DNA of 38,732 bases. It comes from Comamonadaceae bacterium (GTDB taxonomy: Bacteria > Pseudomonadota > Gammaproteobacteria > Burkholderiales > Burkholderiaceae_C). The position numbers and the translations under genes were made by a program. The DNA lies in NCBI GenBank assembly GCA_947446885.1, contig CANFHZ010000012.1, forward strand, positions 1-38,732, written 5' to 3'. The stretch's first letter is position 1. Each line of letters starts with the position of its first letter. Below, piece after piece: positions 1-38,732 of this stretch. The notes under the pieces were generated by a model. That model was not told the DNA's origin. It saw only the letters and a program-made list of their open reading frames with translations, and made no database searches.

Positions 1-2
1 AC

Positions 3-1214
3 CAGCATGCCGAACACGGCGTGGCCGCGCACTGGGCCTACAAAGAGGCCGGCGTCAAAGGCTATGCCGGCGTGAGCGCCAGCAGCCCGTATGAAGCCAA
101 GATTGCCGTGCTGCGCCAGCTGCTGGCCTGGGAGCGCGATATTGCCGGTGGCGAGGCCGGGGCGGCAAGCGGCTCACCCCAAGCACCTGCGCTGGACGAC
201 AGGATTTATGTGCTCACACCCGATGCGGCTGTGATTGAGTTGGTCCAGGGCGCGACGGCGGTGGACTTCGCCTACAGCGTGCACACCACTGTGGGCCACC
301 GCTGCCGGGGTGCGCGGGTGGACGGGCATTTGGTGCCCCTGAGCACCCCGCTGCGCAATGGCCAGACGGTGGACATCATCACGGCCAAAGAAGGCGGGCC
401 CTCGCGCGACTGGCTCAATCCTGAATTGGGTTTTTTGAACAGCCAGCGCGCCCGCGCCAAAGTGCGGGCCTGGTTCAACGCCCAGGCTTTGACCGAGACC
501 GTGGCCAAGGGCCGCGAGGCCGTGGAAAAACTGCTGCAGCGCGAAGGCAAAACCGCGCTGCGTCTGGACGATCTGGCCACGCAATTGGGCTTTAACAGCG
601 CCGACGACTTGTTTGAGGTGGTGGGCAAGGACGAGTTCTCGCTGCGCAACATCGAGATCGTGCTGCGCCCGCCCGAGCCGGTGCAGGCGTCCGACGACGC
701 TGTGCTGCTGCGCAAACCCCGTAGCAACGCGGCGGGCAAAGGCGGTGTGCTGGTGGTGGGTGTGGATTCGCTGCTGACGCAGCTCGCCAAATGCTGCAAA
801 CCGGCGCCGCCGGATGCGATCAGCGGCTTTGTGACCCGCGGGCAGGGCGTCAGCGTGCACCGTGCCGATTGCTCCAACCTGCGCAATATGGTGGCGCGCA
901 GCGGCGACCGGGTGATTGAAGTGCAGTGGGGCACCGCGCCCGCGACCAAAACCAAAGACGGCGCAGCCGGGCAGGGCGGCCCGGTCTATCCGGTGGACAT
1001 CTCGGTGGAAGCGGTGGACCGCCAGGGTTTGCTGCGCGACATATCCGAGGTCTTCACCAAGGAAAAAATGAATGTGATCGGGGTACAAACCCAGACCATC
1101 AAGTCGATTGCATGGATGACATTTACCGTGGAAGTGCCCAACGCTGCGCGACTGGGACAGGTTCTGCGCAGCGTGGGCGGCTTGGAAGGGGTGCGCAGCG
1201 CGCGTCGCAGGTAG
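3..1214 (+). CDS. relA: RelA/SpoT-family (p)ppGpp synthetase, C-terminal part (5' end outside window)
   Basis: This is the C-terminal 403 residues of a stringent-response alarmone synthetase, open at the left edge of the window. The first visible residues ([15 protein letters not shown]) are the end of the synthetase domain. A TGS domain follows (about nt 199-390, starting DRIYVLTP), then a helical region, then a conserved-cysteine/zinc-finger region with [10 protein letters not shown] and VHRADCSNL (about nt 775-890). The protein ends with an ACT/RRM domain starting [17 protein letters not shown]. The LTQLAKCC form of the cysteine motif resembles RelA (LTQIARCC in E. coli) more than SpoT, so RelA is preferred. 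The catalytic domains are not visible, so hydrolase activity cannot be judged. yebC follows after 53 bp. Confidence 0.9.
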
Positions 1215-1221
1215 CGAAAAG

Positions 1222-1227
1222 TACAAT
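1222..1227 (+). promoter_or_regulatory. possible -10 element upstream of yebC
   Basis: TACAAT matches the sigma-70 -10 consensus at five of six positions, and it sits 41 bp before the yebC start in the relA-yebC gap. No convincing -35 hexamer lies 16-18 bp upstream, because that stretch is GC-rich relA coding sequence. It is a weak candidate for a promoter of the yebC-purD run. Confidence 0.25.
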
Positions 1228-1267
1228 GCCCGGGCCGCTTTGCGGATTTTTACAAAAGGACAGTCGC

Positions 1268-1987
1268 GTGGCAGGACATAGCAAATGGGCCAATATTCAG
1301 CACCGTAAAGGTCGGCAGGACGAGAAGCGGGGCAAGGTCTGGACCCGCATCATCCGTGAGATCACGGTGGCGGCCCGCGCAGCCGGTGGCGACTTGGGCA
1401 TGAACCCGCGCCTGCGTTTGGCCGTGGAGCGGGCCAAGGCGGCCAATATGCCGGCCGACCGCATCAAATACAACATCGACAAAGCCACGGGCAACCAGGA
1501 AGGTGTGAGCTACGAGGAAATCCGCTACGAGGGCTACGGCATCGGCGGCGCGGCCATCATCATCGACACCATGACCGACAACCGGGTGCGCACCGTGGCC
1601 GAAGTGCGCCACGCCTTGAGCAAGCACGGCGGCAATATGGGTGCGGAGGGATCGGTGGCCTTCCAGTTTCAGCATTGCGGGCAAATGATTTTTGCGCCGG
1701 GTACCGGCGAAGACCGGGTGATGGAGGTCGCGCTCGAAGCCGGTGCCGAGGATGTCGTAGCCCATGACGACGGCGTTATCGAGGTGCTGAGCGCTGTGGC
1801 GGATTTTGAAGCTGTGAAAAACGCGCTGCAGGCGGCCGGATTGGTGGCCGAAGAAGCCGCCATCACCATGCGTCCCCACAACACCATCGAGCTCGAAGGC
1901 GAGGACGCCCTGCGTATGCAAAAGCTGCTTGATGTGCTGGAAGACCTGGACGACACGCAAGAAATTTTCCACAACGCCGCGCTATGA
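1268..1987 (+). CDS. yebC: YebC/PmpR-family protein (translation or transcription factor)
   Basis: A 239-residue protein starting [15 protein letters not shown], the invariant N-terminus of the YebC/TACO1 family. The body matches throughout: an Arg/Lys-rich first domain, then the [20 protein letters not shown] segment, then a C-terminal domain ending in the acidic stretch [18 protein letters not shown]. Members act as DNA-binding regulators or as helpers of ribosomes stalled on proline-rich stretches, and sequence alone does not say which applies here. The start is GTG at 1268, chosen because the family begins exactly at MAGHSKW and AAGGA lies at 1256-1260, 7 bp upstream. The stop overlaps the purD start (ATGA), so the two are probably translationally coupled. 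Confidence 0.95.
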
Positions 1988-3270
1988 AAGTTTTGGTGAT
2001 TGGCGGCGGCGGCCGTGAACATGCGCTGGCCTGGAAGCTGGCGCAGTCGCCTAAAGTGCAAATGGTTTTTGTGGCCCCCGGCAACGGCGGCACTGCATCG
2101 GACAAGCGCCTGCACAACCTGCCCATTACCGATATGGGCGAACTCTGCGCCTGGGCATCGCACGAAAAAATCGGTCTCACGGTGGTTGGCCCCGAGGTGC
2201 CGCTGGCAGCCGGTGTGGTCGACAGCTTCCGGGCTGCGGGTTTGCGCATCTTCGGGCCCACGCAGGCGGCGGCGCAGTTGGAGAGCTCCAAAGCTTTTTC
2301 CAAAGCCTTTATGCAGCGCCACGCGATCCCGACCGCTGCGTTTGCCACCTTCAACCAGCCAGCGGATGCCCATGCCTATGTAGACGCGCAGGGCGCGCCG
2401 ATTGTGGTCAAGGCCGATGGCCTGGCCGCTGGCAAGGGCGTGGTAGTGGCCGAGACCCTGGCGCAGGCCCATGCGGCGATTGATTTCATGCTGGGTGGCA
2501 ACAGCCCGGCGCCTTTGGCGGGCGAGGGCCAGTCCCGCGTGGTCATTGAAGAATTTTTGGAAGGCGAGGAGGCCAGCTTCATCGTCATCTGCGACGGCAA
2601 GCACGTCGTGCCGCTGGCGACCAGCCAGGACCACAAGCGCTTGCGCGACGGCGACCAGGGCCCCAACACGGGCGGTATGGGGGCGTATTCGCCGGCTCCG
2701 GTGGTGACGCCTGCCGTCCACGCCCGGGCCATGCGCGAGGTGATCCTGCCCACTATCCGTGGCATGGAGCAGGACGGCATTCCGTTTTCGGGCTTTTTGT
2801 ACGCGGGGCTGATGATCGATGCGCAGGGCGGCGTCAAGACCCTGGAGTTCAATTGCCGCATGGGCGACCCCGAGACACAGCCCATCATGATGCGCCTCAA
2901 GTCTGATTTGCTCGATGTGCTGTACGCCGCCAGCGAAGCTGGCGGGCTGAACCCGGAGCTGAATTTGCAGTGGGACCGGCGTACGGCCTTGGGCGTAGTC
3001 ATGGCTGCGCACGGTTACCCCGAGAAGGTCCGAACGGGCGATGCGATCCATGGCCTGCCGCCCGAAGAGGAGGGGGCAGTCGTGTTCCATGCTGGCACGA
3101 CGTTGCAAGACGGTGTGCTGCGCAGCAGCGGCGGGCGCGTGCTGTGCGTGACGGCGTTGGCCGACAGCGTCAAGGCGGCGCAGCAACGCGCGTACCGCGT
3201 CGCCTCCGGCATTGGTTTTGAGGGCGCGCACATGCGCCACGACATCGGCCACCGCGCCATCAAAGCCTGA
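1984..3270 (+). CDS. purD: phosphoribosylamine--glycine ligase (GAR synthetase)
   Basis: A 428-residue ATP-grasp enzyme that joins glycine to phosphoribosylamine, the second step of de novo purine synthesis, in the cytosol. The N-terminal domain opens with [19 protein letters not shown]. The ATP-grasp region carries [16 protein letters not shown] (about residues 139-154), the [20 protein letters not shown] segment and the metal-binding [12 protein letters not shown] motif. Length and all signature motifs are normal for PurD. It overlaps yebC by 4 bp. nadD starts 13 bp after its stop. In many Burkholderiales hemF lies between purD and nadD; it is absent here. Confidence 0.97.
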
Positions 3271-3283
3271 TGGCCGTCCGCGC

Positions 3284-3919
3284 ATGAGCACGCAACCGGC
3301 GCCGCCGCGGCGTATCGGCGTGTTCGGCGGCGCGTTCGATCCCCCGCACCGGGGACACAGCACGCTGGCGCAGGCGGCCATACAGCACCTGGCGCTTGAT
3401 CTATTGCTCGTCGTTCCCACCGGCAGCGCCTGGCACAAAAGCCGTCCGCTGAGTGCAGCGCGACACCGCATGGCCATGAGCGAACTGGCATTTGGCGGTA
3501 TTCCGCAGGTGCAGGTCGACGGACGCGAAATACGGCGCGCAGGCCCGAGCTACACCGTCGACACCTTGCGCGAATTGCACCAGCTTTATCCGGGCGCCGA
3601 TTTTTTTCTGCTCATGGGCCAGGACCAGGCGCAGCGTCTGGACAGTTGGAGCCGTGCCGAGGCACTGCCGCAACTGGCAACCTTGTGTGTTGTAGGCCGC
3701 GCGGACCCGCTGGATGCGACGCAAAAGCCAGCGGCTGCATTGATGGGCCACGCCCTGCTTGCGGTCCCCATGCCCCCTGTTCCTTGCAGTTCCACGGCCG
3801 TGCGCGAAACCCTGGCTGCGGGGCACGATGCCAGCGCCATCCTCGCCCCGGCAGTCGCACGGTATATTGCCCAGCATCTGCTGTACGCCCCGACCTTTTC
3901 CACTGAGTACCCTGATTGA
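3284..3919 (+). CDS. nadD: nicotinate-nucleotide adenylyltransferase
   Basis: A 211-residue enzyme that adenylates nicotinate mononucleotide to deamido-NAD, the penultimate step of NAD synthesis. The nucleotidyltransferase motif GVFGGAFDPPHRGH (about residues 11-24) and the C-terminal SSTAVRETL motif (the ISSTxxR equivalent) are both present. The start at ATG 3284 gives MSTQPAPPRRIGVFGG. An upstream in-frame start at 3212 would run back into purD and add 24 residues not seen in the family. The stop overlaps the rsfS start (TGATG). The gene sits in the conserved nadD-rsfS-rlmH run. Confidence 0.95.
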   Translation: MSTQPAPPRRIGVFGGAFDPPHRGHSTLAQAAIQHLALDLLLVVPTGSAWHKSRPLSAARHRMAMSELAFGGIPQVQVDGREIRRAGPSYTVDTLRELHQLYPGADFFLLMGQDQAQRLDSWSRAEALPQLATLCVVGRADPLDATQKPAAALMGHALLAVPMPPVPCSSTAVRETLAAGHDASAILAPAVARYIAQHLLYAPTFSTEYPD

Positions 3920-4752
3920 TGACCACCAAGAAAACCTCTGCCCCCAGCGCCAGCGCAACCAGCGGCAAAAAAGATGTCCAGAAACTGCAACGCGCCGTCG
4001 TCGATGGGCTGGAGGATGTGAAGGCACACGACATCCAGGTCTTTGACACCGAGGCGCTGTCCTCTCTGTTCGAACGCGTGGTGGTGGCCTCCGGTACATC
4101 CAACCGCCAGACCAAGGCGCTGGCGTCCAGTGTGGTCGATGCGGTGCGCAAGGCCGGGTTTCCCAAGCCCCGCATCGAAGGCGAGGGCAATGGCGAGTGG
4201 ATCATTGTGGATTGCGGGCAGGTGGTCGTGCATGTGATGCAACCGGTGTTCCGCAGCTATTACCGGCTGGAGGAGCTGTGGGGTGAAAAGCCGGTGCGCC
4301 TCAAACTCGGCGCAGAGAAGCCCGGCCTGGTGAAGGCTGAGGTGGTGGATGCCGCACCCAAGTCCAAGACGGGCGCCAAGGCGATGCCGACGCCATCGCT
4401 GCGCCGCTCCAGCGCCGCTAAAGCGGGTGTGGCAGAGGCCTTCCCGTCCAAGGCCGCGTTGAAAAAAGCGGCTGCCAAAAAGGCACCTGCTGCCAAGGCT
4501 CCAGCCAAAAAGGCATCCGCTGCCAAGTCCAGTGCAGCACCCCGTGCCAAGGTGCCAACCGTGGTGGTGAACGCGCCTGCCAAGAAGGTGGCGCGCAAAG
4601 CGGTGTCCAAGCCCCAAACCAAGGCGGCGCCCGCGCGGGCCGCAGCTGTCAAGCCGACAGCGGCCAAGCCCGTGGCAGCCCGCAAGTCATTGGCAGTCAA
4701 GGCACCCGTGCGCAAACCGGCGGCTGCCAAAACTGCGCCGCGCAAGGCCTAA
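3919..4752 (+). CDS. rsfS: ribosomal silencing factor RsfS with long Lys/Ala-rich C-terminal tail
   Basis: The first ~120 residues are a standard RsfS/Iojap domain (LQRAVVDGLEDVKAHDIQVF, then GEWIIVDCGQVVVHVM, then FRSYYRLEELWG). RsfS binds ribosomal protein uL14 and blocks subunit joining when nutrients are short. Usual family length is 105-130 residues. Here the protein continues to 277 residues with a low-complexity tail of AKK, APAKKA and AAKP-type repeats, like the histone-H1-like tails common in betaproteobacteria. The tail is strongly basic and probably disordered, so extra RNA or DNA binding is possible; this is inference. The reading frame is open and codon use looks coding throughout, so the tail is unlikely to be an artefact. 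ATG 3919 overlaps the nadD stop. Confidence 0.92.
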   Translation: MTTKKTSAPSASATSGKKDVQKLQRAVVDGLEDVKAHDIQVFDTEALSSLFERVVVASGTSNRQTKALASSVVDAVRKAGFPKPRIEGEGNGEWIIVDCGQVVVHVMQPVFRSYYRLEELWGEKPVRLKLGAEKPGLVKAEVVDAAPKSKTGAKAMPTPSLRRSSAAKAGVAEAFPSKAALKKAAAKKAPAAKAPAKKASAAKSSAAPRAKVPTVVVNAPAKKVARKAVSKPQTKAAPARAAAVKPTAAKPVAARKSLAVKAPVRKPAAAKTAPRKA

Positions 4753-4758
4753 GGCGCT

Positions 4759-5223
4759 GTGCTGCTGCGCATCGTGGCGGTGGGGCAGCGGGTGCCGGAC
4801 TGGGCGCAAACTGCCTGGGACGACTACGCCAAGCGCTTTCCGCCAGAGATCCGCATAGAGCTCAAAGCTGTCAAAACCGAGCCGCGCGGCTCAAAGACCC
4901 TGGAGACTTTGTACGCCGCCGAGCGCGCCCGCATCGAGGCTGCGATTCCCAAAGGCGCGCGCACCGTGGCGCTGGACGAGCGCGGCGAGGCGCTCAACAC
5001 CCCGGCGCTGGCCCGTCGCCTGTCGCTTTGGCAGGAGCAGGGCGATGTGGCGCTGCTGATTGGCGGCCCCGACGGGCTGGATCCGGCGCTGCGGCTGGCG
5101 GCGCACGAGCGCGTCCGCCTGTCCGACCTGACGCTGCCGCACGCCTTTGCCCGCGTGCTGCTGATTGAGCAGCTGTACCGGGCCTGGTCCATCAACGCCA
5201 AACACCCTTACCACCGCGAATGA
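4759..5223 (+). CDS. rlmH: 23S rRNA pseudouridine(1915) N3-methyltransferase RlmH
   Basis: A 154-residue SPOUT-class methyltransferase that methylates pseudouridine 1915 in helix 69 of 23S rRNA. Characteristic segments are [13 protein letters not shown] at the N-terminus, [17 protein letters not shown], the SAM-binding trefoil-knot region [11 protein letters not shown], and the C-terminal [21 protein letters not shown]. The start is GTG at 4759, 6 bp after the rsfS stop; family length and N-terminal alignment support it. The stop overlaps the maf start (ATGA). Confidence 0.96.
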
Positions 5224-5843
5224 GCTCCGCCAGCCACATGGGCTACACGGGCCCGCCTATGGTCTACCTGGCCTCGCAAAGCCCGCGTCGCAGCCAGTTG
5301 CTGGAGCAGTTGGGCGTGCGCCACACGCTGTTGCTGCCGAGCGCCGACGAAGACGCCGAGGCCTTGGAAGTGGTGCTGCCGGGCGAGGCTCCCGCAGACT
5401 ATGTGCAGCGCGTCACCCGTTTGAAGTTGGAGGCCGCCTTGCAACGCCGGGTTGCGCGCGGCCTGCCGGACGCGCCCGTGCTGTGCGCCGACACCACGGT
5501 GGCATTGGGTCGATCCATACTGGGCAAGCCGCAGGACGCAGCGGATGCCGCCCGCATGCTGGCGCGCTTGTCCGGGCGCAGCCACCGGGTGCTGACTGCT
5601 GTGGCGCTGGGGCAAGGGGAGCAGTTGGTGCAGGCCCTGTCGGTTTCACAGGTGCGGTTTGCCGTCATGGACGCGCACGATATTGAAACTTATGTTGCCA
5701 GCGGCGAGCCCATGGGCAAGGCCGGCGCTTATGCGGTACAAGGCCTGGCAGCGGCGCATATTGCCCACATCAGTGGCAGCTACTCTGGCATCATGGGGCT
5801 ACCGCTTTTCGAGACCGCGCACGCGCTGCGGCAGTTTGCCTGA
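5220..5843 (+). CDS. maf: Maf-family nucleotide pyrophosphatase (dTTP/UTP type)
   Basis: A house-cleaning nucleoside triphosphate pyrophosphatase of 207 residues. The Maf signature [17 protein letters not shown] is followed by [11 protein letters not shown], and by the C-terminal segment [20 protein letters not shown], whose QG motif is typical of the YhdE-like dTTP/UTP subgroup. The start at 5220 overlaps the rlmH stop. In-frame ATGs at 5238 and 5259 are alternatives, the latter giving [11 protein letters not shown], closer to the usual N-terminus. Coupling to rlmH favours 5220, but the first 13 residues are uncertain. Confidence 0.93.
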
Positions 5844-5848
5844 ATCCC

Positions 5849-7324
5849 ATGCTCCAAGACATTTTGATCAACTGGTCCCCGCAGGAGACACGCGTCGCTG
5901 TGGTGGAGAACGGCGCGCTGCAGGAATTGCATGTGGAGCGCACCCTGGAGCGCGGCCTGGTGGGCAATGTGTACCTGGGCAAGGTGCAGCGCGTGCTGCC
6001 GGGCATGCAGTCTGCATTCATCGATATCGGGCTCGACAAGGCTGCGTTTTTGCATGTGGCCGATGTATGGCATCCACCTGCAGAGGGCGAGACCATCAGC
6101 GCAGCGCGCAGCGCGCAGGGCCAGATTCCGATTGAGCGCCAGGTCTTCGAAGGCCAGAGCCTGATGGTGCAGGTGGTCAAGGACCCCATGGGCAGCAAAG
6201 GTGCGCGCCTCTCGACACAAATCAGCATCGCCGGACGCATGCTGGTTTTTTTACCGCAGGATGACCACATCGGCGTGTCGCAAAAAATCCCGCTGGAGCA
6301 GCGTGAGCAGCTGCGGGCGCGTATGCAGGCGCTGTCTGGCAGCGAGGGCGGCGGTTTTATTTTGCGTACCAACGCCGAAGACGCCAGCGATATGGAACTG
6401 GCCGACGACATCCAGTACCTGCGCAAAGCCTGGGCACGCACCAAAGCCGCCAGCTTGCGCCTGCCAGCGGCCAGCCTGCTGCACCAGGACCTCAACCTGA
6501 TGCAGCGGGTGCTGCGCGATCTGGTCGGTGAGGGTACGCAGGCGATTCGCGTTGATTCCGGCGAACAATGCGAGGCACTCAAGGCTTTCGGCCTGGAGTT
6601 CATGCCCGCTGCAGCGGCCAAGTTGCAGCGCTACAAAGGCGAGCGGCCGATCTTTGATTTGTTCGGCATTGACGAAGACATCACCCGGGCCTTGGCGCGG
6701 CGGGTGGATCTGAAGTCCGGCGGTTACCTGGTGATTGACCAGACCGAGGCTTTAACGACGATTGACGTGAACACCGGTGGTTTTGTGGGTGCCCGCAATT
6801 TTGACGACACGATTTTCAAAACCAATCTGGAAGCGGCCCACGCAATTGCGCGCCAGCTGCGCCTGCGCAATCTGGGTGGCATTGTGATTGCTGACTTTAT
6901 TGACATGGTGCGCGAAGACCACCGCCAGCAGGTGCTGGACGCACTGCGCCAGCAGCTGCAGCGGGACCGGGTCAAGACCACGCTGGGCGGTTTTTCGCAG
7001 CTGGGTTTGGTGGAGATGACGCGCAAGCGCACCCGTGATTCGCTGGCGCATATGCTGTGCGAACCCTGCGCCGAATGCCAGGGAAAAGGCACGGTCAAAA
7101 CCGTGCGCACCGTGGCCTACGATATTTTTCGGGAAATCCTGCGCGAGGCGCGGCAGTTCAATCCGCGCGAATTCCGCATCGTGGCCTCGTCCAAGGTGAT
7201 CGAGCTGTTTTTGGACGAAGAACGCCAGCATCTGGAAGGCCTGAGCAGCTTTATTGGCAAGCCGATTTCCCTGCAAAGCGAGGCCGGCGTGGCGCAGGAA
7301 AAGTACGACATTGTGTTGTTGTGA
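5849..7324 (+). CDS. rng: ribonuclease G
   Basis: A 491-residue endoribonuclease that matures the 5' end of 16S rRNA and takes part in mRNA decay. An N-terminal S1 domain (from about residue 38, NVYLGKVQRVLPGMQSAFIDIG) precedes the RNase E/G catalytic core. The likely metal-binding aspartates are D306 (in TIDVNTGGF) and D349 (in IADFIDM). The Zn-link cysteines are C404/C407 in the CEPCAECQGKG motif. The length fits RNase G rather than RNase E, which has a long C-terminal scaffold. It begins 5 bp after maf, and a glycosyltransferase begins 7 bp after its stop, so transcription may continue into the polysaccharide cluster. Confidence 0.96.
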   Translation: MLQDILINWSPQETRVAVVENGALQELHVERTLERGLVGNVYLGKVQRVLPGMQSAFIDIGLDKAAFLHVADVWHPPAEGETISAARSAQGQIPIERQVFEGQSLMVQVVKDPMGSKGARLSTQISIAGRMLVFLPQDDHIGVSQKIPLEQREQLRARMQALSGSEGGGFILRTNAEDASDMELADDIQYLRKAWARTKAASLRLPAASLLHQDLNLMQRVLRDLVGEGTQAIRVDSGEQCEALKAFGLEFMPAAAAKLQRYKGERPIFDLFGIDEDITRALARRVDLKSGGYLVIDQTEALTTIDVNTGGFVGARNFDDTIFKTNLEAAHAIARQLRLRNLGGIVIADFIDMVREDHRQQVLDALRQQLQRDRVKTTLGGFSQLGLVEMTRKRTRDSLAHMLCEPCAECQGKGTVKTVRTVAYDIFREILREARQFNPREFRIVASSKVIELFLDEERQHLEGLSSFIGKPISLQSEAGVAQEKYDIVLL

Positions 7325-7331
7325 GGCTATC

Positions 7332-8483
7332 TTGCAAAGACTTCGAATTGCATTCTTGACTAAGAACTTCGATACCAAGGGTGGGGGTGCGGAACGCTAT
7401 GCGGTGGCGTTGGCTGAGCAACTGTCTGAACGCCATGATGTGCATGTTTTCGCGCAAACAATTGGAACTGTGCTTCCAAAGGTGCAGTACCACCCGATTC
7501 GATGGGTATTGCGGCGTCCGCGTTGGGTGAATCAATTACTGTTCGCTTACGCGACCTGGCGCGTTACGCGCCATGGTTACGACATGGTTCATTCGCACGA
7601 AAACTTATGGCATGGTCAGGTACAGACCTTGCATGTTCTGCCGATGCGCTACACCTTGCTGCGCGGCAAGGTAGGATTGACGCTGCTGTGGAAACTGCTC
7701 GGTATTGTGAGCAGCCCCAGGCTGCTGGCGCACCTTGGCCTGGAGCGCTCTCGATTCAAGGACGATGGCCGTGTTTATGTAGCTGTTTCCGAAACCTTGC
7801 GCACTATCGTTGCTCAGACCTATCTGGGGACTGACCGCTCGATGCAGGTGATTTCGCCGGGTATTGCAGGGGTTGCAGGCCTTGCGTCTATGCAGCAGCG
7901 CTGGGAAGCACGGGCGGCGCTGGGTTTACCGTTGCACGGCCGATGTCTGTTGTTGGTAGGAAATGATCTGAAAAAAAAAGGTCTAACCTGCCTAATTCAG
8001 GCCCTGGCTGTCTTGTCGGATCCTTCTGCCTTTGTTGCGGTGGTCGGGCATGTCGGGCAACGTGTAGTTTGGGAGGGCATGGCCCGGGACTTGGGCGTTG
8101 AATCACAGCTGCACTTTTTGGGTATGCGGGACGATGTGGGTGTCGCCTACATTGCTGCCGATATTTTGGTTCACCCCACTTTGGAAGATACATACGCAAT
8201 GGTGGTTTTAGAGGCCATGTCGCACGGATTGCCAGTAATCGTGAGCCAATCAGATTACTGCGGTATTGCCGCTGAATTGACCCATGGTTTGAATGCTTTG
8301 TTGTTGCAAGATCCACATGATGCACGGGCATTGGCAGAGGCGGTGACTCTGCTCCAAGTGGTTCCGGAATTACAACAGCGACTCGGCACTTACGGGCTGG
8401 AGTTTGCGACCCAGCGCACGTGGGATCGCGTGGCGCATCGGCATGAGCGTTTGTATGCTGAATTACAAGGAATCCGAGATTGA
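7332..8483 (+). CDS. family 4 glycosyltransferase, LPS/polysaccharide synthesis
   Basis: A 383-residue GT-B fold transferase. The N-terminal domain starts RLRIAFLTKNFDTKGGGAERY, and GGGAERY is a typical GT4 glycine-rich acceptor loop. The C-terminal nucleotide-sugar domain has LLLVGNDLKKKGLTCLIQAL and a PTLEDTYAMVVLEAMSHG segment containing the E-x7-E motif. It most resembles WaaG-like LPS core glucosyltransferases; donor and acceptor cannot be assigned. The start is TTG 7332 because GAGG lies 5 bp upstream (7323-7326) and the protein N-terminus fits; no in-frame ATG is close. Local GC is about 50-55%, below the flanking genes. Confidence 0.85.
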   Translation: MQRLRIAFLTKNFDTKGGGAERYAVALAEQLSERHDVHVFAQTIGTVLPKVQYHPIRWVLRRPRWVNQLLFAYATWRVTRHGYDMVHSHENLWHGQVQTLHVLPMRYTLLRGKVGLTLLWKLLGIVSSPRLLAHLGLERSRFKDDGRVYVAVSETLRTIVAQTYLGTDRSMQVISPGIAGVAGLASMQQRWEARAALGLPLHGRCLLLVGNDLKKKGLTCLIQALAVLSDPSAFVAVVGHVGQRVVWEGMARDLGVESQLHFLGMRDDVGVAYIAADILVHPTLEDTYAMVVLEAMSHGLPVIVSQSDYCGIAAELTHGLNALLLQDPHDARALAEAVTLLQVVPELQQRLGTYGLEFATQRTWDRVAHRHERLYAELQGIRD

Positions 8484-9229
8484 ACCAGGCCCGTATTCCG
8501 ATACTGATGTACCACCAGATTGACGTGGCGCCCCCAAAGGGCACGCCGCTGCGCGGCCTAGTTGTCAGTCCTCGTACCTTTTCACGTCACATGTGGATGA
8601 TGCATTTTTTGGGCTATCAAGGACTTTCTATGGGCGAGTTGATGCCCTATTTGAGAGGAGAGAGGACAGGTAGAGTATTTGGGATTACTTTTGACGATGG
8701 ATACGAGAACAACTTTCATAATGCGCTTCCGGTGTTGCGTCGGCTCCGATTCAGTGCCACATGTTATGCGGTGGCAGCGCGCATTGGCCAATCCAATATC
8801 TGGGATCTCGACGAGGGAATCGGGCAGGTTTCTTTGATGAATGAGGCGCAATTACAAGCCTGGATCGACGCAGGTCAGGAGATCGGCTCTCACACCAGTA
8901 ACCACCTTGATTTGACCGTTTGCGCTCAGCAGAGTTTAGAGTTGGAGATCGGTGGTTCACGTCGCCTTCTGGAATCTTTTTTGCGCCAACCTGGCGGAGT
9001 GCAGCATTTTTGCTACCCGTATGGACGGCTAAACACGGATAGCCTGCAGTGCGTGGCCCAAGCCGCTTACGTCAGCGCTACGACGACGCGAAGGGGTCGA
9101 GTTCCGGTTCCCGTTCAGGATGGAGCACTCACACTGCCACGCGTGCTGGTCAGTCGATCAACTACCTGGGTGCAGTTGCTATTGAAATGCCTCACTAATT
9201 ACGAGGATCGTAGAGGTGTCCAGGGTTAA
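8480..9229 (+). CDS. polysaccharide deacetylase (NodB-like, carbohydrate esterase 4)
   Basis: A 249-residue CE4-fold protein. IPILMYHQI at the N-terminus and the metal/catalytic motif GITFDDGYENN (about residues 67-77) are characteristic. IGSHTSNHLDL (about residues 136-146) supplies the HxxxH metal ligands (HTSNH), and HFCYPYGR provides the later conserved block. There is no signal peptide, so it could act on a lipid-linked sugar on the cytosolic side or on a glycan intermediate. The start is TTG 8480, overlapping the preceding stop, with AAGGA at 8467-8471. The stop shares the sequence TTAA with the stop of the convergent O-antigen ligase gene. GC is low for the region. Confidence 0.85.
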   Translation: MNQARIPILMYHQIDVAPPKGTPLRGLVVSPRTFSRHMWMMHFLGYQGLSMGELMPYLRGERTGRVFGITFDDGYENNFHNALPVLRRLRFSATCYAVAARIGQSNIWDLDEGIGQVSLMNEAQLQAWIDAGQEIGSHTSNHLDLTVCAQQSLELEIGGSRRLLESFLRQPGGVQHFCYPYGRLNTDSLQCVAQAAYVSATTTRRGRVPVPVQDGALTLPRVLVSRSTTWVQLLLKCLTNYEDRRGVQG

Positions 9230-10497
9230 CGGCGTGCTGGGATGTCGGCCATGCGGTCGTTCTTTGGAGTCTCCTCAGCATCCGGCTTCAACCCCGCTGC
9301 CAAGCAAAGCGCAAGGGTGACGCAAAGGTAGTCACCAATTAGCGCGTCGTACAGGGCGCAGTTGAACAGGCAGGCAATTACGGTGGCAAGTAAGATGGAT
9401 TGGGTAGCGCGTCTCGGCGCCACTTCCATTCGTAGGCTGACTTGGAAAATGGAGCCCAATATGCCCAGTAGCAACACGATTCCGCCCAACCCTAGTTCAA
9501 CGCCCCAAAGCAAAAATTCCTGGTGGGGATTGCCATCTGTTGGATGTTCATTGGGGCGTCCAGCCGCACCTTGAATTGCGTCGTACTGTTGTCCCCAGCT
9601 CCCGGCGCCCGTACCTGCAATCGGGTGTTCCCGAATGGTCATCAGCGCCGAACGCCAAGCTTCCAAGCGAAAGCCAATGGAAGTAGGGCTGGCATCGCCT
9701 TGCGAATATGCGCGGGCCTCCGTCCAAGATGCTTCGAATCGGTCATGGACAGGCCTTGAAAAGACCAACAATGCCGCCAGAAAAACCACAGGTGCACAAA
9801 GAGCTGCGAGGCGGACACGGGAAGGCAAAAGCCACATTACCGCCAAAGAAATCATCGCTATGCCAACCAACTGACCGGTACGGCCGGGCATTAAAAAAAA
9901 TACACAGCCTAAAGCAGCTGAGCACGCACCAATGACTCCGTAGCGATGCCACCCATGAGCGACAGTGATCCGCTCCTGCCATAAAACTGCAGCAAGCACG
10001 CTTGCCATGATGGATTGATCCAAATAGCTGGAAAAAATGGCGAATCGGTTACCTGAGTTTCTAAGATCGGTGGCTTGCCATGGGACGGAAATTCCACCAA
10101 ACAACGCCCATGAGGAGGCGATAACGAAGAGCTGCCCAAGCGCATATAGTTGCAAGGCCCAGTAGGCTTCTTTTTTGTTTCCCACCATAAAGTACAGCAG
10201 AGGAATAAGCAAAAGTGCGCTGTGGTGATTTATGGATTTCCACATCAGCGCATTTGGCGCCTGTGTCCACAAACTACTGGCGATAAAGGCGAGTAATCCG
10301 AGATAGATCCAAGTGTTGAAGGGCGGACGCTTGATGTTCCAACCGTAGGATCTTGCCCTGCATGCCCAAACCACGGCGATCGCGACCAACATCAGCAGAA
10401 TCTTGGCCGCGCTGATAAAGCCCATGGGTAAGGACACTGAAACCGCCAACACCCCAACGGATATTCTGCGCAGCGTGCTAAGTGGCAGGGTTTGCAA
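9226..10497 (-). CDS. O-antigen ligase / Wzy-like polymerase membrane protein
   Basis: A 423-residue polytopic membrane protein with about 10-12 hydrophobic segments. A long polar loop in the C-terminal half contains HPIAGTGAGSWGQQYDAIQG and NEHPTDGNPHQEFLLWGVEL, the Wzy_C/WaaL pattern with conserved His in the NPHQE motif. Such proteins transfer O-antigen or a glycan from undecaprenyl diphosphate to lipid A-core, or polymerise repeat units, at the periplasmic face. The start is TTG 10497, with GAGGA 5 bp upstream on the minus strand; a later in-frame ATG would remove the first membrane segment. WaaL versus Wzy versus a protein glycosylation ligase cannot be decided. Confidence 0.8.
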   Translation of the reverse strand: MQTLPLSTLRRISVGVLAVSVSLPMGFISAAKILLMLVAIAVVWACRARSYGWNIKRPPFNTWIYLGLLAFIASSLWTQAPNALMWKSINHHSALLLIPLLYFMVGNKKEAYWALQLYALGQLFVIASSWALFGGISVPWQATDLRNSGNRFAIFSSYLDQSIMASVLAAVLWQERITVAHGWHRYGVIGACSAALGCVFFLMPGRTGQLVGIAMISLAVMWLLPSRVRLAALCAPVVFLAALLVFSRPVHDRFEASWTEARAYSQGDASPTSIGFRLEAWRSALMTIREHPIAGTGAGSWGQQYDAIQGAAGRPNEHPTDGNPHQEFLLWGVELGLGGIVLLLGILGSIFQVSLRMEVAPRRATQSILLATVIACLFNCALYDALIGDYLCVTLALCLAAGLKPDAEETPKNDRMADIPARR

Positions 10498-10512
10498 AAA
10501 AATCCTCGACTA

Positions 10513-11301
10513 TCAGGCGTTAGGTGGCTTTCCAGACGGCGCGTCCCAATTTGCGCCCCGCTGGATTTCATAAGCCTTCAAATACCGGTAAAAAGTCCCC
10601 TCAAAATTCCCCAGTGCAATGACAAACCCGGGCCAGCCGTCCAGGAAGCCCGCTTTGAAAACATAGTGCTTGACAAATGCCCAGATGCCGTGAGCCAGTG
10701 CGCCGCCCATACTGATTTTCTTGTGCGCAATCTTTTGTGCGCCCAAGGTGGAATAGCGGTTCGCTTTGTGCAGTAACTCGCCCATGTCTTTGAATGGAAA
10801 TTGCCAAATTGCATTACGTAATGTTCCCAGGGGCTTGTCGGTATTCAGGGTGAAACCTTCGTGCACCGGTTGTGCGTCGTAGCGCAACGCGCCTTTGCGA
10901 AACAGCTGCGGTTGCCGGAAATTGGGATACCAGCCGGAATGCCGGATCCAGCGACCCATAAAGAAGTTGCGCCGTGCAACCCAATAGGCGTCTGCTGCGG
11001 CGGGGTTTGCAGTGATACCGCGGATCTCGGCAGCCACTTCCGGTGTGCAGCGCTCATCTGCGTCCAGGCTGAATATCCACGTGTGGGTGCAGGCATCCAG
11101 AGCCTGGTTGCGCAAATCGCCAAATCCGGTGAATGGCACCTGCACCACGCGCGCGCCCAGGGACTCCGCAATCGCTACCGTTCCATCGGTACTCCAGGAG
11201 TCCACAACGACGACTTCATCCGCCCAGCGCGCGCTCTCAATCGTGGCACGCACTTTTTCCGCCTCGTTGTAAGCGATGATGTAAACAGAGACAAGTGACA
11301 T
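10513..11301 (-). CDS. family 2 glycosyltransferase, WaaE/KdtX-like (LPS inner core)
   Basis: A 262-residue GT-A transferase. SVYIIAYNEAEKVRATIES and EVVVVDSWSTDGTVAIAE are the nucleotide-binding start, and FSLDADERC carries the DxD-like metal motif (about residues 77-84). The segment with WVARRNFFMGRWIRHSGWYP and the YDAQPVHEGF block is typical of the WaaE beta-1,4-glucosyltransferase family, which modifies heptose I of the LPS inner core. The start is ATG 11301, divergent from the next glycosyltransferase gene. It lies 15 bp upstream of the O-antigen ligase gene in the same direction, so the two form an operon. Confidence 0.87.
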   Translation of the reverse strand: MSLVSVYIIAYNEAEKVRATIESARWADEVVVVDSWSTDGTVAIAESLGARVVQVPFTGFGDLRNQALDACTHTWIFSLDADERCTPEVAAEIRGITANPAAADAYWVARRNFFMGRWIRHSGWYPNFRQPQLFRKGALRYDAQPVHEGFTLNTDKPLGTLRNAIWQFPFKDMGELLHKANRYSTLGAQKIAHKKISMGGALAHGIWAFVKHYVFKAGFLDGWPGFVIALGNFEGTFYRYLKAYEIQRGANWDAPSGKPPNA

Positions 11302-11338
11302 GGGCGGGGGTGAAAATTCGCTTAGAGTCTAAGCCAAC

Positions 11339-12199
11339 ATGTCCGATAAGCCCCTGATATCCGTTGTTCTGACCACCTACAACCGCAGCGAGACCATTGC
11401 TGTGGTTCTCGCGGCTCTGCAACAGCAGACAGACACACATTTTGAGGTCGTCATTGCCGACGACGGTTCCCGACCGGAGCACCGTGCACGCATTGTGGAG
11501 TCGGCAGCAGGCTGCTCGTTTCCCTTGGCCCACGTGTGGCACCCGGACGTCGGCTTCACCGTATCCCGCGCCCGCAACCTGGGCGTGGCCCAAGCCCGCG
11601 GCAGCTATCTGGTGCTACTCGATGGCGACTGTGTGCCCGATACCGACTTCATTGCCCAGCACCGGCGCTTGATGCAAAGCGCTTGTTTGGTCAATGGCAG
11701 CCGGTGTTTGCTATCCCAGCGATTTACACAACAGGTCATCTCCGGCCTTGCTACCGTTGTCGGCAAGCGATACAGCTATTGGTTGCAACAATGGCGTGCA
11801 GGGGATGCCAGTAAAATTGCACCTCTTTTGCGCATGCCGGATGGGCCGTTGCGACTGGAGTCCGGATTTCGTTGGCGGGGCATCAGAAGTTGCAATATGG
11901 GTGTGTGGCGTGCGGATTTTGAACGCGTCAATGGATTCGACACATCGTTTCGTGGCTGGGGCCATGAAGACGCCGATCTGGTGTTGCGCTTGTTCCATGC
12001 CGGTATCCGTCGCAAGAATGGTTTTTTCGCGACAGAGGTTTTTCATTTGTGGCACGAAGAAGCCAGCCGTGAGCGGGCTTCTGCGAACGAGACTACGGTG
12101 CGCGAGCGCATGCACAGCGGGCTGGTACGGGCTGTGCAGGGTTTGGATGAGTGCAGGGCGGTGGCAGATTTTGAAACCGTGACCTTTGCGAATTGGTGA
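11339..12199 (+). CDS. family 2 glycosyltransferase with galactosyltransferase-7-type C-terminal domain
   Basis: A 286-residue protein. The GT2 N-terminal domain has ISVVLTTYNRSETIAVVL, FEVVIADDGS and a DGDCVPD metal motif. The C-terminal part has MGVWRADFERVNGFDTSF followed by WGHEDADLVLRLFHAG, the conserved Glyco_transf_7C block of chondroitin-polymerase-type enzymes. It probably adds a hexose or hexosamine to a surface glycan; specificity is unknown. It is divergent from the WaaE-like gene, with 37 bp between the starts, and ends 11 bp before tolB. GC is higher than in the GT4/deacetylase pair. Confidence 0.85.
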   Translation: MSDKPLISVVLTTYNRSETIAVVLAALQQQTDTHFEVVIADDGSRPEHRARIVESAAGCSFPLAHVWHPDVGFTVSRARNLGVAQARGSYLVLLDGDCVPDTDFIAQHRRLMQSACLVNGSRCLLSQRFTQQVISGLATVVGKRYSYWLQQWRAGDASKIAPLLRMPDGPLRLESGFRWRGIRSCNMGVWRADFERVNGFDTSFRGWGHEDADLVLRLFHAGIRRKNGFFATEVFHLWHEEASRERASANETTVRERMHSGLVRAVQGLDECRAVADFETVTFANW

Positions 12200-12210
12200 A
12201 GTTCAGATAT

Positions 12211-13485
12211 ATGAAAAACTGGTTGATTTCCATGTGCTGCATGCTGATAGCGGGTGCGGCTCATGCGCAATTCCGTGTGGAGGTTTCGGGGGTGGGAACC
12301 ACCCAGATCCCGGTGGCGGTCACCCCTTTCCGGGGCAACGATGCCAGCGTGCAGAAACTGTCCACCATCATTCAGGCCGATTTGGAGCGCAGCGGCTTGT
12401 TCAGAGGGATTGATCTTTCGGGGGCTCCGGTGTTGGATGAAACGACCGGACTGTCCGATCCCTCCTTCTGGCGTAAAAAGGGGTCGGACGCACTGGTCAG
12501 CGGCAGCGTCACCCGCCTGTCTGATGGCCGTTTTGATGTGCGTTTCCGTGTGTGGGATGTGGCCCGTAACGAGACGCTGGGTGGCTATGGCTACGTGGTG
12601 GAAGCGGCCTACATGCGCATGGCAGCCCACAAAATTGCCGATTTTGTCTATGAGCGCTTGACGGGCGAGAAATCTGTTTTTTCCACCCGCATCGCCTACG
12701 TCACCAAAAATGGCACCGTCTACACCCTGTGGGTTGCCGATGCCGACGGCGAGAACGCGACCTTTGCCTTGCGCAGCAACGAACCGATTATTTCCCCTGC
12801 CTGGTCGCCCACTGGCACGCAGCTGGCCTACGTGTCTTTTGAGGCGCGCAAGCCGTCCGTTTATGTGCATGACGTGGAGACCGCCAAGCGCCGCTTGGTT
12901 GCCAATTTCAAGGGGTCGAATAGCGCGCCAACGTGGTCGCCGGATGGGCGCACGCTGGCCCTGACTTTGAGCCGGGACACGGGTTCGCAGATTTTCCTGT
13001 TGGATGCCACCGTGCCCGGTGCGGAGCCGCGTCGCATCACCACCTCTTCCGCTATTGACACCGAGCCGACGTTCTCCAGCGACGGAAAAACGATTTACTT
13101 TGTGAGTGACCGTGGCGGTACTCCGCAAATTTACAAAATGGATGTCAATGGTGCCAACGTGGAGCGGGTGACCTTTAGTGGCAGCTACAACATTTCTCCA
13201 ACCCTGAGCCCCGATGGGAAATCGCTGGCCTTTGTCTCCCGCGTGAGCGGGGGGTTTAAACTCCATGTAATGGATTTCAGTACTGGTGCTACCAATCCGA
13301 TCTCGGACACACTGGCCGACGAGAAACCTAGCTTTGCGCCCAATGGCCGTATGCTGCTCTATGCAACCGAGCAGCAAGGAAAAGAAGCCCTCATGATGAC
13401 CACGGTCGATGGGAAGGTAAAGGCCCGCTTGGCGGGGCCGGACGGAGACATCCGGCAGCCGCAATGGGGGCCGTCAGTTCGTTAA
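12211..13485 (+). CDS. tolB: Tol-Pal system protein TolB
   Basis: A 424-residue periplasmic protein. It has a signal peptide (MKNWLISMCCMLIAGAAHA, cleaved before QFRVEV), an N-terminal alpha/beta domain (about residues 22-150), and a six-bladed propeller marked by repeats such as SPAWSPTGTQLAYVS, APTWSPDGRTLALTL, EPTFSSDGKTIYFVS and SPTLSPDGKSLAFVS. TolB bridges the Tol inner-membrane motor and Pal during outer-membrane constriction. ATG 12211 starts directly at the signal peptide; an upstream TTG at 12193 lies inside the previous gene. tolQ, tolR and tolA are not upstream; glycosyltransferase genes are. Confidence 0.96.
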   Translation: MKNWLISMCCMLIAGAAHAQFRVEVSGVGTTQIPVAVTPFRGNDASVQKLSTIIQADLERSGLFRGIDLSGAPVLDETTGLSDPSFWRKKGSDALVSGSVTRLSDGRFDVRFRVWDVARNETLGGYGYVVEAAYMRMAAHKIADFVYERLTGEKSVFSTRIAYVTKNGTVYTLWVADADGENATFALRSNEPIISPAWSPTGTQLAYVSFEARKPSVYVHDVETAKRRLVANFKGSNSAPTWSPDGRTLALTLSRDTGSQIFLLDATVPGAEPRRITTSSAIDTEPTFSSDGKTIYFVSDRGGTPQIYKMDVNGANVERVTFSGSYNISPTLSPDGKSLAFVSRVSGGFKLHVMDFSTGATNPISDTLADEKPSFAPNGRMLLYATEQQGKEALMMTTVDGKVKARLAGPDGDIRQPQWGPSVR

Positions 13486-13539
13486 AGCCCTGGGATGCGG
13501 GGCTGCGCTGCATGATTTTTTAATTTTTAGGAGTTACTT

Positions 13540-14247
13540 ATGAAGTTTTCTTTGGTGCCAGTCGTTTTGACGTTGGCGTTGGTGGCATGCAAAGCGCCGG
13601 TGAAGTTGGACAACGCATCGGTGGAAGATCGGCAGGCCGCAGCTGCAGCTGCAGAAAAAAGCCAGACTCCTATTTTGGGTAACAGCCTGCTGAAAGACGC
13701 TGCCAATGCCGCGCGTAGTAACAACGTGGCCCCATTGGATTTGGCCTCCAAGGACGCTAGTGCAGGTGGCGTAGGTGCGGGTAGTTTGGCGCGCTCCAAT
13801 GCAAGCGGTAGCGCGGGGGCGTCCGGTACGAGTGGATCCGCCGCTGGCGGGTCTGCAGCTGCCGGTTCAGCGGCTTCTCGACTGGCCTCTGCTGCTGCGG
13901 CTGATGCGGCCTTGGTTTTGAAAGAGCGCATCGTGTATTTCGACTTCGACAGTTTTGTGATCCGTACGGAAGCCCGACCGCTGATCGAGGCCCATGCCCG
14001 TCGCCTGCGTGCAGATGCCAAGTTGCGCGTCGCCTTGGAAGGGCACACCGACGAGCGTGGTGGACGTGAATACAACCTGGGGCTTGGTCAGAAGCGTGCC
14101 GACGCGGTGCGTAAAGCCCTATCTTTGTTGGGTGTCTCTGACAACCAAATGGAGGCGGTGAGTTTTGGAAAAGAAAAACCAGCGGTTCCTGGAAACAGCG
14201 AAGCTGCGATGCAGGAAAACCGCCGCGTAGAGATCAACTACCGCTGA
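13540..14247 (+). CDS. pal: peptidoglycan-associated lipoprotein Pal
   Basis: A 235-residue outer-membrane lipoprotein. The lipobox is LVAC with the acylated Cys at residue 17. Residues about 70-125 are an Ala/Gly/Ser-rich linker, longer than in E. coli Pal. The C-terminal OmpA-like domain starts RIVYFDFDS (residue 130) and contains GHTDERGGREYNLGLGQKRA (168-187) with the peptidoglycan-binding Asp171 and Arg186. GGAG lies 8 bp before ATG 13540. It is 54 bp after tolB and 13 bp before cpoB, so the three are one unit. Confidence 0.96.
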   Translation: MKFSLVPVVLTLALVACKAPVKLDNASVEDRQAAAAAAEKSQTPILGNSLLKDAANAARSNNVAPLDLASKDASAGGVGAGSLARSNASGSAGASGTSGSAAGGSAAAGSAASRLASAAAADAALVLKERIVYFDFDSFVIRTEARPLIEAHARRLRADAKLRVALEGHTDERGGREYNLGLGQKRADAVRKALSLLGVSDNQMEAVSFGKEKPAVPGNSEAAMQENRRVEINYR

Positions 14248-14260
14248 TTGACAAGCCACT

Positions 14261-15295
14261 ATGCAGATGCGATTCGCTAATAGCCCGCGCGCCCGGTCCT
14301 TCGGGGGCGTGGCCCTGACGATCATGCTGTCAATGGGCCTGATCGGTACCGCCCCGGCGCAGGGTCTTGGCATCCCGGGTGTCGATAACGATGCCCGGGT
14401 CGCGATAAATCGGGCTGCTCAGCGAATTGATGCGTTAATCCTCGAATTCAACAAGGTGCGCGGTGACGCCCAGGCGTTTCGCACCGAAGCAGAGGCCATC
14501 CGCCGCGAGGCTGAAATTCTGCGCCGTGATGTGAATGCAGTTCAAGCTAATTTGGATTTGATGTTCCGTAAGGTCGACGCAAAAATTGACGATGGACTGA
14601 AGCCCGTTTCGGAGTCCGTGCAGCGCGGCGTCGACGAGCTGGAAATTTTGAAAAATGCGCAGCAAGATTTGCTGACCCAGCTGGAAGAGGCGCGCAAAGA
14701 GGTGCGTGAATTGCGCGGAAAAATGGAAGAGTCTCAAGCGCAAAGCGGCCGCCAGCGCAACCAAGCTGAGGAGTTGCGCACACTGTCGGGTCGGCAGGAT
14801 GAGCAACAGCGCGCACTTCTGGATGAGCAGCGCAAGTCCAAAGATTTGCAACGCATGCTGGACGAACTTCGTACCGCTCTTCCGGTTCTTGTCAAAGAGG
14901 AAGGCGCTACTTTTTACGCGCAGAGCGCTGAGAAGACTGAATTTGACAACGCGAAGTCTGTATTCAACCGCGCTAACTACCAGGGTTCCCGCAAACAGTT
15001 TGCCGAGTTTTTGCTGCGTTATCCCCGCAGCGGATACGCCGCGGCCGCGCGGTTTTGGAAAGGGAATGCCGAGTTTCTGGAAGGCGATTACCGGTCCGCG
15101 TTGGTCACTTTGCGTCCATTGCAAATAGCCGAGCCGAACTACCCCAAGACGCCTGAAGCCATGCTTGCTATTGCCAACTGCTATAGCGAGCTCAAAGACC
15201 TCCAATCGGCCCGCAAGACCTTGGAGGAACTGGTGGAGCAGTACGAGAAATCCGAAGCTGCCAGCGTGGCCCGGGACCGTTTGAGCAAACTGTAG
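14261..15295 (+). CDS. cpoB: cell division coordinator CpoB (YbgF)
   Basis: A 344-residue periplasmic protein. A signal peptide ends near AQGLG (about residue 34). A long, highly charged coiled coil (about residues 45-205) follows, then a TPR-type C-terminal domain (from about 215; FDNAKSVFNRANYQGSRKQF, then LLRYPRSGYAAAARFWKGNA). CpoB coordinates peptidoglycan synthesis by PBP1B with Tol-driven outer-membrane constriction. The coiled coil is longer than in E. coli YbgF (about 260 residues in total). The start at ATG 14261 (MQMRF) could alternatively be the ATG two codons later. Confidence 0.93.
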   Translation: MQMRFANSPRARSFGGVALTIMLSMGLIGTAPAQGLGIPGVDNDARVAINRAAQRIDALILEFNKVRGDAQAFRTEAEAIRREAEILRRDVNAVQANLDLMFRKVDAKIDDGLKPVSESVQRGVDELEILKNAQQDLLTQLEEARKEVRELRGKMEESQAQSGRQRNQAEELRTLSGRQDEQQRALLDEQRKSKDLQRMLDELRTALPVLVKEEGATFYAQSAEKTEFDNAKSVFNRANYQGSRKQFAEFLLRYPRSGYAAAARFWKGNAEFLEGDYRSALVTLRPLQIAEPNYPKTPEAMLAIANCYSELKDLQSARKTLEELVEQYEKSEAASVARDRLSKL

Positions 15296-15332
15296 CCAGT
15301 GCCTTCTTGTCCACTGGCTTGCTGCGCCCGAC

Positions 15333-16118
15333 GTGGACGATTCACCGCCTGACCTGAACCGCCGTTTTGGTGGCATAGATCGTTTGTATTCCGCTCCTGG
15401 CGCGCAGCGGCTGCGTGCAGCCCACGTGGCGGTCGTGGGGATTGGCGGCGTGGGCTCCTGGGCCGCCGAAGCCCTTGCCCGCACGGGCCTTGGTCGTATC
15501 ACCCTGATTGATTTAGACCACGTGGCCGAATCCAATGTGAACCGTCAGATTCATGCGACCAGCGACACCGTGGGCATGGCCAAAGTCGCCGCCATGGAAC
15601 AGCGCATTAAGTCCATCAACCCTGCTTGCCAGGTTAACAGCATCGACGCATTTGTGGAGCCCGGTAATTGGCCTGCCATTCTTCCTCCTGACGTGGACGG
15701 CGTGATCGATGCGTGTGACCAGATGCGCGCCAAGGTTGCCATGGCGGCCTGGGCCCTGGCGCAACGCCATATCCTTTTCATCACAGTGGGTGCTGCCGGC
15801 GGCAAACGCCGGCCTGAAGCGCTGGATATCGCTGATCTGAGTGCCTGCGTGCACGACCCCTTGATGGCTGCGTTGCGTTATCAGTTGCGCCGCCATCATG
15901 GTGCTGCGAAGGAGGGAAAACGCATCGGTTTGTCCTGTGTCTACAGCGCTGAACCCATGGCGCTCCCGACTCTCTCTGAAGACGCCAAAGAGAGTGCAGT
16001 CCGTGTTGATTCGGGTTTGAACTGCCGTGGTTACGGCTCAGTGGTTACGGTGACGGCTACCTGCGGAATGCTCGCAGCGGGATGGATGATCAACAATTTA
16101 TCCGGCGTGGGCAAATAA
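15333..16118 (+). CDS. tcdA: tRNA threonylcarbamoyladenosine dehydratase TcdA (CsdL)
   Basis: A 261-residue E1-like, ThiF/MoeB-family enzyme that uses ATP to cyclise t6A37 of tRNAs to ct6A. The N-terminus RRFGGIDRLYSAPGAQRL is typical of TcdA. The ATP-binding loop VAVVGIGGVGSWAAEALAR (residues 32-50) and the LIDLDHVAESNVNRQ motif are intact. DACDQMRAKVAM and the SCVYSAEP segment complete the family pattern. The start is GTG 15333; no in-frame ATG or clear Shine-Dalgarno lies upstream. It lies 37 bp after cpoB. The product acts on ANN-decoding tRNAs, which include the tRNA-Lys(UUU) encoded just downstream. Confidence 0.92.
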   Translation: MDDSPPDLNRRFGGIDRLYSAPGAQRLRAAHVAVVGIGGVGSWAAEALARTGLGRITLIDLDHVAESNVNRQIHATSDTVGMAKVAAMEQRIKSINPACQVNSIDAFVEPGNWPAILPPDVDGVIDACDQMRAKVAMAAWALAQRHILFITVGAAGGKRRPEALDIADLSACVHDPLMAALRYQLRRHHGAAKEGKRIGLSCVYSAEPMALPTLSEDAKESAVRVDSGLNCRGYGSVVTVTATCGMLAAGWMINNLSGVGK

Positions 16119-16134
16119 GCAAAAATGTCCCCGC

Positions 16135-16140
16135 TATAAT
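16135..16140 (+). promoter_or_regulatory. -10 element of the tRNA-Lys promoter
   Basis: A perfect TATAAT hexamer lies 37 bp upstream of the mature tRNA-Lys 5' end, in the gap after tcdA. The -35 region (about 16112-16117, CAAATA) matches the consensus poorly. Confidence 0.65.
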
Positions 16141-16177
16141 CTGAGGCTGGTTCGCAAGCACCGCAAGGTGTTTGCAG

Positions 16178-16253
16178 GGGACGTTAGCTCAGTTGGTAGA
16201 GCAGCGGACTTTTAATCCGTTTGTCGTGGGTTCGACCCCCGCACGTCCCACCA
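16178..16253 (+). tRNA. tRNA-Lys (anticodon UUU)
   Basis: A complete 76-nt cloverleaf with encoded CCA. The acceptor stem is GGGACGT / ACGTCCC, followed by discriminator A and CCA. The D arm is GCTC-AGTTGGTA-GAGC. The anticodon arm is GCGGA-CTTTTAA-TCCGT, with TTT at positions 34-36. The T arm is GTGGG-TTCGACC-CCCGC. No intron or mismatch is seen apart from one G-T pair at the base of the anticodon stem. Confidence 0.98.
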
Positions 16254-16267
16254 GAGTTTTTCACTGC

Positions 16268-16303
16268 AAAAGCCACCGCAACGCTGCGGTGGCTTTTGTT
16301 TTT
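16268..16303 (+). terminator. rho-independent terminator of tRNA-Lys
   Basis: A perfect 13-bp stem, AAAAGCCACCGCA (16268-16280) with TGCGGTGGCTTTT (16285-16297), has an ACGC loop and a T-rich tail (GTTTTTG). It begins 15 bp after the tRNA 3' end. With its A-tract it could also stop the opposing minus-strand operon, which ends at 16359. Confidence 0.93.
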
Positions 16304-16358
16304 GTGGGTTTGCATTTTTATAGCGCGTCACGCCTTCAATACGCGCAGTCCGTATGCG

Positions 16359-16997
16359 CTAAGCAGCACATCGCAGGGGCAGGCACCAAATCGCCAGTAA
16401 AGGCTTTGGCCCTGAGCGCATGGCGTGGCGGATGGCAGGGGGGTTGAACAGCATGCCCCCGGTTCCCGGTTCGAACCAGGGTGCGTCGCCTTGGCGGAAC
16501 TGGCCTGGCGAAAGCAAGAGGTAGCTCTCTTCGGGAGGATGGCTGTGGTCCGGGTATCGCACCAGTGGTGCCATCAGGCTCAGGCCAATCCATACATCGT
16601 CGCGCCGTTCCAGGCCGTTGGGGCCAAGCAGTACCGCGTTGGCGTGACCCTGGTCGAAGTTGGCACTGGCGTGGTTTTCACTCGGTCGGGTGACCCAGCG
16701 CAGAGCGGGTTCCAGGGCGTGCAGTGCATCGGCAAGAACCCGGAGTCCGCACGGTGCGGCACGCGCATGGTTCAGCGCCTCGTTCCAATACTGGCAGGCC
16801 GGTAGCCGCTGCCCCGGCGCGGTGTCGCACGCTGCACGCTCTGCCAGGGCGCGGAAGATGCGCACTGTGGACTTTTCGATGGCCGGGCCTGGTGCGCGGG
16901 CCTCTATGGCCTCGCGTAGCGCGTCCAGAACAGCCTGCAGCGCTGGCATGCGCGCCGACACGCCCGGCGAGGCGCATTGGTCATTACTGCTGCTCAC
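16359..16997 (-). CDS. cupin of the DMSP lyase (DddL/DddQ/DddK-like) family
   Basis: A 212-residue protein with an N-terminal helical part (about 1-95) and a cupin domain. The metal site reads YPDHSHPPEESYLLLSPG, giving H151, H153, E157 and Y159, with H191 in FNPPAIRHAMRSG. As I recall the DddK structure, its ligands are H56, H58, E62, Y64 and H96; every one is offset by exactly 95 here, so the site geometry is preserved. The family cleaves dimethylsulfoniopropionate to acrylate and dimethyl sulfide, but many members are untested. ATG 16997 overlaps the stop of the upstream flavoprotein gene (ATGA), so the two are translationally coupled. There is no signal peptide. Family placement is good; the substrate is not established. 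Confidence 0.8.
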   Translation of the reverse strand: MSSSNDQCASPGVSARMPALQAVLDALREAIEARAPGPAIEKSTVRIFRALAERAACDTAPGQRLPACQYWNEALNHARAAPCGLRVLADALHALEPALRWVTRPSENHASANFDQGHANAVLLGPNGLERRDDVWIGLSLMAPLVRYPDHSHPPEESYLLLSPGQFRQGDAPWFEPGTGGMLFNPPAIRHAMRSGPKPLLAIWCLPLRCAA

Positions 16998-19039
16998 AGC
17001 TCACGCGCCAGCCGCAAGCCATCGAGTACGGCGGCGTGCGTGTTGCGTGCCGACACCGCATCGCCGATGCGGAAAAGTTGGAATCGCCCTGCCGGATTGC
17101 TGCGCAATGCTTGCGGGGCCAGCGCGGTGAGCGCGGTGTAGTCGGTTTCGCCCAGGTTGCTCGAATGGGGCTTTAGCGCAAAGTACAGGTCTTCCAGCGG
17201 CAGCGTGCCGTGGTTGACGATGACCTGGTCCACCAGCCGCTCTTTGCGCACGCCGCCGTAGTCGCTGCCCACAATCGCCTTCAGCCCCATTTCTGAGCGC
17301 TCCACCGATAGCAGCCGGAAGGTCACGGTGAAGGTCACATCCAGCTTTTGCAGGCTGCGCATGTAAGGCACCAGATTCATGGCCATGACCTCGGGCGCGA
17401 AGCTGCGGTCCGGCGTCATGATCTCCAGCGCCGCGCCGCTTTGGGCAATGATTTCGGCGGCCTGCAGCGCAGCGTGGTCGCCCGCGTCGTCAAACAACAG
17501 CACGTTTTTGCCGGGCTTGACCTCGCCGCCCAGAATGTCCCAGGTGGAGGCCACCAGTTCGTTGCCGGTCTGCAGCACCTCGGTGTGCGGCAGGCCGCCG
17601 GTGGCGATGATGACCACATCCGGGTTTTCAGCCATCACCGAGGCTTCATCGGCCAGGGTGTTGAAGCGGAACACCACGCCGCGTTCTTCGCAGCGTGCCA
17701 TGCGCCAGTCGATGATGCCCATCATCTCGCGCCTACGTGGGCTCACGGCGGTCAGGCGGATTTGCCCGCCGGGTTTGGGTGCTGCTTCCAGTACGGTGAC
17801 CACATGCCCGCGCTCAGACGCCACACGCGCGGCCTCCAGCCCTGCCGGGCCTGCGCCGACGACCAGCACCCGGCGCTGAGCGGAGGCGGGCGCAATCGTG
17901 TGGGGCAGGGTGAGTTCGCGCCCGGTGGACGGGTTGTGGATGCAATAGGCCTCGCCACCGGCATAGATGCGGTCCAGGCAGAAGTTGCCACCCACGCAGG
18001 GGCGGATGGTGTCTTCGCGGCCTTCCACAATCTTGCGCATGATGTGCGGGTCCGCCATGTGGGCGCGGGTCATGCCCACCATGTCGAGCTTGCCGCTGGC
18101 AATCGCGTGGCGGGCGGTGTTGACGTCCTGGATTTTTGCGGCGTGGAAGATGGGCACGTTCACGTGCTCGCGCAGGCTGGCGGCAAAGTCCAGGTGCGGA
18201 GCGCTGCGCATGCCTTGCACCGGAATCACGTCCGTCAGGCCGGCGTCGGTGTCGATATGGCCACGGATGATGTTCAGAAAATCCACCATGCCCGAATCCG
18301 CCAAGTGGCGGGCAATGCCGATGCCCTCCAGGGCGGTAATGCCACCGGGGCGCACTTCGTCGGCCACGCCGCGCACGCCCAGAATGAATTCCGCTCCAAC
18401 CCGCTTGCGGATCGCACGCACCACCTCCATGGCAAAGCGCACCCGGTTTTCCAGCGCTCCGCCAAAGGGTGCGTCCAACGTGTTGGTCGACGGCGACCAG
18501 AACTGGTCTATCAAATGTCCATAGGCTTCCAGCTCCAATCCATCGACCCCGGCGGCGTGCATGCGCTCGGCGGCGTCGGCGTAGTCGCGGATGATGCGGT
18601 CGATGTCCCAGTCTTCCATCTTTTTGGGGAAGGCCCGGTGCGAGGCTTCGCGTTCGTGCGAGGGTGACACCACCGGCAGCCAATCGGCCTTGGACCAGCT
18701 GGTGCGCCGTCCCAGATGGGTGAGCTGGATCATCACGGCGGTGCCGTGCGCGTGGCAGGCGTCGGTGAGCTCGCGCATCCAGGGCACGACCTCGTCTTTG
18801 TAGGCCAGGATGTTGTTGAACACCGGCGGGCTGTCGCGCGATACCGCCGCGGATCCGGCGGTCATGGTCAGCGCAATGCCGGCCTTGGCGCGCTCCACAT
18901 GGTAGGCGCGGTACTTGGCTTTTGGCATGCCGTCCTCGGGGTAAGCCGGCTCGTGCGCCGTGATCATCAGCCGGTTTTTCAGGCGCAGGTGCTTGAGCTG
19001 AAAGGGCTGCAGCAAAGGGTCTGTGGAAGTGGTGCCCAT
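16994..19039 (-). CDS. FMN/FAD oxidoreductase of the trimethylamine dehydrogenase / DgcA type
   Basis: A 681-residue protein. Residues about 1-345 are an Old-Yellow-Enzyme TIM barrel (LQPFQLKHLRLKNRL; EAYGHLIDQFWSP; ENRVRFAMEVVRAI). An Fe-S segment with C348, C354 and C366 follows, then an FAD/NAD-binding part beginning RRVLVVGAGPAGLEAARVA (from residue 389). Relatives remove N-methyl groups from trimethylamine, dimethylglycine (DgcA) or N-methylproline, releasing formaldehyde. The canonical cluster is C-x2-C-x2-C-x11/12-C; here the second Cys is Gly351, a change I believe also occurs in the DgcA branch. No DgcB-like electron-transfer gene is adjacent. It starts 22 bp after the methyltransferase gene and overlaps the cupin gene by 4 bp. 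DgcA-like demethylase is the best guess. Confidence 0.8.
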   Translation of the reverse strand: MGTTSTDPLLQPFQLKHLRLKNRLMITAHEPAYPEDGMPKAKYRAYHVERAKAGIALTMTAGSAAVSRDSPPVFNNILAYKDEVVPWMRELTDACHAHGTAVMIQLTHLGRRTSWSKADWLPVVSPSHEREASHRAFPKKMEDWDIDRIIRDYADAAERMHAAGVDGLELEAYGHLIDQFWSPSTNTLDAPFGGALENRVRFAMEVVRAIRKRVGAEFILGVRGVADEVRPGGITALEGIGIARHLADSGMVDFLNIIRGHIDTDAGLTDVIPVQGMRSAPHLDFAASLREHVNVPIFHAAKIQDVNTARHAIASGKLDMVGMTRAHMADPHIMRKIVEGREDTIRPCVGGNFCLDRIYAGGEAYCIHNPSTGRELTLPHTIAPASAQRRVLVVGAGPAGLEAARVASERGHVVTVLEAAPKPGGQIRLTAVSPRRREMMGIIDWRMARCEERGVVFRFNTLADEASVMAENPDVVIIATGGLPHTEVLQTGNELVASTWDILGGEVKPGKNVLLFDDAGDHAALQAAEIIAQSGAALEIMTPDRSFAPEVMAMNLVPYMRSLQKLDVTFTVTFRLLSVERSEMGLKAIVGSDYGGVRKERLVDQVIVNHGTLPLEDLYFALKPHSSNLGETDYTALTALAPQALRSNPAGRFQLFRIGDAVSARNTHAAVLDGLRLAREL

Positions 19040-19061
19040 GATCGTCTTTCCGAGATTGCTG

Positions 19062-20642
19062 TCAGTACCACTGGTCCGGCATCGCGGCTTTGGTGCGGGC
19101 TACAAAGTCGCACAGTGCCTCGTTCACGCCTGCGTCGATGGCGGGGGCCTCGTACTCGGCCAGCGACTGTTTCCAGCGCGCGTTGGCGCGGGTGGCCGCA
19201 TCGGTCTTGCCGGATTCGTTCCAGCTCTCAAACGGCGTGTTGTCCGAGATGCTGGAATCAAAAAACGCGGTCGTGTAGTTGGCCATGGTGTGGGCGCTGC
19301 CCAGGTAATGGCCGCCGGGCGTGACCTCGCGAAAGGCATCCATCGCCAGCGTGTTGTCGTCCACCACCACACCGGCCAGGTAGCTGTGCAGCGCGCCGCA
19401 AAAGTCGGCGTCGAGCATGAACTTTTCGTAACTCATGGACAGCAGCCCGTCCAGGAAACCGGCAGAGTGCAGGATGAAATTGGCCCCGCAATGCACGGCC
19501 GAAAGCATGGACATCACGCTCTCCTCCATGGCCTGCGCATCGGGTAGCTTGCTGGTGGTGAAAGAGCCAGCGCAGCGCAGCGGCAGCTTGGCCCGTCGTG
19601 CGAGTTGCCCGACCACCATGGACCCGATAGCGGGCTCGGGCGTCCCGAAGGTGGGTGAGCCCGAGCGTAGCGACATGCTGGAGAGGAAGTTGCCGTAAAT
19701 CACCGGCGCACCCGGTCTCTCCAGCTGCGTGATCGCGCAGCCGAACAAGGTTTCGGCATGCGCCTGCGCAATCGCCCCGGCGTTGGTCACCGGGCCCATG
19801 GCGCCGCCCAGAATAAAGGGCACGATTATCGCCGCCTGGTTGGCACGGGCGTAGGCCCGGGCCGATTTGGTCATGGTGCCGTCCCACAGCAGCGGCGAGT
19901 TCACGTTGACGTTGCCCAGAATGACGCAGTGCTCGTCGACAAATTGTTCGCCAAACAGGATGCGGCTCATGGCGATCGAATCTTCAGCGCGCTGCTCGGA
20001 GGTGATCGAGCCCATATAGGCTTTGTCGGAATAGCGCATGTGGGAATACACCATATCCAGATGCCGCTTGTTCACCGGCACATCGGTAGGCTCGCACACC
20101 GTGCCGCCGCTGTGGTGCAGCCACGGGCTGTTGTAGGCCAGCTTGATGAAGTTCTGAAAATCCTCCAAGGTTCCGTAGCGCCGCCCTTTGTCCAGGTCCA
20201 TCACAAAGGGCGAGCCATAGGCCGGCGAGAACACCACCGATGTGCCGCCTATCAATACGTTGTGGGCGGGGTTGCGTGCGTGCTGCACAAAGCTGCTGGG
20301 AGCGGTTTTCAGAATCTCGTGCACTTGGCCCGGCTGCAGCCGCACCCGCATGCCGTCCACGCGGGCTCCGGATTTGCGGAACAGGTCCAGCGCCGCATCG
20401 TCGTCGCGCACGTCGATGCCGATTTCGCACAGGATGCGCTCGGCGGTAGCCTCGATTTTTTGCAGATTCTCTTCGCCCATCACGTCATAGGTCGGGATGG
20501 CGCGGGTGATGTAAGCCGGGCCGTAGACCCGGGCTTTGGGGTCGCGCCGCTCGCGTCCGCCGCTGCGGCGGTTGGCGCGGGCCGGTGGCTCGGTGGAAGG
20601 CGCGTGAGGCGCAGGCAGGGTGGTGCTGTCGATGTCGCTCAT
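19062..20642 (-). CDS. MttB-superfamily (trimethylamine methyltransferase-like) protein, non-pyrrolysine
   Basis: A 526-residue protein with the MttB TIM-barrel pattern: EENLQKIEATAERILCEIGI near the start, NPAHNVLIGGTSVVFSPAYG, LGNVNVNSPLLWDGTM, GAMGPVTNAGAIAQAHAETL and YGNFLSSMSLRSGSPTFGTP. True MttB uses pyrrolysine at an in-frame amber codon. This frame has no internal TAG, so it belongs with homologues such as the glycine betaine or proline betaine:corrinoid methyltransferases. No corrinoid protein or corrinoid-activating gene lies nearby. The start is ATG 20642, with GGAG closely upstream. The first 40 residues are Pro/Arg-rich and not conserved. It is first in a three-gene operon. The substrate is unknown; a quaternary amine is the likely class. 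Confidence 0.8.
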   Translation of the reverse strand: MSDIDSTTLPAPHAPSTEPPARANRRSGGRERRDPKARVYGPAYITRAIPTYDVMGEENLQKIEATAERILCEIGIDVRDDDAALDLFRKSGARVDGMRVRLQPGQVHEILKTAPSSFVQHARNPAHNVLIGGTSVVFSPAYGSPFVMDLDKGRRYGTLEDFQNFIKLAYNSPWLHHSGGTVCEPTDVPVNKRHLDMVYSHMRYSDKAYMGSITSEQRAEDSIAMSRILFGEQFVDEHCVILGNVNVNSPLLWDGTMTKSARAYARANQAAIIVPFILGGAMGPVTNAGAIAQAHAETLFGCAITQLERPGAPVIYGNFLSSMSLRSGSPTFGTPEPAIGSMVVGQLARRAKLPLRCAGSFTTSKLPDAQAMEESVMSMLSAVHCGANFILHSAGFLDGLLSMSYEKFMLDADFCGALHSYLAGVVVDDNTLAMDAFREVTPGGHYLGSAHTMANYTTAFFDSSISDNTPFESWNESGKTDAATRANARWKQSLAEYEAPAIDAGVNEALCDFVARTKAAMPDQWY

Positions 20643-20809
20643 GGGGTCTCCTGGCCTTTCCGTAGGACGAAGTCGTTTCTGACGGGATGGTACACAGACG
20701 TGGCGCACACAAGGGCTAACGACCCTGCAGACGGGTGGTTCATGCGGTGCCGATGCGGGCTAGCGCCGGGTGGGCTACACATGGAGAATTTTCGCAATAA
20801 GAGAAACAT
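20643..20809. promoter_or_regulatory. divergent intergenic region, methyltransferase operon / fnr
   Basis: About 200 bp separate the minus-strand methyltransferase start from fnr. It must hold both promoters. I see no convincing -35/-10 pair for either side. The only recognisable element is the imperfect FNR-like palindrome at 20810-20823. Confidence 0.4.
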
Positions 20810-20823
20810 TTGACCTGCCGCAA
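20810..20823 (+). promoter_or_regulatory. imperfect FNR box upstream of fnr
   Basis: TTGAC-CTGC-CGCAA resembles the FNR consensus TTGAT-N4-ATCAA: four of five positions match in the left half and three of five in the right. It lies 23 bp before the preferred fnr start, which would suit autorepression rather than activation. It is much weaker than the two perfect boxes at 24428 and 32927. Confidence 0.35.
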
Positions 20824-20846
20824 TGCATTTGTGTTTCAATGCACCC

Positions 20847-21596
20847 ATGAAAGCCGATGTTCTGAAAGTTGCCTGCTCCAATTGCAATTTACGTGAGTTA
20901 TGTATGCCCATCGGCCTGGATGCGGCAGAAAGCTTGCAGGTGGATAACCTAGTCGAGGGGCGGCGCAAGATTGCCAAAGGCCAAACTCTTTTTCGCAATG
21001 GAAGCCCGTTTGAGAACCTTTTTGCCATCCGCTCGGGTGTGTTCAAAACCATCATCCTGCACGAAGACGGACGTGAGCAAGTCACCGGTTTTCAGATGTC
21101 GGGCGAGATCATCGGCTTGGACGGCATCGTCGAAGACAAGCATCGCTGCGACTCTGTGGCGCTGGAAGATGCCGAGGTCTGCGTAATCCCTTTTGACAGC
21201 GTGGAACACATGTCGCGCGAAATCCCCGCAGTTCAGCACCATGTGCACCGCATCATGAGCCGTGAGATCGTGCGTGAAAACTCGGTCATGCTGCTGCTGG
21301 GTAACGCCCAAGCCGAAGAGCGTCTCGCGGCCTTTCTGGTGAATTGGGGCCAGCGTTTGCAGGCGCGCGGTTTCTCCGCCACCGAGCTCGTCCTGCGCAT
21401 GACCCGGCAGGATCTGGGTAACTACCTGGGCCTCAAGATCGAGACCGTCAGCCGCACCCTGACCAAGCTGGCCGGGCGGGGTATTTTGTCGGTTGCCGGC
21501 CGCGAAATCCACATACTGGACATGGCCGCTCTACGCGCCGTAGCCAGCGGCGAAGACCTCGGCGAGCCAGTGCCGCAGCGTCCGCGACCGGCTTGA
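20847..21596 (+). CDS. fnr: FNR-type oxygen-sensing transcriptional regulator
   Basis: A 249-residue Crp/Fnr-family activator carrying the four cysteines of an oxygen-labile 4Fe-4S cluster: C10, C13 and C19 (CSNCNLRELC) and C101 (KHRCDS), equivalent to C20, C23, C29 and C122 of E. coli FNR. The cyclic-nucleotide-like sensor barrel includes KGQTLFRNGSPFENLFAIRSG. The C-terminal helix-turn-helix has MTRQDLGNYLGLKIETVSRT, with the E-SR recognition residues of true FNR proteins. ATG 20847 (MKADVLKVACSNC) is preferred over ATG 20823, which would start inside the FNR-like palindrome. Perfect boxes upstream of ccoN and the Pat-like gene mark probable targets in this window. Confidence 0.93.
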   Translation: MKADVLKVACSNCNLRELCMPIGLDAAESLQVDNLVEGRRKIAKGQTLFRNGSPFENLFAIRSGVFKTIILHEDGREQVTGFQMSGEIIGLDGIVEDKHRCDSVALEDAEVCVIPFDSVEHMSREIPAVQHHVHRIMSREIVRENSVMLLLGNAQAEERLAAFLVNWGQRLQARGFSATELVLRMTRQDLGNYLGLKIETVSRTLTKLAGRGILSVAGREIHILDMAALRAVASGEDLGEPVPQRPRPA

Positions 21597-21645
21597 GCTG
21601 CCATGCAGCGCTACGGCGGCGCCATCCCGACGGGAACCACTTTCA

Positions 21646-24321
21646 TCACAGCGCCAGCGTCATAGCCACCGTCTCGGATGCAATCGACCGTGGCGACACC
21701 ACAAAGCCCAGGCTGCGCGCCAGGGCCGCCATGCCGGTGTTCTCGTTCAGGCACAGGCCTGTCAGCTCGCGGGTGCCTCGGCTGCGCAGGTAGGCAATCA
21801 ATTTGCTTAGCATCAAGTGCCCTAACTCCTTTCCTTGCCAGTCGGAGGCGACCTGGATGGCGAACTGCGCGCGCAGATGGTCGGGGTCGGACAAGGCGCT
21901 GGCCTCGGCGACGATAGTGGTTTGGCCTTGTGCGTCCGTGGCCAGCGCGACAAAGGTCATCTCGCGGTCGTAGTCAATTTGGCTGTAACGCGCCACTTCG
22001 GAGTGCGGCACGGCGCGGCGGGTAAAGAAGAAGCGCAAGCGCATGTCGGCCGGGTCGGCGCGGGCATAAAAGTCCAGCAAGCGCTGACCGTCTTGCGGAC
22101 GGATCGGGCGCACCAGAAACGATGTGTCGCCCAGCGCCACGCTTTCTTCCAATTCGGCAGGGTAGGGGCAAATCGCCAGCCGACTGGCCTCACCGGGGGC
22201 CGGTGTGCGCAGCTTCACGCGCGCGTCCAGGCACAGGACGCCATGCGCGTCCACCAGCAGGGGGTTGAGGTCCATCTCTTCCAATTCAGGTAGCTCACTG
22301 GCCATGCGCGAGACTTTGAGCAGGGTGTCTATCAGCGCGGTCACATCTGCCGCAACCTGCCCCCGGTAGCCTGCCAACAAGGGGCCAAGTTGGCTGCGCA
22401 ACACCATGTCACGCGCCAGGTTGTCGTTCAGCGGTGGTAGCGCCACGGTGTGTTGCGTGCTCAGTTCGACCTGCGTTCCACCGCGCCCCAGCAGCAGCAC
22501 CGGGCCGAAGACCGGGTCGCTGGCGATGCCGGCAATCAGCTCCAGCGCACCCGGCCGCTGCGCCATGCGCTGCACCGCATAGCCGCTGATCTGCGCCTGC
22601 GGAAGCAGGCGTGCAATCTGGGCGCGCATGGCCTGCTCTGCGGCGCGCAGTTCATCGGCGTTGCGCAGGTTCAGGGCGACGCCGCCCACGTCGGACTTGT
22701 GCACGATTTGTTTGGAAATGACCTTGAGCGCCACCGGGTAGCCGATCTCGGCAGCCGCTGCCAGTGCACCCGCGACCGAGGCGCCCTGGCGCGTGGTGAC
22801 CGTAGGGATGCCATAGGCCTGCAAAAGCGCCTCGGTGGCGCGCGCGTCAAGCCATGTCTGTCCTTCGGCCAGTGCCCGCTGCAGCAGGCTGCGGGCCTGG
22901 GCGGTGTGGGCGCTGGACTCCTCGGCGCTGGCGATGGGCAGTTGCTGCAAAGCGGATTGGTTGTGGGCGAAGTCGACCATCTGCATCCACGCTGCCACCG
23001 CCTGCTCGGGCGTGTCGTAGCTGGGGACATTGGCCTGCGCGCTGCTCAGGCGTGCGTGGGCCACCGCGCCGCCGCCCAGCCAGCAGGTCAGTACCGGTTT
23101 GGCGGATTCCGTCATCAGCGGCAAACAGGCTTGTGCAATCGCGTCGGCCGGCACCACTGCCGTGGGCGCGTGCATGAAGAGCACGGCATCCACCTCTTTG
23201 GCGGCCAGCAGGATGTCCAAGGCCTGCCGGTAGCGCGCCACGGGCGCGTCGCCGATGATGTCCACCGGGTTGGCGTGCGGCCAGTTGGCGGGCAGGCAGG
23301 CATTCAAGGCCTCCAGCGTTTGCGGCGCGAAGGTGGCCAGATTTCCGCCTGCCAGTTGCAGCGCGTCGGCCGCCAGCACGCCGGCCCCGCCGCCATTGGT
23401 CAGGATGGCCAGCCGCTCGCCGCGGAAGGGGCGCGCGTGGGCCAGGGTTTCGGCCGCGTCAAACAGCGCCTCCAGTGTGTCCACGCGCAGCATGCCGGCG
23501 CGGCGGAAGGCAGCGTCCAGTACCACATCGGAGCCAGCCAGCGCGCCGGTATGCGAGGCCGCTGCACGTGCGCCCGAGGAGGCCCGACCGGCTTTGACCA
23601 CGATGACCGGTTTGTTGCGCGCCGCTTGGCGCGCCGCCGACATGAATTTGCGCGCTGAACTGATCGACTCGGCGTACATCAGAATCGCCCGGGTCGAGGC
23701 GTCGCAGGCCAGGTAGTCCAGCACATCCCCGAAGTCCACATCGGCGCTGTCGCCCAGCGAGACAAAGTGCGAAAAACCGATATTGCGGCTGTTGGCCCAG
23801 TCGAGCATGGCCGTGGCCAGCGCGCCCGACTGGGTCACGAAAGCCAGCTTGCCCGGCAGCGCATTGGCGGGCGCAAAGCTGGCGTTCAGGCCTATGCCCG
23901 GAATGATCAACCCGATGCAGTTGGGCCCCAAGATCCGAAGCAGGTAGGGGCGGGCGGCGTCCAGCATGGCCTGTTGCAGGGTGCGCAGGCCATCCGGCGC
24001 GGGGGCATGCAGGCCGGCGCTGATCACGATGGCGCAGCGTGTGCCTTTGGCACCCAGTTCGGCGATCAGGCCGGGTACGGTCGCAGCCGGTGTGCAGATG
24101 ACCGCCAGATCGGGCACACCCGGCAACGCGGCTACATCGGGCCAGACCAGTTGCCCGCCAATGCGCGGATGGCTGGGGTTGACCAGCCAGATCGGACCCT
24201 TGAATCCCGCGCCTTGCAGGTTGCGCCGGATCACCGTGCCCAGGCTGTCGGGCTGGTCGGACGCGCCGATCAGTGCGATGGAGGCGGGCTGGAAGAGGGA
24301 CTCAAGGTGGCGGATGCTCAT
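21646..24321 (-). CDS. NDP-forming acyl-CoA synthetase fused to GNAT acetyltransferase (Pat-like)
   Basis: An 891-residue multidomain protein. It has a CoA-binding domain (residues about 5-130; SIALIGASDQPDSLG), a succinyl-CoA-ligase-like region (about 150-450), an ATP-grasp domain (about 490-700) and a C-terminal GNAT domain (about 735-885) with the acetyl-CoA loop QGKELGHLM at 829. Pat/PatZ enzymes acetylate lysines of metabolic enzymes such as acetyl-CoA synthetase. Unlike E. coli PatZ, where this segment reads LLNTTAGM, the phospho-histidine motif SHTGALAGS (H257) is intact, so ligase activity may persist. The start is ATG 24321; an upstream extension to 24516 would be a non-conserved leader. 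A perfect FNR box lies upstream. It is convergent with fnr. Confidence 0.85.
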   Translation of the reverse strand: MSIRHLESLFQPASIALIGASDQPDSLGTVIRRNLQGAGFKGPIWLVNPSHPRIGGQLVWPDVAALPGVPDLAVICTPAATVPGLIAELGAKGTRCAIVISAGLHAPAPDGLRTLQQAMLDAARPYLLRILGPNCIGLIIPGIGLNASFAPANALPGKLAFVTQSGALATAMLDWANSRNIGFSHFVSLGDSADVDFGDVLDYLACDASTRAILMYAESISSARKFMSAARQAARNKPVIVVKAGRASSGARAAASHTGALAGSDVVLDAAFRRAGMLRVDTLEALFDAAETLAHARPFRGERLAILTNGGGAGVLAADALQLAGGNLATFAPQTLEALNACLPANWPHANPVDIIGDAPVARYRQALDILLAAKEVDAVLFMHAPTAVVPADAIAQACLPLMTESAKPVLTCWLGGGAVAHARLSSAQANVPSYDTPEQAVAAWMQMVDFAHNQSALQQLPIASAEESSAHTAQARSLLQRALAEGQTWLDARATEALLQAYGIPTVTTRQGASVAGALAAAAEIGYPVALKVISKQIVHKSDVGGVALNLRNADELRAAEQAMRAQIARLLPQAQISGYAVQRMAQRPGALELIAGIASDPVFGPVLLLGRGGTQVELSTQHTVALPPLNDNLARDMVLRSQLGPLLAGYRGQVAADVTALIDTLLKVSRMASELPELEEMDLNPLLVDAHGVLCLDARVKLRTPAPGEASRLAICPYPAELEESVALGDTSFLVRPIRPQDGQRLLDFYARADPADMRLRFFFTRRAVPHSEVARYSQIDYDREMTFVALATDAQGQTTIVAEASALSDPDHLRAQFAIQVASDWQGKELGHLMLSKLIAYLRSRGTRELTGLCLNENTGMAALARSLGFVVSPRSIASETVAMTLAL

Positions 24322-24399
24322 GGGCGGTGGGACTGTTTGGGAGGGGCTTTTTGCGCGTAATCGCTGGCGCGGTGCGGCCTGCGCTAGGGGAGTGGAGGC

Positions 24400-24405
24400 A
24401 TTGTC
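24400..24405 (-). promoter_or_regulatory. -10 element of a class II FNR promoter for the Pat-like gene
   Basis: On the minus strand this reads GACAAT (four of six to TATAAT). A start about 7 nt further on (near 24393) places the FNR box centre at -41.5, the class II activator position. The leader to ATG 24321 would be about 72 nt. Confidence 0.45.
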
Positions 24406-24427
24406 TGTCGCGGCGCGCGGCGGCTGT

Positions 24428-24441
24428 TTGACCTGGGTCAA
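24428..24441. promoter_or_regulatory. FNR box, perfect palindrome TTGAC-CTGG-GTCAA arms
   Basis: TTGAC (24428-24432) and GTCAA (24437-24441) are exact inverted repeats around a 4-bp spacer and match the FNR/Anr consensus apart from the T-to-C and A-to-G at the inner positions, the same variant as at ccoN. It lies between the divergent Pat-like and small periplasmic genes. The minus side has a suitable -10 at class II distance; the plus side has none that I can see. Confidence 0.7.
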
Positions 24442-24518
24442 GCAGCCCCGTGGCCGCTTGTGCGAAGCTTGCCACCTGAGCGCCCGATCACGCGCTGCCC
24501 TTCGTTGGAGTTTCAACT

Positions 24519-24851
24519 ATGCACACCAAGCTTCTTCTTTCTGTACGCATTGTGGTTCTTGCCCTGTCTATCACCACACTCGGTCACGCCGAGGATTTCC
24601 CGAAGATTTCGGTGCGCCAACTGCCCGAGGCTTTGCAAACCTTTTATGCCCGTGACCGACCGGAACTGGGTAACTACGGCCATTGCGCCACGGCCTTTGA
24701 CAGCCAGATTGACGGCAGCAAAATGGCCTGGAGTTGTGCGATGTATGTGCGCTTGTCGGCCCAGGGCGAGCGTCTGGCCATGAAGCTGTGCGGCGAACGC
24801 GCTGCGCTGCTCAAAGTCAAAGCGCCATGTAAATTGGTGGTCGAGCCGTGA
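24519..24851 (+). CDS. small exported protein of unknown function, four cysteines
   Basis: A 110-residue protein with a clear signal peptide (MHTKLLLSVRIVVLALSITTLGHA, then EDFPK), so it is probably periplasmic. The mature part has four cysteines (GHCAT, WSCAM, KLCGE, APCKL), enough for two disulfide bonds. I recognise no family. GGAG lies 8 bp before ATG 24519. Its stop overlaps a nine-codon reading frame that in turn overlaps the start of the efflux adaptor gene, so it is probably the first gene of the exporter operon. That suggests, without proving, a role linked to the exporter or its substrate. Confidence 0.7.
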   Translation: MHTKLLLSVRIVVLALSITTLGHAEDFPKISVRQLPEALQTFYARDRPELGNYGHCATAFDSQIDGSKMAWSCAMYVRLSAQGERLAMKLCGERAALLKVKAPCKLVVEP

Positions 24852-24880
24852 TGGCGCGCGCCGCCACGCGTACCGGGTGA
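24851..24880 (+). other. nine-codon mini reading frame bridging two genes
   Basis: ATG at 24851 overlaps the upstream stop (TGATG) and reads MARAATRTG before a TGA at 24878-24880. That TGA overlaps the adaptor gene's GTG start (GTGA). No Shine-Dalgarno is evident, so it could serve only as a translational relay by re-initiation. It may be chance. Confidence 0.25.
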
Positions 24881-26097
24881 GTTTGCCCTCGGCCCCGCGC
24901 TGGGCTTACCCCGTGCTTGCAGGTCTGGTGCTCACCGGACTTGCCGTGTATCTGGGGCAGGCATGGTGGCGTGGCCCTCAAATGGATGTGGAGCGGGTGG
25001 CGCGGCGCGATCTGGTGCAAACCGTGGTTGGCAGCGGGCGCGTCGAAAGCCCTTTTCGGGTTGGTATTTCCAGCCAAATCACCGCCACGGTAGCCGGGGT
25101 GCCTGTCGCCGAGGGTACGGCGGTGCATGCGGGCGAGGTACTGGTGGAATTGGCAGCGGGCGACTTGCTCGCTGTGGCACGCCAGGCGGATCTCGCGGTT
25201 GTGCAGGCACGTGCGCGGCTACGGCAAGTGCGTACGGTGCAAGCCCCCCTGGCAGAGCAGACGCTGCGCCAGGCGGGTGCGCAGTTGGACAGTGCGCGCG
25301 CCGCCTTGCGCCGCAGCCAGACGCTGGTTCAAAAAGGCTTTATCGGGCAGGTCGCTCTGGAAGATGCAGCCCGTGCGGTAGAGCTGGGCGAGGCCCAGTT
25401 TGCATCGGCGCGCTTGCAGCGTGACAGTGTCGCTGCCGCCGGGAGCGAGGACGTGCTGGCATCGGGTGCCGTGGTCGAGGCCCAGGCCGCTGCCGACGCC
25501 GCCCACGCACGGGCCGGCTTTGCCCGGATCCGCGCCCCGCGTGACGGGCTGTTGATCAGCCGCCATGTCGAAGCAGGTGATGTGGTTCAGCCAGGCAAGC
25601 TGCTGATGACCTTGTCGCCTGCCGGTTCTATGCAACTGGTACTCGAGGTGGATGAGAAAAACCTGCGTCTCATCCACGTGGGACAAAAAGCCCTGGCCTC
25701 GGCCGACGCTTATTCGCAGCAGAACTTCGAGGCCACCGTGGCCTATATCAACCCCGGCGTGAACCCCCAGACGGGCGCGGTGCAGGTCAAACTGCGGGTG
25801 GATCAGCCCCCGCCGTATTTACAGCAGGATATGACTGTTTCGGTGGATGTGGAGGTTGCGCGCAGGCCGCGGGCACTGGTGTTGGCGCTCACGGCGGTAC
25901 GTGCCCCCGACAGTGCGGCACCCTGGGCCTTGGTGCTAAGCCAGGGCCGGGCCCATCGCGTGGCGCTCACACTGGGCTCGCGCAGTGGCGGCATGGTGGA
26001 GGTCGTGTCTGGCCTGGCAGAGGGCGACGCTGTACTGCTGGCATCGGCGGCGGCGGGCGACGGCCAGCGGGTACGCAGCAAGCCGCCCGGGATTTGA
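24877..26097 (+). CDS. periplasmic adaptor (membrane fusion protein) of an ABC exporter, MacA-like
   Basis: A 406-residue HlyD/MacA-type adaptor. It has an N-terminal membrane anchor (YPVLAGLVLTGLAVYLGQAWW), a lipoyl half-motif (ISSQITATVAGVPVAEGTAV), a coiled-coil hairpin rich in Ala/Arg/Gln (about residues 90-205), the second lipoyl half (FARIRAPRDGLLISRHVEAG), then beta-barrel and membrane-proximal domains. The start is GTG 24877; an alternative could be further in. The next genes encode an FtsX-like permease (9 bp away) and an ATPase, so this is a tripartite exporter. Substrate is unknown: drug, lipoprotein, peptide or lipid are all possible. Confidence 0.88.
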   Translation: MSLPSAPRWAYPVLAGLVLTGLAVYLGQAWWRGPQMDVERVARRDLVQTVVGSGRVESPFRVGISSQITATVAGVPVAEGTAVHAGEVLVELAAGDLLAVARQADLAVVQARARLRQVRTVQAPLAEQTLRQAGAQLDSARAALRRSQTLVQKGFIGQVALEDAARAVELGEAQFASARLQRDSVAAAGSEDVLASGAVVEAQAAADAAHARAGFARIRAPRDGLLISRHVEAGDVVQPGKLLMTLSPAGSMQLVLEVDEKNLRLIHVGQKALASADAYSQQNFEATVAYINPGVNPQTGAVQVKLRVDQPPPYLQQDMTVSVDVEVARRPRALVLALTAVRAPDSAAPWALVLSQGRAHRVALTLGSRSGGMVEVVSGLAEGDAVLLASAAAGDGQRVRSKPPGI

Positions 26098-26106
26098 AAG
26101 GGGCGC

Positions 26107-27342
26107 ATGTTCCCCAGTTATCTGCCGTTTGAATGGATTGTGGCCATCCGCTTTCTCAAAGAAGGCCGCACGCAAACCCTTTTCATCGTCACCGGCGTGG
26201 CCATAGGCGTTGCAGTGATTGTGTTCATGTCGGCTTTGTTGTCGGGCCTGCAGGCCAACTTCATCCGCCGCGTGCTCAGCGCCCAGTCCCATATCCAGCT
26301 GGTGCAGCCCCAGCAAATTACCCGGCAGCTGCGTAGCCCCGGCGCCAGTGGCGTGCTGGAGGCGGCCAGCGTGCAGTCACCGTCGCAGCAAAAACGCTCC
26401 ATAGACCAGTGGCAAAGCATTGCGGCCCAGGTGCGAGTTCTGCCTGGGGTCAAGACCGTGTCTCCGGTGGCCAGTGGCTCGATGCTGCTGCTGCGCGGCA
26501 GCGCCAGCCGGGCGCTCACGGTCTCCGGCATTGAGCCCGACACCTATTTCCGTATCGTCGATTTCAGCGACAAGCTGCTGCACGGAAGTCTGCATCTGGG
26601 GAGCGGGGACATTTTGATCGGCAGCGACTTGAGTACCGATATCGGCGTCGGTCTGGGTGAAAAATTGCACGTCAGCACCGCAGATGGGGGCAGTAGCACG
26701 CTGACCGTCATCGGCATTTTTGATTTGGGCAGCAAAGGCGTGAACCAGCGCAACACCTTCACCACCTTGCGAACTGCGCAAAACCTGCTGGACCTGCCCG
26801 GCGGTGTGACCTCGATCGAGGTGACGGTGCAGGATATTTATGCAGCCGAGACGATTGCCCAGCGCATCGCTGCGGCCACTGGCGTGCAGGCGGACAGCTG
26901 GATCAAAAACAGCGCGCAGTTTTTTGCGGCGGTTAGCGCCCAGACCACAGCCAATACGGCCATCCGCTTCCTGGTCGGCTTGTCCGTGGCCTTTGGCGTG
27001 GCCAGCGTGCTGGTGGTGTCTGTGGTGCAAAAGTCGCGCGAGATCGGCATCCTGCGTGCGATGGGTATTGCGCGGGCACAGGTTTTGCGCATCTTCTTGC
27101 TGCAAGGCGGTTTGTTGGGTTTGGGTGGCTCTGTGGCTGGTTGCGGGCTGGGGGCGGCGTCGCTGGTGCTGTGGCGAAGCCTGGCACGCAATGCCGACGG
27201 CACACCGCTGTTTCCCCTGGAATTGGATACCCGTTTGCTCGTTTTGGCCCTGGTGCTGGGCAGCCTGACCGGTTTGTTGGCGGCGCTGGCACCGGCACTG
27301 CGGGCTGCGCGTCTGGATCCGGTGGTGGCTATCCGTGGATAA
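26107..27342 (+). CDS. ABC transporter permease, FtsX/MacB/LolC-like
   Basis: A 411-residue inner-membrane protein. The first membrane helix follows [21 protein letters not shown], near the N-terminus. A large periplasmic MacB_PCD-type domain (about residues 50-280) is followed by three C-terminal helices in the FtsX pattern ([37 protein letters not shown]; then [20 protein letters not shown]). The EIGILRAMG motif is typical of LolC/LolE and MacB-like mechanotransmission permeases. AAAGG precedes ATG 26107. It overlaps the ATPase gene by 8 bp. Confidence 0.9.
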
Positions 27343-28021
27343 GGAGGATGTGGTGGTTTTGCGCGGTATCCGCAAAGCTTTTAACCAGGGCAGCCCGGCT
27401 GAAACCGAGGTGCTGCATGGTATTGATCTGCGCTTGCAGCGCGGGGACTTTTGTGCGGTGATGGGCCCCTCGGGTTCTGGCAAAAGCACTTTGCTCAATA
27501 TCGTTGGCTTGCTGGACCGGCCGAGCGCCGGTAGTTTGCGCATCAGCGGGCAGGAAACCACGGCCCTGCCGGACGCGGAGCTGACCCGCCTGCGCGGCCA
27601 CACCATTGGCTTTGTATTCCAGTACCACCACCTGATGACCGCATTCACGGCCCTGGAGAACGTGATGATTCCGCTCATGGGCGCAGCCGGATTTTGCAGT
27701 CCGCAGATCGCGCAGCGCGCACGTGCCTTGATCGATAGTGTGGGTCTCAGTGCCTGGGAAAACAATCTGGCGGGCAATTTGAGTGGCGGTCAGCAGCAAC
27801 GCGTGTCGATTGCCCGTGCCTTGGCCATGAATCCGGCAGTTTTGCTGGCCGATGAACCCACCGGCAATTTGGATACCGTGAGCGCAGACCTGGTGTTTGA
27901 ACTATTGCGCCGGGTGAACCGGGAGCAGGGCACTACCGTGCTGTTTGTGACGCACAACCCTGGCTTGGCCGCGCGCTGCGACAAGACCATTGAGGTGGTG
28001 GACGGGATGATCAGGGTTTGA
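27335..28021 (+). CDS. ABC transporter ATP-binding protein, LolD/MacB type
   Basis: A 228-residue ATPase. It has Walker [10 protein letters not shown], a Q-loop at [10 protein letters not shown], signature LSGGQQQR, Walker [13 protein letters not shown] and H-loop FVTHN. The combination matches the LolD/MacB/FtsE group that drives FtsX-type permeases. GTG 27335 overlaps the permease stop. GTG 27350 is an alternative, but AAGGAGG (27341-27347) would then be only 2 bp away. Its 3' end overlaps the convergent fixH gene by 11 bp. Confidence 0.92.
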
Positions 28022-28289
28022 CCGCCGGGGTCGCGAGCGAGGCCGGGGCATGCGCGGGGTCGCTGTGGTCGCGGCTCTGAACGGCGGGGGAGAGTGCCAG
28101 CCCTTTTTGGTAGTAGTTCTCGTCAACCACCGGATCGACGCGGGTGTAGGCGATGTACATCGTGATGAAGCTGGCGAGCACCACCAGCACGGGGCCTGCC
28201 AGCACCAGCCACACGTGGCCAAAAGTCCACCAACCGGGCGTGTTCGACTCGTTTGGCGCGGTGGACGGGGTGGTGGGGGCAGGGCGCAT
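28011..28289 (-). CDS. fixH: FixH/CcoH-family protein, cbb3 oxidase assembly
   Basis: A 92-residue membrane protein. One transmembrane helix ([21 protein letters not shown]) is followed by the family motif [11 protein letters not shown]. FixH/CcoH stays with the cbb3 oxidase during assembly and is needed for its stability. ATG 28289 has GGAG just upstream on the minus strand; a TTG four codons earlier is less likely. It lies 18 bp after ccoG and is the last gene of the cco operon. Confidence 0.85.
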
Positions 28290-28307
28290 GGTGAACTCCA
28301 AAACTAT

Positions 28308-29687
28308 TCAGCGGGGAACCAGAAACACGGCTTTTTCGGTGACCTGCGCTGCGCTGTCGGGCTCTGCGATGTGAAAGCTGATGGGATGTGATCCGGGCGC
28401 GGCCCCATCGTAGGGAAGTTGCACCCGCACCGGAATCCAGCGTGACTGGGCCTTGTCGATTTCAAAGTCGCTGCCCGAAGCCAGCGTCAGGCCAGGGATG
28501 CCGCTGACACTGATGTGCACATGGTCGACCGCCTCCGATGCGTTCATGACCTGCAGCCGGTAGACGTTTTCAATACGGCCACCCTCGACGATGCGGGCCA
28601 GGGTGCTGCGGTCGCGTTCCACATCAACATGCAAAGGTGTGCGCAGCCACAAGCTCAGACCGAGTATCCCGATAAGACTCCATAGCAGTGCGGTGTAAAT
28701 CAGCACGCGGGGGCGGAACACGCGGCGCAGCATCTGCGCCGACGTCCAGCCGCCTTCCATGGCGTTTTCGGTTGAATAGCGCACCAGTCCGCGCGGGCGC
28801 TGCAGCTTGTCCATCACGGTGTCACACACATCGGCGCAGGCACCGCAGCCTATGCACTCATATTGCAGACCTTTGCGGATGTCGATACCCGTGGGGCACA
28901 CCTGCACACACAAATCGCAATCGACGCAGGCGCCCAAGTCTGCGCTGTCCACGCCCGCTTTGTGCGTGGGTGCGCCGCGCGGCTCGCCACGAGACCGGTC
29001 GTAGCTGACGATCAAAGTATCACGGTCGAACATGGCGCTTTGGAAGCGTGCATACGGGCACATGTATTTGCACACCTGCTCGCGCATAAAGCCCGCATTG
29101 CCATAGGTGGCAAAACCGTAGAACACCACCCAGAAGGACTCGTAAGAGCCCAGGCCGAATCCCACCAACTCATGCGCCAGCAGGTGGATGGGTGTGAAGT
29201 AGCCCACAAAGCTGAAGCCTGTCCAAAACGCCAGCAGCAACCATGCCGCATGCTTGCCGCCTTTGCGCGCCAATTTGCCCCAGGTCCAGCCCGCCGCATC
29301 GCGGCGTATGCGCGCCATTCGGTCACCCTCCATGCGCCGCTCCAGCCACATGAACATTTCGGTGTACACGGTTTGCGGGCAGGTATAGCCGCACCACAAA
29401 CGACCGGCCACGGCGGTGAATAAAAACAGCGACAGCGCGGAAATCACCAGCAGCGCGGTGAGGTAGATGAAGTCCTGCGGGTACAGAACCAGCTTGAAGA
29501 TGTAGAAGCGCCGCTCTGCGATGTCGAACAGGACCGCTTGCCGGTCACCCCATGGCACCCAGGGCAGGCCGTAAAACAGCAGCTGCGTCAGCCACACAAA
29601 GCCCCAGCGCCAGCGGGCGAAAACGCCGCCTACGCTGCGGGGGTAAATCTTCTCTTGGGCCCGGTAAAGAAAAATCTCTTGCGCCAC
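28308..29687 (-). CDS. ccoG: cytochrome c oxidase accessory protein CcoG (RdxA/FixG)
   Basis: A 459-residue membrane ferredoxin with about five transmembrane helices. It has a membrane-proximal CGYTCPQTVYTEMFMWLERR region and two ferredoxin-type clusters (CVDCDLCVQVCP and CIGCGACADVCD, about residues 255-300). The C-terminal immunoglobulin-like periplasmic domain runs from about residue 345 to the end. CcoG reduces copper(II) for insertion into the cbb3 active site. All cluster cysteines are present. It lies 15 bp after ccoP. Confidence 0.95.
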   Translation of the reverse strand: MAQEIFLYRAQEKIYPRSVGGVFARWRWGFVWLTQLLFYGLPWVPWGDRQAVLFDIAERRFYIFKLVLYPQDFIYLTALLVISALSLFLFTAVAGRLWCGYTCPQTVYTEMFMWLERRMEGDRMARIRRDAAGWTWGKLARKGGKHAAWLLLAFWTGFSFVGYFTPIHLLAHELVGFGLGSYESFWVVFYGFATYGNAGFMREQVCKYMCPYARFQSAMFDRDTLIVSYDRSRGEPRGAPTHKAGVDSADLGACVDCDLCVQVCPTGIDIRKGLQYECIGCGACADVCDTVMDKLQRPRGLVRYSTENAMEGGWTSAQMLRRVFRPRVLIYTALLWSLIGILGLSLWLRTPLHVDVERDRSTLARIVEGGRIENVYRLQVMNASEAVDHVHISVSGIPGLTLASGSDFEIDKAQSRWIPVRVQLPYDGAAPGSHPISFHIAEPDSAAQVTEKAVFLVPR

Positions 29688-29702
29688 GAACGCCTTGTGG
29701 TT

Positions 29703-30632
29703 TTATGGATTGCCTGCGCCTGTATTCGCGCGGTTAGAGAACGCCCAGACATAGGACGCGAGCACCCGGATCTGGGCTTCGGTCAATCGGTTGGCGTGGG
29801 CAGGCATCTGGTTGACCTTGCCTTTGGTGACCATCTCGGTGATGGCATTGACGCCATAGCCGTGCAGCCAGATGCCGTCCGTCAGGTTGGGTGCGCCTAT
29901 AGCGGTGTTGCCTTTTCCGTCGGCACCGTGGCAGGCAGCGCAGACGCCGAACTTGGCTTTGCCCAATCCGGCGCTGACCGAATCGTGGGGGCTGCCGGAT
30001 AGGCTCATCACGTAGTTGGCTACATCTTTGACGTCTTGCGGCGTACCCACTGCAGCAGCCATGGTCGGCATTTGCCCTATGCGTCCCAAGGTAATGGTTT
30101 CGATGATTTTCTCGGGCGTGCCGCCGTGCAGCCAATCGCTGTCGGTGAGGTTGGGGAAGCCTTTGGAGCCGCGCGCGTCGGAAGCGTGGCACTGCGCGCA
30201 GTTATTCATGTACAAGCGCTCGCCGATGGCCTGGGCTTTGGGGTCATGCGCCAGTTGATCAAAGGGCATGGCGGCAAATGCGGCATACACCGGCGCGGTG
30301 GCGGCGTCTATGCCTTTGACCTCAGCGTCGTACTGCCCGGTTTCGCTCCAGCCCAGGCTGCCCGCGTAGCGGCCCAAGCCTGGATACAGCGCCAGGTAGC
30401 CCAATCCGAAGACCACGCTGATGACAAAAAGCCCCACCCACCATAGCGGCAGCGGGTTGTTCATTTCGCGCAGGTCGCCGTCCCACACATGACCGGTGCT
30501 GCCATCGTCCGTGTCAGTGCCATGGGCGCGGGTTTTGCTGGTGACATACAGCAACACCAGGCAGGCAGCAATGCCCAGCAGGGTCGCTGCGGTGATGAAA
30601 ACAGGCCAGAAGTTGCTGGTGAAATCAGACAT
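29703..30632 (-). CDS. ccoP: cytochrome cbb3 oxidase subunit III, diheme cytochrome c
   Basis: A 309-residue membrane-anchored diheme cytochrome c. The N-terminal helices include FWPVFITAATLLGIAACLVL and LWWVGLFVISVVFGLGYLAL. Two c-type heme sites are CAQCH (about residue 145) and CAACH (about 227), with distal methionines in GQMPTM and NQMPAH. CcoP passes electrons from soluble cytochrome c to CcoO/CcoN. ATG 30632 (MSDFTSNFW) has GGAG upstream. It overlaps the end of ccoQ by 8 bp. Confidence 0.96.
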   Translation of the reverse strand: MSDFTSNFWPVFITAATLLGIAACLVLLYVTSKTRAHGTDTDDGSTGHVWDGDLREMNNPLPLWWVGLFVISVVFGLGYLALYPGLGRYAGSLGWSETGQYDAEVKGIDAATAPVYAAFAAMPFDQLAHDPKAQAIGERLYMNNCAQCHASDARGSKGFPNLTDSDWLHGGTPEKIIETITLGRIGQMPTMAAAVGTPQDVKDVANYVMSLSGSPHDSVSAGLGKAKFGVCAACHGADGKGNTAIGAPNLTDGIWLHGYGVNAITEMVTKGKVNQMPAHANRLTEAQIRVLASYVWAFSNRANTGAGNP

Positions 30633-30792
30633 GGTGGGCTCCCGAAGGGGATGCGTCGTCGGCAAAAGGTAAGAGGGCCGCTTGGTCAAAGTCGGGCTTG
30701 CGCCGCGCCGACCAGGCCCAGGCCATCAGGCCCAGAAAAATCACAAAGCTGGAGACGGTGACGACCGTGCGGATCAGGTTGATGGTGTTCAT
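30625..30792 (-). CDS. ccoQ: cytochrome cbb3 oxidase subunit IV (CcoQ)
   Basis: A 55-residue protein with one transmembrane helix (residues about 10-28; [19 protein letters not shown]), then [15 protein letters not shown] and a polar tail. This is the CcoQ/FixQ pattern. It overlaps the ccoO stop (ATGA) and the ccoP start, exactly in the N-O-Q-P order. CcoQ stabilises the complex, especially CcoP. Confidence 0.9.
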
Positions 30793-31430
30793 TTGAGTGC
30801 CAGTCCCAAAATTTGCAGGTACGCAATCGTGGCGTCCAGCTCGGTCTTGTCTTTCAGCTCCTCGGTGGCCGAGGCAATTTGCGCATCGGTGTACGGCACG
30901 CCCACCGAGCGCAGTGCACGCATATGGGCGGGCATGGACTGCGCGTCTACGGCCGTGGCGGCCAGCCAGGGGTAGGCCGGCATATTCGATTCGGGAACCA
31001 AATCACGCGGGTTGGTCAGATGTTGGCGGTGCCATTCGTCGCTGTAGCGGCCGCCCACGCGGGCCAAATCCGGACCGGTGCGCTTGCTGCCCCATTGGAA
31101 GGGGTGGTCATAGACCGACTCGCCCGCCACGGAGTAGTGGCCATAGCGCAAGGTCTCGGCGCGGAAGGGGCGGATCATTTGCGAATGGCAACCGTAGCAG
31201 CCCTCGCGCACATAAATGTCGCGCCCGGCCAGTTGCAGCGGCGTGTAGGGCAGCACGCCGGGTATGGGCGCGGTGGTGGATTTCTGGAAATACAGGGGCA
31301 CGATCTCCACCAATCCGCCTGCCAGCAGCACCAGCAGGATCAAGACAATCATCAAACCGTTGCTGGTTTCGATGCGTTCGTGGCTAAAGCCTTTCGCTGC
31401 ATGGTCAGCCGGGGTGTGGGGGGCGCTCAT
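30789..31430 (-). CDS. ccoO: cytochrome cbb3 oxidase subunit II, monoheme cytochrome c
   Basis: A 213-residue membrane-anchored monoheme cytochrome c. The anchor is [20 protein letters not shown], and the heme site is [18 protein letters not shown], the standard CcoO motif. [20 protein letters not shown] and the later PAYPWL segment follow. ATG 31430 overlaps the ccoN stop (ATGA); an upstream in-frame extension into ccoN is not conserved. Confidence 0.96.
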
Positions 31431-32869
31431 GCTGCAGCTCCTTGAAAATGTCCGGGGATGGTGACGCGCACCGAATGCCCACCGCCTATGGTGCGCACGG
31501 TGTTCCACAACATGATCAGCATGCCAATCAGGTACAGCAGACCGCCGATAAAACGCAGGACATAAAAGGGGTAGGTGGCTTTGACGGACTCGACAAAGGT
31601 GTAGGTCAGCGTGCCGTCGGCATTCATACCGCGCCACATCAGGCCCTGCATCACGCCGGCAATCCACATGGCTGCGATATAGATCACGATGCCCACCGTG
31701 GCAATCCAGAAATGCAGCTCAATCGCTTTGACGCTATGCATCTGGGTCTTGCCCCAGAGCTTGGGAATCAGGTGGTACATCGAACCCATGGTCACCAGCC
31801 CCACCCAGCCCAGCGCGCCGGAGTGCACGTGGCCTACGGTCCAATCGGTGTAATGGCTGAGCGCATTAACGGTTTTGATCGCCATCATCGGACCTTCAAA
31901 GGTACTCATGCCGTAAAACGAGAGCGACACGATCAGAAAACGCAGGATGGGGTCGTCGCGCAGCTTGTGCCAGGCGCCGGAGAGCGTCATCACGCCGTTG
32001 ATCATTCCGCCCCAGCTCGGTGCGAGCAGAATCAGCGAGAACACCATGCCCAGCGACTGGGTCCAGTCGGGCAGCGCGGTGTAGTGCAAATGGTGGGGGC
32101 CGGCCCACATATAGGTGAAGATCAGCGCCCAGAAATGGACGATGGACAGGCGGTAGCTGTAGACCGGTCGTCCGGCCTGCTTGGGGATGAAGTAATACAT
32201 CATTCCCAGAAAACCGGCGGTCAGGAAAAAGCCCACAGCGTTATGCCCATACCACCACTGCACCATGGCATCCTGCACGCCCGCATAGGCCGAGTAGGAC
32301 TTCATCAACCCCGCCGGCATCGCCGCGCTATTGACCAGGTGCAACAGTGCGACCGCGATGATGAAGGCACCGAAAAACCAGTTGGCCACGTAAATATGGC
32401 GCACCTTGCGCGTCCCCAGCGTGCCGAAAAACACCACGGCAAAACTGACCCAGACCAGGGTGATCAGGATGTCAATCGGCCACTCCAGCTCCGCGTATTC
32501 CTTGCCTTGGGTATAGCCCAAAGGGAGCGAGATCGCAGCGGCCAGGATGACCGCCTGCCAGCCCCAGAAGGTGAAGGCCGCCAACTTATCGCTGAACAGC
32601 CGCACCTGGCAGGTGCGCTGGGCGACGTAATAGGCCGAGGTGAACAGTCCGCAACCGCCGAACGCAAAAATGACGGCGTTGGTATGCAGGGGCCGCAGCC
32701 GCCCGTAGCTGAGCCAGGGGATGCCCATACTGATCTCGGGCCAGGTCAGCTCGGCAGCGATGACGAGGCCGACCAGCATGCCGACCACCCCCCACACCAC
32801 GGTCATGAAAGCAAATTGTCGGACTACCGTGTCGTTGTAGACAGGCGCATTCTGGTTGGAAAAATTCAC
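31427..32869 (-). CDS. ccoN: cytochrome cbb3 oxidase catalytic subunit I
   Basis: A 480-residue heme-copper oxidase subunit with 12 transmembrane helices, carrying the low-spin heme and the heme-copper oxygen-reduction centre. [15 protein letters not shown] holds a heme ligand. [19 protein letters not shown] has the copper-ligand His and the Tyr-containing region, and the [14 protein letters not shown] segment holds the other copper ligands. [11 protein letters not shown] carries further heme ligands. This is the terminal oxidase for microaerobic respiration. The start is GTG 32869; no better start lies nearby. An FNR box lies 58 bp upstream. Confidence 0.96.
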
Positions 32870-32898
32870 GCACAGACCCCCAAAAAATGGCTGGTTGA

Positions 32899-32904
32899 AG
32901 TATG
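32899..32904 (-). promoter_or_regulatory. -10 element of the ccoN promoter
   Basis: On the minus strand this reads CATACT (four of six to TATAAT). A transcription start near 32892 puts the FNR box centre at -41.5 and leaves a leader of about 23 nt to the GTG start. Confidence 0.55.
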
Positions 32905-32926
32905 CGTTGGTTGACGTGAAGTCTTG

Positions 32927-32940
32927 TTGACTTAAGTCAA
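32927..32940. promoter_or_regulatory. FNR box upstream of the ccoNOQP operon
   Basis: TTGACTTAAGTCAA is a fully symmetrical 14-bp palindrome of the FNR/Anr type (TTGAC-N4-GTCAA). Its distance from the ccoN -10 element is right for class II activation. FNR control of ccoNOQP under low oxygen is well established in proteobacteria, and fnr is encoded 11 kb away in this window. Confidence 0.85.
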
Positions 32941-32971
32941 GTAATGGCCGAATAGGCCGGTTTTCAGCCCT

Positions 32972-33109
32972 CTAGGACTCGTCCAGAATGCGCGTGGCTT
33001 CGCCTTCGATCTCGTCAAACTGACCCCGGTCAATCGCCCACCACAGCCCGGCGAGGATGCAAAAAACCAGCACCACGGAGAGCGGGATGAGCAGGTAGAG
33101 GATGTCCAT
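32972..33109 (-). CDS. ccoS: cbb3 oxidase maturation protein CcoS
   Basis: A 45-residue protein, MDILYLLIPLSVVLVF onward, with a single N-terminal transmembrane helix, then WWAIDRGQFDEIEGEATRIL, the GQFDD-type motif of CcoS/FixS. CcoS is needed for cofactor insertion into cbb3 oxidase. It lies just upstream of the ccoN promoter. Its usual partner ccoI, a copper-exporting P-type ATPase gene, does not precede it; a YHYH-domain gene does, ending 20 bp before the ccoS start. Confidence 0.92.
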   Translation of the reverse strand: MDILYLLIPLSVVLVFCILAGLWWAIDRGQFDEIEGEATRILDES

Positions 33110-33129
33110 GGCAGTGCGCTTATCCCGGC

Positions 33130-34215
33130 TCAGCCGCCCGGCGGTGGCCGACGTCCGCCATCGGGCGGGCCGTCTGGCGGTCCACCCTGTGGTCCACCCA
33201 TGCCAGGGGGCGGACGGCCACCCATGCCGCCGGTGGGGCCGGTGCGGGCTTCCTTGCCGTCACCTTTGATGCAGCGCTGCATGTAGGGGTAGGCTTCGGT
33301 GATGTAGTAGTGGTAGATGCCCTTGGGGAACTCCGGTGTCACGCCAAAACGGCCGTTGCACTCGTCCAGGTCGCCCCCGAGGCTGCTGTCGTAAACCCAG
33401 TCCTGAACAAAAACGCCCAGCGGCAGGCTGCCGACCTCGGTATTGCGGCGTCTTTCGCCGCTGTCAAAACCGGGGCGTGCTTGACCGTTGACCCGGGTGG
33501 CTTGCAGCTCCTCGGGCGTCTTGAGGCGGAAGTTGGGGCGCACCACCTTGATGCCACTGGCCGCGTTCATGGCATTGCTGTACCCGTAGCGCGCATAAAT
33601 CGGGAATCCGTCGGAGGCCCAGGCCATCAGCGTCATCTGCTCGCCCTGGTTGAGCAGCTTGAGGTACTCCGCCGGTAGCCCGTGGTAGTGGTAATTCCCG
33701 GTGGGCTGTACGTGGGCCAGGTTCATGTCCAAACCCAGGTTGTAAACCGTCTGTATGGCTTCATAGCGCCAGCCCTCGCGGCCCATGCCCACGCCGCCAA
33801 ACACCTCTTCGGTTTGCGGCTCCAGCATGACGCCGTTGCGGGCAAAGCCGGGTACGTGCACCGACATGCCTTTGTCGCGCACCACCCGCGCACTCAGGGG
33901 CATGGCAAAGCGGTTGTTTTGCGCGCTGATGCGGTTGGGGTTGCCGGGGCCGGGAAAGTTGCCCACGATGTGGTTGGGAATGCTGTTGGTCGTCATGCTG
34001 CGCTGGCTGCCGCTGCAATCCATGCGAACCTGGCTGTTCATCCCCGGCAGGCTCGGGCTAGGAACATTGCTTTGGACATTGCAATCCACGGCGCTGGTGT
34101 TGACCGCCTGGTCGCCGCCCGATTGGGCCTGGACCGGATGCCGGTTGAAGACCGCCGCGCCTGCGCCGATGGCCAGCATCAGCCCCAATATTGCTGCGTC
34201 TCGTGAATGGATCAT
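33130..34215 (-). CDS. YHYH-domain exported protein
   Basis: A 361-residue protein with an N-terminal hydrophobic signal (AILGLMLAIGAGAAVFNRHPVQAQ). The YHYH domain motif is at residues 175-178 in PTGNYHYHGLP. The accompanying family motifs are DGFPIYARYGY and, near the C-terminus, DLDECNGRFGVTP followed by KGIYHYYITEAYPYMQRC. The final 35 residues are a Gly/Pro-rich low-complexity tail. Paired histidines suggest metal binding, but the family has no established function that I know. GAGG precedes ATG 34215. It lies between ccoS and a HupE-like gene on the same strand, so a metal-related role near the oxidase is a possibility only. Confidence 0.8.
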   Translation of the reverse strand: MIHSRDAAILGLMLAIGAGAAVFNRHPVQAQSGGDQAVNTSAVDCNVQSNVPSPSLPGMNSQVRMDCSGSQRSMTTNSIPNHIVGNFPGPGNPNRISAQNNRFAMPLSARVVRDKGMSVHVPGFARNGVMLEPQTEEVFGGVGMGREGWRYEAIQTVYNLGLDMNLAHVQPTGNYHYHGLPAEYLKLLNQGEQMTLMAWASDGFPIYARYGYSNAMNAASGIKVVRPNFRLKTPEELQATRVNGQARPGFDSGERRRNTEVGSLPLGVFVQDWVYDSSLGGDLDECNGRFGVTPEFPKGIYHYYITEAYPYMQRCIKGDGKEARTGPTGGMGGRPPPGMGGPQGGPPDGPPDGGRRPPPGG

Positions 34216-34245
34216 GTGCCCTCTTTCATGTGCCCTTTTGTTCGC

Positions 34246-35295
34246 TCATGCGGTCATAGCCAATGCGCGCGTGACCAATAAGAAACAGCCTGCAGCAAAC
34301 CCAAGGGCCGCGGCTTTTCGCCGCCAAGAATACTGCAAGCGCAGCATGACCCCGGCCGGGAGCAGCAGGGCTGCGGCGGCAGCGGCGTACCCCAGCGTCT
34401 CCCAGCTTAAGGATTGCGCGGCGAAACCGCGCGGCGGCAAGGCAGCGCCCATCAAGGCTAAAGAGAGGCCAAATGCAAGGGCGCGTATCGGCCCCAGCCG
34501 GGCCGCCTGGGTGAACCACGCCCCGCACAAAACCACCAGTGCAACGGCGGCGCCAGTCTGGCTCCAGGCACCGGAAATGCCCCACCCAATGCTTTGCAGC
34601 GCCCACGCTAGCGCGCAGGACCCGGCCAGCAAAGCCGCTGCGTGGATGCCCGTTTGCCGCAGCGTTGCCTGCGTGGAGAGCACGGCCAGCACCAGAAGTG
34701 CCAAGGCCGTTTGGTGCCAAAACCCGGTCCAACCCTGCACGAATGACGGCCAGGTTTGCCGTGCCCGCTCGGTTAGAAAGGTATGGCTGGGTTGCGCCGG
34801 GCTGATCAGGGCGCTTTCACTGTAAGCCCGCGCCGGGTGGCTCATCTGCACGGTGTAGGCAAAGTCTGCGTGGGCATCGCGCGGGAAGATGGACAGCGCC
34901 AAGTACATGTGCTGCACCGGCGTGGGGGCATCGGGCCATTGGACTTGGATCAACCATTCCACCTGGCCGATGCCGTGGCCGGCGGGGTCGGGCTGGGATG
35001 AGACGATGAGGTCTTCGAAGGTGATCTGTGCGTCGTGGCCGTCTGCCTGCAAGACCAGGCCCTGGCGCAATTCAGCCAGAACCTGGGCCCTGCGCGCCTG
35101 GAGGTCGCGGGCACGCAAGCCGTGGTGGTGGCCCTCGGCGTCGGGCACCAGCGCAGGAATGGCGTCTACGGGAATAGCCAGCATCACCAGTGCAGAGTGC
35201 TCCTGCAGCGTGATTGCACCGTAGCCCGCGGACATCAAATGGGCACGCGTTGTACTGAGTGCGGTACACAACAGTAAAAACAAGCCCACTCGCAT
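34246..35295 (-). CDS. HupE/UreJ-like membrane protein
   Basis: A 349-residue protein with a signal peptide (MRVGLFLLLCTALSTTRAH). A soluble N-terminal part (about residues 20-170) contains SYGAITL-like and His-rich DAEGHHHGLRARDL stretches, followed by about seven hydrophobic helices from residue 190 on. The layout matches the HupE/UreJ_2 family of putative nickel or cobalt permease-related proteins, often found next to YHYH proteins in my recollection. ATG 35295 begins at the signal peptide; ATG 35364 would add 23 charged residues and is less likely. The His-rich segment could bind metal. Transport function is not shown. Confidence 0.6.
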   Translation of the reverse strand: MRVGLFLLLCTALSTTRAHLMSAGYGAITLQEHSALVMLAIPVDAIPALVPDAEGHHHGLRARDLQARRAQVLAELRQGLVLQADGHDAQITFEDLIVSSQPDPAGHGIGQVEWLIQVQWPDAPTPVQHMYLALSIFPRDAHADFAYTVQMSHPARAYSESALISPAQPSHTFLTERARQTWPSFVQGWTGFWHQTALALLVLAVLSTQATLRQTGIHAAALLAGSCALAWALQSIGWGISGAWSQTGAAVALVVLCGAWFTQAARLGPIRALAFGLSLALMGAALPPRGFAAQSLSWETLGYAAAAAALLLPAGVMLRLQYSWRRKAAALGFAAGCFLLVTRALAMTA

Positions 35296-35432
35296 ACAGT
35301 TCCAGCTCCGCGCACACGGCAGCAAACAGGTGCCCCGCGAGGGCATGGGTCGTGTGGCTTTCATACACGCATTTTCGCCGTGCGCCGCTCAAGCAGTAGC
35401 ATGCAGCGCACCACCAGCTGAGGAATCAAAAA

Positions 35433-36077
35433 TTGCATATGCCTATCACCAGCCGGGCTCAAGGCCTTTTCTCTTTTGTTACGGCGCTGGCTCTGACCTG
35501 CGCAAGCTACGGAGCGCCTGCCATGGCCACTGAAGAACCGAAGTTCACCGCGCATCTCACAGAGGGCGCATTTGAGTTGCGCCAGTACGCGCCTTTTTTA
35601 GTGGCCGAAACAGCGGTGGCGGGCGATATGGACGCTGCGTCCAGCCAGGGCTTTCGCGCCATTGCCGACTTTATTTTCGGTAACAACCAGGCCCCCGGCC
35701 AAAGCGGCTCCGCCAAGATCGCCATGACCGCCCCGGTGACCGTCGAGCCCCGCGCGGCGGACACGCCCATGCGCGAAGCGCAAGACTGGCGCGTGCAGTT
35801 TGTGATGCCCTCGCAGTACACGCTGCAAACCATCCCCAAGCCCAAGAACCCGGCGGTCACCCTGCGCGAAGTGCCCGCCAAGTGGTACGCCGTGGTGCGC
35901 TACCCCGGCATCAACACGCAGTCCAAGGTGGAAGACAAAACCGCCGAGCTGCTGGCCTGGATCAAGGCCAAAGGCTGGACCCCCATAGCCAGCCCGCAAC
36001 TGGCCCGCTACGACCCACCGTGGACGCTGCCGTTTTGGCGGCGGAGTGAGATTTTGGTGGAGGTGGGGGGGCTTTAG
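35433..36077 (+). CDS. SOUL-family heme-binding protein, exported
   Basis: A 214-residue protein with a signal peptide (ending near APAMATEE, about residue 33) and a SOUL domain: FELRQYAPFLVAET, then FGNNQAPGQSGSAKIAMTAPVTVEP (the IAMTAPV block is diagnostic), then WRVQFVMPSQYTLQTIPKP and YAVVRYPG. SOUL proteins bind heme or tetrapyrroles; their role in bacteria is unclear. GAGGA at 35420-35424 is 8 bp from TTG 35433 but 14 bp from ATG 35439, so TTG is preferred. It is divergent from the HupE-like gene. Confidence 0.88.
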   Translation: MHMPITSRAQGLFSFVTALALTCASYGAPAMATEEPKFTAHLTEGAFELRQYAPFLVAETAVAGDMDAASSQGFRAIADFIFGNNQAPGQSGSAKIAMTAPVTVEPRAADTPMREAQDWRVQFVMPSQYTLQTIPKPKNPAVTLREVPAKWYAVVRYPGINTQSKVEDKTAELLAWIKAKGWTPIASPQLARYDPPWTLPFWRRSEILVEVGGL

Positions 36078-36537
36078 GGGGGCTTTGCGCAGCGCGCGGG
36101 GGTGAGACTTGGCGCTCGTTTAAAAGCATGGTCAAAAGCACCTCTATGGCCAAGCCGCCCATGTCACGCTCGTCGCATCTGCCGCCGTTTTCGCCGCCCT
36201 AAGCATGAAGAAATGTACCTTCTAAAGCTAGGCTTTCGCGGTTTTGAGGCTACGGTGCCGATGTCGAGTACGCTATCGCGCCTGGTCGAGTAGAAGCTTT
36301 GACGCCAACGCGGTTCTGCAGCCTTTGTCAGATTTTTTGTAGCGGCACATCCGTGCAGTCCAGTTGGCTAAGCTCTTGATGTCAGGCTCTTGCAAACGTC
36401 TTGTCCAATGGCCTGCCAGGGGTATCCGGTGGTTTGCGGGCTACACCAAATTTATGCTTCACTGCAACTCCGCCAGTTGCTCTTGGGCGTATGGGCCTGT
36501 AACATGCCCCGTTAACTAAATTCAGGGCAATGTCATA
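36078..36537. other. non-coding junction between host genes and the restriction-modification module
   Basis: This 460-bp stretch holds no gene I can support. A 63-codon open frame at 36102-36293 has no family resemblance or ribosome-binding site. The right half must contain the promoter of the restriction gene; I see no strong -35/-10 pair. GTTAACT at 36511-36517 resembles an integron core site with one mismatch. No transposase, integrase or inverted terminal repeat was recognised. GC falls sharply right after it. Confidence 0.5.
36464..36480. repeat. short inverted repeat upstream of the restriction gene
   Basis: GCAACT (36464-36469) and AGTTGC (36475-36480) flank CCGCC. It lies 58 bp before the restriction endonuclease start, so it could be an operator. 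No controller (C) protein gene is visible in the window. Confidence 0.35.
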
Positions 36538-37368
36538 ATGACCGAAAGAGAAAGCTTTTCAAGAAAACTCGAAGAGTTCGTCACAGAACTCAAAAGGCAT
36601 GTCAGTACTGATGACGGCCAATGGACCGTCAAAGGATTTATTGATGTTTTTGCGAATATTTACACGATCTCATCAGATACCAAGATTGTGTCAAAAATTC
36701 TTGAAATTCATCTTTTCCCAAAAATCCTAGCGTTTGCACAAGCCAACGAGTATAAAGTTGTTCTCGCTACTCATCAGAATTACTATCCTGATATATCGTT
36801 TGTAAAAGCTAATGACGAGTCCATTAGATTCGCCGTTGATTTCAAAACCACATACAGAAATCCCAAGAAGCCGCACCTGTGCAATGGATTTACTCTTGGT
36901 TCACATGGTGCATATTTTGAGAATAGAACAAGCACCAAGAATATTCAGTTTCCTTACGGTTCATATTCCGGCCATTTCTGCCTTGGAATCATCTATGACA
37001 GAGCGGTCGGAGCAACCATTGATGAAACTAAAGCCCATAAAATTGAAGAACTGCATTCCATAGCATCCGTAGCAAGTAATTTCCACTTCTTTGTTACAGA
37101 AAAATGGAAGATCGCAAGTGACAAAGCGGGAAGCGGAAACACGGCCAACATTGGTAGTATCAACAACATTGCCGACATAGCCAGCGGCAGCGGCATGTTC
37201 TCAAAGCTTGGCGAACATTGGTTTGACGACTACTGGATGAATTACAACAAGATAACGGTTCAAGACGAAAACGGTGCTACGAGAAAGATCTCCAACCTCC
37301 GAGAATTTGTTATATATAGGAATGGCGACGTTTCTTTAGTCGTAGACAAAAGGAATGGCGAAGAATGA
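36538..37368 (+). CDS. EcoRV-family type II restriction endonuclease
   Basis: A 276-residue protein that aligns along its length with EcoRV (about 245 residues) as I remember it. [13 protein letters not shown] corresponds to [23 protein letters not shown] to [19 protein letters not shown] to IDIKTTYTN, and [12 protein letters not shown] to AGSGNTTNIGSI. Catalytic residues are E56, D85, D101 and K103, matching EcoRV E45, D74, D90 and K92. The DNA-recognition loop is G198-N204, with Ala203 where EcoRV has Thr187. Likely activity is blunt cutting of GATATC when unmethylated. The N-terminus is about 11 residues longer. GC is about 40%, far below neighbouring host genes, indicating transfer. Its stop overlaps the methyltransferase start. 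Confidence 0.93.
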
Positions 37369-38282
37369 TTGCAAAAGTTGGCGTCCCGCCGATTAAATCG
37401 CAAGGTATAAAGACTAAGCTGGTGCCATGGATACACAGCATAGTTCCAAGCGACTTTACAGGAACGTGGATTGAACCATTCATGGGGACAGGGGCCGTGG
37501 CCTTCAATGTTGCGCCACGGCGGGCTATTTTGTGCGATACAAATCCCCACCTAGTGAACTTCTACGTCGGCATAGCAGCTGGTGAAATAACGCCGGAGGT
37601 AGTTAGGGAATTTCTTACCCGCGAAGGGGCGGTACTGCTAGCCAAGGGTGAAGATCACTATTACTTTATAAGAGATCGATTTAATTCAGAGCACTCGCCA
37701 CTTGATTTTTTATTTATAAATCGTGCTGGCTTCAATGGCATGATTCGTTTCAATCGAAAGGGTGGCTTTAATATCCCGTTTTGCAGAAAACCCCAGCGAT
37801 TTGCGCAGGCATACATAACTAAGATTACCAACCAGGTTAGCTGGGTGAGCAAAATCATTAAGGCTAAAGAGTTCACCTTCAAGTGCCAGGACTTCAACAA
37901 AACCATTGAAGAAGCAACCGCCGCCGACGTTATCTACTGCGACCCACCATATATTGATAGGCACGTTGATTACTACAATGGATGGGGTGATTCTCACGAA
38001 CGGGAGCTTTTTAATATGCTCTCCAATTTCAGCGGTAGATTCATTCTGTCAACATGGCACCACAATGATTATCGGGAAAACGAGTATGTGAAGAGCCTTT
38101 GGGCAGAGCATAGTGTTCTTACGCGAGAACATTTTTATCACGTAGGTGGCAAACAAGAAAATAGAAACCCCGTCATTGAGGCGCTGGTCACAAACTTCGA
38201 TGCCATTGCACCGGAGCGTAGAGAAAGCCAAACACAGTACTTGCTGCTTGAACCAGCTGCCAAACATGGCACGCTGACTTAA
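37365..38282 (+). CDS. EcoRV-type DNA adenine N6-methyltransferase
   Basis: A 305-residue D12-class (Dam-like, alpha group) methyltransferase closely resembling M.Eco[19 protein letters not shown] at the N-terminus, the SAM-binding motif [15 protein letters not shown] (37-51), [16 protein letters not shown], and catalytic DPPY at 193-196 in [15 protein letters not shown]. It would methylate an adenine in GATATC, protecting the genome from the partner enzyme. ATG 37365 overlaps the endonuclease stop (ATGA), with AGGA 10 bp upstream. In the E. coli plasmid system the two genes are, as I recall, divergent; here they are co-directional with the endonuclease first. GC is low. Confidence 0.94.
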
Positions 38283-38344
38283 CCCAGCGGTCCACACAGC
38301 CGCTGCGCGATAAAGCCGCGCAGCACCGTTTACATCCAAGTCAG
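38273..38344. repeat. attC-like imperfect inverted repeat after the methyltransferase gene
   Basis: Outer arms GCTGACTT (38273-38280) and AAGTCAGC (38337-38344) are perfect 8-bp complements. Inside are CGGT (38288-38291) with ACCG (38325-38328), and GCTGCGCG (38302-38309) with CGCGCAGC (38317-38324) around a 7-nt loop. Paired blocks separated by unpaired spacers over about 72 bp resemble an integron attC. ACTTAAC (38277-38283) fits the RYYYAAC core, but the right side lacks a proper GTTRRRY. The methyltransferase stop codon lies in the left arm region, as cassette genes often do. Confidence 0.45.
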
Positions 38345-38367
38345 CCTTCATAAGCCACTACCTTGAC

Positions 38368-38646
38368 ATGCCCCTATCCAAAATCATCTCCGGCGCACAA
38401 ACGGGCATTGACCGCGGAGCATTGGACGCAGCCCTCGAATTGGGATTCCCGTGTGGTGGAGCCTGTCCGCAAGATCGCATAGCGGAAGATGGTCGGATAC
38501 CGGACAGGTATCCCGTCATCGAACTGGACGCGCGAAAGTACCGTGCAACAACGATACAGAATGGAGTTGCTACCATTCTCAAAGTTGTATCTGCAACGGG
38601 TCGCCAGTTACACGCATCGGCAGCGCTCGTGAAGGGCTCGGTTTAA
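38368..38646 (+). CDS. putative molybdenum-carrier-family protein, short or truncated
   Basis: A 92-residue frame. Residues 3-60 match the YpsA/LOG-like putative molybdenum carrier family: KIISGAQTGIDRGALDAALE, then GFPCGGACPQDRIAEDGRIPDRYPVIEL. In the family this is followed by a N-x-x-x-SDGT-type nucleotide-binding segment and about 60 more residues. Here the sequence after KYRATTIQN diverges and stops, and the other frames do not restore the motif. It is either truncated or a short variant, flanked by structured repeats on both sides. Function is unknown. Confidence 0.6.
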   Translation: MPLSKIISGAQTGIDRGALDAALELGFPCGGACPQDRIAEDGRIPDRYPVIELDARKYRATTIQNGVATILKVVSATGRQLHASAALVKGSV

Positions 38647-38655
38647 GGGCAAGTC

Positions 38656-38708
38656 ACCAGGCCCGGGCTGTCGATAGCTGGCGCATTTTCGCCAGCCTGG
38701 GCACTGGT
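38656..38708. repeat. second structured inverted repeat at the window edge
   Basis: ACCAG-GCCC (38656-38664) pairs with GGGC-A-CTGGT (38699-38708), leaving one extrahelical A at 38703. Inside, GCTGGCG (38677-38683) pairs with CGCCAGC (38690-38696) around CATTTT. It starts 10 bp after the short gene's stop. It could be a terminator without a T-tract, or a second attC-like site. Confidence 0.4.
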
Positions 38709-38732
38709 AAGTCGGGCTGTCAGAAGATAAGT

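Follow-up and report, generated by a model that had tools for sequence, protein, structure and literature searches.

Which substrate would bring together in one operon an MttB-like methyltransferase, a flavoprotein demethylase and a cupin resembling the DMSP lyases? This question is raised by a locus in the 38,732 nucleotides of DNA analysed here (the window), which form contig C12 of a 2.61-Mb draft Comamonadaceae genome, 92% complete. The three genes lie on the minus strand, with a 22-bp gap followed by a 4-bp overlap; this spacing, given in a preliminary description of the sequence, was confirmed, and the domains scored over their Pfam cut-offs. The features are the following:

19062..20642, minus strand: mttB-like gene (P0003), putative quaternary-amine:corrinoid methyltransferase (non-pyrrolysine) of the MttB superfamily, StcD-linked clade; 526 aa, ATG start
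19040..19061, minus strand: spacer between the mttB and flavoprotein genes, 22 bp, with a purine-rich candidate ribosome-binding site for the flavoprotein
16994..19039, minus strand: flavoprotein gene (P0002), putative N-methylproline demethylase of StcD/HpbA type, OYE/TMADH superfamily; 681 aa, ATG start
16994..16997, minus strand: overlap of the flavoprotein stop and the cupin start, 4 bp, GTGA
16359..16997, minus strand: cupin gene (P0001), DMSP-lyase-like, PF16867; 212 aa, GTG start
20823..21596, plus strand: fnr gene, divergent, upstream of mttB; NF008365 243 bits, cut-off 228

Gene Order and Flanking Genes

From the GTGA overlap, translational coupling of the flavoprotein and the cupin is likely. 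The same overlap is present in L039, a locus of the 'Comamonas sp. lk' MAG and the closest relative with all three genes in order, and since the full three-gene order recurs there (95/96/87% identical) it is not an accident of assembly. In L039 two genes that are absent from the window stand between mttB and fnr, one a divergent LysR gene and the other of multicopper-oxidase/cytochrome type, so that the LysR gene adjoins mttB in place of fnr. The fnr neighbour is probably outside the pathway. FNR control of the operon was rejected, because the intergenic stretch 20643-20822 has no FNR-box-like site at two mismatches or fewer. Downstream of the cupin there is a tRNA-Lys and a ThiF-family gene, whose closest NCBIfam model, TcdA, scored under its cut-off. 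The annotated flanks also confirmed that no corrinoid protein, DgcB or transporter gene adjoins the operon in the window.

The expectation that the three genes are neighbours in relatives held in part. The triplet is known only from the window, from L039 and, as fragments, from G016 (the same genome as G454/L040, judged by coordinates), where one contig end holds the cupin-flavoprotein pair and another a 92% identical MttB fragment; all belong to one lineage. Many genomes outside it pair MttB with StcD, or StcD with the cupin.

The Flavoprotein

P0002 matched PF00724 over the cut-off (174 bits), has in addition a pyridine-nucleotide oxidoreductase part, and belongs to the OYE/TMADH superfamily according to its matches to solved structures. 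The preliminary description had called it DgcA-like, a label that was rejected by identity and by tree. With StcD/HpbA members of S. meliloti, Rhizobium and Paracoccus (L031, L034, and L120) P0002 shares 71-72% identity; these include the S. meliloti pSymB gene (71%) and a Paracoccus aminophilus gene in L120 (72%) annotated hpbA ('N-methyl-L-proline N-demethylase HpbA'). Its identity to proteins labelled DgcA-like, on account of a DgcB-like neighbour, is 41-47%. A Mesorhizobium relative, encoded on a plasmid stretch that also has a Rieske gene, is 43% identical.

In the tree of 67 rows, 47 were labelled StcD, either by at least 55% identity or as named StcD/HpbA members. The StcD branch comprises 47 rows (SH-aLRT 100), P0002, the S. 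meliloti pSymB gene and HpbA among them, and has G421 (54-55% identity) as its sister; outside it fall two proteins adjoining DgcB-like genes (DUF3483+CCG, one also with ETF). Alphaproteobacterial flavoproteins grade continuously from 42 to 55% identity, and most of them were left out of this tree. Judged by sequence, P0002 is in the StcD/HpbA clade together with the S. meliloti pSymB gene and the Paracoccus hpbA, whose StcD/HpbA annotations were probably transferred by similarity.

Trimethylamine dehydrogenase was also rejected: in the CVGGNFC...C stretch of P0002 the second of the four 4Fe-4S cysteine ligands typical of that enzyme is replaced by Gly, and the StcD rows displayed have Gly or Ala there.

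PMC12239276 locates S. meliloti stcD, the N-methylproline demethylase gene, on pSymB. Among S. meliloti records, CP140937 and CP019487 each contain one matching place but CP130046 five; we infer that the pSymB match is stcD. By its clade membership P0002 is a putative N-methylproline demethylase and, being of StcD/HpbA type, points to proline or hydroxyproline betaine.

The MttB Homologue and Its Linkage to StcD

P0003 METHYLTRANSFERASE is a non-pyrrolysine MttB homologue, with no stop inside its reading frame, which matched PF06253 over the cut-off (746 bits) along model positions 4-500 of 500. The pyrrolysine-containing MttB of trimethylamine type was rejected, given the absence of an in-frame amber codon and a TIGR02369 score of 265 bits, below the 525-bit cut-off.

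In a tree of 55 sequences, several of them near-copies, P0003 fell in a clade of 11 MttBs (SH-aLRT 100). Nine of these are labelled StcD-linked in the tree, G460 by virtue of L054, where the two genes are 4.6 kb apart and on opposite strands; with G455, whose MttB is about 30 bp from a StcD-type gene of 60% identity, ten of the eleven have a StcD-type gene no more than 10 kb away. The eleventh adjoins an HpbD-type epimerase and HypO/ALDH-like genes. In L313, MttB is near an HpbD orthologue (4e8g 652 bits, 2pmq 516 bits) and HypO- and ALDH-like genes. In G463, a second MttB stands near the clade MttB and precedes an HpbD orthologue, HypO- and ALDH-like genes come further on, and no StcD was found on the 12-kb stretch. 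We take 4e8g, 4izg, 4j1o, 2pmq, and 4h2h to be HpbD structures. The MR_MLE protein of L157 was rejected as HpbD, 2pmq and 4e8g being absent from the best 60 of its 164 PDB matches. MR_MLE genes adjoin StcD in G415, in the order MttB-MR_MLE-StcD, and in G720.

The linkage was also counted by distance over 75 MttB matches in 37 StcD genomes, the best few candidates being scored per genome. At 60% identity or more to P0003, eight of nine MttBs lay within 10 kb of StcD, the ninth being a contig-edge fragment; below 60% the figure was 1 of 66. The Fisher tests on these and on the StcD-cupin counts ignore kinship, and their p-values are too small because the genomes are kin. Nearness of MttB and StcD is not confined to the P0003 clade, considering that in G134, without a cupin, an MttB outside the clade is about 20 bp from StcD, and that in G459 (L117), outside the 37-genome count, a 44% identical MttB is 6 kb from it. 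In three Roseovarius-group genomes the two genes are within about 15 bp and the cupin is elsewhere. Transporter genes accompany the pair: in G451, MttB and StcD are separated by ProV, ProW and OpuAC genes, and L306 reads MttB-LysR-ProV-ProW-OpuAC-StcD-P5CR.

At the level of the class, StcD (at least 55% identity) was present in 13 of 369 genomes, and MttB in 12 of these 13 versus 9 of the 356 others, a count that takes in all MttBs with the best few candidates scored per genome. In the 12 genomes the StcD-linked clade accounts for a minority of the MttBs, and this co-occurrence may therefore reflect a general betaine diet. The exception, G424, has StcD without MttB; beside its StcD, two overlapping ORFs show Rieske-like similarity, with no Rieske match at 1e-60. 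That MttB simply replaces the Stc2-type Rieske enzyme was rejected as a general rule. Stc2-like Rieske genes are not kept out of MttB-clade genomes: matches at E ≤ 1e-60 were found in 6 of the 14 genomes whose MttB is StcD-linked or at least 60% identical (G134, G461, and the G016 fragment included) versus 16 of the 35 others.

The specificity of P0003 is not readable from its family, and it is from the StcD linkage and the clade that we infer a putative (hydroxy)proline betaine:corrinoid methyltransferase. Another N-methylated substrate, such as pipecolate betaine, carnitine, gamma-butyrobetaine, or a choline-type or aromatic betaine, seems unlikely to us. Such diversity would agree with the up to seven PF06253 genes, of open substrate, in marine genomes with mtgC/mtgD (available text of PMC12478193) and with the differing specificities of the E. 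limosum paralogues (excerpt of PMC8604678); against it, the StcD/HpbA partner and the HpbD, HypO-like and Stc2-like Rieske genes of relatives are those of a (hydroxy)proline betaine route. Proteobacterial MttB genes lacking an assigned substrate are raised as an open question in the part of PMC12478193 available, and one MttB clade would here gain a concrete substrate class.

Corrinoid Partners in the Same Genome

The genome encodes three MttBs: P0003, one on C29 and one on C60. The C29 protein, from another part of the MttB tree, is encoded near serine dehydratase and sarcosine-oxidase-like (SoxBA-like) genes. The C60 one is a contig-edge fragment, too long-branched for placement, followed by dimethylglycine-dehydrogenase-like (DMGDH) and sarcosine-oxidase-like (SoxBA) genes. 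The corrinoid partners that the preliminary description expected elsewhere were found: a corrinoid protein on C82 and, on C133, a cluster of DUF1638, MTHFR, a pterin-binding protein and a RACo-type activase. A weak second B12-binding_2 match is on C88. Together, the C82 and C133 genes resemble the MtgC/DUF1638/MetF2/MtgD/RamA set of R. pomeroyi described in PMC12478193.

A rival reading is a glycine betaine route, in which MttB would give dimethylglycine and a DgcA-type enzyme sarcosine. MttB homologues act in this way in aerobic bacteria (MtgBCD, available text of PMC12478193), and P0002 shares its superfamily with DgcA. Considering that P0002 is far closer to StcD/HpbA than to the DgcA-like proteins, on a separate branch, and that the other two MttBs of this genome already sit with dimethylglycine/sarcosine oxidation genes, we regard this route as improbable.

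Proposed Pathway

In the reading that we prefer, the substrate is probably the betaine of a cyclic amino acid, which the operon would free of its two N-methyl groups; proline betaine (stachydrine), 4-hydroxyproline betaine or both are the likeliest compounds. This explanation is favoured by the order of the genes, the families and clades of their products, the partner genes and the linkage at genome level, and the stepwise dismantling of a quaternary-ammonium osmolyte, suggested earlier, is supported. In the first step P0003 would move one methyl group from the betaine to an MtgC-type corrinoid protein, probably shared with the other MttBs of the genome; an MtgD-type enzyme would transfer it to tetrahydrofolate, a RACo/RamA-type protein would maintain the active corrinoid, and the product would be N-methyl(hydroxy)proline. 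A corrinoid step, unlike a Rieske step, proceeds without oxygen, and it conserves the methyl group in the form of methyl-THF. In the second step, proposed from clade membership, the StcD/HpbA flavoprotein would oxidise the second methyl group to formaldehyde, yielding (hydroxy)proline, with electrons probably passed to ETF; the presence of frmA/fghA/gfa and etfBA in rhizobial loci fits a formaldehyde/ETF step.

Each of the three genes belongs to a known family. Within the part of the literature covered, neither an MttB-StcD operon nor a DMSP-lyase-like cupin linked to StcD was found described, which falls short of proof. The stc/hpb catabolism of rhizobia and Paracoccus (Rieske demethylase, StcD/HpbA, and HpbD) has the same StcD/HpbA second demethylation and, in relatives, the same TetR, P5CR-like and ProU context; here, in contrast, a corrinoid MttB would take over the first demethylation, or share it with the Rieske enzyme, and the window operon has a cupin and no adjoining transporter. 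The route for hydroxyproline betaine is outlined in the accessible part of PMC4113996. The anaerobic proline betaine system of E. limosum, MtpB-MtqC-MtqA-RamQ (excerpt of PMC8604678), likewise has an MttB member and a corrinoid protein common to several paralogues; the present system differs in its proteobacterial host, which has an MtgC/MtgD/MetF2 set, and in that StcD would remove a further methyl group from the product. With the glycine betaine system MtgBCD of Ruegeria pomeroyi (PMC12478193, in the sections available) it shares the standalone corrinoid protein and the pterin-binding enzyme, DUF1638, MetF2-like and RACo-type genes, but P0003 belongs to a different MttB clade, which goes together with StcD and not with DMGDH/sarcosine oxidase genes.

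The Cupin

P0001 matched PF16867 over the cut-off (182 bits) and weakly matched solved DMSP lyases; the best Foldseek matches of its AlphaFold2 model (pLDDT 92.8) were DddQ structures, at 20-25% identity. Residues H151, H153, E157, Y159, H191, and W204 are invariant in 35 cupin sequences, and the spacing of the first five is exactly that of DddK His56, His58, Glu62, Tyr64, and His96, so that P0001 shows the HxHxxxExY...H site by which DMSP-lyase-like cupins were recognised. According to an excerpt of PMC10686828, the source of these DddK residues, Tyr64 removes the Calpha proton. P0001 is thus like the DddQ/DddK lyases in fold and in its metal/base site, and differs from them in its low identity to DddQ and in adjoining an N-demethylase gene.

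The company of the cupin was surveyed in the best 80 of 290 relatives. StcD is in the same genome in 77 of the 80; the cupin is directly downstream of it in 50, StcD is elsewhere in the locus in 5, and none is in the locus in 25. Among these 25, 22 genomes hold StcD (at least 60% identity) outside the locus and 3 lack it at that threshold, the background being 9 of 288 class genomes drawn around G459 (itself left out), again with the best few candidates scored per genome. In the 50 adjacent-pair loci the neighbours include TetR (at least 48), P5CR-like (at least 45), ProX (at least 44), etfB (at least 24), frmA (at least 11), and gfa (at least 10) genes, all lower bounds because many loci end early. 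A Rieske oxygenase at least 68% identical to that of L116 is in 14 of the 80 cupin loci; the best PDB matches of the L116 protein are 4qup and 3vca, which we take to be stachydrine demethylases. On the cupin tree, which has several long branches, the adjacency label changes 6 times, at least 3 of them forced by starred branches, and the StcD-cupin pairing was therefore probably gained or lost more than once. Some Roseovarius-group cupin loci adjoin phage-type genes and give no clue to the pathway.

The title of Lei et al. 2018 reportedly calls some DMSP-lyase-like cupins 'enzymes with unknown function', and for this subfamily the company of StcD is a strong lead to function. Within the betaine pathway proposed above, the metal of the cupin would bind the carboxylate of a related onium compound, most likely a stereoisomer or hydroxylated form, and Tyr159 would take the Calpha proton. 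As a matter of chemistry, proline betaine has its onium nitrogen on Calpha and so offers no leaving group for a DMSP-type beta-elimination, which is why proton transfer at Calpha is proposed.

One tentative and rather doubtful form of this step is that the cupin acts as a betaine 2-epimerase (racemase), with the DMSP-lyase machinery reused on a substrate whose onium group is at Calpha: with the carboxylate bound to the metal and Tyr as base on the Calpha proton, the carbanion would be re-protonated rather than eliminating. The cupin would then be an unrelated counterpart of the enolase-superfamily epimerases (MR_MLE/HpbD) found near StcD or MttB. The joint presence of HpbD and the cupin in G463 (L066) counts against it. 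In a variant, the cupin would dehydrate 3-hydroxyproline betaine and the linked P5CR-like enzyme would reduce the product. DddK has an aromatic onium pocket, for which W204 is the only invariant candidate in the P0001 family.

That the cupin is a DMSP lyase is unlikely, and sulfonium (DMSP) catabolism by the operon, the route or lyase step suggested in the preliminary description, is very improbable and unsupported: the PF16867 score, the DddQ fold and the DddK catalytic residues speak for it, and against them stand the 20-25% identity to solved DddQ enzymes, the StcD linkage (77 of 80 genomes, 50 directly adjacent, in the best 80 of 290 relatives), the missing leaving group in proline betaine, and the Rhizobium host of PMC10686828, 'which cannot catabolize DMSOP', R. 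johnstonii 3841, possibly a different strain, carrying a StcD-linked cupin gene (L088), although that statement concerns DMSOP and not DMSP. In the general annotation of the cupin loci, without a dedicated search, no DMSP-pathway gene was recognised. For metagenomes, caution is advisable: a PF16867 gene is not automatically a DMSP lyase.

The second cupin of rhizobia was left out of the mechanism because the HxHxxxExY motif is absent in the two examples tested. In the genus sample the cupin is rare, a match over the cut-off being present in 2 of 37 genomes, that of the window included.

Flavoproteins and associated genes

The TMADH-type Fe-S cysteine pattern is altered in the StcD/DgcA-family flavoproteins, both in that of the window (16994-19039) and in the aligned rows of the tree, where the second Cys is absent and the motif reads CxG[GA]xxC. 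In contrast to this family, CxxC is retained in the OYE2 paralogue (L041). A second OYE-type flavoprotein, related to StcD at about 30%, was recurrent close to StcD or ProV genes at the following positions:

L308, 12525-14501
L309, 5693-7669
L310, 5114-7090
L041, 1765-3756

Genes of the MR_MLE type (enolase superfamily) were also found beside StcD or a DgcA-like flavoprotein, the L195 and L297 genes being related to that of L157:

L157, 11637-12818, genome G415, flanked by mttB and stcD
L195, 380-3559, genome G449, immediately downstream of a DgcA-like flavoprotein
L297, 3674-4855, genome G720, adjoining StcD

The top PDB matches of the L157 gene were 2oqh ("putative isomerase") and 4dye ("isomerase").

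Operon surroundings and partner genes

Two genes, one LysR and one multicopper-oxidase/cytochrome, separate mttB from fnr in the "Comamonas sp. lk" MAG (L039). The window has neither of them (intergenic stretch 20643-20822), which leaves mttB divergent from fnr.

Elsewhere in the window's own draft genome, the stretch carrying the corrinoid, DUF1638 and small genes is apparently present twice, on contigs C82 and C133 (L149, 9228-10952, and L150, 1-1318), and the two copies of the small gene are nearly identical. The doubling would reflect either a paralogue or a strain mixture in the MAG.

Regarding the cupin, portal, capsid or terminase genes lie close to it in several Roseovarius-group loci (L044, L058, L060, and L074), and perhaps they belong to a gene-transfer-agent cluster. 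Rhizobium loci (L033, L034, L036, L088, and others) carry, 3' of etfA, a second gene annotated as "dimethylsulfonioproprionate lyase family"; the metal/base motif HxHxxxExY was absent from both examples examined (L034 and L036).
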